DNA from: Spirochaetota bacterium
GTDB taxonomy: Bacteria; Spirochaetota; UBA4802; UBA5368
NCBI GenBank assembly: GCA_035477215.1
Contig: DATIKU010000008.1
Span: 1 to 64,000 of the forward strand
Direction of reading: 5' to 3'
Length of the DNA: 64,000 bases
Each line of letters opens with the position of its first letter. The first letter of the stretch is position 1. Under the pieces are notes generated by a model. That model had not been told where the DNA came from. It searched no databases and saw nothing but the letters and a program-made list of their open reading frames with translations. Below are positions 1 through 64,000 of the stretch, one piece after another. Both the position numbers and the translations under genes were made by a program.

Positions 1-949
1 CCCAGCCCAGATCGCGCTTCGCTTTCGAATAATCGCCGGTGAGGATGTCGACCTCGGCGGGGCGATAGAATTTCGGGTTTACCCGCACCAGCGTCTTTCC
101 GGTTTTCTTATCCCTGCCAATCTCTTTCGCTCCTTTGCCCTTCCACACGATGTCGATAGCGATGTGCGCGAAAGCGTGCTCGATGAACTCGCGCACCGAA
201 TGGCTCTCTCCGGTGGCCAGCACGTAATCGTCCGGGCTTTTCCGCTGAAGCATCATCCACATACCTTCAACGAATTCGGCCGCGTATCCCCAGTCGCGCA
301 TGGCGTCGAGGCTGCCGATCTCGAAATAGTCCTGTCTTCCATGCTTGATTTTCGCCACCGCGTCGGTTATCTTGCGGGTGACGAACTCGAGGCCCCGTAG
401 CGGCGACTCGTGATTGAAGAGGATGCCCGAACAGCCGAAGATGTCGTATGACTCGCGGTAGTTGATCGTCATCCAGTGGCCGTAGAGCTTGGCCGCGGCG
501 TAGGGGCTTCGAGGATAGAACGGCGTGCTTTCCCTTTGCGGCGACTCCTGGACCTTCCCGAACATCTCGCTGCTCGAGGCCTGGTAAAACCGTATGCGGG
601 GATTTACGATGCGTACGGCATCAAGCATGCGCGTAACCCCGAGGGCCGTTATCTCGCCGGTAAGTATCGGCTTCTCGAAGGAGACGGCGACAAAGCTCTG
701 CGCCGCCAGATTGTAAACCTCGTCCGGACGGTGTTTCTCGAACGCACGGATGAGGTTCCCGGTGTCCTGAATGTCGACTTCGAGGAGGCGGACGTCGTCG
801 AAGACTCCCATCTCCTCGAGCCGCCAGAAATTGGGGCTTGAGGTGCGGCGGTAGCCTCCGTATACGGTGTAGCCCTTCTGTAATAGGAATTTCGCCAGGT
901 ACGCGCCGTCCTGGCCGGTGATGCCGGTGATGAATGCCGTTTTTGGCAT
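1..949 (-). CDS. gmd: GDP-mannose 4,6-dehydratase, 3' end beyond window
   Basis: Converts GDP-D-mannose to GDP-4-keto-6-deoxymannose, the first step to GDP-fucose, GDP-rhamnose and related sugars for surface polysaccharide; cytoplasmic. Read on the minus strand from ATG at 949, the first 316 codons are intact and run off the window. The extended SDR Rossmann motif [15 protein letters not shown] is near residue 7, the catalytic Ser lies in QASSSEMFG, and the Tyr/Lys pair lies in [10 protein letters not shown]. Family members have about 340-370 residues, so only a short C-terminal part is missing. It lies beside other polysaccharide-gene fragments (NusG-like and rfbB remnants, a flippase), which supports a role in LPS or glycan synthesis. 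A likely promoter sits about 95 bp upstream. Confidence 0.95.
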
Positions 950-1042
950 ATAAATTAAACCTTTTTAGGTCTACTTATTGATATATGAAGGGTATACTTA
1001 TGGATGGAGGAATTTGTCAACCGATTATGCCATCGGCGACAA

Positions 1043-1051
1043 ACTATACCA
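1043..1051 (-). promoter_or_regulatory. Extended -10 promoter element for gmd
   Basis: On the minus strand the bases read TGGTATAGT, an extended -10 (TGn plus TATAGT, 5 of 6 to consensus). It would start transcription near 1036, giving a leader of about 90 nt before the gmd ATG. No clear -35 is visible, as expected for extended -10 promoters. The same TGGTATART core recurs upstream of fliD and of the cyclase gene. By inspection only. Confidence 0.4.
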
Positions 1052-1113
1052 TGATAAAGGATAATTCGCCGAGGAAGCGGTAATGGTTTTTATAGTTGTT
1101 GCTTTACTAAGTA

Positions 1114-1151
1114 CATTGCGAGCCCCGGCCTTATCGGGGCGTGGCAATCTC
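1114..1151. repeat. Half copy of dispersed palindromic element
   Basis: Begins CATTGCGAGCCCC and ends GGGGCGTGGCAATCTC, with an internal CCCCGGCC...GGGGC stem. It matches one arm of the two full 113-114 bp copies at 5934-6046 and 15946-16059. The other arm is missing. The rest of the 960-1183 gap shows no gene. Confidence 0.7.
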
Positions 1152-1183
1152 ACAAAGCATTTTGTTTTTTAGTAAAAAACTTG

Positions 1184-1387
1184 TTACCTCTTGAGATCCG
1201 CCACAATCGTCCTGCCATGAAAGCTTAACGCCACTTTTGCCCTGCCCTTGCGCCGGTCGACCTTTACGATGTTACCCTCAAGGCGCCTGAGCGGGCCATC
1301 GATCACCCGGATTCTGTTGTTCTCGTCGAAGACCACGGAAGACTTCTTGATCACCTCTCCGTACGCGATAAGCTCGGAGAACAGCAA
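1184..1387 (-). pseudogene. NusG-family antiterminator, C-terminal KOW remnant
   Basis: The 67-residue frame carries the C-terminal KOW domain of NusG/RfaH/LoaP-type elongation factors: the run RVIDGPLRRLEGNIVKVD followed by KGRAKVALSF and a basic end. The whole N-terminal NGN domain (about 110 residues), which binds RNA polymerase, is absent, and a stop at 1400-1402 closes the frame just upstream. A TTG at 1385-1387 is the only start and has no clear ribosome binding site. Specialised NusG paralogues often precede long polysaccharide operons, so this is best read as the tail of such a regulator after deletion. A stand-alone KOW protein is possible but unlikely. Confidence 0.7.
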
Positions 1388-1436
1388 TAGGTTTAAAGTC
1401 TAAAATGAGTTAAAAGCCTAAAGTTAAAAGTTTGCA

Positions 1437-1650
1437 TCATAATTCTTTCGACTTTCGACTTTCTTCTCTTACCTCCACCCATTCCCTGTACTCCCCGCTT
1501 TGGATCCGCTCGGTCCACTCGCCGTTATCAAGATACCACCGGACGGTCTTATCCAGCCCGCCGTCGAAATCGACGCTCTGCCGCCGGCCCAGATTGTTCT
1601 TCAGCCTGTCGCAGTTGATGACATAACGGCGGTTATTAACGTACGGGTTT
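1437..1650 (-). pseudogene. rfbB: dTDP-glucose 4,6-dehydratase, C-terminal remnant
   Basis: Read on the minus strand, the frame ending in TGA at 1437-1439 encodes RRYVINCDRLKNNLG, then VDFDGGLDKTVRWYLDN, then SGEYREW. That is the characteristic C-terminus of RfbB/RmlB. No start or N-terminal 270 residues exist: upstream of about 1650 the similarity ends, and the next gene is an unrelated ATPase. RfbB normally makes dTDP-4-keto-6-deoxyglucose for rhamnose synthesis. This fragment cannot be active. It sits in AT-rich heptad-like sequence (ACTTTCG and TAAAGTT repeats around 1393-1465), consistent with a rearrangement junction. The left limit of homology is approximate. Confidence 0.8.
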
Positions 1651-1718
1651 CTCCCGGAGGGGAGGTAAAACTTTTCAAATATAACCCGGCTACCACCATT
1701 TATATGGAACCGGTATCA

Positions 1719-3032
1719 TCATACCATGGCATCATCACCGCTGAAACCCCGGTATTCGATATCATACCCTTTGAAATAATCCACAAGGCCGGCCGCTTTT
1801 CTTTGAAGCGAAACAAGATCAAGCTTTTTGGCGCTTAGTTTAACATCACCGATTAATACCTTTTTCTCGGCGTCATTCACGGCGACAATATCTATTTCAT
1901 TGCCGCCGTCCCTCTCCCAGTACGAACCTATCCGGTTATACTTTTTTGATTCTCCCAGGATATCTTTAAAGAATTTCTCAAGAATTTTGCCGGCATAGGT
2001 ATCATAGTCACGTTTAATAATATTTTTGATATATTCAAAGTTGCCGATTTCAACCGCCGAACGGTTCCTGTAAAGAAATCTGAACCAGAAATTGAGAAAA
2101 TTATCAAGAATGGCGTATTTCATTTTACGTGAATTCGGCTTTGCGTTTATCGGTCTGATTCTTCCAATAATTCCGTAATCTTTTTCGAGCCTGTCAAGAT
2201 AGCCGCCGATATTCGTTTCGAGAATAGACTCTATCTCGCTTCTCCCCGTTTTACCCGACGAGATCAATTCTAAAATCGAGAAGTAAACGCCATATTCTTT
2301 ACCAAATTCTTCGATTAACAAATTTTTGCCTTCATTGATAAACGGAGAATCGGTTGACGTAATAACATCAATAATTTTATCAAAGGTAAACGCCCGGTTA
2401 TCCACGAGTATTTCAATATATTTCGGACTCCCCCCTGTAAAAAGGTAATAATCAAATAATAGTTTCCGCGGGGCCTTATTATCGGCGAGAATTTCAGCGA
2501 TAGTGCCGACAGTAAATGGCTTAAGATGCATTATCCTGTCGGCGCGATTGAATAACGGCTCTCTCGAGTTTTGAAATATTTTATACATCAATGAATATAC
2601 GGAGCCGATGAAAACAACCGTTAGTTCGCACCTGTTTTTATTCAGGTCCCAGAGCTTCTGTATATCGGAATACACTGAGGGGTTTATATAATAAAATTCC
2701 TGGAACTCATCAATAACAACCGTGAATTTTTCTTTTTGAGACAGGCGAAGCAGAAGCTCAAAAATGTCCCTGAAATAATGTATCTCTCCGATTACCGGAA
2801 GCTCCGGGAACCGCCCTTTTATTTCGTTCAGGTATTCCTCACAGAGCATGGTTTCAGCTTTTTTCGCGACAAAGAGATACACATGCTTCAAATTCCGCGC
2901 GAATTCCAGGGCAAGGGCGGTTTTACCCACCCGCCTTCTGCCTGTTAAAACCACCATGCGGGAACTGCCTTCCGTACTATTGAGCTTCTTTAATTCATTT
3001 AATTCAGAGCACCGATTGTAGAATTTATTCAA
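1719..3032 (-). CDS. ATPase_2/DUF234 family AAA ATPase
   Basis: A 437-residue protein of the archaeal-type ATPase family (ATPase_2 followed by DUF234). Walker A GRRRVGKTALALEFA lies near residue 31 and Walker B TVVIDEFQEF near 103. A DUF234-like segment, ILDNFLNFWFRFLYRNRS, is near 310. The C-terminal part, YWERDGGNEIDIVA...GDVKLS, has the E-D-K layout of a restriction-endonuclease-like fold. The TTG start at 3032 is chosen because GGAGG sits 5 bases upstream. Function in this family is not established; some members are thought to act in DNA-linked or defence roles. Base composition is clearly more AT-rich than its neighbours, and it is wedged between two gene remnants, which points to horizontal gain. 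Confidence 0.85.
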   Translation of the reverse strand: MNKFYNRCSELNELKKLNSTEGSSRMVVLTGRRRVGKTALALEFARNLKHVYLFVAKKAETMLCEEYLNEIKGRFPELPVIGEIHYFRDIFELLLRLSQKEKFTVVIDEFQEFYYINPSVYSDIQKLWDLNKNRCELTVVFIGSVYSLMYKIFQNSREPLFNRADRIMHLKPFTVGTIAEILADNKAPRKLLFDYYLFTGGSPKYIEILVDNRAFTFDKIIDVITSTDSPFINEGKNLLIEEFGKEYGVYFSILELISSGKTGRSEIESILETNIGGYLDRLEKDYGIIGRIRPINAKPNSRKMKYAILDNFLNFWFRFLYRNRSAVEIGNFEYIKNIIKRDYDTYAGKILEKFFKDILGESKKYNRIGSYWERDGGNEIDIVAVNDAEKKVLIGDVKLSAKKLDLVSLQRKAAGLVDYFKGYDIEYRGFSGDDAMV

Positions 3033-3123
3033 CGCAACCTCCGTTACGGTAACACAGGTTGCGATAGCATAACAAAATTGTCAAGCACTTTAGCCCTGCC
3101 TCATTGAGCGGCGATTGAGATTT

Positions 3124-3345
3124 TCAAATAACACGATTCACCTCTCCACCCATTCCCGGCACGCCCCACGCGTAACTGCCGAACAGTATCACCCTGTGCG
3201 GATCGACCGGCTTGAGCGCCTCGATTATTCGATCGGCTATTTCTTTCGGAAGCACCCCTGCCACCTCGCTCACCGGGTCATGCGTCGCGACCGCCCGCAT
3301 GGGCGATCGTGTTTTCACCGTAGCATACCCGGCGGGCCCCGTCAA
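3124..3345 (-). pseudogene. MNT-type nucleotidyltransferase, truncated remnant
   Basis: The frame encodes LPKEIADRIIEALKPVDPHR followed by VILFGSYAWG. This is the opening helix and the GSxxxG nucleotide-binding strand of minimal (MNT) nucleotidyltransferases. In intact members the next strand carries the catalytic DxD (SDIDLLV-like). Here it is replaced by VPGMGGEVNRVI and a stop, so the metal-binding residues are gone. MNT proteins normally pair with HEPN partners; none is present. The start is uncertain because only the domain region is recognisable. Confidence 0.6.
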
Positions 3346-3483
3346 TCATGAATCTTCGATATGGATACTTCGCCGCGCGCATCGCGATGCTGTCAACGGG
3401 CATGTTCACTCTACCGGAATCGCCGCTTTATCTTGATTTTTTTACCTCCCGCCTGCTATCCTGCGCTTCAGGTATATCGCCCC

Positions 3484-4968
3484 ATGACACTCAAAGACCG
3501 CCTTTCGATCAAAAAGCCTTCCGCGCCCAAGGCGCGGATATTCCTCCATTCCATGGCCGCGAACGCCGCCACCGTGTTCGACAAGCTGGCGTTCTTCGCC
3601 CTGAGCGTAATCACGGCGCGCTACCTCGGCCTCGAACAGTTCGGCGAATACGCCTCGGCGCTCGCCTTCGCCACGTTTTTTTCGATCTTCGCGGACCTGG
3701 GCGCCGGCTCCGCGCTGGTGCGTGCCGTCAGCCTCCAGCGGGAGCTCGAACGAGCGCATTTTGCGAGCGCGCTGAAGGCAAAGCTCCTTTTTTCGATCTG
3801 CGCGTACGGCGCGCTGGCGGTCGCGCTGTACTTCTCCGGCTTCAACCGCAACACCGTATATCTCGCGCTCGTTCTCGGCGTGGCGCGCGCGGGGAACGTC
3901 TTTCTTGCCGGGTTTTACGCGCTCTACGACGCGAAAGAGCGTTTTTTTCTCTCCTCTTTCTTCAACTCGTCATTCTCGCTCTCGGTACTTGCGGGCACGA
4001 TATTCGTGGTGCTTTTACGAGGCGATTATTTCGCCCTGGCGTGGGTGCGAGCGTGGATCGTCGTCGCGTATATCGCGGTCGTCGGCGCGCTGACTCTGTA
4101 TTATTTCCGTCCGCTGTGGAAGCCGGGTCTTTTGCGGGGGTTTCTCGAAAGCGCGGTCCCCTTCGGCCTTAGTTCGCTCTTCGGCAGTATCAGCCAGAAC
4201 GCCGCCGTCCCCATCCTCTCGCTTTTGCACGGCACCACGCCGGCGGGCATATTCACCAACGGCTATCTCTTTCTGTCCTCGCTCTTTTTCATCCCCTCCA
4301 ACCTCAATCGGGTGCTGTTGCCTTACCTGTATCGGTGCTCATACCCGGAAGAGAAGGAAAAATTCCAGTTCGCCCACGATATCTACGCGAAGCTCTACGC
4401 CCTCATATCGTTTTACGTATTCATTGTGCTTTTCTTTTACTCGCGGGAATTCATACTCATCGTCTTCGGCGAGCGCTACGCGGCGTCGATCGATGTGCTG
4501 CGCGTCAGCGCCTTCGGCGTGCCCTTTGTCTTCACCGTGGCCGGCGCGCTCATCCAGGCGCTCGACCTTCAACGGACGCTCGCGCGCCTGCAGGGTATGG
4601 CCGCGGCGTTCAATATCATCGTCTGCGTCGTATGCATTCGCCTGTTCGGCTCCGAAGGCGCGGCCGGCGCGGTGGTGCTCACCAATGCCCTGCTCTTTTT
4701 CTCGATGTACTTTTTTCTCTACCGAAGGCATTCCGTGCGGCTCTACCGCACCTTTTTCGTGTACGTTAAACTCGTCCTCATCGCACTCGCATTGTACGCC
4801 CTGTATGCCACGATATTCTCAACGCTCTTTTCCGTGTGCTCGTTCCTGATCACAAGCGCGCTCTACGCGGCCGCGGCGGCGCTGTTTCTGATCACGAAGG
4901 ACGATATCCGGGTCATTCGCGAGACGGTGGGAGCTAAGTGGGTAAGTATTGAAGATCGGAAGATTTAA
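3484..4968 (+). CDS. Polysaccharide flippase, Wzx/MVF-like
   Basis: A predicted integral membrane protein of about 494 residues with 12-14 hydrophobic segments. It begins with a short basic tail and the segment MAANAATVFDKLAFFALSVITARYLG, which is typical of O-antigen flippases (polysaccharide biosynthesis / MATE-like fold). Role: moves lipid-linked oligosaccharide units across the inner membrane. The ATG at 3484 (MTLKDRL) is preferred over an in-frame ATG at 3361, because the 41 extra residues look non-coding and the conserved part begins soon after 3484. Neighbours are remnants of sugar-nucleotide genes. The substrate cannot be told from sequence. Confidence 0.85.
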   Translation: MTLKDRLSIKKPSAPKARIFLHSMAANAATVFDKLAFFALSVITARYLGLEQFGEYASALAFATFFSIFADLGAGSALVRAVSLQRELERAHFASALKAKLLFSICAYGALAVALYFSGFNRNTVYLALVLGVARAGNVFLAGFYALYDAKERFFLSSFFNSSFSLSVLAGTIFVVLLRGDYFALAWVRAWIVVAYIAVVGALTLYYFRPLWKPGLLRGFLESAVPFGLSSLFGSISQNAAVPILSLLHGTTPAGIFTNGYLFLSSLFFIPSNLNRVLLPYLYRCSYPEEKEKFQFAHDIYAKLYALISFYVFIVLFFYSREFILIVFGERYAASIDVLRVSAFGVPFVFTVAGALIQALDLQRTLARLQGMAAAFNIIVCVVCIRLFGSEGAAGAVVLTNALLFFSMYFFLYRRHSVRLYRTFFVYVKLVLIALALYALYATIFSTLFSVCSFLITSALYAAAAALFLITKDDIRVIRETVGAKWVSIEDRKI

Positions 4969-5010
4969 GATTGAAAATTATGAAGCCGCTACTTTAATCT
5001 TTTAATCTTC
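4969..5010. repeat. Left direct repeat flanking nucleotidyltransferase cassette
   Basis: Begins GATTGAAAATTAT, continues AGCCGCTACTTTAATCTT and ends in ATCTTCAA. It matches 5871-5908 in the same orientation with few differences, and includes the last codons and stop of the 5002-5520 gene. Inside and just before it, GAAGATTTAAGATT pairs with AATCTTTTAATCTTC, a possible bidirectional hairpin between the convergent genes. Confidence 0.6.
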
Positions 5011-5520
5011 AATCCCCAATTTCTTCCTCCACTCGTCTATATATTGCCAGTCCATATCAGACCCTTTTATTCTCAGCATCATTTCACAATCGGACAGGTC
5101 CTGGAGCCGCATCGAAAGCTTTTTAAGAAGGTAAAGGTCTTCCAGCGACACAACGGGAATATCGACACCACCGAAAGGCAGCGGTACCGATCGTTGAAGA
5201 ATATTTACGCCGAAATCGTGATTTGAAGGAATAATGAAGTCGACAATGGTTTCCTGTCCGTCATCGAACCCCACAAAACGCCGTATGCTCACACTTCCGG
5301 CGGCCACGGATTCGCGATGAGGGATAAGCTTTTCGAAAGCGCGATGCAATGCGCCTTCAATCCGCTCCACTTCCGCGGTGGATACCACGATTAAATCGAT
5401 ATCGGTGGTCGCCCGGGGAATGATATGAATGCCGTACGCGAACCCGCCGGCCAGTGCGCACGGGAGATTCGCGTCACCCAGTGATGTAATGACGGCGATC
5501 AGCCTCTCTTCCAGGATCAT
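5002..5520 (-). CDS. Pol-beta-type nucleotidyltransferase, AbiEii-like
   Basis: 172 residues. The nucleotidyltransferase signature GGFAYGIH (about residue 25) is followed by ATTDIDLIV with the catalytic DxD near residue 41. A later acidic strand, ETIVDFIIP, fits the third catalytic Asp. This arrangement is found in AbiEii/MenT-like toxins and in uncharacterised nucleotidyltransferases; the activity may be NMP or pyrimidine transfer to RNA or protein. Its ATG overlaps the stop of the upstream small gene by 4 bp (ATGA), so the two are translationally coupled, a layout common for antitoxin-toxin pairs. The pair is flanked by near-identical direct repeats. Toxicity is an inference. Confidence 0.65.
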   Translation of the reverse strand: MILEERLIAVITSLGDANLPCALAGGFAYGIHIIPRATTDIDLIVVSTAEVERIEGALHRAFEKLIPHRESVAAGSVSIRRFVGFDDGQETIVDFIIPSNHDFGVNILQRSVPLPFGGVDIPVVSLEDLYLLKKLSMRLQDLSDCEMMLRIKGSDMDWQYIDEWRKKLGIED

Positions 5521-5738
5521 GGAAGGTCTTCCATAGGCTTACCCGGGGAGCGTAACCCGGTATCCGCACCGTACAGCGAGGCATTTTTAACTTCACATAC
5601 CCTGTGCCAGAAAAGCCGCTCGGCTTCGTCCGTTGAAACACCGGGATTATCTCTCATAATCGACGCGACGGCGAGGTCCTTCGCCAGCTCCGCAAGCTCA
5701 AGGGTCCGTTCGAGGTTTCGAAACATTTCCTCAGTCAT
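5517..5738 (-). CDS. Small partner of nucleotidyltransferase, possible antitoxin
   Basis: 73 residues, first gene of a two-gene operon. The N-terminus MTEEMFRNLERTLELAELAKDL is predicted helical and amphipathic. The motif DEAERLFWHRVCE in the middle recalls small proteins encoded beside nucleotidyltransferase genes in many bacteria. No DNA-binding domain is evident. By position (upstream, 4-bp ATGA overlap) it could be the antitoxin or a stabilising partner. I do not recognise a named family with certainty. Confidence 0.55.
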   Translation of the reverse strand: MTEEMFRNLERTLELAELAKDLAVASIMRDNPGVSTDEAERLFWHRVCEVKNASLYGADTGLRSPGKPMEDLP

Positions 5739-5817
5739 TGAATAAAAATACCGGGATCCCCGGTGAACGTCAACCCGTTTTCAAACGGAGGGCGTTCATA
5801 TTCAGGATTGAGGATTA

Positions 5818-5866
5818 GAAGATAGAAGATTAAAGATTAAAGATTAAAAAAATAAAGATTAGAAAT
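5818..5866. repeat. AT-rich heptad microsatellite
   Basis: Degenerate tandem copies of a 7-bp unit AAGATTA/AGATTAA, lying in the 344-bp gap 5739-6082. No gene is visible in the gap. It also holds the right flanking repeat (5871-5908) and a palindromic element (5934-6046). Confidence 0.7.
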
Positions 5867-5870
5867 TTTA

Positions 5871-5908
5871 GATTGAAATTATTACCCAGCCGCTAATTTA
5901 ATCTTCAG
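5871..5908. repeat. Right direct repeat flanking nucleotidyltransferase cassette
   Basis: GATTGAAATTATTAC, then AGCCGCTAATTTAATCTTCA. Same orientation and near-identical to 4969-5010. The two copies bracket the whole two-gene cassette (5002-5738). Confidence 0.6.
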
Positions 5909-5933
5909 ACTTGGTGCATAATTAATAAAAAAT

Positions 5934-6046
5934 GTCATCGCGAGGAGCGCAGCGACGTGGCGATCTCTAAAGGCAACACGTTGATTCATGAAACTCTGTG
6001 CATAGAGAGATTGCCACGCCCCGATACGACCGGGACTCGCAATGAC
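5934..6046. repeat. Dispersed palindromic element, full copy
   Basis: 113 bp bounded by the near-inverted ends GTCATCGCGAG and CTCGCAATGAC, with the inner inverted pair GTGGCGATCTC / GAGATTGCCAC. The left arm carries GAGCGCAGCGAC; the right arm carries a CCCCGATACGACCGGG hairpin. No coding potential. A second full copy is at 15946-16059 and a half copy at 1114-1151. REP/MITE-like elements with this outline are known to me from many unrelated genomes. Confidence 0.8.
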
Positions 6047-6082
6047 ACTCAGTAAAGCAATAGCACTTTTAATCTTTAATCC

Positions 6083-6805
6083 ATGAACTCACTCTACGCC
6101 ATCATCCTCGCCGGGGGCCGGGGGGAACGCCTGGGCTCAGAAGAACCCAAGCAGTTTCTGGATCTCGCCGGAATGCCCGTCCTCGCCTGGTCCATGGAGG
6201 CCTTCGCCGCGGCGGGCGGCCTTGCCGGCATGGTGCTCGTCGGCCCGGACGGCCGCCTCGCGCGCATGGAGTCCATCGCCGCGGCGCACGGGCGCGGCCT
6301 GGTGCGCGCGGTCGTGCCCGGCGGCGCGACACGCCAGGGCTCGTCGTGGAACGGGCTTATGGCGCTTCCGTTCGACGGGGACGACATCGTCCTCATCCAC
6401 GACGCGGCGCGCCCGTTCATTACGCCCGCGACGATACTCGAATGCGTCGGCGCGGCGCGGGTCCACGGCGCTGCGGCCGTATATGTCCGCGCGACCGACA
6501 CCGTCGCCGAGGGCGCGGACGGTTTCGTGCGCGCCATCCCATCACGTGAATGCCTTTACTACGCCCAGACGCCGCAGTGCTTCCGCTATGCGCTCATACG
6601 CGGGGCCCACGAGCGGGCGCGCGCGGAGGGGATCGATTCGTCCACCGACGACGTCCGCCTGGCGCTCGATGCGGGACACCGGGTCAGAATAGTTTCGGGC
6701 GACGCGGGCAACATGAAGATCACCACGGCTTTCGACCTGGAGGCTGCGCGGTTTTACGCGGAGCGTGGTATCGGAAATGACGGTCGTCGTGATTATCGAT
6801 CGTAG
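6083..6805 (+). CDS. ispD: 2-C-methyl-D-erythritol 4-phosphate cytidylyltransferase
   Basis: Third enzyme of the MEP isoprenoid pathway: transfers CMP from CTP to methylerythritol 4-phosphate. 240 residues, the usual length. The CTP-binding loop AIILAGGRGERLGS is at residues 7-20, the conserved DAARPFI is in the middle, and STDDVRLAL and the C-terminal NMKITTAFDL match the family signature. Cytoplasmic. It is on the plus strand, convergent with the mgtC-like gene. The MEP pathway would supply IPP to the polyprenyl synthase at 43900-44886. Confidence 0.95.
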   Translation: MNSLYAIILAGGRGERLGSEEPKQFLDLAGMPVLAWSMEAFAAAGGLAGMVLVGPDGRLARMESIAAAHGRGLVRAVVPGGATRQGSSWNGLMALPFDGDDIVLIHDAARPFITPATILECVGAARVHGAAAVYVRATDTVAEGADGFVRAIPSRECLYYAQTPQCFRYALIRGAHERARAEGIDSSTDDVRLALDAGHRVRIVSGDAGNMKITTAFDLEAARFYAERGIGNDGRRDYRS

Positions 6806-6877
6806 AGAAACGCGGGGAATCAGCAAATTATACGGCGGTGCCGGGTCCTGGAGCCCGCCGACGCGATAATAACCGCC

Positions 6878-7573
6878 TCACTCGATCCGCAGCGTCTTGA
6901 TATTGCCGAGCTTCTTGATGGCGTCGAAAAGCTGTCGGATGCTCGCGCCCTCGTTGACGCGGCAGTTGATTACGACCTCGGTGCTCTGGGTCTCGACGTT
7001 TTCGGTGATGGAGACCTGCTTGAGGATGATGTCGAAGCCCTTGACGGTTTCGATGATCAGCTTGGGGCCGAGCTTCGCGGAGTTGATCACCACCGTGAGC
7101 ACGCGCTGGTCTTTCCGCTCGAATAATCGGTTCTCCACGTGTTCGAACAATTGCAGAATTACCACCAGAAGCGCCGTGGAGGCGAGCCCCAGAAAATAGA
7201 ATCCGGCGCCGATGGCGAGTCCGATGGCGGACACGGTCCATATCGACGCGGCGGTGGTGAGTCCCTTTACGCTGAAGCCGTACCGGAAGATGGCGCCCGC
7301 CCCCAAAAAACCGATGCCGCTGATGACCTGCGCCGAGAGCCTTCCCGGATCGGCATTACGGCTTTCCTTCATGAACTCGACCGGGATGTATATGGAGATG
7401 AGCATGACCAGGCACGCGCCAAGACAGAGCACCATGTGCGTGCGCAGGCCCGCGGGCTGGTAGTGCTGTTCGCGCTCGAAGCCCACCACAAACCCGGCGA
7501 ACATGGCGATGAAGAGCCGCACGATGACGCTCGCCGGGTGCGAGAAGTCGAGGCCGGTGATGGCGTCAATCAT
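6878..7573 (-). CDS. MgtC/SapB family inner-membrane protein
   Basis: About 231 residues. The N-terminal half has four or five membrane segments with the family hallmarks GFVVGFEREQHYQPAGLRTH, SGIGFLGAGAIF and VKGLTTAASIW. The C-terminal 80 residues look like the soluble ACT-like domain found in long MgtC proteins. MgtC proteins are linked to survival at low magnesium and, in Salmonella, to F-type ATP synthase control. ATG at 7573 is preferred because GGAA stands 7 bases upstream; an ATG at 7585 is also in frame. Either start overlaps the argH 3' end, so it is cotranscribed and probably coupled with argH. Confidence 0.88.
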   Translation of the reverse strand: MIDAITGLDFSHPASVIVRLFIAMFAGFVVGFEREQHYQPAGLRTHMVLCLGACLVMLISIYIPVEFMKESRNADPGRLSAQVISGIGFLGAGAIFRYGFSVKGLTTAASIWTVSAIGLAIGAGFYFLGLASTALLVVILQLFEHVENRLFERKDQRVLTVVINSAKLGPKLIIETVKGFDIILKQVSITENVETQSTEVVINCRVNEGASIRQLFDAIKKLGNIKTLRIE

Positions 7574-8978
7574 CGGCGTTTCCATCCAGGATTTTTTTTA
7601 TGGCCGCGAGCTGCTTTTCGATCTCGCCGCGCGCGGTGCTTCCGGCCGAGAGCTTGCGCTCGGGCGAGCTCTCGGGATTCAGTACTTCGCGGATGTCCCC
7701 GCCGAAATGCTCGGAAAAGCCGCGCAGCGTCTCGAGCGGAAGGTTGAAGAAATCCGCGCCGCTCTCCTCGCAGTGCCGCACAAGGCCGCCGACGATCTCG
7801 TGCGCCTTTCGGAATGGCATCCCCTTGCGGGCGAGGTAATCTGCGAGGTCGGTGGCCGTGGAAAAATTGCGGTACAGGGCGGCCTTCATGGCCTCCGTGT
7901 TAAGCCGCATGCCCGAGAGCATGGCGATCATGCCCTCGAGGGACAGCTTCACCGTGTCGACCGAGTCGAAGACGCGCTCCTTGTCCTCCTGGAGGTCGCG
8001 GTTGTAGGTGAGCGGGAGGCCCTTGAGCATGGTAAGGAGCGAGACGAGATTTCCGTAGAGCCTGCCCGTCTTGCCGCGGACGATCTCGGCGAGGTCCGGA
8101 TTGCGTTTCTGCGGCATGATCGACGAACCGGTGGTAACCTCGTCGGAGAGGCGGATGAAGCCGAACTCGGCCGAGGACCACAGCACCAGCTCCTCGCAGA
8201 AGCGCGAGAGGTGCAGCCCCAGCACCGCGGCGAAGTAGACGAAATCGAGCGCGAAGTCGCGATCGCTTACGGAGTCCATGGAGTTCGCCGTGATGCCGTC
8301 GAGGCCGAGCTCGGCCGCCGTAAAGGCGCGGTCGGTCGGGTAGTTCACCCCGGCCATGGCGCCCGCGCCGAGGGGCGAGACCGAACAGGCCCGCGCCGCG
8401 CCGGAGAGCCGCCCGCGGTCGCGGAGCAGGGCCCATGCGTGCGCCAGCACATGCTGCGAGAAACGTATGGGCTGGGCCACCTGCAAATGGGTGTAGCCGG
8501 GCATGACGACGTCGATATGTTTTTCTGCAAGCGCGGCAAGGACCGATACGAGCCCCGCAATCAGCCGGTCGATCTGCGCGGCTTCGTCGCGGAGATACAG
8601 CCGGAGGTCAAGCGCGATCTGGTCGTTACGGGAGCGCGCCGTGTGGAGCTTGCGCCCCGCGTCGCCGATCCGCCCGGTGAGGGCGGCCTCGATGTTCATG
8701 TGAATATCCTCGAGGGAGGCGGAAAACTCGAAGCGGCCCTCCTCGATTTCGCGTTCGATTTCGCGAAGCCCCTTCTCGATCGCACCGAGCTCCGCCACCG
8801 ACAGGATTCCGGTTTTCCTGAGCATGCGCGCGTGGGCGATCGAGCCCCGTATATCCTGCCGGTAGAGCCGCGCATCGTACTGGATCGAAGCGGACATGCG
8901 CTCGGTGATGTCGGAGGAGGTCCCGGCGAAGCGCCCGCCCCAGAGTTTTTTTGTTTTGGTGTCGGTTTTCTTTTTCAT
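7566..8978 (-). CDS. argH: Argininosuccinate lyase
   Basis: Last step of arginine synthesis: argininosuccinate to arginine plus fumarate. 470 residues, near the usual 460. The fumarase/aspartase superfamily signature GSSIMPQKRNPD is near residue 280. The family's HTARSRNDQIALD and GYTHLQVAQPI are also present. Cytoplasmic homotetramer by family knowledge. The upstream side, starting 15 bp before the ATG, is a hairpin-rich repeat array, so the promoter must lie within or just outside repeat sequence. Confidence 0.96.
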   Translation of the reverse strand: MKKKTDTKTKKLWGGRFAGTSSDITERMSASIQYDARLYRQDIRGSIAHARMLRKTGILSVAELGAIEKGLREIEREIEEGRFEFSASLEDIHMNIEAALTGRIGDAGRKLHTARSRNDQIALDLRLYLRDEAAQIDRLIAGLVSVLAALAEKHIDVVMPGYTHLQVAQPIRFSQHVLAHAWALLRDRGRLSGAARACSVSPLGAGAMAGVNYPTDRAFTAAELGLDGITANSMDSVSDRDFALDFVYFAAVLGLHLSRFCEELVLWSSAEFGFIRLSDEVTTGSSIMPQKRNPDLAEIVRGKTGRLYGNLVSLLTMLKGLPLTYNRDLQEDKERVFDSVDTVKLSLEGMIAMLSGMRLNTEAMKAALYRNFSTATDLADYLARKGMPFRKAHEIVGGLVRHCEESGADFFNLPLETLRGFSEHFGGDIREVLNPESSPERKLSAGSTARGEIEKQLAAIKKILDGNADD

Positions 8979-8993
8979 CGATTGTTTCCGGCT

Positions 8994-9738
8994 AACTCAT
9001 CCCCCCGGCCCATTCCCGGGATCCCCCCTCTCTTTCGTTCAAAGAGAGGGGGTTAGGGGGTGAGTTAGCCCGCTCCTGATTCAATTAACAACAATTCAGT
9101 ATGCACATCTTCGGCTTCATTTGCAAACTGAATAAATTTCATTAAGCGGTTTGATTCACCAGGAAATTGTATCAACTCATCCCCCCGGCCCCCTTCTCTT
9201 CGGAAAAGAGAAGGGGGAGCATCAGCAGCGAACTCCTTCCCGGGATCCCCCCTCTCTTTCGTTTAAAGAGAGGAGGTTAGGGGGTGAGTTAACCCGCTCC
9301 TGATTCAATTAACAACAATTCAGTATGCACGTCCCCTGCTTCATTTGCAAACTGAATAAATTTCATTAAGCGGTTTGATTCACCGGGAAATGGTATCAAC
9401 TCATCCCCCCGGCCCCCTTCTCTTCGGAAAAGAGAAGGGGGAGCATCAGCAGCGAACTCATTCCCGGGATCCCCCCTCTCTTTCGTTTAAAGAGAGGGGG
9501 TTAGGGGGTGAGTTAGCCCGCTCCTGATTCAATTAATAACAATTCAGCATGCACGTCCCCGGCTTCATTTGCAAACTGAATAAACTTCATTAAGCGGTTT
9601 GATTCACCGGGAAATTGTATCAACTCATCCCCCCGGCCCCCTTCTCTTCGGAAAAGAGAAGGGGGAGCATCAGCAGCGAACTCCTTCCCGGGATCCCCCC
9701 TCTCTTTCGTTTAAAGAGAGGAGGTTAGGGGGTGAGTT
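8994..9738. repeat. 224-bp-period array of palindromic hairpin units
   Basis: Four units bounded by AACTCATCCCCCCGG and GGGGGTGAGTT: 8994-9066 (73 bp, internally deleted), 9174-9290, 9398-9514 and 9622-9738 (117 bp each). They are separated by nearly identical spacers of about 107 bp that begin CCCGCTCCTGATTCAATTAA. Each full unit contains two strong hairpins, CCCCCTTCTCTTCGG...GAAGGGGG and CCCCTCTCTTTCG...AAAGAGAGGGG. The period is exactly 224 at the three intervals checked. It fills the whole interval between argH and the flagellar gene, and the last unit supplies that gene's stop codon. No coding potential. Confidence 0.95.
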
Positions 9739-10738
9739 AACCCGCCTGAATCTCCGCCACCAGGGCGTCGACGTACGCGCCGATCGTCTCTATCTGCGGG
9801 CGCATCTCGTACTCGAGGATGTCGGAGAGGCTGATGATGTCGTTGTTCTCGAGCGAGGAGAGTATCTGCGAAAGCAGATCGTTCAATGCGCGGTTGCGCT
9901 CCTCCAGGGAAACGCCGTCGATCACGATGCGCGACGGGTCCACCCGGAACACCGGCGCGCACTGGTAGCAGGCGCGGGTATACGCGTAGATGAATTCAAC
10001 GAACGAGCGGAAATGCCCCGATGCGTCGGCGTCCCTGCCCTCCTGGTAGAGCCGGACCGTTTCCGCGAGCGCGCCCGACTGGGCGCCGATTTCCTCCCTT
10101 ACACGATGCAGCGATTCCATGAGCACGTCGGGCGACTCCAGGCTCAGCACCACGAGGCGGCGCAGGTTCTCGCTCATCAGCATCATCCGCAAAATCTCCT
10201 TGATCGCGGGGAAAACATCGCCCCTCCGTTCGAAAACCGCGAGCAGACCTTCGCCATCCCCGGCCGCGCGCACCGATTCGGAAAAATCGGCCAGGCGCTC
10301 CAGGTAGTCCCTCACCGTGGCGTCGCGGCAACTCACCTCTTCGGGCGCGACCCCCAGGAGCGCGAGCGTGGAAATGAGGACCTCGCCCAGCCATGCGGCG
10401 CCTCCCGCAAGCGATTCCGCCGCGCCGGGCTCAACGGCGCGTTTCTCGAGCGAACGGCGAACGAACGAATCGGCCCTGTCGCAGTAGGCGTCGCCCTCCT
10501 CCAGGGATGCGATCACGACATCGGCCCGGGACTGGACGATGCAGTCGATCGAACGCACCGAGTCCAGCGGCATATCGGGCAGGCTTTCGATCATGTAAGG
10601 CTCATCGTTTATACGCGCCTCGGTAAACACGAGTTCCCGCTCCCGCGCCCAGCCGGACACGGAAGCGATCACTTCGGCCACGCTTTTCTCTCTCTCGAGG
10701 CTGAAATTTATGGGAAGGCTGTTGATCCGGATGTCCAC
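9737..10738 (-). CDS. Flagellar-locus protein of unknown function
   Basis: About 333 residues, soluble, no signal peptide. I do not recognise the family. The GTG at 10738 is preferred because GAGGT lies 7 bases upstream; a TTG at 10753 lacks one. The N-terminus VDIRINSLPINFSLE is followed by an acidic, helix-rich body. The C-terminal 110 residues (from about YQEGRDADASGHFRSFVEF to YEMRPQIETIGAYVDAL) resemble in pattern the helical export chaperone FliS, with the short LSDILEYEM run near the end. It is the last gene after fliD with a 28-bp gap, the place FliS or FliT occupies elsewhere, so a filament or cap chaperone role is plausible. Its stop codon lies in the edge of the repeat array. Confidence 0.55.
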   Translation of the reverse strand: MDIRINSLPINFSLEREKSVAEVIASVSGWARERELVFTEARINDEPYMIESLPDMPLDSVRSIDCIVQSRADVVIASLEEGDAYCDRADSFVRRSLEKRAVEPGAAESLAGGAAWLGEVLISTLALLGVAPEEVSCRDATVRDYLERLADFSESVRAAGDGEGLLAVFERRGDVFPAIKEILRMMLMSENLRRLVVLSLESPDVLMESLHRVREEIGAQSGALAETVRLYQEGRDADASGHFRSFVEFIYAYTRACYQCAPVFRVDPSRIVIDGVSLEERNRALNDLLSQILSSLENNDIISLSDILEYEMRPQIETIGAYVDALVAEIQAG

Positions 10739-10766
10739 TGCTTTACCTCGCAAGAGTGATTGTTTT

Positions 10767-12794
10767 TTATTTTTCTTCGCTTCCGCCCTGCAGACCCTTC
10801 ATCTGGTTCTTCATCCAGTCACCCTGCGACTTGGCGCCCGAGATGGACTTTTCCATGGTCGAGAACTTCTTGCGGAGCTTGTCTTCGTACTTTTTCAGGT
10901 GTTCCTGGTGGCGCTCGATCCGGCTGTTGGTCGCCTGAATATTGGTGTCCTCGAGGTCCATCTTATTGGCGATGATGTTCTTCCCCGACGAAACATACGG
11001 GCGAAGGACCGTTTCAACCCGAAAGGCCATGCCGCCGTCGATGCGGTTATCTCCGTCATTATCCGAACCGTAAAACTCCTCAACGCCTTCCGGATTGTCC
11101 TTCAGTGTCGATAGAAGCAATCCTTCGTCGACGACGAGCTTACCCTCTCGGATGCTCTCCCACGAGGCGTTGATGGCGCCGGTGGAGACGCCCATCTGAG
11201 TGATGAGCCTTATGGGCTTTTCGGCGCGGCTGGGATAGGCGTTGCTGACCGTCTCCTTGAGGGTGTTCTCCAGGCGAAGTATGGTCATATCGCCCACGAA
11301 GAGGCCGCTTTTATACTTGTTCGATTTATAGTCGCCGGGCTTCTCGCTCTTCTCGGTCTTGATGAGCAGCCTGTTTAATTCCAGATAATTGTTGTACGCC
11401 AAAACAAAGGCCTTTATCTTCTCGACAGCCTTTTCGACGTTCGGCTCCACCTTGACGGTCACCACACCGTCCGATTTGGAACGCAGCTCGAGCGTAAGTC
11501 CCTTAACGATGTCCGTGAGTCCCTCGTTTTTATCGCGCTGAACCTCCAGGCCGTCTACCTTCACCCGCGCGTCAGCGGCTTTCGCCACTTCGTGTTTGGG
11601 ATCCAGAAGCCCCCTGCCGTCAAGCGGGGTAAAGATGGCCGCGTCGGAGAAGACCGAAGCGCCCTCGTTGCCGTAAAATATCACTTTTGAAATGGTTTTG
11701 CCGTCGAAGTCCGCGCCAACGGGGATCTCCATCTTTCCGCTGAACTTTTTATCGACCGGATACAGCTTCTCCTCGCGTTTGTCCCCCACCTGGGACACCA
11801 CGCCGACCCCCAGCACATCTGAAATCTCCTCCTTCGGCTCCTTCTTTTTGAGCGGGCGGATGCGCGACACGTTATAGCCATGAAGCTCGATCCCCTTTAT
11901 GACGGTCTTCTCGTCCGGGCCGATCTCGAGACGGTAGGGGAGATTGTCGTCCTTTTCCTGGTCGGGAGGCGTATGGTTTACGTTAAACTCGATTACCGTG
12001 TTCTTTTTCGCCCCCACACCGGCGGGCAGCACATATTCGCGCCACAGGGCGCCGTTGATTGAGATTTTTTTGCCGTCCTTGTCGACCTCGATACTGCCGT
12101 CGTCTTTCCTGGGCTCTTTGCCCGCGTAGGGCACGAAATACTTGTTGTCGAACACCAGCGCGGTCTTCTGCTTTTCCTCTCCTTTTTCGCCCTTTACCAG
12201 TCCTATGGCATAGAGGAAGTCCTTGCCCTCCGACAGGTTTATCTCGCCCTTTTTGCCCGAGGTTTTGGATTCGAGCGTGAGCACATGCCTGTTTTCAGTG
12301 GTATTGATGTACGAGGTGGAGACGATGTCGGATGCGGCCTCGTCGATCTGCTCCTGCAGCGCCTTGAGCGTACCGCCCCGGAACCGCACGATTTTGGACA
12401 CGCCGTTGATCTCTATCTTGAATTTCCCTTCGGGAAACCGCTGGTCGTCCGCTATGGAATCGGTGGAAAGCCGGTGTGTCGAGGCCAGCTCGAGCACCTC
12501 GAGCCTTCGCACTCCCTTTTCGGCGTACCTGTTGGCCGTGGCGTCGATAACGCCCGGATTGGATGACAGCGCCAACTTGTCGGCATAGGACGCCCTGTGG
12601 CCGTAAAGATCCCTTGCGGCCGCGTTAACGGCATTCACCCTGGCCTTGAGCTCCTCCAGGGCCTCTTTGCGCCTGCTAAAGGTGGTCTTCTCGTCCTCCC
12701 ACTGACGTATGGGACGGGCTTCCACCTCTACAAGCTTTTTTATTATATCGTCGGTATTGAGACCGGAGGCCATGCCCCCAAAAGTGACCGGCAT
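10767..12794 (-). CDS. fliD: Flagellar hook-associated protein 2 (filament cap)
   Basis: 675 residues. The N-terminus MPVTFGGMASGLNTDDIIKKLVEVEA is the FliD_N signature; the C-terminal region with coiled-coil DTNIQATNSRIERHQEHL matches FliD_C. It is longer than the enteric protein (about 470), as in spirochaetes. Exported through the flagellar type III system; in spirochaetes it caps periplasmic filaments. It is preceded by a 104-bp leader and a sigma-28-like promoter, so it is expected to be a late flagellar gene. The unknown flagellar-locus gene follows it closely. Confidence 0.93.
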   Translation of the reverse strand: MPVTFGGMASGLNTDDIIKKLVEVEARPIRQWEDEKTTFSRRKEALEELKARVNAVNAAARDLYGHRASYADKLALSSNPGVIDATANRYAEKGVRRLEVLELASTHRLSTDSIADDQRFPEGKFKIEINGVSKIVRFRGGTLKALQEQIDEAASDIVSTSYINTTENRHVLTLESKTSGKKGEINLSEGKDFLYAIGLVKGEKGEEKQKTALVFDNKYFVPYAGKEPRKDDGSIEVDKDGKKISINGALWREYVLPAGVGAKKNTVIEFNVNHTPPDQEKDDNLPYRLEIGPDEKTVIKGIELHGYNVSRIRPLKKKEPKEEISDVLGVGVVSQVGDKREEKLYPVDKKFSGKMEIPVGADFDGKTISKVIFYGNEGASVFSDAAIFTPLDGRGLLDPKHEVAKAADARVKVDGLEVQRDKNEGLTDIVKGLTLELRSKSDGVVTVKVEPNVEKAVEKIKAFVLAYNNYLELNRLLIKTEKSEKPGDYKSNKYKSGLFVGDMTILRLENTLKETVSNAYPSRAEKPIRLITQMGVSTGAINASWESIREGKLVVDEGLLLSTLKDNPEGVEEFYGSDNDGDNRIDGGMAFRVETVLRPYVSSGKNIIANKMDLEDTNIQATNSRIERHQEHLKKYEDKLRKKFSTMEKSISGAKSQGDWMKNQMKGLQGGSEEK

Positions 12795-12876
12795 ATACTA
12801 CCTCGTCCGGACCGCCCGCCCCCCCGAGGATGCACGGGCCGCCCGCAGTAATAAGCGACTCTACAAAGGTACCGGA

Positions 12877-12933
12877 AATGGTATAATCATTCAATATATT
12901 ATCGGCATAAACGCGACATAACATTATACCATT
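12877..12933. promoter_or_regulatory. Face-to-face perfect extended -10 elements
   Basis: An 11-bp perfect inverted repeat, AATGGTATAAT at 12877-12887 and ATTATACCATT at 12923-12933, brackets the sigma-28 promoter. Each arm is also an ideal extended -10 (TGGTATAAT), one pointing toward fliD and one toward flaG on the opposite strand. It could be two promoters, an operator pair, or both. Confidence 0.5.
12899..12926 (-). promoter_or_regulatory. Sigma-28 (FliA-type) promoter for fliD
   Basis: On the minus strand a perfect GCCGATAA -10 (12906 to 12899) is preceded by TAATGTTA (12926 to 12919), 6 of 8 to the FliA -35 TAAAGTTT. The gap is 12 nt instead of the usual 11. Transcription would start near 12892, about 98 nt before the fliD ATG. 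The sequence match is direct; use by a FliA-type factor is inferred. Confidence 0.65.
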
Positions 12934-12953
12934 GCCGCCGGTCATAAATCCCG

Positions 12954-13298
12954 CTACCGCGATTCGTCAACGAACATGCCGATGAAATCGTGCATGTGTT
13001 TGAGAAGCTGCCTAAGCTCCCTGGGCGGGATCTCCCGCACCGTCTCGTTGGTCCGGCTGTCCTGGATCTTCATCACGATCCGCTGTGTGTCATCGTCCAC
13101 CGAGAAGGCGATCTTCCTGTCCATGGATCTGGTCGCCGAATTGAGCATGGAAGCCAGGCTGTCGGCGTTTTCCCTGCTGAGAGGGGGGCTGCCCCCGTCG
13201 TCTTCCCGCACCTTATTGTGCGCCTGGCCGGCCTGTTCCTTCAGTCCGGCTATCTTTGTTTGTCCGGTGTTTACCGGCATGACTCTGTTAATATCCAT
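12954..13298 (-). CDS. flaG: FlaG-like flagellar protein
   Basis: 114 residues. The C-terminal half, KIAFSVDDDTQRIVMKIQDSRTNETVREIPPRELRQLLK, is the FlaG domain signature. The N-terminus is polar and variable, as usual. FlaG proteins affect flagellar filament length in other bacteria. AAGGAGG lies 5 bases before the ATG. It sits between flaB and fliD on the same strand, with a terminator-like hairpin between it and flaB, so it probably has its own promoter in the 13299-13377 stretch; none is obvious. Confidence 0.88.
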   Translation of the reverse strand: MDINRVMPVNTGQTKIAGLKEQAGQAHNKVREDDGGSPPLSRENADSLASMLNSATRSMDRKIAFSVDDDTQRIVMKIQDSRTNETVREIPPRELRQLLKHMHDFIGMFVDESR

Positions 13299-13375
13299 CG
13301 TTTCCTCCTTGATATGGCTCGCCGCTTGAAAAGCGGGCCGCGGCCATTTTCCCCCGTCCTACCTCCCTGTTAGGG

Positions 13376-13415
13376 CGAAAAAGGGAACCTGCTCCGGCCT
13401 CCCAACCGGAGCGGG
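13376..13415 (-). terminator. Rho-independent terminator after flaB
   Basis: Stem arms 13388-13397 and 13406-13415 (10 bp with one G-U pair, core GCTCCGG/CCGGAGC) with an 8-nt loop. In the minus-strand transcript it is followed by TTCCCTTTTT. It lies about 50 bp past the flaB stop at 13464. Confidence 0.65.
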
Positions 13416-13463
13416 ATGAAACAGACTGCACTGCGTAGCCCGTCTCAGTTTTAATAAGGACCC

Positions 13464-14306
13464 TCACTGGAGCAGTTGCAGTATAAGCTGAGGCTTTTGA
13501 TTCGCCTGAGCCAGCATCGCAGTACCACTCTTCACGAGGATCTGGTTCTTTGTGAACTCAACCATTTCCGAGGCCATGTCCGCGTCCCGTATCCGGGAAT
13601 CGGCAGCGAGCATGTTTTCGTAATTCCGCGACAGGGCGCTGATGGTGTTCTCCATCCTGTTGTAGTAAGCCCCCAGATCCGCCCTCTGGCGATTCAGCTT
13701 GTCCAAAGCCAAATCGATGTACCCAATCATGGAATTGGCCAGTCCAACCGTGGAGATGGAGCGTTTTCTCGCCCCGTCCACCAGGTTGAGGGCCCTGGCG
13801 CTCATCGTGCCGATATAAGCCCTCATCCTCTGGCCCTGGTTGGGTCCCACATGGAAGAACATGCTGCCGGTTTTGCTGTTGCGTCCGTACATGCCGGTAA
13901 GCATCTTCATCCTGTTGAATTCGGCGGAGGTGGTTATACGGTCCACTTCCTCGATCAACTGCGAAACCTCGACCTGGATCTGCATCCTGTCCGCGTTTGA
14001 ATAAATCCCGTTGGCCGACTGCACCGCGAGCATCCGGACCCGCTGCAAAATGTCGTTGATCTGCTGGAGAGACCCTTCGGCGACCTGAATAAAAGAAAGC
14101 CCGTTCTGGGAATTCTTTTCAGCCTGGAGCAGGCCGTTGATCTGGGTGCGCATCTTTTCAGACACGGCCAGACCCGAAGCGTCGTCACCAGCCCGGTTGA
14201 TACGCTCGCCCGATGCAAGCTTTTCAATGGACTTATCCATCCTTTCGGAAACCGCCTGGAGCTGCCTGTTAGCGAAAATGGCGCTCATGTTGTGATTGAT
14301 TCTCAT
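13464..14306 (-). CDS. flaB: Flagellin, FlaB-type core protein (copy 1)
   Basis: 280 residues from ATG at 14306, chosen because GGGAGG stands 6 bases upstream and the flagellin signature starts there (MRINHNMSAIFANRQ). A longer in-frame extension to 14456 has no flagellin similarity. Conserved N-terminal D0/D1 ([25 protein letters not shown]) and C-terminal D1/D0 ([34 protein letters not shown]) are joined by a short middle with no surface D2/D3 domain, as in spirochaetal FlaB. It forms the core of periplasmic filaments. It is about half identical to the second flagellin gene just upstream. Confidence 0.95.
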   Translation of the reverse strand: MRINHNMSAIFANRQLQAVSERMDKSIEKLASGERINRAGDDASGLAVSEKMRTQINGLLQAEKNSQNGLSFIQVAEGSLQQINDILQRVRMLAVQSANGIYSNADRMQIQVEVSQLIEEVDRITTSAEFNRMKMLTGMYGRNSKTGSMFFHVGPNQGQRMRAYIGTMSARALNLVDGARKRSISTVGLANSMIGYIDLALDKLNRQRADLGAYYNRMENTISALSRNYENMLAADSRIRDADMASEMVEFTKNQILVKSGTAMLAQANQKPQLILQLLQ

Positions 14307-14482
14307 ACGACTCCCTCCCTTGTTGTGTTTCGGGACGGCCGCCTGTGGTTTTTTTGGGACCGTCGCGGATTTGTCGGCCCCCGCGTCATGCGGAAACCGG
14401 ATCCACCCGAACGGATCAGGGGTTTTCTCCCCGGCAATGAAGCCCGGACTGCCCATGTCCAGACGACACCGGCCGACGGAAC

Positions 14483-14530
14483 GCTCCGTCAGCCGGTGAT
14501 GCCCTCCCCCGCATCACCGGCTGACGGAGC
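14483..14530. promoter_or_regulatory. Perfect 20-bp inverted repeat between flagellin genes
   Basis: GCTCCGTCAGCCGGTGATGC (14483-14502) and its exact reverse complement (14511-14530) are separated by 8 nt. A third, near-complementary arm, ACACCGGCCGACGGA, lies at 14466-14480 and can pair with the same middle arm. No T-tract follows on either strand. It lies within the 318-bp gap between the two flagellin genes; the rest of the gap has no gene. Confidence 0.7.
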
Positions 14531-14624
14531 AGCCGGGTGGAGGACAGTCTGGGAACAGCAGGAGAACGTACGAGAATCCTGGTGAGTTTTCAAAGAACCG
14601 GGAAAACGTGATTTTACGGTTTGC

Positions 14625-15473
14625 TTATCCAAGCAACCGTAAAATCGACTGGGGCTGCAGGTTTGCCTGCGCAAGCATCGCAGTGCCTGTATGGACAAGG
14701 ATGGTGCTCCTGGTGAAGTTCACCATCTCTTCGGCCATATCGGCGTCTCTGATACGTGATTCCGCCGCCTGGGTGTTCTCATAGGCGGACATAAGGCCCT
14801 TCGCGGTCATCTCAAGCCTGTTGTAATACGCGCCGAGATCGGCGCGCTGCTTGGAAAGCCGCTGCAGCGCCATGTCCATCAGGCCTATCGCGTTGTTCGC
14901 GCCCCCGGGCGATGAGAGCGATACGACAACCTTGCCCGTGCCGTCCCTCAAGCGGAAGGACTGGGCCGTCATCGTACCGATGTAAATGCGCTCGCGCTGA
15001 TTCGCGTTCGCACCCATATGCAACCACATAGACGCCTTCGGGTTCACCTTCGAAAATTCTCCGGTGAGCACCTTGAAACGGTTGAATTCCGCCTGCGACG
15101 CGATCCTGTCGACCTCGTCCACGAGCGCGGAAACCTCCACCTGAATGAGCTGACGGTCTTCGTTCGAATAGATGCCGTTCGCCGCCTGCACGGACAGCAC
15201 CCTGATCCTCTGGATGATCTGGGCGGACTGATTGAGATACCCCTCGGCGGTCTGTACGAACGACATCCCGTCCTCGGTGTTCCGCTCGGCCTGCCTGAGT
15301 CCCTGGATCTGGGTCCGCATCTTCTCGGAAACAGCCAGCCCCGAAGCATCGTCTCCCGCCTTGTTGATACGAATGCCGGAGGAGAGCTTCTGCATACTCT
15401 TGTCCACGTCCCAATGCGTAAACTTCAGCGTCCTGTTCGCATTGATCGCACCCATGTTGTTGTTGATGATCAT
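14625..15473 (-). CDS. flaB: Flagellin, FlaB-type core protein (copy 2)
   Basis: 282 residues, very close in outline to Leptospira Fla[55 protein letters not shown], and the end [25 protein letters not shown] stands 7 bases before the ATG. It is a core protein of periplasmic flagella, exported by the flagellar type III system without cleavage. It is the first gene of the minus-strand flagellin pair and has a long, structured leader whose 5' part is exactly complementary to its ribosome binding site. The two copies differ enough in their centres to have distinct filament positions or expression times. Confidence 0.96.
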
Positions 15474-15479
15474 TTTACA

Positions 15480-15642
15480 CTCCTTTGTATTTGGTTTTCC
15501 GGCTTCCCTGCCGGGCCCCGTCCCGGGCGGCGGGACGCGGCTTTTCCAGGAATAACAGACCGGCTTTACGATAACAGCCGGGATATTCCCATTCCAGGCT
15601 TATAAATGGGCGAATAAAAGACTGGAACGCAATACAAAGGAG
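15480..15642 (-). promoter_or_regulatory. Structured flagellin leader with anti-Shine-Dalgarno arm
   Basis: In the minus-strand RNA, CUCCUUUGUAUU (from 15642) is perfectly complementary over 12 nt to AAUACAAAGGAG (15491-15480), which holds the ribosome binding site. Between them lie smaller GC hairpins: CCGGCU/AGCCGG, CGUCCC/GGGACG, and CCGGC-AGGGAA-GCCGG, whose loop contains GGA. The remaining upstream gap to 16394 holds one palindromic element and the nhaD promoter region but no gene. Confidence 0.55.
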
Positions 15643-15945
15643 CTTAACGATCATCAGATCATCACCATGGTGTGTAAGCCCCAGCGTTTTCAAAGAACGA
15701 ACGGGAGAGTCGAAACTACTCCCTGTTCGTACCTTCGGCCCCTTCGGCATGAGAGTTTACCCGCACTGGAGTTTTATGGTGATGATTAAAGGCGTTTATA
15801 TGAGATTATGGATGTTTTTCATTAGATATGACCTATACTTGTGTTTTTGTCAAAAAATGTCTTTTATTTTCATTGATCGGGTACGTTTTACCGTAAGCCC
15901 CGGCTCTGTGCAATCGCGTGTAAATTAGTTTTCGGGGGATAGTCT

Positions 15946-16059
15946 GTCATCACGAGCCCCTGTCTCACCGGGGCGTGGCAATCTCTTTTTCTACCGAGCT
16001 TTATTGATTAACTTCCCGCCTTTTGAGATCGCCCGCGTCGCTGCGCTCCTCGCGATGAC
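15946..16059. repeat. Dispersed palindromic element, full copy
   Basis: 114 bp, same family as 5934-6046 but in the opposite arm order. It starts GTCATCACGAGCCCC with a GGGGCGTGGCAATCTC arm and ends GAGATCGCCCGCGTCGC then GCTCCTCGCGATGAC. No coding potential. Confidence 0.8.
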
Positions 16060-16209
16060 GATTTACCCCCGGGATTTCGTCACACCCCTCGGATCATTCC
16101 ATAATCCCTGTAAATATTGATTGAAATTCCCGGGAGCCTCCTGTAGCATTTGTCGTTTTGATGAATATCACCACCCCATTAAACGGTGCGTTATAAACGA
16201 AATACTCAG

Positions 16210-16258
16210 TTGACATACAAACGGGCATGGTTTTAACGTGGACCGTCGTTTTAACGAC
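16210..16258 (+). promoter_or_regulatory. Candidate promoter and palindrome before nhaD
   Basis: A perfect -35 TTGACA at 16210-16215 is followed 16 nt later by TTTAAC as a weak -10. Just downstream is the palindrome GTCGTT-TT-AACGAC (16245-16258), which could be an operator. By inspection only. Confidence 0.35.
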
Positions 16259-16394
16259 TCGTTACCATATATAGAACCGCTGCCGGAGATTCGTCCCGGC
16301 GTCATCCCGCGTTCGGAATCGGCGGCGCGGGTCCACGGCATCCCCGATGACCCACCGGCGGCACAGAATTATCAAAGGAGAAAGGAGTCATTGC

Positions 16395-17897
16395 ATGAAA
16401 AGAGTCCTCGTTGTTTTTCTCGCTCTCGTGGCGGTGTTGTACCTGGCGCCCGCGGCCGTATCGATCGGCCTGGCGGCGGGGCATGGCGCCGCGGGTGTTG
16501 AAAACCCCGGCGCCCATGCGACTGCCGCCCCGGAGGTGGCCGCCGCGCACGAAAGCAATTTAGGTAAAGATCTCCCGCTCTGGTCGGCCCTGCCCTTTGC
16601 CGGAATCCTGCTTTCCATAGCCCTCTTCCCGCTCGTAGCGCCGCATTTCTGGCACCGTCACTTTCCAAAGATTTCGGCGGCATGGGCTCTTGCGTTCGCC
16701 GTGCCCTTCGTCTTCGTTTACAGGGGCGACGCGATGTACGAGATCCTTCACATCTACATCGCCGACTACATACCCTTCATCATCCTTTTGTGGTCGCTCT
16801 TCGTCATATCGGGGGGCATCTACGTGAAGGGCACGCTCAAGGGAAGCCCGGCCGTCAACGCGCTCATCATCCTGATCGGCACCGCGCTCGCGTCCTGGAT
16901 CGGCACCACCGGCGCGTCGATGCTCCTCATCAGGCCGATCATACGCTCGAACATGTGGAGAAAGCACAAGGCGCATACCATCGTGTTTTTCATCTTTCTG
17001 GTCAGCAACATCGGCGGCACCCTCACACCTCTGGGCGACCCCCCGCTCTTCCTCGGCTTTCTGCAAGGGGTCCCCTTCTTCTGGACCTTCAAGATACTGC
17101 CCGAGATGCTCGTTATTGTGACCATTCTGATGGCGGTCTACTTCGCGATGGATTCTTACTTGTATAAGAAAGAGGACAAATCCGCGATGACCACCGAGAA
17201 AGAGGCCATCAGCATTGAAGGCGGAATAAACTTCCTTTTCCTCGCCGGCGTAATCGGCGGCGTACTGTTCAGCGGCGTCTACCAGGCGAAGCTCGGCCAA
17301 GTTAACATCCTCGGGGTGCACCAGAGCATTGCCAACCTCATCAAGGACTTCATCCTCGTGCTCATGGCATTTCTCTCTCTCTGGATAACGAAAAAAGCGG
17401 TCCGCTCCGCTAACGAGTTCAGCTGGTTCCCGATCAAGGAGGTCGCCTATCTCTTCGCCGGCATATTCATGACGATCATCCCGGCGCTCGCCATCCTCAA
17501 GGCTGGCGAACAGGGCGCGCTCGCATGGCTGACAAAGGCAGTGGAAACTCCCGCTCATTATTTCTGGGCGACCGGCATTCTGTCGAGCTTCCTCGACAAC
17601 GCCCCGACCTACCTTTCCTTCTTTAACAGCCTGCTCGGCAAGTTCTATCCGGGCATGCCGGAGGCGGTCGCCGTTTCGAAACTTGTCGTAGAGCAGGTAC
17701 CCTATCTGGCGGCGGTTTCGTCAGCCGCGGTCTTCATGGGGGCCAACACCTATATCGGAAACGCGCCCAACTTCATGGTCAAGGCGATCGCGGAAGAGTC
17801 GGGAATAGCCATGCCGAGCTTCTTCGGTTACATGTTCAAGTATTCGATTCCGGTACTGATTCCGATTTTCATCTTACTCACACTGCTGTTTTTCTGA
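16395..17897 (+). CDS. NhaD-type sodium:proton antiporter
   Basis: About 500 residues. An N-terminal signal-like segment (MKRVLVVFLALVAVLYLAPAA) and a histidine/alanine-rich linker are followed by about 11 membrane segments. Signature stretches are GTTGASMLLIRP, SNIGGTLTPLGDPPLFLGFLQGV and the late FLDNAPTYL, typical of the ion transporter superfamily members annotated NhaD or CitMHS_2. Expected role: Na+ or Li+ export in exchange for protons, pH and salt homeostasis. ATG at 16395 is chosen because AAAGGAG stands 7 bases upstream. The small conserved gene that follows may be cotranscribed. The substrate is inferred from family. Confidence 0.88.
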   Translation: MKRVLVVFLALVAVLYLAPAAVSIGLAAGHGAAGVENPGAHATAAPEVAAAHESNLGKDLPLWSALPFAGILLSIALFPLVAPHFWHRHFPKISAAWALAFAVPFVFVYRGDAMYEILHIYIADYIPFIILLWSLFVISGGIYVKGTLKGSPAVNALIILIGTALASWIGTTGASMLLIRPIIRSNMWRKHKAHTIVFFIFLVSNIGGTLTPLGDPPLFLGFLQGVPFFWTFKILPEMLVIVTILMAVYFAMDSYLYKKEDKSAMTTEKEAISIEGGINFLFLAGVIGGVLFSGVYQAKLGQVNILGVHQSIANLIKDFILVLMAFLSLWITKKAVRSANEFSWFPIKEVAYLFAGIFMTIIPALAILKAGEQGALAWLTKAVETPAHYFWATGILSSFLDNAPTYLSFFNSLLGKFYPGMPEAVAVSKLVVEQVPYLAAVSSAAVFMGANTYIGNAPNFMVKAIAEESGIAMPSFFGYMFKYSIPVLIPIFILLTLLFF

Positions 17898-17915
17898 CGC
17901 CTTTATTATTCGGCG

Positions 17916-17935
17916 CCGCCGCCCATTCGCGGCGG
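17916..17935. terminator. Hairpin after nhaD, weak terminator
   Basis: CCGCCGC (17916-17922) pairs with GCGGCGG (17929-17935) with a 6-nt loop and no T-tract. It may attenuate rather than end the transcript before the next gene. Confidence 0.3.
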
Positions 17936-17978
17936 TCCCGATAATTCGCAATGATCAATGATGCAAAGGAGAACACTC

Positions 17979-18560
17979 ATGGCAAAACAATACAGCGAGG
18001 TGGTCTTTGAGGGCCATCACGGCATTATTCGCGGGTTTATCGAGGGATTCGTCGCCGGAAGCGGAAAGGAGGCCTCGTTCTTTTTCAGCGACAGGGTCGG
18101 CGTAAAGGCTGAAACGATGTCGGATATTCTGAAGGAATGGATCAGCCTGAGCAACAAGATTCACCATATTGTGATGGAGTCGGACCTCCTCGAAAAGATC
18201 CGAAAGTCCGTCGAGCGGCTCAACGACAGCGAAAGCCTCAACAAAGGTTCCATCAAATCGGTAAAGCCGATAAAAGCGGCGTCGTTCAGGCTCAAGTTCA
18301 TCACCTACGGCAGGAAATACGGCGAGGACATCAAAAAACTCCTCGAAAAACTTCCGGGAGGCCTTTCATTGAAGGATTACTCGCCGGTAGAAAAGGTCGA
18401 CAAGGACGCAAAGGGCGTCGAGCGCTATTCCCCCGTTCACGAATACACCTTTGAGGGAACGGGAGTCATCTCCGGCCCTGTCGATGAGGTGATCGCATTC
18501 CGCAAGGTGCTGGATGACCATCCTCTCGTCGATGTCACCGTGATAGATCTGGAGTTCTGA
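17979..18560 (+). CDS. Conserved protein of unknown function
   Basis: 193 residues, cytoplasmic, no membrane segment. ATG at 17979 follows AAAGGAG. I do not recognise a family. It begins MAKQYSEVVFEGHHGIIRGFIEGF and has a central basic stretch (KSVKPIKAASFRLKFITYGRKYGEDIKKLL) and an acidic C-terminus (VIAFRKVLDDHPLVDVTVIDLEF). The two halves could be related alpha/beta units: each has a strand, a short glycine-rich turn and a helix ending in an effector-like segment. It follows the antiporter by 81 bp and ends at a strong terminator, so it may be a regulator or partner of transport. Function unknown. Confidence 0.7.
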   Translation: MAKQYSEVVFEGHHGIIRGFIEGFVAGSGKEASFFFSDRVGVKAETMSDILKEWISLSNKIHHIVMESDLLEKIRKSVERLNDSESLNKGSIKSVKPIKAASFRLKFITYGRKYGEDIKKLLEKLPGGLSLKDYSPVEKVDKDAKGVERYSPVHEYTFEGTGVISGPVDEVIAFRKVLDDHPLVDVTVIDLEF

Positions 18561-18571
18561 GTGCGCCCCGA

Positions 18572-18602
18572 CCGCCCGCGATCCATCGCGGGCGGCGTTT
18601 TC
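18572..18602 (+). terminator. Rho-independent terminator
   Basis: Perfect 11-bp stem CCGCCCGCGAT (18572-18582) and ATCGCGGGCGG (18585-18595), followed by CGTTTTCCC. It ends the nhaD plus unknown-gene transcript. Confidence 0.75.
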
Positions 18603-18691
18603 CCGCCGCCGGGCTCGGAAGGGCCTTCGCTTTATTTCCCGATACGGTCGCGTTGAATTACTCCGGTGCGGGGGCCGCCCCGGCCGGGTAT

Positions 18692-19305
18692 TCAGGCTTT
18701 CTTCCGCGACAATCTCCGCAGTTCATCTGCGAGCAGCGCCGCCGGACGCGAGAGGGTTTTTCCATGCCGGTATACGAGGAAAATATCGCGCCGTATGGTG
18801 AAGCCCTTGATCTTCAGGATTTTCAGCTTTTCGGAAATCATCACCGCGGGGAGCGCGAGGCGGGAGATAAAACCGACACCGAGACCGGCCGCGACGGCCT
18901 CGCGCACGCCTTCCGAGGCGGTGCATTCCAGCGCAACCGGAAGGTCGGCCGGAGAAACGCCGCGTTATATGAGCGCGGGAAGTACATAGGCGGAAGGGAT
19001 GATGCTGGAAGCAACGACCGTCACCCCCGCCGCGACCGCGTCCGATATCTCCTTTCGAAGCGGCCCGATTTCATCGAAATGCCTCTCGCAGAAAGTCTTG
19101 AATATCCCGCCCTGCGGGGTGAGCGCGAGTACCCTGCTGCTTCGCCGTATGAGTTCGATGCCGGGCGTCTCCTCGAGCGCGGAGACGCGGTTGCTCATGG
19201 CCGCCTGTCCCACCCTGAGCGCGCGCGACGCGAGCGTAAAGCTGCGGTGTTCAACAACGACCAGAATTGGCGGAGCTGTTTGAGGTCGAAATTGAGCTTT
19301 TTCAT
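18692..19305 (-). pseudogene. LysR-type transcriptional regulator, decayed
   Basis: The gene starts MKKLNFDLKQLRQF at 19305, then changes frame and continues VEHRSFTLASRALRVGQAAMSNRVSALEE (the LysR helix-turn-helix). It next runs into an in-frame stop at 18965-18967 directly after SAYVLPALI. Beyond the stop the same frame reads ADLPVALECTASEGVREAV then AGLGVGFISRLAL, the end of a LysR effector domain. Total span is about 205 codons against about 300 in the family, so roughly 90 codons of the effector domain are also missing. One frameshift, one stop and one deletion make this a clear pseudogene. The original target is unknown. Confidence 0.85.
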
Positions 19306-19594
19306 GGCAGTGTATTTCCATCCGTATATGTTCCATGCCGGCATATCAATTTTTGATTATCGAGTCGCGGGCTCTTACAGCGCTTCCTTAATCCCCGCAG
19401 AAAGACCTCAGGATCAGGCACGCTGCATATACATGTCATTGTCCCCCTTTGGGGATATGGGGGGCCGTCTTGCGGGGGATATCTCCGCCACCACACAAAT
19501 TATTCTAAAACGACTTGCGGCAATTCCCCGATCATGATATTAAGGCATCAGACGGCCGCCGGCCGCATCGACCGAACCAACAGGAAGAGCACCC

Positions 19595-20629
19595 ATGAGT
19601 ATTAAGACGAAAGTGGCAGTCGCGGGGATCATTACGACCACCGTACTGCTCTTCGCGTATGTATCGCTTCGCTCGGGGACCATTGAAGGCGAGTACGTTA
19701 AAACCCTGGTGGCGCAGAGCGACCGCATAGCGATCGCATTCGCCGGCTTCGAAAAGGAAAAAGCCCGCGCCGCCCGCAACCTCAACCGGTTCCTGGCGGA
19801 GACCAACCGCGAACACGCAAACGTAGCCCTTCTCGCCGTGGCCGACGACTCGAACAGGGTGCTCGCCGGCGGGAAAAGCGACCGCTACATAGGCGACCGA
19901 AACCTCTTCGACGAAATAACCGGCGCCTTCACCCGTGGAGATTTCGTTCACCGGAAAAGCGCCGGCTACACGGTGCGATACTTCGAGCAGACGAAGTTCT
20001 ATATATTCGTAAAGGAAACACCGTCGGGCAGGCTTCTTATCGCCTTTCCGTATAAACTGCGCGGCAAACTCATGGTGAAGCTTCTCCTCGAGATCGCGCT
20101 CATCGTCATCCTCGCGGTGGTGTTCACCACGGCGCTGTATCTTTATCTTGTGCGGCGCGAGGGGCCCGCTTTCCGGCCCCGGGCGGAGGCCGCGCGGCAC
20201 GCGGCGGATACACCTGCCGGTAAAAGGCCCGAAACGGTCGAAAGCCCCGGCCCTGGCGGTCCCGCGGCCGAGTCCCTGGCCGCCATCTCATCGCGCTATG
20301 CCGATGCGGTCGTATCGCTTTACATTATAAATGAATCGATGTCCTCTCTCGAGAAGCACCTCGAATTTGCCGGCGGTTCGCATTCGCCCATCGGAGCGGC
20401 CGTGGACGCCATCGACGCCACCGACGAAATCGGAGAGGAGCTGAAACTGGACTCGACGCTGGTGCTCAACCGCAGCAGGAAGCTCATCATTCCACTCATG
20501 CATCGTGGCGCCCTTGTGGGCGCCGTAAGCGTTTCGCGCGATAAAGGCTTTTCGGGAGCGGAAACGGCCGACCTGAAAAAACGCTCGATCGATCTGTCCC
20601 GCGCCATCGGGGCCGGGCTCGCGCGCTGA
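19595..20629 (+). CDS. Membrane sensor with periplasmic domain and GAF-like tail
   Basis: 344 residues. A first membrane anchor at residues 7-25 (VAVAGIITTTVLLFAYVSL) precedes a periplasmic domain of about 130 residues containing ADDSNRVLAG, which resembles Cache-type folds. A second membrane helix is near 165-188 (LLLEIALIVILAVVFTTALYLY), then a proline/alanine-rich linker. The C-terminal domain of about 130 residues resembles a GAF domain (LVLNRSRKLIIPLMHRGALVGAVSV). There is no kinase, cyclase or methyl-accepting region, so output must go through a partner. It converges on the sigma-54 activator gene, whose N-terminus is also a GAF domain. Function inferred only from architecture. Confidence 0.6.
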   Translation: MSIKTKVAVAGIITTTVLLFAYVSLRSGTIEGEYVKTLVAQSDRIAIAFAGFEKEKARAARNLNRFLAETNREHANVALLAVADDSNRVLAGGKSDRYIGDRNLFDEITGAFTRGDFVHRKSAGYTVRYFEQTKFYIFVKETPSGRLLIAFPYKLRGKLMVKLLLEIALIVILAVVFTTALYLYLVRREGPAFRPRAEAARHAADTPAGKRPETVESPGPGGPAAESLAAISSRYADAVVSLYIINESMSSLEKHLEFAGGSHSPIGAAVDAIDATDEIGEELKLDSTLVLNRSRKLIIPLMHRGALVGAVSVSRDKGFSGAETADLKKRSIDLSRAIGAGLAR

Positions 20630-20642
20630 ACGATTACGCGCG

Positions 20643-22196
<1,554 letters not shown>

Positions 22197-22377
22197 TTAA
22201 AAAGCCTCCGTCCGGCACTCAATCATCAGCGCTGGCCGGGCACGGAACCAGTATACACCGAATACGATTACCGGACCGTACTCTTTTTCATTGAATGGGC
22301 CCGTATGACCGCAATTTTACATGGACGTAAAATACCAAACGCGACGAGATGAGCCGGATTGTGACGGCCGGCCCGGC

Positions 22378-22490
22378 AACCACGCCCCCTGACCCCGCTC
22401 TTTGATACGAAAGGGCGGGGTAATCCCGGCATCGGAATCATTGCCAAATCCCTCGTCTCTTTTCCGAAGAGATGGGCGGGGTCGGGTCGT
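22378..22490. repeat. Degenerate hairpin element related to the 224-bp array
   Basis: Contains CCCCGCTCTTT...AAAGGGCGGGG (11-bp stem, one G-U) and a second stem around CTCTTTTCCGAAGAG. Motif order and loops resemble a worn copy of the units at 8994-9738. It lies in the 400-bp gap 22197-22596, which otherwise holds only a promoter candidate. Confidence 0.5.
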
Positions 22491-22527
22491 TCGATCTAAA
22501 AATAATTGCGTTCGATAACCGCGATAA

Positions 22528-22536
22528 TGGTATAGT
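22528..22536 (+). promoter_or_regulatory. Extended -10 promoter element for cyclase operon
   Basis: TGGTATAGT, an extended -10 identical to the one before gmd. Transcription would start near 22543, about 54 nt before the proposed cyclase ATG. TTGCGT at 22506-22511 is a poor, distant -35. Confidence 0.45.
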
Positions 22537-22596
22537 AATGAATCCAATTGATCGAAAATAGAGACAGTGGGTTCTCCATCACCCGCGAATTGTACT

Positions 22597-25434
22597 ATGA
22601 ATACCACACTGCCCCTTATCAAGAAAACGATTTACCTCGAAACGGTCGATGGCTCCGGCGCGAAGGATATTCCGTTCGACGCCGACTTCGGCGGCATTGC
22701 GGTTGCGTTGATATTCTCGTCCAAACCGGTGAAGGCAGGCCAGTATAACGCACTCGTACGCCGGCTCGAATCCAGAGGGCTTACGGTCGTCTCGCACCAC
22801 ATTGAGAACACGGACCCGCACGCGCTCGGCCCGGTACGCGCGGCGGTCCGCGATATAAACGCCGCTCTTACCCTGGGCGACTGCCTCGTGGTTTCATTCG
22901 GCGAAAGCCACGCGCTCACGGTGCTGCTGTGCCATCTGCTGAAAACCGGTCTGCCGCTCGAAGACGCAATCCATACCGTAAGGGAAACCCGAAACGATCC
23001 GCTGTTCCTCGACGAAGACCTCTCTTTTCTTCTCGAATTTCAGAAAATGCCGGGGCGAAAAGCGGACTTCCCCGCGGAGTACGAACGTTTTCGCACCGAT
23101 TATTCGATTGAACTGAAACCCCTCGCCCAAGGCCTGCCAAAAATCGAGGGCCTGTCGGGCCCGGCCATCCTCGACGCCATCGCGGTACGCGGCCCGCAGG
23201 CAGACGCCGGCACCAGTCGGCCGGAAACCGGGGACGATGCGCCCTCGAAACCGCTGGTCACCGAGCTGCCGGACCCTTATGAATTTCAGCTCGAACGATT
23301 CATCGATGAAGACCGCGCGGCATACCCGGAAATCTCCGCCGAGTCCACGCTGTACGATGAGGCGTTCATCGTTGAGCAACCCGCCCTTCCGGAGCCTGAA
23401 ACGCTCGCTACGGAAGAACGGATACCGTCCGAAGGCGCGGCCGAAGCCGCACCCCGCGCGGGTGCGCCCGAGACGATACCGGAGATGTCCGCGGAAGCTG
23501 TGTCCGGGGAGGAAACGCTCCCGCGTCCCGGGCGTCGGGCCCGCGCCGGAGCGGGCGGTAAAGCCGTTGCGCAGACGGGCTCGTTCTACGCATCGCTGCG
23601 CTTTAAACTGATATCGATCATCTCGCTGGTCATAACACTCTCCCTGTCAGGGATGATCTTCCTCGCCACCTACTTCTTCAAGGAAGACAACAAGCTCAGG
23701 GTCGAGGAGAACAACCACAAGATCTCCGAGGTCGTCGCGCTCAAGGCCCAGGGTGACATTGAAACGCTTATAAAGCGGGCCGAACTCGTCGCCGGAAAAA
23801 TCGCCGGCGCTCCGGCCGCGGCCGCACTGGCGGGCGAGCCCTACATCATCCACGCCGCAATCGCCCGGCGGGGACAGGGCGGTCCCGCGTTCGTATTCGC
23901 CGGGACCGCGCGCAACACGGCCCTCATGGGCAGGCTGCAACTGACCGCGGAGTCTCTCGAAACGGCGCTGAAGGGAACCGGGGGAAACATCGTCCGATCG
24001 TTCAACGGGGAGACCGTCATTCAGAACGTGTCGCCGCTGGTCAACCTTCCCCTCCTGGCGCTCGGCGTCCCGCTCGAGCGGGACGCCTCCGGCAGGGTGG
24101 GCTCGGTGCTCGCCTGCCTGGTAAGCCCGGAAAACCTCATGAAGGCATTCCAGTCGCGCGGCGGTATAACCACCGTTTTCATGATAAACGAGGCCGGCGA
24201 CGTCATCGCGCACCCGGATACGAGCATCGTCGTCTCCGGCGGCAACTTCATCGAGCTTCCCATCGTGAAGATGATGATGACGAGCAAGATTGACAACGGC
24301 CAGACGCGCTATCGCGATGAGAAAAGGGTATTCCACATCGGCTCGTTCAGGAAGGTATCCACAGGAGGCCTTGGCGTCATCGCCACCGTCGAGGAACGGA
24401 AGGCCTTCGAGGAAGTCTATAATATCCAGCGGCGCAATATCTACATCATGGTGATCGTCCTTACTGTCGTCGTTTTGATAATCTTCTATTTCGGCAACAC
24501 CATCACCACGCCAATCATAGACCTTGTATGGGCGACAAAGAAAATAAAGGAGGGTGACTACCGGGTCGACATCCTGCCAACCACGCGCGACGAGATCGGC
24601 GAGCTCACCGCCTCGTTCATCGAAATGGGCCGGGGCCTGGAGGAGCGCGAGAAGATCAAGTCAGCTTTCGGCAAGTTCGTGAACAAGGATATCGCGGAAG
24701 CCGCCATGCGCGGCTCGCTCGCCCTCGGAGGCGAGCGCAAGACGGTGGCGATACTGTTCACGGATATCCGCTCATTCACCTCCATTTCCGAGAAGCTCCA
24801 GCCGGAGGAGGTGGTAGAGTTCCTTAACCAGTATTTGACGCGCATGGTCGAGTGCGTCAACCTCACCAACGGCGTCGTCGACAAGTTTATCGGCGACGCG
24901 ATCATGGCGGTATGGGGAACGCCCGTTTCAAGGGGCAATGACACCGAGGACGCCATCAATAGCGCGCTTTTGATGCGGAAATCGCTTGTCGAATTCAATA
25001 GCGACCGCGGCAGCCCGGGGAAACCGGTCATCAACATCGGCTGCGGCGTTAACACCGGTCTCGTGCTCGCCGGCCAGATCGGTTCGGACGACCGCATGGA
25101 GTACACCATCATCGGCGACGCGGTGAACCTCGCCTCGCGCATCGAGTCGCTCACCAGGCCCCTCGGCACCGACATCCTGATAAGCGAGGACTCGTACGAG
25201 CTGGTGAAGGGCGTCTTTTCCGTCGTCCCCATGCAGGCCATAAAAGTAAAGGGCAAGGAAAAGCCTCAGCGGATATACGCCGTGATGGGAAGGCTCGACG
25301 ATCCGGGCAGGCCCGCCTCGGTCGAAGAGCTCCGCGCGCATGCCGGAATAATTACGCCGCCCGAAACCGCCGGGCAGGCCCTCGAGGAGTTGCCGGCGGG
25401 GAGCGAATTGAAATATGAGATCGTTGAACACTAA
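22597..25434 (+). CDS. Class III adenylate cyclase with phosphatase-like N-domain
   Basis: About 945 residues from ATG 22597 (a GTG at 22567 is also in frame). Order: a cytoplasmic N-terminal domain (about 15-130) that reads like a dual-specificity phosphatase fold; an acidic/proline linker; a first membrane helix near 340; a periplasmic Cache-like domain; a second helix near 620; HAMP; and a class III cyclase domain (about 715-885). Catalytic residues are present: metal Asp in FTDIRSFTS and KFIGDAIMAVWG, and NxxxR in VNLASR. The substrate-specifying Lys and Thr (KF and EYT) favour ATP, so cAMP is the likely product. It overlaps the next gene by 20 bp. The N-domain lacks the phosphatase Cys and Arg. 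Confidence 0.88.
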   Translation: MNTTLPLIKKTIYLETVDGSGAKDIPFDADFGGIAVALIFSSKPVKAGQYNALVRRLESRGLTVVSHHIENTDPHALGPVRAAVRDINAALTLGDCLVVSFGESHALTVLLCHLLKTGLPLEDAIHTVRETRNDPLFLDEDLSFLLEFQKMPGRKADFPAEYERFRTDYSIELKPLAQGLPKIEGLSGPAILDAIAVRGPQADAGTSRPETGDDAPSKPLVTELPDPYEFQLERFIDEDRAAYPEISAESTLYDEAFIVEQPALPEPETLATEERIPSEGAAEAAPRAGAPETIPEMSAEAVSGEETLPRPGRRARAGAGGKAVAQTGSFYASLRFKLISIISLVITLSLSGMIFLATYFFKEDNKLRVEENNHKISEVVALKAQGDIETLIKRAELVAGKIAGAPAAAALAGEPYIIHAAIARRGQGGPAFVFAGTARNTALMGRLQLTAESLETALKGTGGNIVRSFNGETVIQNVSPLVNLPLLALGVPLERDASGRVGSVLACLVSPENLMKAFQSRGGITTVFMINEAGDVIAHPDTSIVVSGGNFIELPIVKMMMTSKIDNGQTRYRDEKRVFHIGSFRKVSTGGLGVIATVEERKAFEEVYNIQRRNIYIMVIVLTVVVLIIFYFGNTITTPIIDLVWATKKIKEGDYRVDILPTTRDEIGELTASFIEMGRGLEEREKIKSAFGKFVNKDIAEAAMRGSLALGGERKTVAILFTDIRSFTSISEKLQPEEVVEFLNQYLTRMVECVNLTNGVVDKFIGDAIMAVWGTPVSRGNDTEDAINSALLMRKSLVEFNSDRGSPGKPVINIGCGVNTGLVLAGQIGSDDRMEYTIIGDAVNLASRIESLTRPLGTDILISEDSYELVKGVFSVVPMQAIKVKGKEKPQRIYAVMGRLDDPGRPASVEELRAHAGIITPPETAGQALEELPAGSELKYEIVEH

Positions 25435-27550
25435 CGTACTCGTTCCGGCCGCGGGCGCCGTCATCATCGCCGTCTTTTCCCTCCTCCTGTACCTCGACAT
25501 GAGGGGAGGAAAGGGCGTCGCGCATAACGAAGAGATCGGCACCATCACGTTCAAACGGCAGACAGCCCAGCGCAAGTACGCGTCGCAGGTCGTCTGGGAC
25601 GATCTCGCCCAGAACATCCCGGTCTACAATTACGACTCCATCCGCACTTCCGACATGTCCGAGGCCGTCATAAAGCTCAAGGACGGCACTGAGATCGCGT
25701 TAAACGAGAACAGCATGATTCTGCTCGCCATGACGAAGGACGACGTAAGCGTCGACTTCACGCGCGGCTCGATCGCGGCCAACCGTGACAATGCGGACAA
25801 AAAGCTCAACATCACTGCGGGAGGCGCCGTCGTCGCGCTCGGTGAAGGCGCGCTGAACCTGTCGCGCGGCAGGGGCGAGGGGCTCGACCTTACTCTGAAC
25901 AGGGGAAGCGCCCGGGTCAAATTGGGCGAGAGCGAAAAAGACGTGGCGACCGACCAGCGCATCGTGGTTGCGGACGACGTGCGCGTCTTCAATCTTACGA
26001 TACGGCTGTCCTCGCCGGGACCAAACGAATACTTCTTCACGCCCGCCGGTAAAGCGACGATCGCGTTCTCATGGGAACCGGCCCTGGGCGCGGGTCAGGC
26101 CTGGCTCGAAACGGCCGCTGACCAGTCGTTCGCGTCCATCACCGGCGCCCGGCCCGTTGCCGGAAAAGCCGCGACGCTGGCGCTGCCCGAAGGCATATCC
26201 TACTGGCGCGTGCGCACCGCCGATCGTGCGACCGGCAAGATCGAGGTAAGCGAAAGCCGCCGCCTGGTGTTACTGAAAAGAGAACCGCTCGTGCCGATAA
26301 CCCCGTCCGACGGGGCGGTTGTCCGGTATACGCTGAACGCACCCATCATCCTGTTCCGATGGTCCGAAAACGCCGCGGGGGGCATGTCAACCCTTTCGGT
26401 CTTTCGCGACGCGAAGATGGAAAACCAAATCAAATCGGTAAGCATTGCCGGAACGTCCATCGCGGTCGACGATCTCGCCCTGGGCACCTATTTCTGGCGG
26501 GTCGAAAGGACCATATCGGCCGGGGGCAAACAGATTAAGGATACCGGCGCTTTGCGCCGTCTCGTGGTCGAACGAAGCGATACGCCGGTGGCGCCGGAAC
26601 TCGTCTATCCCGTCGAGGGGGCGGCCGTCAACCGCCTCGCGCTGGAACGCGAGGCCGCGGCGTTCACCTGGAAGAAGAACACCGACCACCCTCTCACGCG
26701 CGTCGAGATCGCCCGCGACCGGGCGTTTGCGCAAATCGTCCATACCGGCGATGCGCGCGGCAACGTTATGCGTTTCGCACGGGCGTTCGAGCCGGGCGCG
26801 TACTACTGGCGGGCCGTCGGCATAATAGACGAAAAGACCTCCACGCCTCCGTCGGCCTCGCGCGGGTTTCGCGTCGTCGAGACCGGGGACATCACGCTTG
26901 TCGGCCCGGCCGAAGGTGCCATTGTCGCGCCCGAGGCGCCGGCGGAAAACGCATCGGTCGATTTTGCGTGGAGGCGGAGCGGAATTGCCGGTCGCTACCG
27001 GCTCCAGGTGGCACGCGATGCGTCGTTCGCCGCCGGTTATCGCGAGCGCACAATCGACGGCACCGTAGTCACACTGGACGACATCGAGCCCGGGGATTAC
27101 GCATGGCGCGTGCTGCTCCTCGACGATGAAGGCAACGAGCTGATGAGAAGCGCGCCGCGCCTTCTGGGCGTCCGCCGGCCCCTGCCCCGGCCCGAAGTAC
27201 TCTCGCCCGCGGACGGAAATATTGTGGACATGCGCGACAGCGATGCGCTCAATTTCCGCTGGAGGCCGGTAAAGGACGCCACGCAGTACCGGATAGGGCT
27301 GTACCACGTGAAGAAAGGAATACATAACAATATTCTCACCAAAGAGACCCGCGATACCGCGATCGCCATGACCGAGCTTGAAAGACTCGACGTGGGCGAC
27401 TTCTACTGGACGCTGCAGGCGCTGGAGGTCAGCGGGGGCCGTACCGTCGCGCGCCGGAGCCCCGAGGTGCGCTCGCGCTTCAGCATAACGCTCGGCGGCG
27501 CGGCCCGGAAACCGGAAATACAATCGCCACGGAAGATCTATGTCGAATAG
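25415..27550 (+). CDS. FecR-domain protein with fibronectin-like repeats
   Basis: 711 residues. The N-terminal anchor (VLVPAAGAVIIAVFSLLLYL, residues 9-28) is followed by a FecR-type domain: WDDLAQNIPVYNYDSIRTSDMSEAVIKL, then NENSMILL and the RGSI strand. Five or so beta-sandwich modules follow, each ending in a YWRVR / YFWRVER / YYWRAVG / YAWRVLL-type strand (about 200-690), like Fn3 modules of spirochaetal surface proteins. The bulk is periplasmic. It may bind peptidoglycan, sugar or protein and feed a signal to the cyclase whose 3' end it overlaps. GGGGAG stands upstream of the ATG inside the cyclase gene. Not a sigma regulator here: no FecI-type gene is near. Confidence 0.8.
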   Translation: MRSLNTNVLVPAAGAVIIAVFSLLLYLDMRGGKGVAHNEEIGTITFKRQTAQRKYASQVVWDDLAQNIPVYNYDSIRTSDMSEAVIKLKDGTEIALNENSMILLAMTKDDVSVDFTRGSIAANRDNADKKLNITAGGAVVALGEGALNLSRGRGEGLDLTLNRGSARVKLGESEKDVATDQRIVVADDVRVFNLTIRLSSPGPNEYFFTPAGKATIAFSWEPALGAGQAWLETAADQSFASITGARPVAGKAATLALPEGISYWRVRTADRATGKIEVSESRRLVLLKREPLVPITPSDGAVVRYTLNAPIILFRWSENAAGGMSTLSVFRDAKMENQIKSVSIAGTSIAVDDLALGTYFWRVERTISAGGKQIKDTGALRRLVVERSDTPVAPELVYPVEGAAVNRLALEREAAAFTWKKNTDHPLTRVEIARDRAFAQIVHTGDARGNVMRFARAFEPGAYYWRAVGIIDEKTSTPPSASRGFRVVETGDITLVGPAEGAIVAPEAPAENASVDFAWRRSGIAGRYRLQVARDASFAAGYRERTIDGTVVTLDDIEPGDYAWRVLLLDDEGNELMRSAPRLLGVRRPLPRPEVLSPADGNIVDMRDSDALNFRWRPVKDATQYRIGLYHVKKGIHNNILTKETRDTAIAMTELERLDVGDFYWTLQALEVSGGRTVARRSPEVRSRFSITLGGAARKPEIQSPRKIYVE

Positions 27551-28937
27551 ACCGATCCAGTCATGGCCGGCCGCCTTTGTCCTCTGCATATGCCTGATCG
27601 CATCGTTCAATGCAAAGACCCACGCCGCTGAAAGCCCAGCCTCCGCCGGCAAAGCCTCTATCGCCTGGGAGGCCGTGGAGGGCGCGATACGCTATGAAGT
27701 GATGATCCGCGACGAAAAGGGCTCGATTGTTTTAAAAGAGACAGTGGAGACCAACCGGGTGAGTTTCTCGCTGGCGCCGGGGAAGTATTCGATCAACATC
27801 ATCGCCATCAACAAATTCAACAAGCCTCATTCAGAATCCGGACGGGAGGATTTCGAGATCGCAAAGAGGCCCTCGTACCGCCAGGTGACCGAAGGCACGC
27901 TCATGCGCATGGCGGCCGGACTGCACTTTTCGATTCCGCTGGCGCCCTGGGACGAATTCCTCAACCCCGCACTTGGCGCGTCGCTTCGCGTCGGCCTTAC
28001 CGGCACGAGCGGCCTTCGCCGCTACGGCGGGATCGAGGCCGATCTGCGCGCGCTCGGCTACCGCGGCTCCGGCGCGGCCTCCTCGTTGATACCGCTCATG
28101 GCGGGCCTCGGCGCGTACGCGCGCATGCCGCTCGGAACTTCGACGGCGCTTTTAGTCCGCGGCGGCGGCGGCATGGCCTTTTCGCGCCTGCTTTACGATG
28201 ATGCCTCCGGCCAGGAAACGGTCTCCTGGTCGGGGAGGCCGTACTGGGGGGCGGGGCTCGCGCTGGAGTATTCCCTGCCACTGGGATTTTTCATTGAAGG
28301 CGGCGTCGAGTACCAAAACATCATGCTCTCGCGAAAGGCCCTTGCGAGCGTCGATGCGTTCCTTTCGGGCGGCATGCTTTTCAACTGGGAGGCGGTCGAA
28401 ACGCGCAAGGGCGCCATCACGCAGACATCGTCGGCGGTGCTTCCCGTGGCCGTTCGGATTTCGGCCGGGATTCCGTACGTAACGCTCCTTGGCGACTTCG
28501 GGTACGTGAAGCGTGAGACCCTCAACGGGATCGACGCGAGCCTCGCCCTGCAGGGAATGCGCGGCCTTATGCGCTTCGCGGGCCTCTCCTTCGATTTCGT
28601 GTACGCGGAATTCGAGGGCAAAGGAAGAGCCGAAGGCATGACCTCGTATCTGAACGGGGCGAGCCTTCTTTTCACCACCGACTTCGCCTTCCCGGTCAAT
28701 CTTCTACTGAAAGCCGGCGGAGGCATCGCGGCATCGAAGCTTGAGTATGAAGATCCCTTTACTTTATCGCCGAAAACAATCTGGACCGAGGATACCTACT
28801 ATACCGCCGGGGGCGGTCTGGAATTGCGCGTGTACGCCGGTTTATTTGTCGAAGCGCTGGCCGGTTATTATTATATTGATCAGGGAGGCGGCGTCAACGC
28901 CCTGAAGATGACCCTGCGGGCCGGGGTGCGGCTGTAA
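27540..28937 (+). CDS. Outer-membrane beta-barrel protein with Fn3-like N-domain
   Basis: 465 residues. The signal peptide SWPAAFVLCICLIASFNAKTHAA ends near residue 30. Next comes one Fn3-like module (ASIAWEAVEGAIRYEVMIRDEKG ... FSLAPGKYSINIIAIN, about 36-110), similar in style to those of the upstream protein. The remaining 350 residues alternate aromatic/glycine-rich strands (for example FFIEGGVEYQNIML, LFVEALAGYYYID) and end LKMTLRAGVRL, as expected for a beta-barrel. It overlaps the FecR-domain gene by 11 bp, so the three genes form one coupled operon. It could be the outer-membrane end of an envelope-spanning signalling assembly. Confidence 0.7.
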   Translation: MSNRPIQSWPAAFVLCICLIASFNAKTHAAESPASAGKASIAWEAVEGAIRYEVMIRDEKGSIVLKETVETNRVSFSLAPGKYSINIIAINKFNKPHSESGREDFEIAKRPSYRQVTEGTLMRMAAGLHFSIPLAPWDEFLNPALGASLRVGLTGTSGLRRYGGIEADLRALGYRGSGAASSLIPLMAGLGAYARMPLGTSTALLVRGGGGMAFSRLLYDDASGQETVSWSGRPYWGAGLALEYSLPLGFFIEGGVEYQNIMLSRKALASVDAFLSGGMLFNWEAVETRKGAITQTSSAVLPVAVRISAGIPYVTLLGDFGYVKRETLNGIDASLALQGMRGLMRFAGLSFDFVYAEFEGKGRAEGMTSYLNGASLLFTTDFAFPVNLLLKAGGGIAASKLEYEDPFTLSPKTIWTEDTYYTAGGGLELRVYAGLFVEALAGYYYIDQGGGVNALKMTLRAGVRL

Positions 28938-29020
28938 GTGGCGCTGTTCATTGTATATTTACATGCCTTGATAATAATTATTTGCATTGAGCCGACGATT
29001 ACACGGTATTACCGGAAACG

Positions 29021-29710
29021 ATGAAATCGATACGACTGTTCCCCAATCGCCTGCTGTATCTACCGCCGCTCCTTCTCGTCGCGACGCTGTTGTCGTGCGA
29101 GGTGCAGGATTTCGGGGAGATCCTCGAGGCCGCCGACGGGGAGATCCGCTGGTACTCCGTGACGCAGCACGCGGGCGTTTCACTGCCGCTCGAGATCGCC
29201 GCGGACGGATCGTTCACCGAGCCGCGGAACGCGAACATGATCACCATCGTCGCCGTGCTCCCCGAGCCCGTCGACCCGGCGTCGATCGGCCCGGCGAATA
29301 TCGACTTCATCGGCCGCACCAACGCCGCCGCGGTGTGCGACCCGCCGTTTTCCGTCAGCATGGACGCGGCGCATACGCAGGTGCGCGTTACCGTGTTCGG
29401 CCTTACCGATATCGCACGCTACCGGATACGGCTAAAGAACGAGAACGGGGTCGAGCTCAGCCAGCGCGTCTTTGCCCGTTTCATGGGCGATGTGCTTTCC
29501 GGTGATAGTTTGGTGGACACGATCGATTCCGACAAGGTGCTCGCATTCGTTAATGATCCGGACGACCTCGATCCAACCAACGAACTTCACGTCAGGGCCG
29601 ACATCGATTGCGACTTCATTCACTTTACGGGCGACCTGACGACACTGCAAAGCGGTTCACCGGCGGGATATCCAAGAACGCTCACGGCGACCGTACCTGA
29701 CTTTCCGTAA
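29021..29710 (+). CDS. Putative lipoprotein of unknown function
   Basis: 229 residues. The signal sequence LLYLPPLLLVATLLSC has a spirochaetal-style lipobox with Cys at residue 26. The mature part looks like a bacterial Ig-like domain of about 120 residues (ITIVAVLPEPVDPASIGPANIDF, VRVTVFGLTDIARYRIRL), then a C-terminal segment with two more cysteines in CDPPF and DIDCDF. No catalytic motif. It lies 83 bp after the outer-membrane protein and 19 bp before another lipoprotein, so it may belong to the same or a follow-on transcript. Surface or periplasmic location inferred from the lipobox. Confidence 0.6.
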   Translation: MKSIRLFPNRLLYLPPLLLVATLLSCEVQDFGEILEAADGEIRWYSVTQHAGVSLPLEIAADGSFTEPRNANMITIVAVLPEPVDPASIGPANIDFIGRTNAAAVCDPPFSVSMDAAHTQVRVTVFGLTDIARYRIRLKNENGVELSQRVFARFMGDVLSGDSLVDTIDSDKVLAFVNDPDDLDPTNELHVRADIDCDFIHFTGDLTTLQSGSPAGYPRTLTATVPDFP

Positions 29711-29729
29711 GGCGCACCGGCAGGAAACC

Positions 29730-31304
29730 ATGATGAAACTCATTGCACAATATAAACGCACCTTCCTTCTCCTCGCTTTCGCGACGGCGGTGACGACAGG
29801 CTCCTGCGGCGGCGAGAATTACTGGAGCGAGCTCAAAGGCGGATCGTCCTCGGGTACGCTTCCGCCCTCCTTCCCCGTCGGCATGTACGTGAGCACCACC
29901 GGAAGCGATGTAACCGGTGACGGAAGCCCGGACAATCCCTATGCGACCATTCAGAACGGGACAACACAGGCGGCTTCTAATGGACTTCACGCGGTCTTCG
30001 TGGAGGCCGGCACCTATTCGATTCCAGCGGAGATAACGCTTATCGAGGGGATTTCCCTGTACGGAGGTTTCCGCCCGGGCGACTGGAACGACCGCAGCGT
30101 AACGCCCGCGGCGCGCGATACGGGAAGTCCATACTGCACCGAAATTATATACACCGCCGCACCGGCAATCCGCGGCACCGGGCCGATATCCTCGGCAACT
30201 GTCGTAGAAGGATTCGTAATTTTCGGCCCGACCGCGTTTTCCAACGAGAACAACTCCAATCCAAGAATATCTAATAACACGATCGTCGGCACCGACATCG
30301 GGACCAGTTACGGCATTCACAATCTGAATTCGTCCCCGAACATTCAGTTTAATATCATAATCGGCGCCTCCTTCATCGCGGTCAATGCCTATGGCATCTA
30401 TAATTCCACCGGCGCGACACCGACCATCACCGCAAATACCATTTATGGATCCCTGGTGACCAGTTCGGACACCGCGAACGGCGTATGCAATACGAACGCT
30501 TCAACCGATCCAATAATCGCAGGCAACACCATATACGGCGGTCCAGCCGCCAACACTTCACGCGGAATCTACAACACAAACGGCGCCGAACCGGTAATCA
30601 TCGGAAACCGGATAGCGAGCGATTCCGCCACCGCCAGCTACGCCATCCATAACGAGGACTGCATCAATGTCGTGCTGAACGGCAACGATATTTTCCCCGG
30701 AAACGGATCGGCTTCCTCTGTCGGTGTTTACTGCAGCAATTCGCCAATCTGGATCCTGAACAACGCCGTTCGTGCAGGCGGGGGGGCAACGACCGACTAC
30801 TCCTTCGGCATACGGCTTGCGGCGAATTCGGACGCCAGCATTTTCAACAACACGATCGACGGCGGCACGGCCGATACCGGCTCGTACGGCATCCGCATAT
30901 TCAACGCCGCCCCGCTGATACGGAACAACATCATCTTCATATCCGGTTCGGCGCCTCAAAGAGTGGGAATTGTGGAGGGTAACCCCTCTAACTCAGATCC
31001 TGTTTTTTTTACAAACAATAACATCTTCGACTGTCCCATCCTATACCACGACGATGACCCGGCCGGTATCGTTGACGACATTGTCGACTGGAACCAGCTT
31101 AATGATCCCCTGAACACAACACAGGGGGGGCCGGCCCAATTCAATATATCGGTGCCACTTACCCTCGACGCCGATTTCCGGATACTCGCCCCGCCTCTGG
31201 TTGTATGGGAAGGTGGAGCCGATCTTACCGGATTTCTGGATGACGACAAGGACGAGAACCCGCGCACCGTCCCCTGGTCCATCGGCGCGTACGAGTACGA
31301 CTGA
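29730..31304 (+). CDS. Lipoprotein with right-handed beta-helix domain
   Basis: 524 residues. The signal ends at a lipobox, TTGSC (Cys about 27). After a serine/glycine linker comes MYVSTTGSDVTGDGSPDNPYATIQ, the DUF1565-type opening of parallel beta-helix proteins. About 10 coils follow with the repeating pattern NTIYG/NNTI...YGIHN, rich in Asn and Gly, and the end VPWSIGAYEYD is typical of the family. Expected to be exported and to bind or shield surface glycans; no polysaccharide lyase catalytic site is visible. AGGAAACC precedes ATG 29730. The repeated internal coils make it a likely site of slippage or variation. Confidence 0.75.
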   Translation: MMKLIAQYKRTFLLLAFATAVTTGSCGGENYWSELKGGSSSGTLPPSFPVGMYVSTTGSDVTGDGSPDNPYATIQNGTTQAASNGLHAVFVEAGTYSIPAEITLIEGISLYGGFRPGDWNDRSVTPAARDTGSPYCTEIIYTAAPAIRGTGPISSATVVEGFVIFGPTAFSNENNSNPRISNNTIVGTDIGTSYGIHNLNSSPNIQFNIIIGASFIAVNAYGIYNSTGATPTITANTIYGSLVTSSDTANGVCNTNASTDPIIAGNTIYGGPAANTSRGIYNTNGAEPVIIGNRIASDSATASYAIHNEDCINVVLNGNDIFPGNGSASSVGVYCSNSPIWILNNAVRAGGGATTDYSFGIRLAANSDASIFNNTIDGGTADTGSYGIRIFNAAPLIRNNIIFISGSAPQRVGIVEGNPSNSDPVFFTNNNIFDCPILYHDDDPAGIVDDIVDWNQLNDPLNTTQGGPAQFNISVPLTLDADFRILAPPLVVWEGGADLTGFLDDDKDENPRTVPWSIGAYEYD

Positions 31305-31403
31305 ACCCGATAAAATAATTGACCTCACGCGCCCGCATGGCGCATACTGCCTCCCCTCCCGCGGCCGAGCGCGGGAAATTTCATTTAACCGGAACGCCAC
31401 GCG

Positions 31404-33824
<2,421 letters not shown>

Positions 33825-33928
33825 GCGGCCGACCGGTCGCTTACGGGAATACCGCCACTGACCCGTACATGGGGTCACGATGCCGTGATATCCATCCCAT
33901 TTTTAGCTCTTTTCCCGCCATATTTTTG

Positions 33929-33957
33929 TTGACATAACCCGCCCCGGCGCGAATATC
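33929..33957 (+). promoter_or_regulatory. Candidate sigma-70 promoter before redox operon
   Basis: TTGACA (33929-33934), 17 nt, then AATATC (33952-33957). The -35 is perfect and the -10 weak. It lies 118 bp before the cytochrome start, in the 250-bp gap after metH, which otherwise shows nothing. Confidence 0.4.
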
Positions 33958-34074
33958 GGAACGAGGATTGAAGGTCTATTTTTCTTTAATAATTCATGTT
34001 CTTTTTCATATTCAACATAGAGCAGTCGGCCTCCGGGGCCCCTTATCATCTTTTAAGAATAAAGGAGACAGTGT

Positions 34075-34593
34075 GTGAAACGGCTACGATCATTACTGCT
34101 TTTCTTCCTCCCCTTTGTTGTCTTTACCTACGGTTCATTCATAGTGTTTCAGGCAGCCTGCGACCGCGCAATGAGCGTCCAGGCCGAAAAGCTCCTCCCG
34201 TTCAACCATAATTCCCATGTCACCAGGTACAACGCGTCGGACTGCGAACTCTGCCACGGCTACGACGATAACGGCAGGTTTAAGGGGATCCCGACGGTTG
34301 GCGACTGCAAGATGTGTCACGACGGGAATACCATCAAGGAAAAGGCCCTCTTCAAAGGCTACAAGGACACGGACAAGCCCTGGACTTCCTGGGTTAAGCA
34401 GCCCGACCTGGTGTATTTCAGCCACATTGCGGTGATGAAGAATACCAAGACGGCCCGCTGCGACTCGTGCCACGGCGGCAAGGCCAATTCGATGACGAGT
34501 GCGAAGATAACAGGCAAAATGCCGATGGGCCAGTGTATGGACTGCCACACCGCGCTCAAGATCAGCAACACCTGTGCGGTCTGCCACGATTAA
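34075..34593 (+). CDS. Pentahaem cytochrome c, QrcA/ActA-like
   Basis: 172 residues starting at GTG 34075, with AAAGGAG 7 bases upstream. An N-terminal signal-anchor (LLLFFLPFVVFTYGSFIVF) tethers it to the periplasmic face. Five CxxCH haem sites lie at residues 57, 78, 129, 154 and 167 (CELCH, CKMCH, CDSCH, CMDCH, CAVCH), plus extra histidines (FNHNSH, YFSHI) that can serve as sixth ligands. Same haem count as ActA of alternative complex III; Desulfovibrio QrcA has six. It heads a four-gene operon and should pass electrons between periplasmic cytochromes and the Fe-S/quinone subunits. Confidence 0.85.
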   Translation: MKRLRSLLLFFLPFVVFTYGSFIVFQAACDRAMSVQAEKLLPFNHNSHVTRYNASDCELCHGYDDNGRFKGIPTVGDCKMCHDGNTIKEKALFKGYKDTDKPWTSWVKQPDLVYFSHIAVMKNTKTARCDSCHGGKANSMTSAKITGKMPMGQCMDCHTALKISNTCAVCHD

Positions 34594-34641
34594 GCGAACG
34601 GCACGCCACGATCAAATATCGAATGAGGAGTAATTCAATCC

Positions 34642-36606
34642 ATGGAAAAGCTTGAGAGACGTGAAGTTATAATGATGGCGGGTGGCGCCCTCGCCGGCGC
34701 GACCGTTGGAACGCTCTTTTCGGGCGCGCCCTTCCTCGGCCTGCAGTGGCTTGTCGAGTGGACGCAGGACCAGTTCGTACCCGCCCCCGGCGAAGAGAAA
34801 TACCTGCAGGGCCGCTGCCTGCTCTGCCCGAGCGCCTGCGCCCTTTTAGTGCGGATGATCGGAAACCGCGCCGTGAAGGTTGAAACCGCCAATACCGGCT
34901 GCTACAAACCACAGCTTGCCATACAGATGCTCTATCATCCCGAACGCATTAAAAACCCGCTCAAGAGGATCGGCAAAAAGGGTTCGGGCAAGTTCGCCCC
35001 GGTAAGCTGGGAAGAGGCCATAAAGGACATCGCCGCGAAAATCGACGGACTACGGTCGAGCGGTAATGCCACACGGATCGCCGCCGTGAGCGGCTCCGCC
35101 GCCTTCGCCTCCGGCGAGATACTGAAGCGCCTCGTCAGGGCCTCGGGAAGCCCCAATGTCTACAGCGAGCCCTGTCTGAACACCCTGTCGGCCGCGGCCA
35201 CCCGCCTCACCCAGGGTCAGTCCGGCTCAATTTACTACGACTTCGAGAACGCCGATTTCATACTGAGCTTCGGCGCGCGGCTCGTCGAGGGCTGGGGAGA
35301 CCCGGGCAGGATGAACAAGGCCCTCGTGGGCTGGAAAGAGCGCAAGGCGCGCTACGTACAGATCGACACGGCATGCACCAGAAGCGCTTCGATGGCCGAC
35401 AGGTGGGTGCCGGTCAACGCCGGGACCGAAACGGTCCTCGCGCTGGGCATCGCCAACCAGCTCATCGCCATGGGCAGGCGCTCCGGCGGCGCCAACTTCG
35501 CCCAGTGGTCGCAGATCGTCATCAATGACTATGCGCCCGAAAGGGTCGCCGAAATCACCGGTGTCGGCGTGGACGCCATCAGGGAGATCGCCAGGGAATT
35601 CGCCTCTGCGCGCAACCCGATAGCCGTCGCCGGCAGGGGCGCGTCGGCCGTCTCATCCTCAACCGTCGAGTTTGCCGCCGTACAGGCGCTTAACAGCCTG
35701 GCGGGAAGTCTCGGCCGCAGGGGCGGCGTGTTGCTTGTGGATTACGCGGGCCTCGGCGAAGTCGCGGTCAACGCGGCGGGCGCCAGGGGGCTCGACGATT
35801 TCATCAAGAACGGCGCGGCCGACCTCATTTTCATAAACGAGGCGAACCCGGTGCACCGCAGCGTGTACGGCAAGGCGTTCGCCGAAAAGCTTAAAAAGGA
35901 CACCATGGTGGTGGCATTGCTGCCGCTCCTCAACGACTCGGCGGCATACGCCGACTACGTGCTTCCGACCATTTCGCCGATAGAGGGCGAACCGGTAGGG
36001 CCGCGCTTCAGGGCGATGCATCCGGTCGACGCGCTGCTCGCCATAGCGAAGGCGGTGAAGGGGCTTGAGAGCGCCTTCCCGTGGACGGGCCGTAAAGACG
36101 TTTTTTCGCTCATCGGCCGGCAGAACGTAAAGGCCGCGGGGAACTTCACCTTCCCGGTCGAGCTCTTCAAGGCCTACCTTGCCGAATTTTCGAAGAAAAT
36201 CGGCGACAAAAACTACCCGCTCGCACTCCTTCCCATCGAGGCGCCCATGGTAGGCGACGGCGACGGGCTCGCGCTCCCCTACGTGCTCAAGGGCCTCGAC
36301 TCGGTGACCCTCACGGGCGCCAAGCTGTGGGTGATGATGAATCCCGAAACGGCGAAGCGGGAAGGAGTTTCCGAGGGCTCGAGGATCGATATCGAGTCCG
36401 CACGGGGCGAGATCGGCAGCGTGAAGGTGCACATCACCAAAACAATCGCTCCCGGTGCGGTGGCCATTCCGATCGGGTTCGGCCACGAGTTTTACACCCG
36501 GTACGCCGAGGACAAGGGCGTCAACGCCAAGGAAATCATGTCCGACGATATAGATCCCATATCCGGTGCCGCCGACTGGTGGTTTACCAGGGTAAAAATC
36601 AGCTAA
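34642..36606 (+). CDS. Molybdopterin-oxidoreductase-like subunit, QrcB-type
   Basis: 654 residues. The N-terminal Tat-like signal (LERREVIMMAGGALAGATVG) is followed by C59-x2-C62-x3-C66 and C87, a possible [4Fe-4S] site. The MopB fold continues with segments such as SWEEAIKDIAAKID and ENADFILSFGARLVEGWGDP, and a C-terminal domain with GSRIDIESARGEIGSVKV. Family relatives QrcB and ActB keep the fold but lost the molybdenum cofactor; here no Cys/Sec/Ser ligand in the usual catalytic motif is evident by eye, which fits a structural rather than catalytic subunit. It is exported, 48 bp after the cytochrome gene. Whether a pterin is bound is unknown. Confidence 0.82.
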   Translation: MEKLERREVIMMAGGALAGATVGTLFSGAPFLGLQWLVEWTQDQFVPAPGEEKYLQGRCLLCPSACALLVRMIGNRAVKVETANTGCYKPQLAIQMLYHPERIKNPLKRIGKKGSGKFAPVSWEEAIKDIAAKIDGLRSSGNATRIAAVSGSAAFASGEILKRLVRASGSPNVYSEPCLNTLSAAATRLTQGQSGSIYYDFENADFILSFGARLVEGWGDPGRMNKALVGWKERKARYVQIDTACTRSASMADRWVPVNAGTETVLALGIANQLIAMGRRSGGANFAQWSQIVINDYAPERVAEITGVGVDAIREIAREFASARNPIAVAGRGASAVSSSTVEFAAVQALNSLAGSLGRRGGVLLVDYAGLGEVAVNAAGARGLDDFIKNGAADLIFINEANPVHRSVYGKAFAEKLKKDTMVVALLPLLNDSAAYADYVLPTISPIEGEPVGPRFRAMHPVDALLAIAKAVKGLESAFPWTGRKDVFSLIGRQNVKAAGNFTFPVELFKAYLAEFSKKIGDKNYPLALLPIEAPMVGDGDGLALPYVLKGLDSVTLTGAKLWVMMNPETAKREGVSEGSRIDIESARGEIGSVKVHITKTIAPGAVAIPIGFGHEFYTRYAEDKGVNAKEIMSDDIDPISGAADWWFTRVKIS

Positions 36607-36620
36607 CGAGGTGATGAACA

Positions 36621-37481
36621 ATGAGCGGTCAAGAAGCGCCAAAGAAGAAAGTAAGCGACATGAAACGACTGTGGGGAATGTCCATAGATCTCGATAAATG
36701 CACCGGATGCGGGGCGTGCCAGGTGGCGTGCAGCCAGGAAAACAACATGCCGATATTCGAGGACGATTCGGACCTGCCCAAGCGCGTGGTCTTTCTCGAC
36801 CTGATGAAAGTCACGAACGAAATGGACAAGGGCGCGAAGTTTGGCGATGTGAAGGTCGCGTATCTGCCCAAGATGTGCATGCAGTGCGCGGGCAACGACC
36901 CGGATAACCCCTACCCTCCCTGCGTCTCGGTATGCCCGGTGGTGGCCACCGACATTGGCGACGACGGCGTTGTGAGCCAGATATGGTCGCGCTGCATCGG
37001 CTGCCGGTACTGCCAGGCGTCGTGCCCCTACGAGGCGCGCGTATTCCACTGGTGGAAGCCCGTATACGAGGGGAGCTTTAAGGAGGGCCTCAACCCGGAC
37101 GTATCGGTCTCCTCGCGCGGCGCCGTGGTAAAGTGCACCTTCTGCAGCCACATCTGGAAACGCGAGCGCGACAGGATGATAGCCAAGGGCATCACCGACA
37201 TCAACGCGGTACAGTACACGCCCTCTTGCGTTTCCTCCTGCCCCACCGGCGCAATGAAATTCGGCGATCTTAAAGATCCGAGGTCGCCGGTTTATGAAGA
37301 GAAACTCCGCAGGGACCCCCGTGCGGTCCGCCTCGTGCACTCCATCGACGAGCTCAGGGACACCAACCCGGCCGAATACGATCGTCGCATGAAGATCAAG
37401 CAATTTCCGAACCCCAAGGTCTGGTATCTCACCGGCAGCGAGTGGCTCAGGAAGAAGCTGAGCGTATTTGAGAAATCCTAA
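36621..37481 (+). CDS. Four-cluster ferredoxin-type subunit, QrcC/PsrB-like
   Basis: 286 residues with sixteen cysteines in four groups: C27-30-33-37, C86-89-101-105, C125-128-131-135 and C172-175-203-207. This is the pattern of the DMSO reductase-type iron-sulphur subunit, with four [4Fe-4S] clusters expected. There is no signal peptide; it should be carried out through Tat with the MopB-like subunit. GAGGTGA precedes the ATG, 14 bp after the previous stop. It would wire electrons between the cytochrome/MopB subunits and the membrane NrfD subunit. Confidence 0.9.
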   Translation: MSGQEAPKKKVSDMKRLWGMSIDLDKCTGCGACQVACSQENNMPIFEDDSDLPKRVVFLDLMKVTNEMDKGAKFGDVKVAYLPKMCMQCAGNDPDNPYPPCVSVCPVVATDIGDDGVVSQIWSRCIGCRYCQASCPYEARVFHWWKPVYEGSFKEGLNPDVSVSSRGAVVKCTFCSHIWKRERDRMIAKGITDINAVQYTPSCVSSCPTGAMKFGDLKDPRSPVYEEKLRRDPRAVRLVHSIDELRDTNPAEYDRRMKIKQFPNPKVWYLTGSEWLRKKLSVFEKS

Positions 37482-37504
37482 GAGGACAGAGAAGGAGACC
37501 GACT

Positions 37505-38755
37505 GTGAAGAACTTTATTGAACTGTTAAGGAACGAATGGAACAGCTATTCGAAGAACACGCAGATCGCCCTGTATGTTCTCTTCGGGCTGTCCGCGCTT
37601 TTCGTAATCTTCGCCATCCAGATACTGTTCTGGGGGCTGGGATACACCGACATGAACAACAATTTCGCCATGGGCCTGTGGATCATCGGCGACCTGGGAC
37701 TGGTGGCGCTCGGCGGCGGGGCCTTCTTTACCGGCTTCCTCCTGTACATCCTCAGGGTGGACAAGCTCAATCCGCTCATCAACTCGACCGTGCTCCTGGG
37801 ATTCATGTGCTACCTGTTCACCTTCATCCTTCTGGTATTCGACATCGGGCAGCCGCTCAGGGCCTGGTTCGGCTACGCCTATCCCAACTGGGGCCCGGGC
37901 CTCCTGCCCATATCCATGCTGACCGAGGTCGTCTGGTGTCTGACCTTATATTTCTGCGTGCTCTGCGTCGAGCTCATTCCGATTCCGCTGAAGCACAAGA
38001 TCATGGACAATATCCCCTTCTTTCGTTATTTCGGGCACTACCTCCACAAGCTCATGTGGATCATGGCGGCGGTGGGCACCTTCCTTTCGTTCTTCCACCA
38101 GGGATCACTCGGTGGAGGCATGTGGGGAGTTCTCTACGGAAAGCCCGTATGGTTCAGGCCGCACTATTTCTTCCTGGCGATCGTCGCGGCGACCGCGGGA
38201 GGCACCGCGTTCATGATGCTCATCCCGAAGATCGCCGGAAAGATCATGAAGAAGGAAGTGGCGCCAAAGGAAACATTCATGACGCTGGCGCGCATTTCGG
38301 GCGTTATGTTCGTGTTCTACCTCATATTCAGGTTGTACGACCTGTACAGCCTGACTGTCAAATACGTGCCGCTCGCCGATCGCAGCTATGCCGATATCCT
38401 CGGTGGGTACTATGGCTGGTGGGTCGTCATCGCCGAGCTTTTGCTCTGCCTGGTGCCGATCGTGGTCTTCAACGTCGCGAAGCTCCGCGAGCGGGAGAAG
38501 TATTACATGGCGGGACTCATCGCCGGCGTGTCGGCCATCTCGATGAGCAAGGTGGAGGCGGTGCTTCATGGATTCTCTGTGCCGAACTTTCCGTGGAAAG
38601 GATTCACCGTGTACAACCCGACAATACAGGAGTGGTTCATATTCCTGGGCTCGCTCGCCATCATGACGCTCGTCTACATGTGGTTTGCCCGCTATCTCCC
38701 GCTCTTTCCGCATCTGCACAAGGGCGGACACGGGGACAACAAAGCGCACACCTGA
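37505..38755 (+). CDS. NrfD-family quinone-interacting membrane subunit, QrcD-like
   Basis: 416 residues from GTG 37505 (AGAAGGAG upstream), with about 10 membrane helices. It has the size and helix layout of the long NrfD/PsrC/QrcD subfamily. Motifs include ILFWGLGYTDMNNNF near the N-terminus, FGYAYPNWGPGLLPISMLTEVVW, and FLSFFHQGSLGGGMWGVLYG in the middle (histidines possible quinone-site or haem-free contacts). It provides the quinone site of the complex; membrane potential generation has been proposed for Qrc-type enzymes. Last gene of the operon, followed by a terminator. Direction (quinone reduction or quinol oxidation) cannot be told. Confidence 0.88.
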   Translation: MKNFIELLRNEWNSYSKNTQIALYVLFGLSALFVIFAIQILFWGLGYTDMNNNFAMGLWIIGDLGLVALGGGAFFTGFLLYILRVDKLNPLINSTVLLGFMCYLFTFILLVFDIGQPLRAWFGYAYPNWGPGLLPISMLTEVVWCLTLYFCVLCVELIPIPLKHKIMDNIPFFRYFGHYLHKLMWIMAAVGTFLSFFHQGSLGGGMWGVLYGKPVWFRPHYFFLAIVAATAGGTAFMMLIPKIAGKIMKKEVAPKETFMTLARISGVMFVFYLIFRLYDLYSLTVKYVPLADRSYADILGGYYGWWVVIAELLLCLVPIVVFNVAKLREREKYYMAGLIAGVSAISMSKVEAVLHGFSVPNFPWKGFTVYNPTIQEWFIFLGSLAIMTLVYMWFARYLPLFPHLHKGGHGDNKAHT

Positions 38756-38778
38756 TACGGATCGCTTGTACAGACGAA

Positions 38779-38806
38779 AAACCCCGCTTTAAAGGCGGGG
38801 TTTTTT
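38779..38806. terminator. Strong terminator, likely bidirectional
   Basis: ACCCCGCTTT pairs with AAAGGCGGGGT (one bulge) and is followed by TTTTTT on the plus strand; AAAAA flanks the left side for the minus strand. It closes the redox operon and may also stop folD readthrough. Confidence 0.85.
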
Positions 38807-38811
38807 CTTGC

Positions 38812-39119
38812 CTCTACTCGATATTACAACAGGCGAGAATACGGTCGTTTTTCTTGATGATGCCGCTTACAATCCCCCCGCCTCCGGCGCGCCCCCTTCT
38901 ATGAAGAGGGCCCCCACACGATGGGCTTTCGGCTTGGAATTTAACAGGTTTGCCCTTGAATAGATCTGCCCATTACCAAAATGTGGTTATAACACACAGG
39001 ATGCGCTACTGCCGGCGTTGCGACAGGAGGTCGCGTCGTTAGCCGGCCCGTCGGCGGGGGGATCCAGTTGGCACACTGCTCCCACCGTTCACCGGTGTGA
39101 ATTCCAACATCAATAATCG
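38812..39119. other. Intergenic, no gene seen
   Basis: No frame with recognisable protein. A hairpin GCCGGC...GCGAC-AGGAG-GTCGC...GCCGGC spans about 39013-39049. The folD stop begins at 39120. Confidence 0.5.
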
Positions 39120-40010
39120 TCACCGTACACCACGATGCAGTTTGAACGCCTTTAGCGTGTTGGAAAGCAGCATGGTGATCGTCATGGGGCCGACGCCCCC
39201 CGGAACCGGGGTTATGGCCGAGGCGATCTTCTCGACCTCGTCGAACTTGACATCTCCCACCAGCTTTGTCTTTGAGGGATCGTCGGGATGGGTTATCCTG
39301 TTCATACCCACGTCGATGACCACGGCGCCTTCCTTCACCATCGAGCCGGTGATCATCTCCGCCCTTCCCGCCGCCACCACCAGCACGTCCGCCTGGCGCG
39401 TATAATACGAGATGTCGGGGGCCGCGGTATGACAGACGGTTACGATGCAGTCGGCGTCCTTTTTCTTCTGTACCATCATTGCGGCCATGGGCTTGCCCAC
39501 TATGTTGCTCCGTCCCACCATCACGAGGTGCTTGCCCTTCAGGCTCGGCACGGCCCTGTTGATGAGGATCTTGCATCCGTGCGGCGTGCAGGGCAGAAAG
39601 CCGTCTTCGTCACCTATCAGAATTTTTCCCACGTTGGCGGGATGGAAGGCATCCACGTCCTTCCGGGGATCTATGCGATTGACGATTGCGGTCTCGTCGA
39701 TCTGCTTCGGAAGCGGCAGCTGAACGAGGATTCCATCAACGTCATTCCTGGCGTTCAGTTCGTCGATCAGCGAAACCAGCTCCTTTTGATCGGTGGTTTC
39801 GGGAATCGTATATTGAAACGACATGAAACCCGCCTCCTCGCAGGCCACCCCCTTGTTGCGGACATAGACCGACGAGGCCGGATCATTGCCTACCAGCACC
39901 ACCGCAAGCCCCGGCACCGCCCCATGGCGCTCCTTAAGGGCGATCACTTCCTTGCGTATCCCGTCCCGAATCTCGGCCGCTATCTTCTTTCCGTCAATTA
40001 TCAGAGCCAT
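39120..40010 (-). CDS. folD: Bifunctional methylenetetrahydrofolate dehydrogenase/cyclohydrolase
   Basis: 296 residues, normal length. Converts methylene-THF to methenyl-THF (NADP) and then 10-formyl-THF. Signatures: the opening MALIIDGKKIAAEIR, YVRNKGVACEEAG (with the cyclohydrolase Lys in the SVYVRNK region), VDGILVQLPLPKQID, and PGGVGPMTITMLL near the C-terminus; cofactor loop VGRSNIVGKPM. Cytoplasmic. Stand-alone on the minus strand; the archease gene ends 115 bp upstream. Confidence 0.97.
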   Translation of the reverse strand: MALIIDGKKIAAEIRDGIRKEVIALKERHGAVPGLAVVLVGNDPASSVYVRNKGVACEEAGFMSFQYTIPETTDQKELVSLIDELNARNDVDGILVQLPLPKQIDETAIVNRIDPRKDVDAFHPANVGKILIGDEDGFLPCTPHGCKILINRAVPSLKGKHLVMVGRSNIVGKPMAAMMVQKKKDADCIVTVCHTAAPDISYYTRQADVLVVAAGRAEMITGSMVKEGAVVIDVGMNRITHPDDPSKTKLVGDVKFDEVEKIASAITPVPGGVGPMTITMLLSNTLKAFKLHRGVR

Positions 40011-40125
40011 GCATATTCCTCTTCACCGGGGGTTCGCCGTACCGCGCACACAACACCGTACAGGGTCCGGCCGTATGGCCACCATCAAGGCAAATACCGC
40101 GCGATTGTCAATCCTTTGTACGCTC

Positions 40126-40557
40126 TTACACATCGAAGACGACCGTCGCCGTCCATGCGCCGTTCTCGTAGCATACCGAAAACCGATGCATGGTGACCGC
40201 CTTGATATCGACGATAAAATCATGGAGTGCGGGTTCAATCCGCTCAGCGACCGCGGCGCATCGCAATGAGGCACCGCCGGGGCCATGATCCACGTCCACT
40301 ACCGTCGGGCTGACGAGCAGGGCCGACGAATCTTTATGAAACAGGAGCTCATTGAGAAAGGAAAAAAGCAGCATCTCGATGGATTCGGCGCGCAGCTCGA
40401 ATGATATTTCCATGCCTTCGGCGCGACGAGCGGCGCCCCCGAGCATTACCGCCCGCAGGGCCTCGCCCGCCGAGACGAAAAGCTCACCGACCGTGCCGCC
40501 GAAAATCCTGAGCGCGATGTCGGCGCTGGTTACGTCCTCTAACTCTTCGAAGGGCAC
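40126..40557 (-). CDS. Archease, activator of RtcB RNA ligase
   Basis: 143 residues, family length. Starts FEELEDVTSADIALRIFGGT, the archease metal-binding opening with Glu/Asp residues. The body has SIEMLLFSFLNELLFHKDSS, and the C-terminus has KAVTMHRFSVCYENGAWTATVVFDV, the region that carries a conserved acidic end. Archease helps RtcB guanylylation and GTP or ATP use. It begins 5 bp after the rtcB stop, so the two are cotranscribed. Together with rtcB this is a complete RNA-ligation pair, useful for RNA repair rather than tRNA intron splicing in a bacterium. Confidence 0.92.
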   Translation of the reverse strand: MPFEELEDVTSADIALRIFGGTVGELFVSAGEALRAVMLGGAARRAEGMEISFELRAESIEMLLFSFLNELLFHKDSSALLVSPTVVDVDHGPGGASLRCAAVAERIEPALHDFIVDIKAVTMHRFSVCYENGAWTATVVFDV

Positions 40558-40562
40558 GCGGC

Positions 40563-42017
40563 CTACCCCTTTACACTGCCCAGAGGCACAAGGCGCGCGA
40601 CGGGGGCGCAGAGCCCGGCGCCGAATGCCGCGCCGACCACCGCGTCGATGTCCTTGTATGCGCCGCCGGCCTCCTCGGCGAGGCCCGAAAACGACGCCGT
40701 ACGGATATGTATCCCCCGTTCGCTCAGGGAGCGCTGCAGGTCGCGGCCGTTAAACCGCCTTCGCGCCTGGGTCCGCGACATGAGCCTTCCGCTTCCGTGC
40801 ACCGTTGAATAAAAGCTTTCCCGTGCCGGGGCTGTCCCGGTACAGAGATATGATCCCGTCTCCATGCTGCCTCCGACGATGACCGGCTGGCCGTACGGCA
40901 TGTAGCGTTCGGGCACCCCCTTCATGCCGGGAGCGAAGGCGCGCGTGGCGCCTTTGCGATGCACCAGGAGCTTTAGCGTTTTACCCTCCATCTCATGGTT
41001 TTCGAGCTTGGCGGTATTGTGGCATACATCGTAGATGAGCCGCAGCCCGAGCTCGCGCGGGCTCTTATTGAAATGATCGGCAAATACCTCCCGCACACGG
41101 TGCATGATGAGCTGGCGGTTGAGAAAGGCGATGTTGATGGCGCAGTTCATGGCCCCGAAGTACGCTTGCCCCTCGTCGGAATGAAGCGGCGCACAGGCCA
41201 GTTCGCGGTCGGGCAGACTTATCCCGTAGCGCTGCTGTACAGAAAGAAAACGCTGGAGATAATCCGTGGCGATCTGGTGCCCTGTGGCACGGCTGCCCGA
41301 GTGTATCATCACCAGTATCTGGTCGTCGCGGTCGACGCCGAACGCCCGCGCTGTTTTCTCGTCGTGTATGCCCGCCTTCTTCGCGACCTGTATCTCGAGA
41401 AAATGGTTGCCCGATCCCAGGGTGCCGGTCTGGTTTTTTCCGCGCTCGCGGGCCTTCTGCGACACCGCCTGCGGGTCGGCGCCGTCCATGCAGCCGTTTT
41501 CCTCGCAGTATTCCAGGTCCTCCTGATCGCCATACCCGTTCTGCACGGCCCAGCGCGCCCCTTTTACCATGGCCTCGTCGAGCTTCGATCCCTTCAGCAC
41601 GATCTCCCCGGCGGCGCCGACGCCCGACGGCACGCGCGCGAAGAGCCGGTCCACGAGCGGCTGGATGTGCTCCCTCACCTCGCCAAGCGTAAGCGAGGTG
41701 GCCATAAGGCGAATGCCGCAGTTGATATCGAACCCTATGCCCCCCGGCGAGATGACACCGCCATCCTCGGGATCGATAGCCGCGACTCCGCCGACCGGGA
41801 AGCCGTAGCCGGAATGGCCGTCGGGCATGCAGAGCGCGTACTTCCGGATACCGGGAAGCATGGCCACGTTCACCGACTGCTCGAACACCGCGTCGTCCAT
41901 GGACCGGATGAGCTCGGCGTTTGCGTAGATGCGGGCCGGTACGCGCATTCCCTTGCGCGCGCTTTTCGGTATTTCGTAACAGTACTCAGAAATATTTTGG
42001 AGTTGTTCTGGTTTCAT
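40563..42017 (-). CDS. rtcB: RNA-splicing/repair ligase RtcB
   Basis: 484 residues. Joins RNA 2',3'-cyclic phosphate or 3'-phosphate ends to 5'-OH ends using GTP and Mn2+. Metal-site motifs: MPDGHSGYGFPVGGVAA, SPGGIGFDINCGIR (Cys ligand), GTLGSGNHFLEIQ and MIHSGSRATGHQ. The nucleophile His is in VHGSGRLMSR, late in the protein. All main catalytic residues seem present. Followed by archease, preceded by the amrS-like radical SAM gene 54 bp upstream. Regulation is not evident: no RtcR gene is adjacent, although a sigma-54 activator exists elsewhere in the window. Confidence 0.96.
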   Translation of the reverse strand: MKPEQLQNISEYCYEIPKSARKGMRVPARIYANAELIRSMDDAVFEQSVNVAMLPGIRKYALCMPDGHSGYGFPVGGVAAIDPEDGGVISPGGIGFDINCGIRLMATSLTLGEVREHIQPLVDRLFARVPSGVGAAGEIVLKGSKLDEAMVKGARWAVQNGYGDQEDLEYCEENGCMDGADPQAVSQKARERGKNQTGTLGSGNHFLEIQVAKKAGIHDEKTARAFGVDRDDQILVMIHSGSRATGHQIATDYLQRFLSVQQRYGISLPDRELACAPLHSDEGQAYFGAMNCAINIAFLNRQLIMHRVREVFADHFNKSPRELGLRLIYDVCHNTAKLENHEMEGKTLKLLVHRKGATRAFAPGMKGVPERYMPYGQPVIVGGSMETGSYLCTGTAPARESFYSTVHGSGRLMSRTQARRRFNGRDLQRSLSERGIHIRTASFSGLAEEAGGAYKDIDAVVGAAFGAGLCAPVARLVPLGSVKG

Positions 42018-42071
42018 GGTAATCCGCCACGGGGCGCATTCCCGCCGTTTTCGATGGTCAGTCCTGTCACT

Positions 42072-43073
42072 TTAATGCCGGACCCCCAGGTCGGCCCCGC
42101 ATCGCCCGCAGCGGCCGTCATCGAGCGCGATGATCCGCGTCGAATAGCCGTTGCGACCGATGACAATCCCGCCGCATGAGGGGCACAGGGTATCGCTACC
42201 GTTACGGCCGCCGGGGATGTTGCCGCAGTACACGAAATCGAGTTTCCGGCGGGCCTCCTCGCATACGTCCATGATGAACCCGACCCCGGTCGCAGGGGCG
42301 TCGTGCCGGCAATTGGGATAGTACCTCGATACGTGCCAGGGCATTTTTCGGTCTACCGAGGCGATCCAGTCCATGATGTCGCGCATTTCCTCGATGTCGT
42401 CGTTGATGCCGGTAACGATTAGCGTCGTAAGCTCGATGTGGCAGCGCCCGTGCGCGCCTGTTATGGCGTCGAGCACGGGCTGGAGCCTTCCCCTCTGGTA
42501 CTTTTTATAGGTCTCGTCCCGGAAGGTCTTCAGGTCGATGTTCATGGCATCTACCAGGCCGAGAAGCTCGTCGAGCGGCCCGGGATTGATAAAGCCGTTG
42601 GTGACCAGCACGTTTTTAAGCCCGGCCTTACGGGCCTCCTTCGCGCAGTCCATCACGTACTCGAACCAGACGATGGGCTCGGAGTAGGTATAGGCGATGC
42701 CGACAGAACCTTGCCGCGCGGCGCTCCGCACGACCGCCGAAGGCTCGTAATACGACGTTGACGCCGCGGTGTTTTGTGAGATGTGCCAGTTCTGGCAGTA
42801 GGAGCATTTCATATTGCAGCCGACGGTGCCGATGGAGAGTATGGAGCTTCCGGGATGGAAATGATACAGGGGCTTCTTCTCGATCGGGTCCATGGCAATC
42901 GAGCTTACCCGGGCGTAGTTGTCCGAAAAGAGCGTTCCGCCGATGTTGGTGCGAACTCCACAAATACCGCTCTTTCCGTCCGTTAACGAGCAGTTGTGCG
43001 GGCAGAGCGCACACTCGAGCCTGCCATCCCGCCCTTTAGTATAATGCCGAGCTTCGGTGCGTTTCACGACCAA
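42072..43073 (-). CDS. amrS: AmmeMemoRadiSam-type radical SAM enzyme
   Basis: 333 residues. The N-terminal zinc-like Cys cluster is ECALCPHNCSLTDGKSGICGVR. The radical SAM motif is CNMKCSYCQNW (CxxxCxxC) near residue 85. YTYSEPIVWFEYV and the C-terminal cysteine pair CPSCGG...CGRCGAD follow. This is the AmrS family, usually encoded with MEMO1 and AMMECR1 homologues; neither is in the window. The substrate is not firmly known to me. It is the first gene of a three-gene operon with rtcB and archease, suggesting a link to RNA handling or merely cotranscription. Confidence 0.88.
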   Translation of the reverse strand: MVVKRTEARHYTKGRDGRLECALCPHNCSLTDGKSGICGVRTNIGGTLFSDNYARVSSIAMDPIEKKPLYHFHPGSSILSIGTVGCNMKCSYCQNWHISQNTAASTSYYEPSAVVRSAARQGSVGIAYTYSEPIVWFEYVMDCAKEARKAGLKNVLVTNGFINPGPLDELLGLVDAMNIDLKTFRDETYKKYQRGRLQPVLDAITGAHGRCHIELTTLIVTGINDDIEEMRDIMDWIASVDRKMPWHVSRYYPNCRHDAPATGVGFIMDVCEEARRKLDFVYCGNIPGGRNGSDTLCPSCGGIVIGRNGYSTRIIALDDGRCGRCGADLGVRH

Positions 43074-43111
43074 CCACCTCCCTTACGCCGGATACGGCGC
43101 TTGCCGGCCTT

Positions 43112-43145
43112 AAAAGTCAAAAGGCGGCGATTATCAGTCGCCGCC
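43112..43145 (-). terminator. Rho-independent terminator after bactofilin
   Basis: GGCGGCGA (43123-43130) pairs with TCGCCGCC (43138-43145) with a 7-nt loop. On the minus strand it is followed by TTTTGACTTTT. It ends the long operon that starts near 47000. Confidence 0.8.
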
Positions 43146-43170
43146 CGGGGAACATGGAGGGGAAGGATGG

Positions 43171-43587
43171 CTATGCCGTCTCCAGCTTAACATCTTCATC
43201 CTTCCGGGCGGTCCCGGTGGGTGACTTGACCATCTCGCATTTTCCCTCGAAGACGACGCCGTCGGCTATTTTAAGCTTTGAAGTCCTGATATTGCCGTAC
43301 AGCTTGCCGCTGGACTGTATTTCGAGCCGATCAAGGGCCTCGATGTTTCCATGGACCGTTCCGTGTATTATCACCGCACGGGCCTTTACGTTCGCCTTTA
43401 CCACGGCGCCCTCTCCCACTACGAGAAAACCCTCCGATACGATCTCGCCCTCGAAATACCCGTTGATCTGGAGTGATTTCTTGAATACGAGGTCACCGAT
43501 GAATTCCGTGTCCTTTGCGAACACGGTGCCGATCATCCCGTTTTCATAGACGGGGTTTGTGTTGACCTGGATGATCTTTTTCGTCAT
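43171..43587 (-). CDS. Bactofilin-family cytoskeletal protein
   Basis: 138 residues. A short N-terminal tail precedes a beta-helical core made of repeated strands with GDLVFKKSLQINGYFEGEI, GEGAVVKANVKARAVIIHG, GNIEALDRLEIQSSGKLYGNI and GVVFEGKCEM, the bactofilin (DUF583) pattern. It polymerises into filaments that guide cell shape and wall enzymes; in Leptospira bactofilin affects helicity. Cytoplasmic, possibly membrane-associated. Last gene of its operon, 13 bp after the TPR gene. Confidence 0.93.
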   Translation of the reverse strand: MTKKIIQVNTNPVYENGMIGTVFAKDTEFIGDLVFKKSLQINGYFEGEIVSEGFLVVGEGAVVKANVKARAVIIHGTVHGNIEALDRLEIQSSGKLYGNIRTSKLKIADGVVFEGKCEMVKSPTGTARKDEDVKLETA

Positions 43588-43600
43588 ACCCTTCCTTCTT

Positions 43601-43822
43601 CTACTTCGTGGTCATAATGAAAACACCATCCCAGTCGGCGGGAGGAGGAACTTCCTTGTATTTCTTCGATCTGTCGAGATACAGCGCCGATGGACCGTCG
43701 TTCGGATCGAACTGCAATGCCTTCTCGAAGGCCCTGATGGCTTCGTCCCACTTGCGCTGCTTGTACGCCGCAAGCCCGGCGTTATAATGGTTCAGGACTT
43801 CCCGCTTCTCCCTGGTTATCAT
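43601..43822 (-). CDS. Small TPR-repeat protein
   Basis: About 73 residues from ATG 43822 (GGAGGG upstream). One and a half TPR units, LNHYNAGLAAYKQRKWDEAIRAFEKALQFDPNDGPS, precede a tail PPPADWDGVFIMTTK. The same DWDGV-type tail occurs, to my knowledge, at the C-terminus of some class III cyclases and TPR proteins, so this may be a detached module that docks elsewhere. Probably a protein-interaction adaptor. It lies tightly between polyprenyl synthase and bactofilin. Confidence 0.7.
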   Translation of the reverse strand: MITREKREVLNHYNAGLAAYKQRKWDEAIRAFEKALQFDPNDGPSALYLDRSKKYKEVPPPADWDGVFIMTTK

Positions 43823-43899
43823 GCGCCCTCCCTCCGGGTTCCGTAAACAACGCACCGGGCGGCCCCATGGCACGCGCCGTCCCGATAATGATCGCAGGC

Positions 43900-44886
43900 T
43901 CAGTAATTTCTTTCAACCAAAAATTTCGAAAGGTCCAGAATAATATCCCGGCAGGGCGATGATGGAAACGCGCCCATCGATTCAACGAGTTTACGGTTGT
44001 AGCCCAGGGCTACATCAATCGAATACTCCACCGCTCCCGCCTCCCGTATCCGCCTCTTAACATACTCCCATCCCTCGGGAGTCGGGTTCTTCGCATATTC
44101 CGTCAGCTTCGACCTTTCACCCCCGTCCACGTTTTCCAGAAGGTGCAGAAAGGGCAGCGTCACCTTGCCTTCAAGGAAGTCGTTTCCCCCGTCCTTGCCG
44201 GTCGTGGCGCTGTCGTCAATTACGTCCAGCGCGTCATCGACGATTTGGAAGGCGAATCCCAGGTTTAAGCCCGCGATATATAGAATATCGCTCTCATCAT
44301 CGGAGAGACCTCCTTTCACTCCTCCCATCTTCATGCAGGCCGCCATAAAACGCGCGGTTTTAAGCTCGATAATGGTGAAATAATGGCGCTTGTCGATGCG
44401 GTCTATCCCGGAGTATTCGAGCTGATAGAGCTCGCCCTTCACCATGTCGCTTGTGGCCGCCACCAGGACCGGGAACATGCTTCGCGCTCCCTCGCCCACC
44501 GCAACCCGTAGCGCCGTGGTGTACATGTAATCCCCCACCAGCACGGCCACCCTGCTTCCCCACTTCCGGGAAACCGTCGGCACGCCGCGGCGGAGCAGCG
44601 ACTGGTCGATGATATCGTCGTGAATAAGACTCGCACAATGGACAATTTCGGCGGCGGCCGCCAGACCGATGGCATCGTCCGAGGGCTCGGCCTTCAATCC
44701 GGAACTGAGGATCACCAGAGAGGCCCGAATCTTCTTTCCCCCCCCCTCGAAAAGATACATCGCGCTTTCGTCGATGAGCGGCACGCCCGTCGACAACTTT
44801 TCCCTGATCTGATCATCGACCTTTTTTAGGTAGGGTTCGATTGGCTCAAGAATCCGCGTAAGATCGGATTTAAGTCGCTTCTGCAT
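43900..44886 (-). CDS. Polyprenyl diphosphate synthase
   Basis: 328 residues. Trans-prenyltransferase with both aspartate-rich motifs: SLIHDDIID (first) and FQIVDDALDVIDD (second). The early GGGKKIRASLVILS motif binds the allylic diphosphate. It elongates farnesyl or geranylgeranyl diphosphate with IPP to a long all-trans chain, such as the side chain of menaquinone; the chain length cannot be read safely by eye. Substrate IPP would come from the MEP pathway (ispD in this window). Cytoplasmic, membrane-associated. 17 bp after the STAS gene. Confidence 0.93.
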   Translation of the reverse strand: MQKRLKSDLTRILEPIEPYLKKVDDQIREKLSTGVPLIDESAMYLFEGGGKKIRASLVILSSGLKAEPSDDAIGLAAAAEIVHCASLIHDDIIDQSLLRRGVPTVSRKWGSRVAVLVGDYMYTTALRVAVGEGARSMFPVLVAATSDMVKGELYQLEYSGIDRIDKRHYFTIIELKTARFMAACMKMGGVKGGLSDDESDILYIAGLNLGFAFQIVDDALDVIDDSATTGKDGGNDFLEGKVTLPFLHLLENVDGGERSKLTEYAKNPTPEGWEYVKRRIREAGAVEYSIDVALGYNRKLVESMGAFPSSPCRDIILDLSKFLVERNY

Positions 44887-44903
44887 ATCCCCGGCCGGAA
44901 CAA

Positions 44904-45233
44904 TTAATCAAAGGCATTCATGCACTCCCGCTGAGATTCGAATATCTCGAATACCCTGTCAAGCATTGTTGTTTGGAAAAGTTTGAGCAGGTTGTCATTG
45001 ACAATGACGAGTTTGATGTCTCCGTCCTTGTCCTTTATCTTCCTCTTGACGGCCACGAGCACGCCAAGGGCCGAGCTGCATATGTGCTTAACATTTATCA
45101 TGTCGATGCAGATGTTGTATTCGCCGCTTTTTATGCATTCCTGCAACGCCGTTTCAAGCTCTTCCGAGGCGTCCTGGTCTATTCTTCCGTCCAGGACAAT
45201 TATTTCCGCACTCTCATGTGAAATCCGCTTCAT
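44904..45233 (-). CDS. STAS-domain anti-sigma factor antagonist
   Basis: 109 residues, a single STAS domain. The phosphorylation site is in KHICSSALGVLVAVKR (Ser of the conserved SSxLG loop). A strand-helix pattern ILDGRIDQDASEELETALQE precedes it. Acts by binding an anti-sigma kinase of the SpoIIAB/RsbW type when dephosphorylated. The kinase and sigma factor are not in this window. Lies in an operon with comF and polyprenyl synthase. Confidence 0.92.
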   Translation of the reverse strand: MKRISHESAEIIVLDGRIDQDASEELETALQECIKSGEYNICIDMINVKHICSSALGVLVAVKRKIKDKDGDIKLVIVNDNLLKLFQTTMLDRVFEIFESQRECMNAFD

Positions 45234-45308
45234 GGGTGGATATCTCCTCTTTGATTAAAAAATGGCGCAGCCGGAGGGCCGGTGGCGGTCACTTATAATA
45301 TACCACAG

Positions 45309-46046
45309 TCAGATGTTTTCAAGTTTTTTTATTCCCGCCCGCGCAACCGTAACCGAGATTACGTCAGCCGCACCGCACGAGATAAGCATTCTGGCGCACT
45401 CGTTGATGGTCGCCCCCGTGGTAAGCACGTCGTCCACCAGAAGCACCCTCTTCCCGGATGTTGCGGCCGGGTTAATCACACTGTACCGTCCCAGAACATT
45501 GAGATATCGGTCGCGCGAATGGAGCTTTCTTTGCGTTGCCGAGCGCGGGTTTTCCGCCAGAAGGGCGATATACGGCCGGCCAAGCCGTCGGGCGAGGAGT
45601 CGTGCCATCAGCTCGGACTGGTTGAAGCCCCTTTTCCATTTTTTATCCCGGTTCATCGGCACGGCGGTGACTATTTCCACCCCCGAGGCGGTTTCGGCCA
45701 GCGCGGCGTGCAAAAGCCCGGCAAGCGGCCGGTGAAGCCTCCGGCGGCCCATAAACTTCAGGGCATGCAGCGCCTTCTCAAGCGACCCCTCGTATTCGGC
45801 GACAGCTATGTGCCGCGAGGGATAAAACCGCCTGTTGCCGCACAGCGTACACCCGTCGCCGGCCAAAATGCCCGAACAACGCGGACATCGGTCCCGCACC
45901 GGTTCGATCCTTCCGCGGCAGCACGCGCATAAAAGGTGCGCTGAATAGGGGACGACCGCCCCGCACGCAACGCAGTGAGATGGGAAGAGTACATCAACCG
46001 CGGCCGGGAAAATCTCCCCGAGCAGGGAGAGCGCTCTCCTTCTCAT
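45309..46046 (-). CDS. comF: ComF-family phosphoribosyltransferase-like protein
   Basis: 245 residues. An N-terminal double zinc-ribbon (CVACG, CACC, CPRC, CTLCG) is followed by a type I PRTase domain with the PRPP loop RVLLVDDVLTTGATINECA. Family role: natural competence (DNA uptake) in some bacteria, with the enzymatic activity unclear. No other competence genes are in the window. Its ATG overlaps the queC stop by 4 bp, so the two are translationally coupled. Confidence 0.9.
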   Translation of the reverse strand: MRRRALSLLGEIFPAAVDVLFPSHCVACGAVVPYSAHLLCACCRGRIEPVRDRCPRCSGILAGDGCTLCGNRRFYPSRHIAVAEYEGSLEKALHALKFMGRRRLHRPLAGLLHAALAETASGVEIVTAVPMNRDKKWKRGFNQSELMARLLARRLGRPYIALLAENPRSATQRKLHSRDRYLNVLGRYSVINPAATSGKRVLLVDDVLTTGATINECARMLISCGAADVISVTVARAGIKKLENI

Positions 46047-46735
46047 TTCCTGTACCTGGTTGGATCGGCCACGCCCGCCTCAATGAATCCCCGCCTTCGC
46101 AAAACGCAGCTGTCGCATTCGCCGCACGACACACCGTCCTCGCCGGGGTCGTAACAGCTGTGTGTAAGCGAATAATCCACGCCGAGATCCCGTCCCAGCC
46201 GAATAATGTCCGATTTGCTCATCGATATCAGCGGAGCCCTGATGGAGAAGCCCCTTCCTTCCACCCCCTCCCTTGTCCCCAGGTTGGCCATCCGCTCGAA
46301 GGCGGCTATATACCCGGGCCTGCAGTCTGGATACCCGCTATAGTCGAGAGCGTTTACTCCGATATAAATCAATCGGATTCCGGATGACTCAGCGAACGCG
46401 AGAGCGTAGGCGAGGAAAAGGGTGTTCCGTGCCGGCACATACGTGTCAGGAACGGCATCCGTTCGACTCAAATCCCTGTTTTTCGGCACATCGATCCCCG
46501 AAGACGGATTCAGCGCGTTTCGCTGAAAAACGTCGACGGGAATATCGATTATAAGATGCCTTCCGATGCCGAAAAACGCCGATAGCTTCCGTGCGGATTC
46601 CACTTCAACCTTGTGGCGCTGTCCGTATCTGAACGTTATAGCCGAGCAGGCGGAGGAATCCCTTACCGCCACGGCGGCGGCGGTCGCCGAGTCGAGACCG
46701 CCACTAAGCAGTATTACGGCATTTTCATTATCCAA
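46043..46735 (-). CDS. queC: 7-cyano-7-deazaguanine (preQ0) synthase
   Basis: 230 residues. ATP-dependent conversion of CDG to preQ0 in queuosine synthesis. The PP-loop LLSGGLDSATAAA lies near residue 10. The C-terminal zinc site is CYDPGEDGVSCGECDSC. All ligands are present. queD, queE and queF are not visible in the window. Part of the 47,000-to-43,171 operon. Confidence 0.95.
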   Translation of the reverse strand: MDNENAVILLSGGLDSATAAAVAVRDSSACSAITFRYGQRHKVEVESARKLSAFFGIGRHLIIDIPVDVFQRNALNPSSGIDVPKNRDLSRTDAVPDTYVPARNTLFLAYALAFAESSGIRLIYIGVNALDYSGYPDCRPGYIAAFERMANLGTREGVEGRGFSIRAPLISMSKSDIIRLGRDLGVDYSLTHSCYDPGEDGVSCGECDSCVLRRRGFIEAGVADPTRYRK

Positions 46736-46745
46736 TCATGGACCG

Positions 46746-46994
46746 TCACGCCTGGTCTTTGATTACGACGTTCTTCATCGGGAAATAGTCGTACGGTTTC
46801 ATCCCGAACACCTTTTCGAAATCCTTTACGAACGGACACATGGTGCAGGTCGCGCGATAAATCCCTTCCATGGTAATTACAGCTTCGTCGAAAAGGACGC
46901 TGTTCCTGTCGATCTTGATATTTCTAATCTTAAGAAAAGCACAACGCTTGCACTTTTCGGCGTTTTCCTTTACTTTGTCGGTAATCAATGGCAT
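46746..46994 (-). CDS. Small CxxC protein of unknown function
   Basis: 82 residues, starting at ATG 46994 with GGAGGG 6 bases upstream. Cysteines: CKRC at the start and CTMC at about residue 50 make two CxxC pairs, a possible zinc or iron-sulphur knuckle. The middle is a strand-rich segment (IRNIKIDRNSVLFDEAVITMEGIYRAT). No family recognised. It is the first gene of the operon and precedes queC by 10 bp, so an RNA-binding or zinc-related role is conceivable but unproven. Confidence 0.6.
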   Translation of the reverse strand: MPLITDKVKENAEKCKRCAFLKIRNIKIDRNSVLFDEAVITMEGIYRATCTMCPFVKDFEKVFGMKPYDYFPMKNVVIKDQA

Positions 46995-47147
46995 GGCAAC
47001 CCTCCGTGTGGTATACTTTATATACAACCTATTTTGTTCATGGGAAAAAATCCACTAATATTTTGCCACCGCGCTAACCCACCGACCCTCTCTTGCTCCG
47101 CGCGCCGCAAGGAACGGCAGCACGCCGCTCATCCGCGACCCGGACCG

Positions 47148-47606
47148 TCATAGCTGCCCGAACATCAGCAGATTGACCAGGCGCGCGAAAAAATACGCAC
47201 CGCAGAAAAGAAAAAATGGTATCGTAAAAAGAAATATGTAAATTTCCTCCTGCAAAACGACCTTCGCGTGAAGCACTTTTTTTCCGAAAAAATTAAAATG
47301 ATAATTTGCAGGGTCCTGGGAGCGGCGATACATGTTTCTGAGGATGGTGACTTTGATCATGACCATGATTACCATGATGAGGCCCGCCATCATCCACAGA
47401 AGAAACAGAAGGTTCACGTTGCGGATAAAATCCGGGCGGAATATTGCCACCACAGTCAGTGCCCCGGCAAGCACGATGTTGCTTATGGCGGTGTTGATAA
47501 AGCGCCGCAGAGACTTCCCTTCTCTCCTGAGCACGTACTGAATAAGAAAATATATGTGCGCGGTGAAGGATATTTGCAACAGCAATAAAATAATCCGTAT
47601 TACCAT
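47148..47606 (-). CDS. Small integral membrane protein, unknown
   Basis: 152 residues with four predicted membrane helices: IILLLLQISFTAHIYFLIQYVL, TAISNIVLAGALTVVAIF, LLFLLWMMAGLIMVIMVMIKVTI and IYIFLFTIPFFLFCGAYFFARLV. There are basic loops between them (RREGKSLRR, RNMYRRSQ), so both ends are probably cytoplasmic. No catalytic or binding motif. It stands alone, about 150 bp before the CxxC gene and about 360 bp after rodA. Confidence 0.55.
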   Translation of the reverse strand: MVIRIILLLLQISFTAHIYFLIQYVLRREGKSLRRFINTAISNIVLAGALTVVAIFRPDFIRNVNLLFLLWMMAGLIMVIMVMIKVTILRNMYRRSQDPANYHFNFFGKKVLHAKVVLQEEIYIFLFTIPFFLFCGAYFFARLVNLLMFGQL

Positions 47607-47967
47607 GCCCCGTCCTTTAGTAGAAGAATGCGCGCGCCCGCTCCCACAACGGGATAATACGATTTGCTGGCCGGCTCAATACGGCCTAAGACCCTTTTCT
47701 CCGATCCCTGTCGAAATTTTTTTAATAATGACGTTAATTCGAGAAGTTTCAATCCTTTTTTACATTAAATCATGCGGCATGTACGATGTTAAAGTATCAC
47801 ACCGGTGCCGCCCGGCAGTCCGGGGTCTCTATGATTTCACCCGCGCGCGGAGTAAAGGAACCTCGGGGTTTTCCATCCTGGCGACATGTCAATTACAGTG
47901 CACCGGAACAGTGACAGGCTTCAGGCGCACAGGAGCAGCCTGACCAGATGCGAGGTGTTGACGCTTC
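47607..47967. other. Intergenic, no gene seen
   Basis: 361 bp between rodA and the membrane protein gene. No recognisable coding frame, hairpin terminator or repeat. Confidence 0.5.
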
Positions 47968-49284
47968 TCAGTAGACGAACTTGTTCATGCGAATATTGAT
48001 GAGTATGCCGACGGAAACCATCCCCATGAGAAGGTTCGATCCGCCATAGGATACGAAGGTGAGCGGGATACCGGTAACCGGCATGATTCCCAGCACCATC
48101 CCCACGTTGATGAGTATGTGGAACAAGAATATCGATGATATGCCTGCGGCGAGGAGCGCGCCGAATTTATCTTTCGCTTCGAGGGCGATCTGCGCACCGC
48201 GCAAAACGATGAGGCACAGGAGGCCAAGCAGTATGACAGCCCCGGCGAAGCCCCATTCCTCCGCGATAACGGGAAAGATAAAATCGGAGGATTTTTCCGG
48301 CAAAAATCCGAGCTGGGCCTGAGAGCCGTTGAGAAACCCCTTCCCGAAAAATCCCCCCGATCCTATCGCGATCTTGGACTGGATAACGTTATATCCCGAT
48401 CCGTGCGGATCGAGGTCCGGATTCAGAAATACGAGTATCCTCTTCTTCTGGTAATCTTTGATGAAACGCATGATCACCACTGAGAAGAAAAGCCCGAGCG
48501 ACATGACGATTGATGGAATGTATATCTTCCGGAATATCTTTTTTATCAGGAAGAAGTGGAGCACATATGTGATGATCGCCACCAGCAACAGGAAACCGGC
48601 GACTGAAAACAGCAGACTGTAATCCTTGAAGAAGCTTGCGATGATGCTTTCGTCCTGCGCGGCCACCCATTCCCTGTAGGTGAGCGCCATCGGGAAGATC
48701 AGCGCGATGGCGGCGATGCTTATTACCGCAACGAGGTGCGAGACATCGGCGCCGCCGACAAAGAGCATGGCGAACAGTACCGGTATAAAGACCATCGCCG
48801 TGCCGAAATCAGGCTGCAAGAGTATGAACAGAACGGGAACGGCCACGGCCGCGGTCGGCACGAGAAGTTCCCGGAGGTGCCGGATGTCGCGCTCCCGGAG
48901 CTCGAGGTACTTGGCGAGTACAATGACCACCGCAAGTTTCATAAACTCGGACGGTTGAATCGAGAAATAGCCGAAATTAAGCCAGGCTCGGGTATTGCGG
49001 ATCGGCGTACCGAAAAACGTTGCGAATATGAGAAACAGCAGTATAAAAAAATAGATGTACAGGCAATAGTCGCCGAGCGATTTATAACGTACGAACGTCA
49101 TTATAAGCATGAGAATAAAGCCAACTAAAAACCAGACGATCTGACGCTTGTAAAGCCCGCTATTCGTGCGGTCGATCGGGTCAAAGCCGGCGGAGTATAT
49201 CATGAGGATGCCGATTATGATCACCGCCATTACCGCCGACACCAGCACGTAGTCTATTCTATAAATCTCATTTTTTCTCAGCAT
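47968..49284 (-). CDS. rodA: Peptidoglycan glycosyltransferase RodA
   Basis: 438 residues from ATG 49284, which shares its first base with the mrdA stop (TGATG), so translation is coupled. SEDS family, about 10 membrane helices. Signatures: the N-terminal IIIGILMIYSAG, RNTRAWLNFGYFSIQPSEFMKL, SKIAIGSGGFFGKGF and the late PLTFVSYGGSNLL. Polymerises lipid II into elongating glycan strands with PBP2. A longer in-frame extension to 49434 is not used because it lies within mrdA. Last gene of the mreBCD-mrdA-rodA set. Confidence 0.95.
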   Translation of the reverse strand: MLRKNEIYRIDYVLVSAVMAVIIIGILMIYSAGFDPIDRTNSGLYKRQIVWFLVGFILMLIMTFVRYKSLGDYCLYIYFFILLFLIFATFFGTPIRNTRAWLNFGYFSIQPSEFMKLAVVIVLAKYLELRERDIRHLRELLVPTAAVAVPVLFILLQPDFGTAMVFIPVLFAMLFVGGADVSHLVAVISIAAIALIFPMALTYREWVAAQDESIIASFFKDYSLLFSVAGFLLLVAIITYVLHFFLIKKIFRKIYIPSIVMSLGLFFSVVIMRFIKDYQKKRILVFLNPDLDPHGSGYNVIQSKIAIGSGGFFGKGFLNGSQAQLGFLPEKSSDFIFPVIAEEWGFAGAVILLGLLCLIVLRGAQIALEAKDKFGALLAAGISSIFLFHILINVGMVLGIMPVTGIPLTFVSYGGSNLLMGMVSVGILINIRMNKFVY

Positions 49285-51110
49285 CAGAAATACCCCAGGG
49301 AGATCATCTTCGAAAAAACCTTTTCGGCGATCGGCACGGCGCCGACCGCTCCGGCGACTCCGTACTCTGTCATAACGACGACCGCAACGGCATTTTCGAC
49401 CGGACCGTCGAAGGGGGCGTAGCCGACGAACCACGCATGCTGGGAATGGTCCTCCTTTCTCCTGGAACGCGTCTGGGCGGTGCCGGTTTTACCCGCAATC
49501 GGCACCTTGAGGTAGGAAAGCCTTCGGGATGTACCACTCTTGACCGCAAGCCGCATACCCTGCCGCAGCGTATCGAGCGTCATCGGCGATAGGGGAATCT
49601 CCTTGAGCTTCCGGAGCTCGGTCTTCATGAGCACCTTTTTGTTATCCGGAGAAAGGACCTTATTAACCACATGGGGCTGCATGATTATACCATTGTTAAC
49701 TATACCTGCGACCAGGTTCACCATTTCGATGGGGGTGACGCTCACGAATCCCTGCCCTATCGAAAGGTTCACCGTGTCGCCGTCGAACCATTGCTGGTCG
49801 AAGGTCTTGAGTTTCCACTTTTTCGTTGGTAGAAAGCCCTGCGTTTCTCCCGGCAGGTCGATCCCAGTTTTGTCGGAAAGCCCTAAATACTCGGCGTACT
49901 TTAAAATAATCGTCGGGCCGATCTTGTAGCCGAGCTGGTAGAAATACACACTGCACGATTTCGCAATCGCCCCGTACATGTCAAGCGTACCGTGTGTCTC
50001 ATAACAGTAAAAATCCTTGTCGATGAAGCCCTTAAGCGTATATTTACCCGGACAGTGGAACGTAAAATTGGGGTTCCACTTGTCTTCCTCGAGCGCGGCA
50101 ATCGATGTGACGATCTTGAATGTCGATGCCGGCGGATACTTCGACTGAATGGCCCGGTTGAGAAAAGGCTTGTTTTTGTCGGCACTGAGCTCTTCAATGA
50201 TTTTGGCATTGTTCTTCGATATAACCAGGTTCGGATCGAAATCGGGCCTGCTCATCAGCGCGATAATCTCGCCGGTATGGGGCTTCACCACTACACAGCT
50301 CCCCTTTAGGTCCTGCATGGCTTCCCATGCGGCCTTTTGCACCTCGAAATCGATTGAAAGAACAACATTGTTACCGGCGACCGCCTGAAGACCCACTTCC
50401 TCGCCCTCGATGCGGTTGCGCACGTCGACAACGCGCCGGTAATGACCGTCCACTCCGCGCAGGAGGCTGTCGTACTCACCCTCCAGCCCCGACTTGCCGA
50501 TCTTCTGGTAATGGCGGTAACCCGAGTCGCGCAGTCTTTTGTACTCGGCAGGGCTGATCGTCCCGATATACCCCACCGCGTGCGAGAACATATTCCCGTA
50601 GTTATAGACCCGTACCGGCGCATCTTCCCAGTCTATATTGGGAAAAAGATGCTGATTTGACGCAATAACGACGATGGTATCGAATCCGATGTCCTCGCGA
50701 ATCACAATCCGTTCCCATGGGTTCCTGGAACGTATATCGCTCATTACATCGTCGTAGGAAATCTTTAGCAGCCGGCACAGCGGCCTGATCACCGCCGCCA
50801 TCTCCTCTTTGCTCTTGAAGCCGGCGGGGATTGTGGTGATATTAAACGACGGCCTGTTTGAAACGATAACGATGTTTCGCCCGCCTATCTTGAAATTGCG
50901 GTCGTACATTTCCCCCCTCGACGCTGGTATGGGAATGTAGTTCTCCATGTTCATCCGGGCCCTTTGCTTATAGGTCTCCCCCTGGATCAACTGCAGGTTG
51001 ATGGTCTGTAAGAGCAGGATTACGAATACCGATAAAATAAGACCTATGAAGAAAACCATCCGGCGCCTGAACGCCTCCAGCATTCTGGTTCGAAGAGACG
51101 TCTGGGACAT
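49284..51110 (-). CDS. mrdA: Penicillin-binding protein 2 (transpeptidase)
   Basis: 608 residues. An N-terminal membrane anchor (MVFFIGLILSVFVILLLQTINL) is followed by the dimerisation domain and the transpeptidase domain. Active-site motifs: STFK (Ser nucleophile), SCS in AKSCSVYFYQLG (SxN position has Ser), and KTG in IAGKTGTAQTRS. Crosslinks peptidoglycan in the elongasome with RodA and MreC. In spirochaetes this class is the target of beta-lactams. 3 bp from the mreD stop. Confidence 0.95.
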   Translation of the reverse strand: MSQTSLRTRMLEAFRRRMVFFIGLILSVFVILLLQTINLQLIQGETYKQRARMNMENYIPIPASRGEMYDRNFKIGGRNIVIVSNRPSFNITTIPAGFKSKEEMAAVIRPLCRLLKISYDDVMSDIRSRNPWERIVIREDIGFDTIVVIASNQHLFPNIDWEDAPVRVYNYGNMFSHAVGYIGTISPAEYKRLRDSGYRHYQKIGKSGLEGEYDSLLRGVDGHYRRVVDVRNRIEGEEVGLQAVAGNNVVLSIDFEVQKAAWEAMQDLKGSCVVVKPHTGEIIALMSRPDFDPNLVISKNNAKIIEELSADKNKPFLNRAIQSKYPPASTFKIVTSIAALEEDKWNPNFTFHCPGKYTLKGFIDKDFYCYETHGTLDMYGAIAKSCSVYFYQLGYKIGPTIILKYAEYLGLSDKTGIDLPGETQGFLPTKKWKLKTFDQQWFDGDTVNLSIGQGFVSVTPIEMVNLVAGIVNNGIIMQPHVVNKVLSPDNKKVLMKTELRKLKEIPLSPMTLDTLRQGMRLAVKSGTSRRLSYLKVPIAGKTGTAQTRSRRKEDHSQHAWFVGYAPFDGPVENAVAVVVMTEYGVAGAVGAVPIAEKVFSKMISLGYF

Positions 51111-51113
51111 GGG

Positions 51114-51614
51114 TCAGTACCCCTCCCCTGCCAGTTCCTTTTCAAAAAGCTTGTCAAACAGAAAGAAGAGGGGCGGCGCCAGCAGCGCATTGTAAAATGA
51201 TTCGGGGAAAATTACATTTATCACCGAGGAGACGGAAGCCGTATGAAAGAGATAGCTGAGAAAGAGGGTCACTATTCCTTTCAGCAATGACGAAAGGAAG
51301 ATAAGCAGGGTGATCGTAAAAATATTCTGCCTGAATACCGACCTGCCGAAAAACCCGACCACATAACCGAGCATCATTTTGGGAAAGGCGAGCAGGCCCA
51401 GGGGTGAGTTGGAAATGGCGTCATGAAAAAGACCGGCGATAAAGCCTGTTGTCTCTCCATAAAACGATCCGAAATTATAGGCCATATATACTACGACGAT
51501 GAATACAATGTCCGGTTTGCAGCCCGCTATGCGCAGAATCTCAAAAGAGGAATGACCCTGCACAATAAGCGAAGCGAGCACAAGCGCCGCGGTCAGAATA
51601 TAGGTGACGATCAT
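51114..51614 (-). CDS. mreD: Rod-shape-determining protein MreD
   Basis: 166 residues, five or so membrane helices, including the start IVTYILTAALVLASLIVQG and AYNFGSFYGETTGFIAGLFHDAISNSPLG, the MreD pattern. Couples MreC and MreB to RodA/PBP2. Its ATG overlaps the mreC stop by 4 bp. MreD is the least conserved member, but position makes the call firm. Confidence 0.9.
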   Translation of the reverse strand: MIVTYILTAALVLASLIVQGHSSFEILRIAGCKPDIVFIVVVYMAYNFGSFYGETTGFIAGLFHDAISNSPLGLLAFPKMMLGYVVGFFGRSVFRQNIFTITLLIFLSSLLKGIVTLFLSYLFHTASVSSVINVIFPESFYNALLAPPLFFLFDKLFEKELAGEGY

Positions 51615-52477
51615 GGTTCCTCTGATTCGAGCATTTTGGAGAGCTCGGGATCCAGTTCTTTCTTGATGACGTAGACCATTTCGACCTGGTTGAAATCGAT
51701 GATCGGTCGCACCAGAGCCTTCTGGTACGCGCTCGTATCGGTAACCAGTGTCTTGATAACCTTACCGACCAGGAGCCCCTGCGGAAACACGCCCCCCTGT
51801 CCCGATGTTATAATGACATCGCCGAACTTGATCGTCGCGGACTTGCTGATATAATCCATGAGCACGAGGGTCGAACTGGGAGCGTACCCAAAGCAAAGCC
51901 CCGGGAACCTGTTCTCCTGGAACAATGCGCCAAGTTTCATATCGGTTGAGATGATGGGAAGAATGCGCGATATCCTGCCCCTTACCTCAATAACCTTGCC
52001 CACCACCGCCTTCTCATCCCCCCTGAACGCGATCACCGGCATGTTAACTTTAATGCCGTCGATCGAACCGCGATTAATGACTATTGTCCTGAACCAGTTA
52101 TCGGGGTCCTTGGAGATGATGGTTGCTGGTATCGACTGGTATTCGACACGCTGCTGCATGTCCAGAAGCTGACGCAGCCTGTCGTTTTCCCTTTTTATCT
52201 CGCCCAGCTCTTCCGCCATGGCTTCGTAATGCTGCAGCTTATCCCTTGTCCGAACAAGCTCCTCCCTCACATCGCCGAGCTCCGTGAAGCCGGCCCAGAG
52301 CATGTGGACCCCCCGCTGTACGCTGTAATAACCTTTCTGGAAGGGCGTGAGCGCGAGACTTCCAATCCCCTCAAAACTGAACGTCAGCGCGGAAGACCTG
52401 ATCGATAACGAAACGAAACAGAAGAGCGAAAACGCTAAAAACGCGATAATCGATTTATGTCTGACCAGAAATTCCAA
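51611..52477 (-). CDS. mreC: Rod-shape-determining protein MreC
   Basis: 288 residues. One N-terminal membrane helix (SIIAFLAFSLFCFVSLSI) and a coiled coil (ELVRTRDKLQHYEAMAEELGEIKRENDRLRQLL) precede the two beta-barrel periplasmic part with YQSIPATIISKDPDNWFRTIVINRGSIDGI and GDVIITSGQGGVFPQGLLVGKV, the MreC signatures. It forms the periplasmic link between MreB and PBP2. 66 bp after mreB. Confidence 0.95.
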   Translation of the reverse strand: MEFLVRHKSIIAFLAFSLFCFVSLSIRSSALTFSFEGIGSLALTPFQKGYYSVQRGVHMLWAGFTELGDVREELVRTRDKLQHYEAMAEELGEIKRENDRLRQLLDMQQRVEYQSIPATIISKDPDNWFRTIVINRGSIDGIKVNMPVIAFRGDEKAVVGKVIEVRGRISRILPIISTDMKLGALFQENRFPGLCFGYAPSSTLVLMDYISKSATIKFGDVIITSGQGGVFPQGLLVGKVIKTLVTDTSAYQKALVRPIIDFNQVEMVYVIKKELDPELSKMLESEEP

Positions 52478-52543
52478 TGGGATCGTTCACCTGTCCCCAT
52501 AATTAACGAGCGGCCCCTTCGGGCCGCCGGTTGCTGTTCGATG

Positions 52544-53566
52544 TTATTTAAGGTTTGATCGGTACAGGTTCTTCAATTCTTCGAGAAACTTTCCCGCCCC
52601 CAGCACGACGCATGTCAGCGGATTCTCGGCCCGAATGACCGGCACCCCCGTCTCCTTGCTTATAAACTTGTCGAGCCCCTTTAGAAGGGAGCCTCCTCCC
52701 GTCATGACGATACCCCTCTCGATTATGTCCGCCGCGAGCTCCGGCGGGGTTTTTTCGAGGATACGCTTGATTGCGTCCAGAATCTGATCCACCGGCTCTT
52801 TGAGCGCCTTGCGTATCTCAGAGTTGTCTATTTCGAGGTTACGAGGCAGACCCGAAATCGCGTCGCGGCCTTTCAGCTCCATGGACTCCGCCTTCTTTTC
52901 CGGGAAGGCGTTGCCCAGCCTGAATTTAACCTCTTCGGCCATGCGTTCACCTATCACGAGGTTGTACTGGGTACGCATGTATTTGATGATCGCCTCGTCG
53001 AATTCATCTCCGGCTACGCGCACGGAGTCCGCGGTGACCAGTCCGCCGAGAGAGATAACGGCGATTTCCGTCGTCCCGCCGCCGATGTCGACAATCATGT
53101 GACCCGCCGGCTCATGAATGGGTATATTGGCGCCTATCGCCGCAGCGAGGGCCTCCTCAATCAGAAAAATCTCGCGGGCCCCGGCCTGCTCGGCCGACTC
53201 ACGCACTGCACGCTTCTCGACCTCTGTGATCCCGGAGGGGACGCCTATGACCACCCGCGGCCTCACCAGCGTCCTGCGCTTGTGGACCCTGGTGATGAAA
53301 TAACGGATCATCTTTTCAACCGTTTCGAAGTCGGCAATAACGCCGTCCTTCATGGGCCTGATCGCCACGATATCCCCCGGGGTCCTTCCAAGCATACGCT
53401 TGGCCTCGTGCCCCACGGCGAGCACCTTGCCCGTGCCGCTCTGGACCGCCACTACCGAGGGCTCGCTCAGGACGATTCCCTGACCTTTTACATGAACGAG
53501 CGTGTTTGACGTCCCCAGGTCGATCCCCATGTCATTTGAAAACAATCCATATATAGAACTGAACAT
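52544..53566 (-). CDS. mreB: Actin-like rod-shape protein MreB
   Basis: 340 residues, standard size. Actin-fold ATPase: phosphate-1 [16 protein letters not shown], phosphate-2 [16 protein letters not shown] and adenosine motif [19 protein letters not shown] precedes the ATG. Polymerises under the membrane and guides the elongation machinery. First gene of the cluster; the promoter lies in the 415-bp upstream gap. Confidence 0.97.
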
Positions 53567-53981
53567 AGCGCCGATCTCCTCTTCCCTGTCACCCCGAATA
53601 AATTATGGCGTCACGCATGCCGGCGTTACCGCGGGCCCCCTGCATGGATGCGGAGGGCAAAATCATCGTTATTCCGGTTTGCGGCAAGCCCCCTCGAAAC
53701 AGCCCGTCGCGTTCAACCATGAATAATTCGGCAATGCACAGTTCGATCATTTTTGTCTCCGCCGAAAGCGGGCCAATGCCGCTGATCATCTGTGAAAAAT
53801 CGCATTATTCACGGCCATAACTCCCGTAAAGACTCCCGAGGGATTGATTATTTTACGGTATTACAGGATCCAACATCCGCGAACGCGACACCTGCAGGTC
53901 CGTCTCTTTTGACTTATTACAATGGAATTATTTGTCAAGCGATAATATCTTAAAATAAAATTTACCCGCCCTAAAACGCCC
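53567..53981. other. Intergenic upstream of mreB
   Basis: 415 bp. A minus-strand TTGACA (53938 to 53933) followed 13 nt later by TAATAA (53919 to 53914) is a poorly spaced promoter candidate. A 66-codon frame at 53589-53789 lacks a ribosome binding site and is not accepted as a gene. Confidence 0.4.
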
Positions 53982-54980
53982 CTACATCGGATTTAACAGC
54001 TTTTTCACCTCTTCGTTCCCTGCGTCGATGACCAGAACCTCGCTCCAAACGGCCCGGGCCTTCGCCTTGTTCCCGAGTGCCGAATAATTTTTCCCGATCC
54101 ATATCTTGAGCTGGTTGTCGCGCTCATCGATTGCGAGGGCGCGCGTGAAATGTCCGAGAGATTCGTTGAACAGTGACCGGTTGTAGTAGAGCTTGCCCAG
54201 GTTAATATGCGTCAGCTTGAGAACGGCGCTGTCTGAAGTTTTTCGCAGAACTTCCTGGTAATTGAGGATGGCGCTGGTATACTGTTTTGAAATGGCGTGG
54301 AGCGTCGCCTGAAAAAGCCTCCCCTCAAGCGTATCGGAGGTCTTGCCGTGTTCGGCAAGAATTTCGAAACCCTCTTCGCTTTTCCCCGCCAGAACATGCA
54401 TGAGAGCGCAGAAACGAACGTCGTCGACCGTGCGCAGCGCGGATACCGGGCCGATATCCCGGGCGAAGGAGAAAAGCTGTTGCCCGCTGTAATAGCCGGC
54501 GTAAAAAGCGGCCTTCGCCAGGATGAGGGTATGCCGGGGCTCCATGGCGCCGGAGAGCGCACGACCCTTGTTTATGCAGCGTATAGCCGAGAGGAAATGC
54601 GGCCGTGCCGGCTCGCACGTCGCCGTGGATACACCGTTGTAGATAACCGCTTCGGAAAACGACCTGCCCATTACCGCTTCGCCAAGCAGGTAGTGGGCCT
54701 CCCCCGCCAGGAAAAACGCCTCCGCCGAAAGCTGATTGTCCCCGTCGAGGTCCTCGCAATTGGACGCGATGTTTTTAAGAAGTTTTTCGCGTTCTTCCGG
54801 GGAGCGTGTATTCACCGCAATGGAGATTTCGCGGGCAATCCGGTGCTGGGTGTATTTCCAGAAGAATATATACTGCTTTAAATTTACAAACAGAAAAACG
54901 ACCGCGGCGGCCGCGACCGCGACACCGATAATCCTGAAAAGACCGCTGTTTCTTTTTCTGGTTTTATAATGGGAGTACAT
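53982..54980 (-). CDS. Membrane-anchored TPR-repeat protein
   Basis: 332 residues from ATG 54980. One N-terminal membrane helix (LFRIIGVAVAAAAVVFLFVNLKQYIFF) is followed by a periplasmic helical body with several degenerate TPR units (AEAFFLAGEAHYLLGEAV, SAILNYQEVLRKTSDSAV, NLGKLYYNRSLFNESLGHFTRALAIDE, GKNYSALGNKAKARAVW). No enzyme motif. It almost touches the upstream gene (stop and start 2 bp apart), so the pair is coupled. Likely an envelope scaffold; partners unknown. Confidence 0.75.
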   Translation of the reverse strand: MYSHYKTRKRNSGLFRIIGVAVAAAAVVFLFVNLKQYIFFWKYTQHRIAREISIAVNTRSPEEREKLLKNIASNCEDLDGDNQLSAEAFFLAGEAHYLLGEAVMGRSFSEAVIYNGVSTATCEPARPHFLSAIRCINKGRALSGAMEPRHTLILAKAAFYAGYYSGQQLFSFARDIGPVSALRTVDDVRFCALMHVLAGKSEEGFEILAEHGKTSDTLEGRLFQATLHAISKQYTSAILNYQEVLRKTSDSAVLKLTHINLGKLYYNRSLFNESLGHFTRALAIDERDNQLKIWIGKNYSALGNKAKARAVWSEVLVIDAGNEEVKKLLNPM

Positions 54981-54982
54981 TA

Positions 54983-55717
54983 TCAACTCGCACCGCGGAA
55001 ATAATCCTCTACGGCCGCCTGTATTTTGAATCTGAGATCCGGGTTGCCGTCCACGAGAAAGAGCCTCACCGCGCGGCTGCCCTTGAGGTAGAGTGCGATA
55101 TAATTATCGCCGACCCGGTAATCTTGCACCTTGTAGAAGTCGAACCGGTGAGTCGCTCTGCCCATCCTGATAATCAGGCCTTCACTCGCTATTTCAACAT
55201 CACCGCTTCCGACTCTTTTCAGATTATTGTACGCCTGCAGCGAAGGGTCTATGCTGCTTTCGCCGCCTTCATAATCCACCAGGCCCGACGCGTCCTCAAA
55301 GAGCACCGCATCGCCCGATGAGCGTCCTTCCCGGGGAACACCCGCAACCTCCCGGACCCCATCACTATTATTATCGTTAAAACTGGCGTCAAGTTCGTCT
55401 AAAATTCCCGCCTGTCCGGTTGAAATAACTTCCGCCGGCTCCTCATCCTCGCCGCGAAAGTCCCCAAGCGGGCCGGTTGCGGTGGATTCAACAAAACCCT
55501 TGTCGGCGTCACTCCGCGCGGTCCGGGGACTTTTGCCGCCGCTTGACCGTCCGCGCCGGCCGGTCATGGGGCGCTGATTCGGGCCGGATTGGAAATCTTC
55601 GTTGGGAATGTAACGGTCGCTGACATGAATGCCGCGTTGCACGTCCTGCGTAAAGAATATGGAGGACACGACCAGGAAAATTCCGGTAGCGATGAGTATC
55701 AGCGAAAGATAGAACAT
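54983..55717 (-). CDS. Single-span membrane protein with disordered linker
   Basis: 244 residues. An N-terminal membrane helix (MFYLSLILIATGIFLVVSSIFF), then about 120 disordered, acidic, Gly/Ser/Arg-rich residues, then a C-terminal beta-rich domain of about 75 residues (LIIRMGRATHRFDFYKVQDYRVGDNYIALYLKGSRAVRLFLV) that looks PH-like. No family recognised. Coupled to the TPR membrane gene, so the two probably act in one envelope complex. Topology: the C-terminal domain is either cytoplasmic or periplasmic; the sequence does not decide. Confidence 0.6.
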   Translation of the reverse strand: MFYLSLILIATGIFLVVSSIFFTQDVQRGIHVSDRYIPNEDFQSGPNQRPMTGRRGRSSGGKSPRTARSDADKGFVESTATGPLGDFRGEDEEPAEVISTGQAGILDELDASFNDNNSDGVREVAGVPREGRSSGDAVLFEDASGLVDYEGGESSIDPSLQAYNNLKRVGSGDVEIASEGLIIRMGRATHRFDFYKVQDYRVGDNYIALYLKGSRAVRLFLVDGNPDLRFKIQAAVEDYFRGAS

Positions 55718-55860
55718 GGATTAAATCTTACCCCACTTTAATCGCTGTATCCTATGGTGATTAACATCGATGTCAAGAATTTTATTTCCTCGCCCCGGAT
55801 CGCGCCTTGTTTGTGCTCGGGTTTAACGCTCCCCCGGCCTTGGCGGAGAAACAGTCGCAT

Positions 55861-56814
55861 TCAGGATGGAATTCTCCACAGCCCTGCTTTTAAATATGGC
55901 TTTGTTTTATAAACATAATCGGCAGATTCGTTTGCATAATAAACGAGCTTCCAGCCAGGGGGATGAAAGGACCGGTATTTCTCCTCGGAGACCGAGTACG
56001 CGTTGACGGTCGAGAGTGCAAGTCCTCCCGGCGCGCACGAACCTATGGCTTCGAGAGCGGCGCGATAATCCGTTTTAACCGAGAAGCTCCGCTGTTTTTT
56101 TCGCGAGAAGGTTGGTGGATCGAGGATGACGAGGTCAAAACGTCTGTTTTTCCTGTTAAATCGCCTCAGCCAGTCGAACGAATCGCCGCGTACGAAGTCC
56201 CTGTCGTCACAGTCAAGGCCGTTGGCACGGTAGTTTTCCCGCGCCCGCTCGAGCGCCGGCGCCGAAAGGTCTACGTTCACCGCCGAGCGGACCCCCCGGG
56301 CCAGCGCGTGTACGGAAAAAACGGCCGTATACGAGAAGAGGTTGAGCAGACGCTCCACCGCCGGATAATACTGTTCGAGTGCCCGCCGTATTTCGCGCAT
56401 ATCGAGGAAAAGTCCCGTATGCTGGCCGTGCACCAGATCGACGATAACCGTAACCCCGTTATGACGCACACCATATCCCGCGGGCGGACCGTCTCCCCAG
56501 GCGATTTCGCTCGACCGCCGGGCGGTATAACCGTCGCCGTCATTGATTTTTCGCCTGTCTTTGACAAGGAGCCCCAGCGGACGCCGCGGAAGCCGGGCAA
56601 TCGCGGTCTCCATGGCGGACAGCAACTCGGCCTCGCGGTTGAATATATGATCGAAATAGAACTGAACCAGCAGATAATCGCCGTAACGGTCGACGGTGAG
56701 CCCGTCGATGCCGTCGCCGGCGGCGTTGAAAAGCCTGAAGCTGTCGTCGCCCTTGCTTCCGTACAACCCGTCCCTTCGCTCGAAAGCGCGACTAAATGTT
56801 TCGGGCAGGGTCAT
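55861..56814 (-). CDS. SAM-dependent rRNA methyltransferase, RlmI-like
   Basis: 317 residues. Class I methyltransferase with SAM-binding VERLLNLFSYTAVFSVHALARG, and DLVILDPPTFSRKK as motif IV/catalytic loop. The segment before it (HGQHTGLFLDMREIR) is the RlmI-family bridge. It is shorter than E. coli RlmI (396) and seems to lack the N-terminal PUA domain, keeping only the EEHEA-like middle (GIDGLTVDRYGDYLLVQFY). Probable target 23S rRNA cytosine; the exact site is not certain. Confidence 0.85.
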   Translation of the reverse strand: MTLPETFSRAFERRDGLYGSKGDDSFRLFNAAGDGIDGLTVDRYGDYLLVQFYFDHIFNREAELLSAMETAIARLPRRPLGLLVKDRRKINDGDGYTARRSSEIAWGDGPPAGYGVRHNGVTVIVDLVHGQHTGLFLDMREIRRALEQYYPAVERLLNLFSYTAVFSVHALARGVRSAVNVDLSAPALERARENYRANGLDCDDRDFVRGDSFDWLRRFNRKNRRFDLVILDPPTFSRKKQRSFSVKTDYRAALEAIGSCAPGGLALSTVNAYSVSEEKYRSFHPPGWKLVYYANESADYVYKTKPYLKAGLWRIPS

Positions 56815-56841
56815 TTTAATTTCGGTGGAAACGTCAGCGGC

Positions 56842-57480
56842 TCAGGCGCCCACGGCTATTTTCATGCTCCTGATCTTCCGTGCAAGCGCCTCGTAATCCC
56901 CGCTACCGATCAGGGACTGGTCGACTATCGACGAGGCGCCGCAGGCGATAACGAAGGGATTGTTGAGGTATTCCGCTACATTCGTATCGTCGATGCCGCC
57001 GGTGGGTATGAGCCCGAAGCGCCGGGTTTTAAAAGGCGCCGTGACCGCATCGATGTATTTAACACCGCCGAGAACCCCGGCTGGAAATATCTTGACGACA
57101 TCGCATCCGGCCCTGAGTGCCTGGTTGAGTTCCGACGGGGTGGCGACTCCCGGAATAAAGCTGAGGGCGAGGGCCGAGGCGTATTCGATCACTTCGGAAT
57201 CGAGACAGGGCGCGACAAAAAAGACCGCTCCGACATCCGCGGCCTTTTTTAAAGATTCCACCGACAGTACGCTTCCCGCCCCGACCATTACCCCAGGGTG
57301 GCGCTTAACGATCTCTTTGATACAGCTGAAGGCGGCCTCGGTGCGAAGCGTCACCTCCACCAGGGGAATGTCGGCCTCCTCGAGGAGCCCGACCGCCCGC
57401 AGGGCGCCGTCCGTGTCCCCGAAAACGGCGACCGGAATAATTTTCGTCTTTTGGAATAAATCTCTTATCCGGGCTTCCAT
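56842..57480 (-). CDS. eda: KDPG/KHG aldolase
   Basis: 212 residues. Cleaves 2-keto-3-deoxy-6-phosphogluconate (Entner-Doudoroff or sugar acid route). Signatures: PLVEVTLRTEAAF (Glu acid-base), VGAGSVLSVE, FIPGVATPSE, and CDVVKIFPAGVLGG carrying the Schiff-base Lys; phosphate loop GLIPTGGI. All catalytic residues are present. No edd gene is in the window. A VOC protein gene lies 10 bp upstream and may be cotranscribed. Confidence 0.95.
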   Translation of the reverse strand: MEARIRDLFQKTKIIPVAVFGDTDGALRAVGLLEEADIPLVEVTLRTEAAFSCIKEIVKRHPGVMVGAGSVLSVESLKKAADVGAVFFVAPCLDSEVIEYASALALSFIPGVATPSELNQALRAGCDVVKIFPAGVLGGVKYIDAVTAPFKTRRFGLIPTGGIDDTNVAEYLNNPFVIACGASSIVDQSLIGSGDYEALARKIRSMKIAVGA

Positions 57481-57490
57481 GTTATCGCGC

Positions 57491-57865
57491 CTATACGTTC
57501 ATCCGCGGGTAACAGAGTTCGACCTGATTGCCGTCGGGATCCAGGAATACCACCGACTTGCCCCCGCGAAGATTATCCGGGCCGAATACGATGGTTATAT
57601 CGTTTTCTCTCAGTTCGTCTACCGCGTCATCGAAATCCTCCTCGTCGAGAAAGAGGCTGATATGATTCTTGGTTCCCTGCTGGTTCTCGTATCCCTCTAT
57701 CTCGAAAAGACCGATCATGATCTCTCCCACCTTGATAAAGGCCTCGCGCGAGTTACTCATTTTTTCGACGACCTCGAAATCGAACAGTTCGCGATAGAAT
57801 TCTATCGAGCGATCGAGATTCGAGACCGTAATCCCGATATGGTCTATACTTTCAATTACTATCAT
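57491..57865 (-). CDS. VOC/glyoxalase-family protein
   Basis: 124 residues, one vicinal-oxygen-chelate unit pair. The start IDHIGITVSNLDRSIEFYRELFDFEVVE is typical, and SVVFLDPDGNQVELCYPR supplies the end metal-site Glu. His in DHIG and Glu in VELC can bind a divalent metal. Relatives include lactoylglutathione lyase and methylmalonyl-CoA epimerase; the actual substrate cannot be assigned. Lies directly upstream of eda. Confidence 0.85.
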   Translation of the reverse strand: MIVIESIDHIGITVSNLDRSIEFYRELFDFEVVEKMSNSREAFIKVGEIMIGLFEIEGYENQQGTKNHISLFLDEEDFDDAVDELRENDITIVFGPDNLRGGKSVVFLDPDGNQVELCYPRMNV

Positions 57866-58179
57866 CGTTCCCTCTCAGTTCGGTGAATATGCGCCCCGCT
57901 CCGGGCCTCGAAGGACGCCGCGCGTGCACACGGACAGACAACCGGCGGTGCCGGATATCCGATCGTATCCGCTTTTCAGATACACTCCGTAATTTTTTAT
58001 GTCAATCATTATCTAGTGCCCGCCCTCAAAAAGTTTCATCATATCACGCCGTGGCAATATGACGACATGGGCGGCATCAATGCATTGGATATGGAGCATG
58101 AATATTTTAATTGAAAAATAAAGGCTGTCCATTTACCTTCTACCATTGTCTCCCGGATATGTCTATTTAAAGCCAATCC
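57866..58179. other. Intergenic, no gene seen
   Basis: 314 bp between divergent genes. No recognisable frame, repeat or clear promoter hexamers. Confidence 0.5.
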
Positions 58180-59496
58180 GTGGACAAGGCCTTCGCGGCG
58201 AAAATGAAGGCATCGGGATCCTGTTTCTCTGATAAAACGATAAAGGCGTCAATGGAAAAGAACCTCATACCCGAAAATATCCACGTTGAAGGCATCAAAG
58301 TCGACCTAAAAAGCGTCAGGCCGGGGGCGGTTTACAGCCATAATGTATACGATGAATACGGCGTCCAGATCGTCGCCGCCAACTCCCCGCTCACCGACGA
58401 GATGATACGGTCCCGCCTCGAGCGCGGGCTTCGCTACCTCTACTACAGCAAATCCTTCGACGCGGGATCGAATCCTGCCGGTCTCGACCTGACCAAAAAC
58501 GCCGTCTCCTCCGCGACCCAGGCCCGTGCCCGGGAAACGTCAAAGGCCATACTCGAGGAAATCGCCGAGCGCCTTCACATGGGCCAGGAGATCGACATCT
58601 CGCGCGTGAAGATCAGCAAGTCCAAAGAGCTCATCGAGGGAATCATCGACGAGGTCGCCCAGAACGACGACGCGGTGCTCGTTACGCTCAAGGAGCTCAA
58701 GAACTACGACGAGTACACGTTCGTACATTCGGCGAACGTCGCGGTGATCGCTTCGACTCTCGCGGTGCGTCTGGGCTACAGCCGCGACCGGACCATAGAG
58801 ATCGGGGTCGGCGGGCTGCTCCATGATATCGGCAAGGCGATCGTCGGCTTCCGAATCGTCAACAAGCCGACCGAGCTGACCGTTGAAGAGATAAAAAACC
58901 TCATGGAGCACCCCCATTACGGCTACAAGATTTCGGAGAACAACCGTAACATCACAAGGTTCCAGAAACAGGCCATTCTCCTCCATCACGAACGCCCCGA
59001 CGGAATGGGATATCCCTTCGGATTTGATTTTCACAGTTTCATCGCCAGGGTGCCGAGAGACGTGCGCTTGATCAGCATATGCGACGCGTTCAGCGCCCTC
59101 ACCACCGAGCGCGCCTACAAACCCGCCTACACGCACAAGCGTGCCCTCCGCATCATGCAGAACGGAGTGCACGCCTCTTTCAAGAGACACTCCCAGTTCA
59201 TTTACGATGATTTTCGCGATTTCATCAAGGGGATCGGCTTCATGATCAACATGGGCGACTACATATTCGACGCCGAGGAAATGATTCGCCTCAACACGGG
59301 CGAGATCGCAAGGATACTTGAACTAAGAAGAAACAATTCCCTCAATCCGGTCGTGAGGCTGCTCACGGACAAAAAGCTCCAGCCCCATAAACGGGAGATT
59401 GTCTTAGACCTCGAAAACGATTTCTCGGTCTACATTGCCAATATCCTCGACAAAACCTCGGTCGACACGCACATGCTCTCGCTGCGCACGGTGTAG
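58180..59496 (+). CDS. HD-GYP domain c-di-GMP phosphodiesterase
   Basis: 438 residues. An N-terminal regulatory part of about 130 residues (VDLKSVRPGAVYSHNVYDEYGVQIVAANSPLTDEMI recalls DUF3391-like openings) is followed by the HD-GYP domain: VHSANVAVIAS, GGLLHDIGKA (HD dyad) and HHERPDGMGYP (HHExxDGxGYP). Then comes CDAFSALTTERAYKPA, and a C-terminal 100-residue extension. Degrades c-di-GMP, which in spirochaetes affects motility. GTG at 58180 has no clear ribosome binding site; ATG at 58204 or 58252 are alternatives. Confidence 0.92.
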   Translation: MDKAFAAKMKASGSCFSDKTIKASMEKNLIPENIHVEGIKVDLKSVRPGAVYSHNVYDEYGVQIVAANSPLTDEMIRSRLERGLRYLYYSKSFDAGSNPAGLDLTKNAVSSATQARARETSKAILEEIAERLHMGQEIDISRVKISKSKELIEGIIDEVAQNDDAVLVTLKELKNYDEYTFVHSANVAVIASTLAVRLGYSRDRTIEIGVGGLLHDIGKAIVGFRIVNKPTELTVEEIKNLMEHPHYGYKISENNRNITRFQKQAILLHHERPDGMGYPFGFDFHSFIARVPRDVRLISICDAFSALTTERAYKPAYTHKRALRIMQNGVHASFKRHSQFIYDDFRDFIKGIGFMINMGDYIFDAEEMIRLNTGEIARILELRRNNSLNPVVRLLTDKKLQPHKREIVLDLENDFSVYIANILDKTSVDTHMLSLRTV

Positions 59497-59502
59497 GCGA
59501 CC

Positions 59503-61332
59503 CTACTCCACCGTCACGCTTTTGGCGAGGTTGCGCGGCTGGTCCACATCGCAGCCGCGCATGACGGCGATGTGATACGCCAGGAGCTGCAGCGGCACGA
59601 CCGTCAGGAGCGGTGAAACGATCTTCTTGGTCGCCGGCACATAAATGACGTGCTGTGCGAGGGACCGTATCTCCTCATCGCCCTCGTTCGCTATCGCTAT
59701 GATCCGGCCGTTTCGCGCGCGCACCTCCTGCATATTGCTCACGATCTTGTCGTACACCTCGTCACGCGGCGCGATAAAGACCACCGGCATGTTCTCGTCG
59801 ATGAGGGCGATCGGTCCATGCTTCATCTCGGCCGCGGGGTAGCCTTCCGCGTGGACATATGATATTTCCTTCAGCTTTAGCGCCCCCTCGAGCGCCACGG
59901 GGAAATGTATGCCCCGGCCAAGGTAAAGAAAATTCCTGCTCTCGCTGTAGATGCGCGCTATCTCCCGGATCGCGTCGCTATCGTCGAGGATTCTCTGAAC
60001 GTACTCGGGGATTTTTATCAAATCCTCGATAATCGCCCTTCCCTTTTCGGCGGTCATGTCCCTGCGGCGCGAGAGAAGGATCGTTATGAGGATGAGCACC
60101 GTGATCTGCGAAGTGAAGGCCTTGGTGGATGCGACGCCGATCTCGGGACCGGCATGGATGTACACTCCGCCGTCGCTCTCGCGCGCGATGGTGCTGCCCA
60201 CCACGTTGGTAAGCCCCAGGACCCTTACCCCCCGCGCCTTCGCCTCGCGCAGCGCCGCGAGCGTGTCCGCTGTCTCGCCCGACTGGCTGATCACTATTAC
60301 CAGGTCTCCCTTTCGGAGAATGGGACGCCGGTAGCGAAACTCGGACGCGTACTCGACCTCCACGGGTATGCGCGCGTACTGTTCGATGAGATACTCGCCG
60401 ACCAGCCCCGCGTGCCAGGAGGTCCCGCAGGCGATAAAGATGATCCGCTCGATGCCGTTGAGGTCTTCCTCCGAAAGACGGAGGCCGTCGAGACGCGAGG
60501 TGCCCATGTTCTGAAGAATCCTGCCCCGAAAGGCGTTCTGTATTGTATCCGGCTGCTCGAAAATCTCCTTGAGCATGAAATGGTCGTATCCCTGCTTTTC
60601 GATCAGGGCGATGTCCCAGTCTATGTCCTCGACGGTTTTATTTTTCCTGTTCTTGTTTAGGTCATAGGTACGATACTCGCCGCCGGTGATCTCGACCATC
60701 TCGTTGTCTTCGAGATAGAGCACCCTGCGCGTGTGCTCCACGATGGCGCTTGCGTCGGAGGCCAGGATCATCTCGTTCTCGCCCACGCCGAGTATGAGCG
60801 GGCTTCCCCGCCGCGCGGCGATTATTTTTTCCGGCTCGTCGTTCGAGACCACGGCGATTCCGAAAGTCCCCTCGACCTTGGAGAGCGCCTTCATCACCGA
60901 ATCGATGAGCGTGTTGTCAGAGTAATAATACTCGATAAGATGGACGATCACCTCGGTGTCGGTCTCGCTTAAAATGGTGTGGCCCTTATCAATGAGTGTT
61001 TTTTTAATCGTCGCGAAGTTTTCGATTATTCCGTTATGCACAAGCGCGATCTTTCCGGCGCAGCACAGGTGCGGGTGCGCGTTACGGTCCGAGGGGGCGC
61101 CGTGCGTCGCCCACCGGGTATGCCCTATTCCGGTCCGATATGCCTCGAGCGATGGGTAATCGAGGATCCCCTCGAGTTCCGCTATCTTCCCCTTTTTCTT
61201 CCGGTAATACATCCCGCCGTTAACAAGCGCGATTCCCGCGGAATCATAACCGCGGTACTCGAGCCGCTTCAGGCCGCGCACGATGATTTCAGCGGCGCTT
61301 CGTTTACCTACATACCCTATTATTCCACACAT
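59503..61332 (-). CDS. glmS: Glutamine-fructose-6-phosphate aminotransferase
   Basis: 609 residues, full length. The N-terminal Cys2 glutaminase (MCGIIGYVGKRSA; GHTRWATHGAPS) is followed by two SIS domains (CGTSWHAGLVGEY; VISQSGETADTLAALREAKARG; VASTKAFTSQ) and the end PRNLAKSVTVE. First step to UDP-GlcNAc for peptidoglycan and LPS. No glmS ribozyme is expected outside Gram-positives and none is visible. Confidence 0.97.
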   Translation of the reverse strand: MCGIIGYVGKRSAAEIIVRGLKRLEYRGYDSAGIALVNGGMYYRKKKGKIAELEGILDYPSLEAYRTGIGHTRWATHGAPSDRNAHPHLCCAGKIALVHNGIIENFATIKKTLIDKGHTILSETDTEVIVHLIEYYYSDNTLIDSVMKALSKVEGTFGIAVVSNDEPEKIIAARRGSPLILGVGENEMILASDASAIVEHTRRVLYLEDNEMVEITGGEYRTYDLNKNRKNKTVEDIDWDIALIEKQGYDHFMLKEIFEQPDTIQNAFRGRILQNMGTSRLDGLRLSEEDLNGIERIIFIACGTSWHAGLVGEYLIEQYARIPVEVEYASEFRYRRPILRKGDLVIVISQSGETADTLAALREAKARGVRVLGLTNVVGSTIARESDGGVYIHAGPEIGVASTKAFTSQITVLILITILLSRRRDMTAEKGRAIIEDLIKIPEYVQRILDDSDAIREIARIYSESRNFLYLGRGIHFPVALEGALKLKEISYVHAEGYPAAEMKHGPIALIDENMPVVFIAPRDEVYDKIVSNMQEVRARNGRIIAIANEGDEEIRSLAQHVIYVPATKKIVSPLLTVVPLQLLAYHIAVMRGCDVDQPRNLAKSVTVE

Positions 61333-61354
61333 TGCATGTGCTCCTTTTCATCCG

Positions 61355-61915
61355 TCATCGGTCCCGCATCTCCCCCGTGGTCGGCGCGGGCCCTTTCGAT
61401 AATACCGGACGCATATCTTCCAGCACGACGACCACCGCCCTGGGCGGTCCGTCATCGAGCCTGAACCGCCTCAGCTTTCCCTCGAGCGAAACCAGCACCG
61501 GGCCGCGCCACCACTGCGAGGGCTTCGGGAGGTCGCCCCCCGACAGCGTCCCGAGATCGGCGGTGCCGATCTCTCCGCTTATCTCGAGCCAGGAACCGTA
61601 TCGAAATCGACAGCGGAATCGGCGCTCGGTCAGTACCTCCGGGAAAATGAGCGGATAATCGTATCCGGTGGCGAAGCTCCGGCCGATACCGTCCGCCAGG
61701 TGGGCCTGAAGCTCCCGCCGGTAAAACCGCCTGCTTCCGAACAGGCCGTCGTCCCACCTACGGTAAAGGACCTCCGCTCGCCTGCGCACCTGGTGCGCCG
61801 CGGAATCGACGGTTGCAATCCCTTCGGCGCCCGTCACGGGGGGGCTCTCTCCGGGAAACAGGGACAACAACAGTGCGGTGGCCAGGATGAGGGAAAGATT
61901 TATACGGTTTTTCAA
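61355..61915 (-). CDS. Secreted protein of unknown function
   Basis: 186 residues. Signal peptide NLSLILATALLLSLFPG with cleavage near GES-PPV or VTGAEG. The mature part has many Arg/Trp/Tyr residues (YRRWDDGLFGSRRFYRREL, RFRCRFRYGSWLEISGEIG) and ends in charged residues. A strand-rich segment, SQWWRGPVLVSLEGKLRRFRL, may be an OB-like or beta fold. No family recognised. It lies 22 bp upstream of glmS on the same strand, so it may be cotranscribed. Confidence 0.55.
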   Translation of the reverse strand: MKNRINLSLILATALLLSLFPGESPPVTGAEGIATVDSAAHQVRRRAEVLYRRWDDGLFGSRRFYRRELQAHLADGIGRSFATGYDYPLIFPEVLTERRFRCRFRYGSWLEISGEIGTADLGTLSGGDLPKPSQWWRGPVLVSLEGKLRRFRLDDGPPRAVVVVLEDMRPVLSKGPAPTTGEMRDR

Positions 61916-62050
61916 TTACGGCCGGTATATCTCCAGGTATTTAATGCCTCGTCGCTTGTCCAATCGGTACGGCTCAGCCGCGGAGTAACGGCCGTAAATC
62001 CGTTTCCACCGCGGCCGTAACCGGCACCATCAGAATTATGCTTACCGGAA

Positions 62051-62221
62051 TTATGCCCCGACTATCGCCTCGGCGGGACATGCATCCACGCAGGTCCCGC
62101 AATCGGTGCAGGTGTCCCCGTCGATAACATAGGTGTCCTTTCCTTCCTTGATCGCGGAGACCGGGCACTCGTCGACGCAGGCCCCGCACATGGTGCAGTC
62201 GGTGGTGATTTTAAAAGCCAT
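62051..62221 (-). CDS. 2[4Fe-4S] ferredoxin
   Basis: 56 residues from ATG 62221 (GGAGG upstream), the size of clostridial-type ferredoxins. Two clusters: CTMCGACVDECP and CTDCGTCVDACP with the usual cross-shared cysteines. A longer frame reaching 62359 is not used. Low-potential electron carrier; partner enzymes are not in the window. Confidence 0.93.
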   Translation of the reverse strand: MAFKITTDCTMCGACVDECPVSAIKEGKDTYVIDGDTCTDCGTCVDACPAEAIVGA

Positions 62222-62318
62222 GGCTTCCTCCAAAAAAGTTTCCCACACTATAACCGGCAAATTAAAAGTCAAACTAAAATTACCGCATCGCCGGTTCGCC
62301 GACGCGGCGATTTTTTCG

Positions 62319-63752
62319 CTACAGCAACAGAAATAAGAGTAATACGACAAGCAGCACAACGACGCCGGCTATGATGCCGATCATCATGCTGTTCGAAGCC
62401 TGTCGCATCGTCTCCTCAACGACCGGGTCGCCGGTTTTTATCCGGATGTCCTGCTCCTCGTCCGCCCTGCCAAGGATGCCTTTGGCTATCTGGACAAAAA
62501 CCTTGTACCCCTCCTTGGGGTGATATTTAATCGAGTATACGGTCGCGCCCACCGGTTTGACCTTGTCGCCGGTGATCAGATTGAGCTGTTTAAGTATCTT
62601 GTACGCGACGGGGCTGGTGCTGTCGAGCATCACCTGGACGTGATCGCCCGGTCTCAGGCTTGAGATATTGCGTCCCTTCGTGGGCGACAGGATGAGGTCG
62701 ACGTTCAGCATCCTAATGCCGCCGGGCGCCGCTTCCTTTTCCGGGACGCTCTGTTCCTGGCTCTCTCGTCTGCGGGCCCTGGTCCCGGGCTTCAGCAACA
62801 CTTCCATCCTGAGTGAATTCATCAATATGGAATCCGCCTCGGCGGCGACACCCTCCCCTATCCCAACCGAGAGAAGCGCGGTAATGGCCCGGCCCAGAAC
62901 GACCCTGTCACTTTTCGAGGCCGCCTCCGCAAGCGGCGCCGTGTTCATCCGTCGAAGCGCGCTCTCGATTTTCATTGCCGCGGCGTCGTCGAAGTCGCCG
63001 GCGTCCATCAACGACTCGAGGCCGTCGAAAAAATCGGAAATGGGCGCCTGGACATCGCCGTCTTTAAATGAGCTCTTCGAGCCCGCGGCGATGAAGACGC
63101 TATTGACCGTTTTGCCCACCATGCTGTAAATGATGAGCCCGAGGCCGAACAGCCGCTCCCCCCGTTCGAAGGCGAACTTGATGAGCGCGATATCATTGAT
63201 TGCGCCCTTCACCACGCTTTCCGCGATATCGTTCCTGTGGTTTACATAGGGCATAACCAGTTTTATCTTCTGGGCGAAGGTCATCTTCTCGACCTCGTCC
63301 TCGACCATGAGCTCGGCGTACTGCCCGTAGTTCACGGGCTCGAAATCAAGCTGGGTCTCGGTTTTATCGAGCGACAGCGCTTTCTCAATGGCCTTCTTCA
63401 CGTAGTTTTCGGCGGTGCCGATGTCCTGGGCCTGGATGTTCCCCACCACGGCCCGAATCATTTCCGGCGTTATGACGCCGTCGATATTTGTTTTCAGCTT
63501 ACCGTGCAGATCAACATTGAGCTCGAGACGCGAAATGCCCTGCATTATCGCCTTAACAAGCTCTCCGTGGGGCCGCGCCAACTTCTCCCTCTCAAGGTCC
63601 TGACCCACGGCGATTATCGAGAAGCTGCCGAGGTAATTAATCCGTGCGGCGTCGACATACACCACCAGCAATCCCGACGAAGATTGGCGTGGCAGGTTGA
63701 TTTTCACCTTGAGTGCGATAATCTCGTGCTGTACTTTCTTGTCTTCCGGCAT
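62319..63752 (-). CDS. Tail-anchored protein of unknown function
   Basis: 477 residues. No family recognised. The N-terminal 330 residues are soluble (IALKVKINLPRQSSSG, MNSLRMEVLLKPG), followed by a basic/proline linker RARRRESQEQSVPEKEA and a second region with HVQVMLDSTSPVAYKILKQL and VYSIKYHPKEGYKVFVQIAKG. It ends in a single hydrophobic helix (MIGIIAGVVVLLVVLLLFLLL) with no tail after it, so the protein is tail-anchored with its bulk in the cytoplasm. An internal near-repeat, ALRRMNTAPLAEA, lies mid-protein. The ferredoxin gene follows; no functional link is evident. Confidence 0.6.
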   Translation of the reverse strand: MPEDKKVQHEIIALKVKINLPRQSSSGLLVVYVDAARINYLGSFSIIAVGQDLEREKLARPHGELVKAIMQGISRLELNVDLHGKLKTNIDGVITPEMIRAVVGNIQAQDIGTAENYVKKAIEKALSLDKTETQLDFEPVNYGQYAELMVEDEVEKMTFAQKIKLVMPYVNHRNDIAESVVKGAINDIALIKFAFERGERLFGLGLIIYSMVGKTVNSVFIAAGSKSSFKDGDVQAPISDFFDGLESLMDAGDFDDAAAMKIESALRRMNTAPLAEAASKSDRVVLGRAITALLSVGIGEGVAAEADSILMNSLRMEVLLKPGTRARRRESQEQSVPEKEAAPGGIRMLNVDLILSPTKGRNISSLRPGDHVQVMLDSTSPVAYKILKQLNLITGDKVKPVGATVYSIKYHPKEGYKVFVQIAKGILGRADEEQDIRIKTGDPVVEETMRQASNSMMIGIIAGVVVLLVVLLLFLLL

Positions 63753-63805
63753 AATTGAGCGCTGTCCGATTATATTAGAATTGTTGCATAGCCGGGAAAT
63801 AAGGC

Positions 63806-63837
63806 GATTTTCCCTCGCCGGCAGCGGGGGGAAAATC
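63806..63837. promoter_or_regulatory. Perfect 9-bp hairpin near right edge
   Basis: GATTTTCCC (63806-63814) and GGGAAAATC (63829-63837) form a stem with a 14-nt GC-rich loop. It lies 54 bp upstream of the tail-anchored protein gene. Could be an operator or a terminator of an unseen neighbour. Nothing else is visible in 63753-64000. Confidence 0.35.
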
Positions 63838-64000
63838 CGGCATTTCCAAGATTCGCGTCGAGTCTGATTTTAAGATGTTCCAGAAAGCGCTTATGGTAGG
63901 TTTAGTGAGGGGGCGCGTCAACCATTTCTTCGGGACCGTCTTCGTTTATTGAAAACAGCCCCTGAACGCACAATACCACGCGGACCTCCCGGCGGGCCCG

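Follow-up and report, generated by a model that had tools for sequence, protein, structure and literature searches.

Cyclase and FecR gene clusters in other bacteria

Genes for a cyclase, a FecR-domain protein and an envelope protein have been found together in Campylobacterota, where a CHASE2 adenylate cyclase clusters with a FecR-domain outer-membrane protein, a TPR protein and a phosphodiesterase, and where a single cAMP pathway was proposed from gene neighbourhoods only (PMC9239204). A working barrel-to-cyclase cAMP pathway, NsrA/CyaD1-CyaD2-CyaK/Clr, is described in Sinorhizobium meliloti, in which the barrel NsrA raises cAMP from transmembrane class III cyclases and a CRP-family regulator reads it (PMC13001267, PMC5498481). 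NsrA is the only barrel reported to raise cAMP on ligand (PMC13001267), and a FecR-domain protein, SMc02177, is encoded near CyaD1 (PMC5498481). The BiofilmReg operon of Burkholderia likewise encodes a periplasmic FecR-domain protein with a transmembrane sensor that is not of the sigma type (PMC5192318). A periplasmic FecR domain and a surface-to-cytoplasm logic are also features of FecI-FecR-FecA signalling and of LIC_12757/LIC_12756 of Leptospira (PMC12155086, PMC13118517).

The window analysed here, a stretch of 64,000 nucleotides from a Spirochaetota bacterium (contig DATIKU010000008.1), carries an overlapping trio of genes that fits the clustering of cyclase, FecR and envelope genes seen in Campylobacterota and Sinorhizobium, but without CHASE2. 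Its cyclase has a Cache-like domain, whereas those of S. meliloti and of the Campylobacterota cluster are CHASE2 proteins; the latter cluster also includes a phosphodiesterase and a TPR protein, its FecR protein is called outer-membrane, and no Fn3 rod or barrel trio is described for it (PMC9239204). BiofilmReg differs in having a LysM-FecR protein and a CHASE2 histidine kinase as output, with no cyclase or barrel (PMC5192318). The FecI-FecR-FecA and LIC_12757/LIC_12756 systems have an anti-sigma N-domain, a sigma factor and, in FecA systems, a TonB receptor, which the trio lacks. The first-pass annotation had proposed an undescribed system. This stands for spirochaetes, as no paper on the trio in these bacteria was found in the searchable literature, but it is not a wholly new kind of system, because sets of cyclase, FecR and outer-membrane protein genes had already been noted in Campylobacterota (PMC9239204) and Sinorhizobium (PMC13001267, PMC5498481). 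The trio is a further example of FecR-domain use that involves no sigma factor, with a sensor domain unlike that of the known cyclase clusters.

Organization of the trio and its cyclase

All three genes lie on the forward strand, at positions 22597–25434, 25415–27550 and 27540–28937. The first two overlap by 20 bp (25415–25434) and the last two by 11 bp (27540–27550), exactly as first annotated, coordinates included.

The first gene encodes a class III (IIIb-type) adenylyl cyclase of 945 aa, comprising a cytoplasmic extension, a transmembrane (TM) segment, a Cache-like periplasmic domain, a second TM segment, a HAMP domain (E 4e-10) and a catalytic domain (24739–25284; PF00211, E 5e-28). All of the class IIIb catalytic residues are present, namely the two metal Asp, the adenine pair of Lys and Thr (at the Thr/Asp position), the Asn and the Arg, and each of these (D, D, K, T, N, R) is retained in at least 87 of 92 cyclases. 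The gene product is predicted from its sequence to be an intact class IIIb enzyme forming cAMP from ATP, in agreement with the earlier description of a cyclase spanning the inner membrane. The periplasmic ectodomain (~aa 361–612; 23677–24432) is called Cache-like on a dCache_1 match (E 2.7e-7) that is under the Pfam cut-off. When 41 related cyclases were scanned for sensor domains, HAMP was matched in 39 and dCache_1 in 18, with no match to CHASE2 in any of them at E 0.001. The N-terminus (~aa 35–165; 22699–23091) resembles a dual-specificity phosphatase, with a profile match to a solved structure (E 5.7e-5), and appears to be a pseudo-enzyme domain: its catalytic Cys and Arg are substituted, and the phosphatase catalytic motif was found in none of the N-terminal domains of the members.

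FecR/Fn3 protein and barrel protein

The second gene encodes a protein of 711 aa with ~5–8 cytoplasmic residues, a single N-terminal TM helix beginning at residue 6–8, a membrane-proximal FecR domain (25634–25909; PF04773, above cut-off) and a periplasmic string of five Fn3/Ig-like modules (26015–27490). The string was modelled at a mean pLDDT of 86 and its fold matches Fn3/Ig chains; no solved structure matching the protein by sequence was found. An inner-membrane-anchored periplasmic protein with a FecR domain and Fn3 modules had been expected from the initial reading, and these features bear it out. PF04773 was matched in 43 of 46 relatives, the region around it is the best conserved part of the protein, and the cytoplasmic tail of the relatives is usually shorter than 25 residues.

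The product of the third gene (465 aa) has a signal-peptide-like N-terminus followed by one Fn3-like module (aa 39–107; 27654–27860) and an 8-stranded barrel (aa 115–285; 27882–28394) that is common to the aligned relatives. The barrel model (pLDDT ~93) and its resemblance to NspA, OmpA and Ail (TM-score 0.58–0.69) uphold the previous assignment as a beta-barrel with one Fn3-like module. A second barrel-like repeat, for which the model is of low confidence (aa 300–465; 28437–28934), makes the protein a tandem duplication of the barrel, seen only in this genus. The protein is predicted to reside in the outer membrane and to be surface-exposed. Its Fn3-containing N-terminal part is held in common with NCBIfam NF047756 (LIC11435 family), which prompted a link to Leptospira; the best matches to this family in the phylum adjoin the FecR gene of the trio, and in none of the sampled genomes, a set without Leptospira itself, does a match reach the curated cut-off.

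Conservation across Spirochaetota

Of the 296 Spirochaetota genomes that were sampled, 139 encode a homolog of the FecR protein, and 77 of 138 genera are represented among them. Among 93 fetched loci, picked on FecR similarity alone, the cyclase gene lies directly upstream of the FecR gene in 91, and in 66 the FecR gene is followed immediately by a third gene of the Fn3/barrel type; such a gene was unrecognised in the remaining 27, several of which are propeller fusions or contig ends. The cyclase and FecR genes overlap or are at most 20 nt apart in 89 of 90 loci, and the same 20-bp offset recurs in 27 of the 90 when the longest reading frame is taken. As the cyclase–FecR order holds over 48 genera and 17 families, the arrangement is not due to chance. 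The same overlapping trio is found in an independently annotated record of Treponema saccharophilum. Loss of the gene order beyond this genome had been named at the outset as grounds for rejecting the system, and the order is conserved. Outside Spirochaetota, a scan of genome contigs gave two close relatives only and a plasmid collection one Treponema match, both being searches that reach distant phyla poorly.

Conservation falls outward from the membrane, from 62% in the catalytic domain through 49% in HAMP, 40% in the juxtamembrane part of FecR and ~24% in the Fn3 modules to 19% in the barrel; against this trend the Fn3 module of the barrel protein, at 30%, is more conserved than the barrel itself. 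Paralogous loci carry another distal part in its place: FecR is fused to PEGA and a beta-propeller, there is no barrel gene and the cyclase core is unchanged. A fusion of FecR with the barrel was considered for FecR proteins of ~1000 residues and was rejected, the extra part being PEGA and beta-propeller.

Proposed relay and rival explanations

The reading we favour, with a probability of roughly 0.6, is that the three genes form a single translationally coupled unit whose products make up an envelope-spanning relay running from surface barrel to FecR/Fn3 rod to cyclase to cAMP. A surface event would be detected by the outer-membrane barrel with its periplasmic Fn3 module, the FecR/Fn3 rod, which crosses the periplasm from its single inner-membrane helix, would carry the signal to the Cache-like ectodomain, and the transmembrane class IIIb cyclase would alter its cAMP output via the HAMP linker. 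The cAMP would be read by CRP-type proteins, and cNMP-binding proteins are present. Physical contact between the proteins, the direction of the signal, a ligand and cAMP as output are elements that we infer. The relay is a concrete, testable candidate for the link between surface events and cAMP in spirochaetes. The operon linkage could reflect shared regulation alone, and the cyclase, having its own sensor domain, could act alone; the dispensability of SMc02177 for plant-signal perception in S. meliloti also counts against a relay (PMC5498481), as do the 27 loci without a recognised third gene.

The five-module rod, the Fn3 module on the barrel side, a highly variable barrel and the lack of a recognised ligand site would suit a structural tether, in which the two proteins join the inner to the outer membrane, and what the cyclase senses is not a surface ligand but the spacing or tension of the envelope. 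We regard this as unlikely: in some paralogous systems the terminal part is a soluble beta-propeller and a barrel gene does not follow, and therefore attachment to the outer membrane is not universal. Direct binding of small ligands is usual for Cache domains. With dCache_1 matched in 18 of the 41 cyclases, this domain might by itself sense a periplasmic small molecule, the FecR and barrel proteins being co-expressed for another job such as assembly, uptake or adhesion. Such loose co-expression is hard to square with the translational overlap and with the near-constant adjacency over 17 families, and more than half of the scanned cyclases have no Cache model match, which makes the explanation quite improbable. 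The anatomy would be identical if the FecR/barrel pair were an inhibitor that holds the cyclase off until envelope damage frees it, lost contact being the signal, and although the sign of control is not readable from sequence, we consider this version very unlikely.

The classical FecI-FecR-FecA type of surface signalling, using a sigma factor from another locus, was already disfavoured and seems barely credible, although PF04773 is present and sigma-linked FecR proteins occur elsewhere in the genome of the window and in Leptospira (PMC12155086). In Leptospira LIC12756 the anti-sigma activity is held by the anti-sigma N-domain (PMC13118517), whereas a cytoplasmic domain of this kind (~70–90 residues) was sought in the FecR protein and its relatives and is absent. 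This strengthens the earlier view that the output does not pass through a sigma factor. Scanning the window and the 90-odd homologous loci, with a locally built sigma model that favours RpoD types and a sigma check that also uses gene coordinates, among the matches listed, gave no sigma factor or TonB receptor; the first-pass annotation had reported none nearby and had set a link with sigma factors in relatives as a second ground for rejection. No TonB plug domain was found on the contig of the window or in the T. pallidum genome. With anti-sigma domain, sigma gene and TonB receptor all missing, membership of the FecI/FecR systems was rejected.

The trio of Treponema pallidum

In T. pallidum, the syphilis bacterium, the trio corresponds to TP0485-TP0484-TP0483. 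TP0483, whose gene follows the FecR gene, has the Fn3 module and C-terminal barrel of a third-gene product and aligns with positions 54–400 of the third-gene profile at 62 bits, the barrel part alone being weak at 10 bits. Peptide positions and mass match it to a reported fibronectin-binding protein, reviewed in PMC5421087. In the available part of that review it is treated as an adhesin or antigen and its operon partners are not mentioned (PMC5421087); here it is the third gene of the trio. It is absent from a review of 2026 on the outer-membrane protein repertoire of T. pallidum. The operon of this reported adhesin also encodes the only PF00211 cyclase that the organism has, which changes what TP0483 may be for. 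TP0262 is a CRP-type regulator that modulates tpr promoters. Tentatively, and with the odds against it, the trio may serve spirochaetes throughout the phylum as an adenylyl cyclase with a surface receptor, which in T. pallidum would be TP0483; host-matrix contact would then determine the output of the organism's only recognised class III cyclase and thence act on CRP-type regulators including TP0262. The 1.1-Mb genome of T. pallidum has kept the trio, with this single cyclase and 5 cNMP-binding matches.

Organization and domains of the three genes

The layout described in the first-pass annotation, three genes overlapping by 20 and 11 bp, was borne out by a reading-frame check, which placed the cyclase at 22597-25434, the FecR/Fn3 protein at 25415-27550 and the Fn3/barrel protein at 27540-28937, all on the forward strand. 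The cyclase was found to match Guanylate_cyc (5e-28) and HAMP (4e-10) of Pfam, with Cache below threshold, and has a Cache-like domain of ~250 residues between two transmembrane (TM) segments. Its catalytic domain resembles solved bacterial cyclases (e.g., CyaB). It has the two metal aspartates, Lys and Thr as the adenine pair, and the Asn and Arg of the transition state; in an alignment of 92 rows, every one of these residues is conserved in 87 or more. The residue pattern is that of class IIIb, from which an adenylyl rather than a guanylyl cyclase is predicted. The N-terminus of the cyclase (22699-23091) resembles a dual-specificity phosphatase in which other residues stand in place of the catalytic Cys and Arg (VVSFGESHA); an N-terminal extension occurs in 28 of 90 trio cyclases, with this motif seen in many, and the domain is possibly a pseudophosphatase regulating a cyclase.

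The second protein has a FecR match above the Pfam cut-off and a single TM helix (residues 6-31), followed by the FecR domain and then by serial beta modules, modeled at a mean pLDDT of 86, whose closest folds are Fn3/Ig chains. The third protein has no Pfam match and was modeled with high confidence as an Fn3 module and an 8-stranded barrel, and with low confidence as having a second eight-strand region thereafter. Its fold matches were OmpG and FadL, with NspA, OmpA, and Ail matching the single barrel alone. With 27% identity (E 3e-11), the two barrel halves are related to each other, and the first half occurs alone in the relatives checked outside the genus. This tandem duplication (27882-28934), seen only in the window's genus, may form two 8-stranded barrels or one of 16 strands.

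The C-terminal motifs KYEI (cyclase) and IYxE (FecR protein) appear to be fixed by the overlaps (25415-25434 and 27540-27550), because the ATG of the next gene lies within them. The divergent upstream gene (20643-22196) encodes a sigma-54 activator with a GAF domain, which could control the operon. Downstream are two genes on the same strand without Pfam matches (29021-31304); in two loci of genus relatives (L041, L042) a 42%-identical protein pair occupies the place after the barrel gene.

Conservation of gene order

Homologs of the FecR protein were identified by whole-protein search in 139 of 296 Spirochaetota genomes (77 of 138 genera). Approximately 95 loci were fetched by FecR similarity, disregarding neighbors, and searched with locally built profiles. 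Conservation of the gene order in other Spirochaetota, a question raised by the first-pass annotation, was evident: the cyclase lies directly upstream of FecR in 90 of 93 loci by script, or 91 counting L131, where it was overlooked solely owing to an over-long reading frame. These two genes overlap or lie at most 20 nt apart in 89 of 90 loci, with an identical 20-nt overlap in 27 of the 90, overlap lengths being partly overestimated as they were taken from the longest reading frame. The third gene was found downstream in 66 of 93 loci, overlapping FecR in 42. The pair spans 48 genera and 17 families, the full trio 36 genera and 15 families. The third gene may be commoner than counted, given a 408-residue protein directly downstream of FecR in L115 with a barrel-like end (LPQLGIGYRFDF) and no match to the third-gene profile. 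A rearranged trio, its barrel homolog adjoining FecR on the opposite strand, occurs at L060:4927-5820.

The trio is also found on a 382-kb plasmid of Treponema saccharophilum (L190), so a secondary replicon can carry it. Independent annotation of plasmid pTS2 of this species lists a cyclase, a "FecR family protein" and a "hypothetical protein" with overlaps of 38 and 11 bp.

Roughly nine loci encode a longer FecR protein (~1000-1200 residues) with PEGA and beta-propeller domains fused at its end; these loci lack the barrel gene, and the core of cyclase and FecR is unchanged. The outermost part of the system is thus exchangeable. Identity by region was 62% (catalytic domain), 49% (HAMP), and 43% (TM2) in the cyclase, 40% (juxtamembrane region) and ~24% (Fn3 modules) in the FecR protein, and 19% (barrel) and 30% (Fn3 module) in the barrel protein, a gradient which we read as a core that is conserved and an outer end that diversifies.

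The three genes form one conserved unit. Beyond this, we infer that the barrel protein would most likely contact the FecR/Fn3 rod via its own Fn3 module, that the membrane-proximal FecR domain would most likely contact the cyclase ectodomain, and that this contact would most likely change cAMP through HAMP.

Comparison with known FecR systems

A sigma factor system of FecI/FecR type was rejected as improbable, given the short N-terminal stretch of the FecR protein together with the lack of sigma factor and TonB matches in the loci searched. Nearly all relatives have ~5-25 residues ahead of the TM helix, far fewer than the ~73 of Leptospira LIC_12756, whose N-domain has anti-sigma activity (PMC12155086, PMC13118517). 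Local searches of every fetched locus detected neither sigma factor nor TonB genes, in agreement with the earlier observation that no FecI-type sigma factor or TonB receptor is near. Among the matches listed for 18 whole genomes, no sigma factor was within ~7 kb of a trio, and none of the TonB plug matches of the window's own genome was on its contig. Elsewhere in this genome, an ECF-type sigma factor precedes two large FecR proteins, 738 and 689 residues long by open reading frame (G000:C49:131039-134163), in contrast to the window's FecR gene, which adjoins no such factor.

In Campylobacterota, a CHASE2 cyclase clusters with a FecR-domain outer-membrane protein (PMC9239204). In S. meliloti, the barrel protein NsrA raises cAMP production by CHASE2 cyclases (PMC13001267), and a FecR gene close to cyaD1 is dispensable for perception (PMC5498481). 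The trio cyclases differ from these, as none of 41 matched CHASE2, and no paper on the spirochaete trio was found in the openly accessible literature. The trio would thus be a variant of the cyclase and FecR clusters already known in Campylobacterota and S. meliloti.

The trio of Treponema pallidum

The Treponema pallidum genome (G063; 1,139,633 bp) carries the trio. Its third protein, starting MSIISRVC, has the published values of TP0483 (374 aa, 42,105.7 Da, pI 9.33) and contains the published TP0483 peptides, four of five at the published positions and the fifth two residues off; it is therefore TP0483, and the other two members are TP0484 and TP0485, as assigned from gene order. Almost the full length of TP0483 aligned to a profile built from related third-gene products (62 bits), the match of the barrel part alone being weak. 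Its reported fibronectin-binding stretches (274-289 and 316-333; PMC5421087) both fall in the barrel part, where we read them as loops between strands. TP0483 is unmentioned in a 2026 OMP review, and its surface location is putative. In this genome the trio cyclase was the sole match to PF00211 in a search for that class only, no TonB plug match was found, and there were five cNMP-binding matches. TP0262 is named as a modulator of tpr promoters in the title of a reference in PMC5956850.
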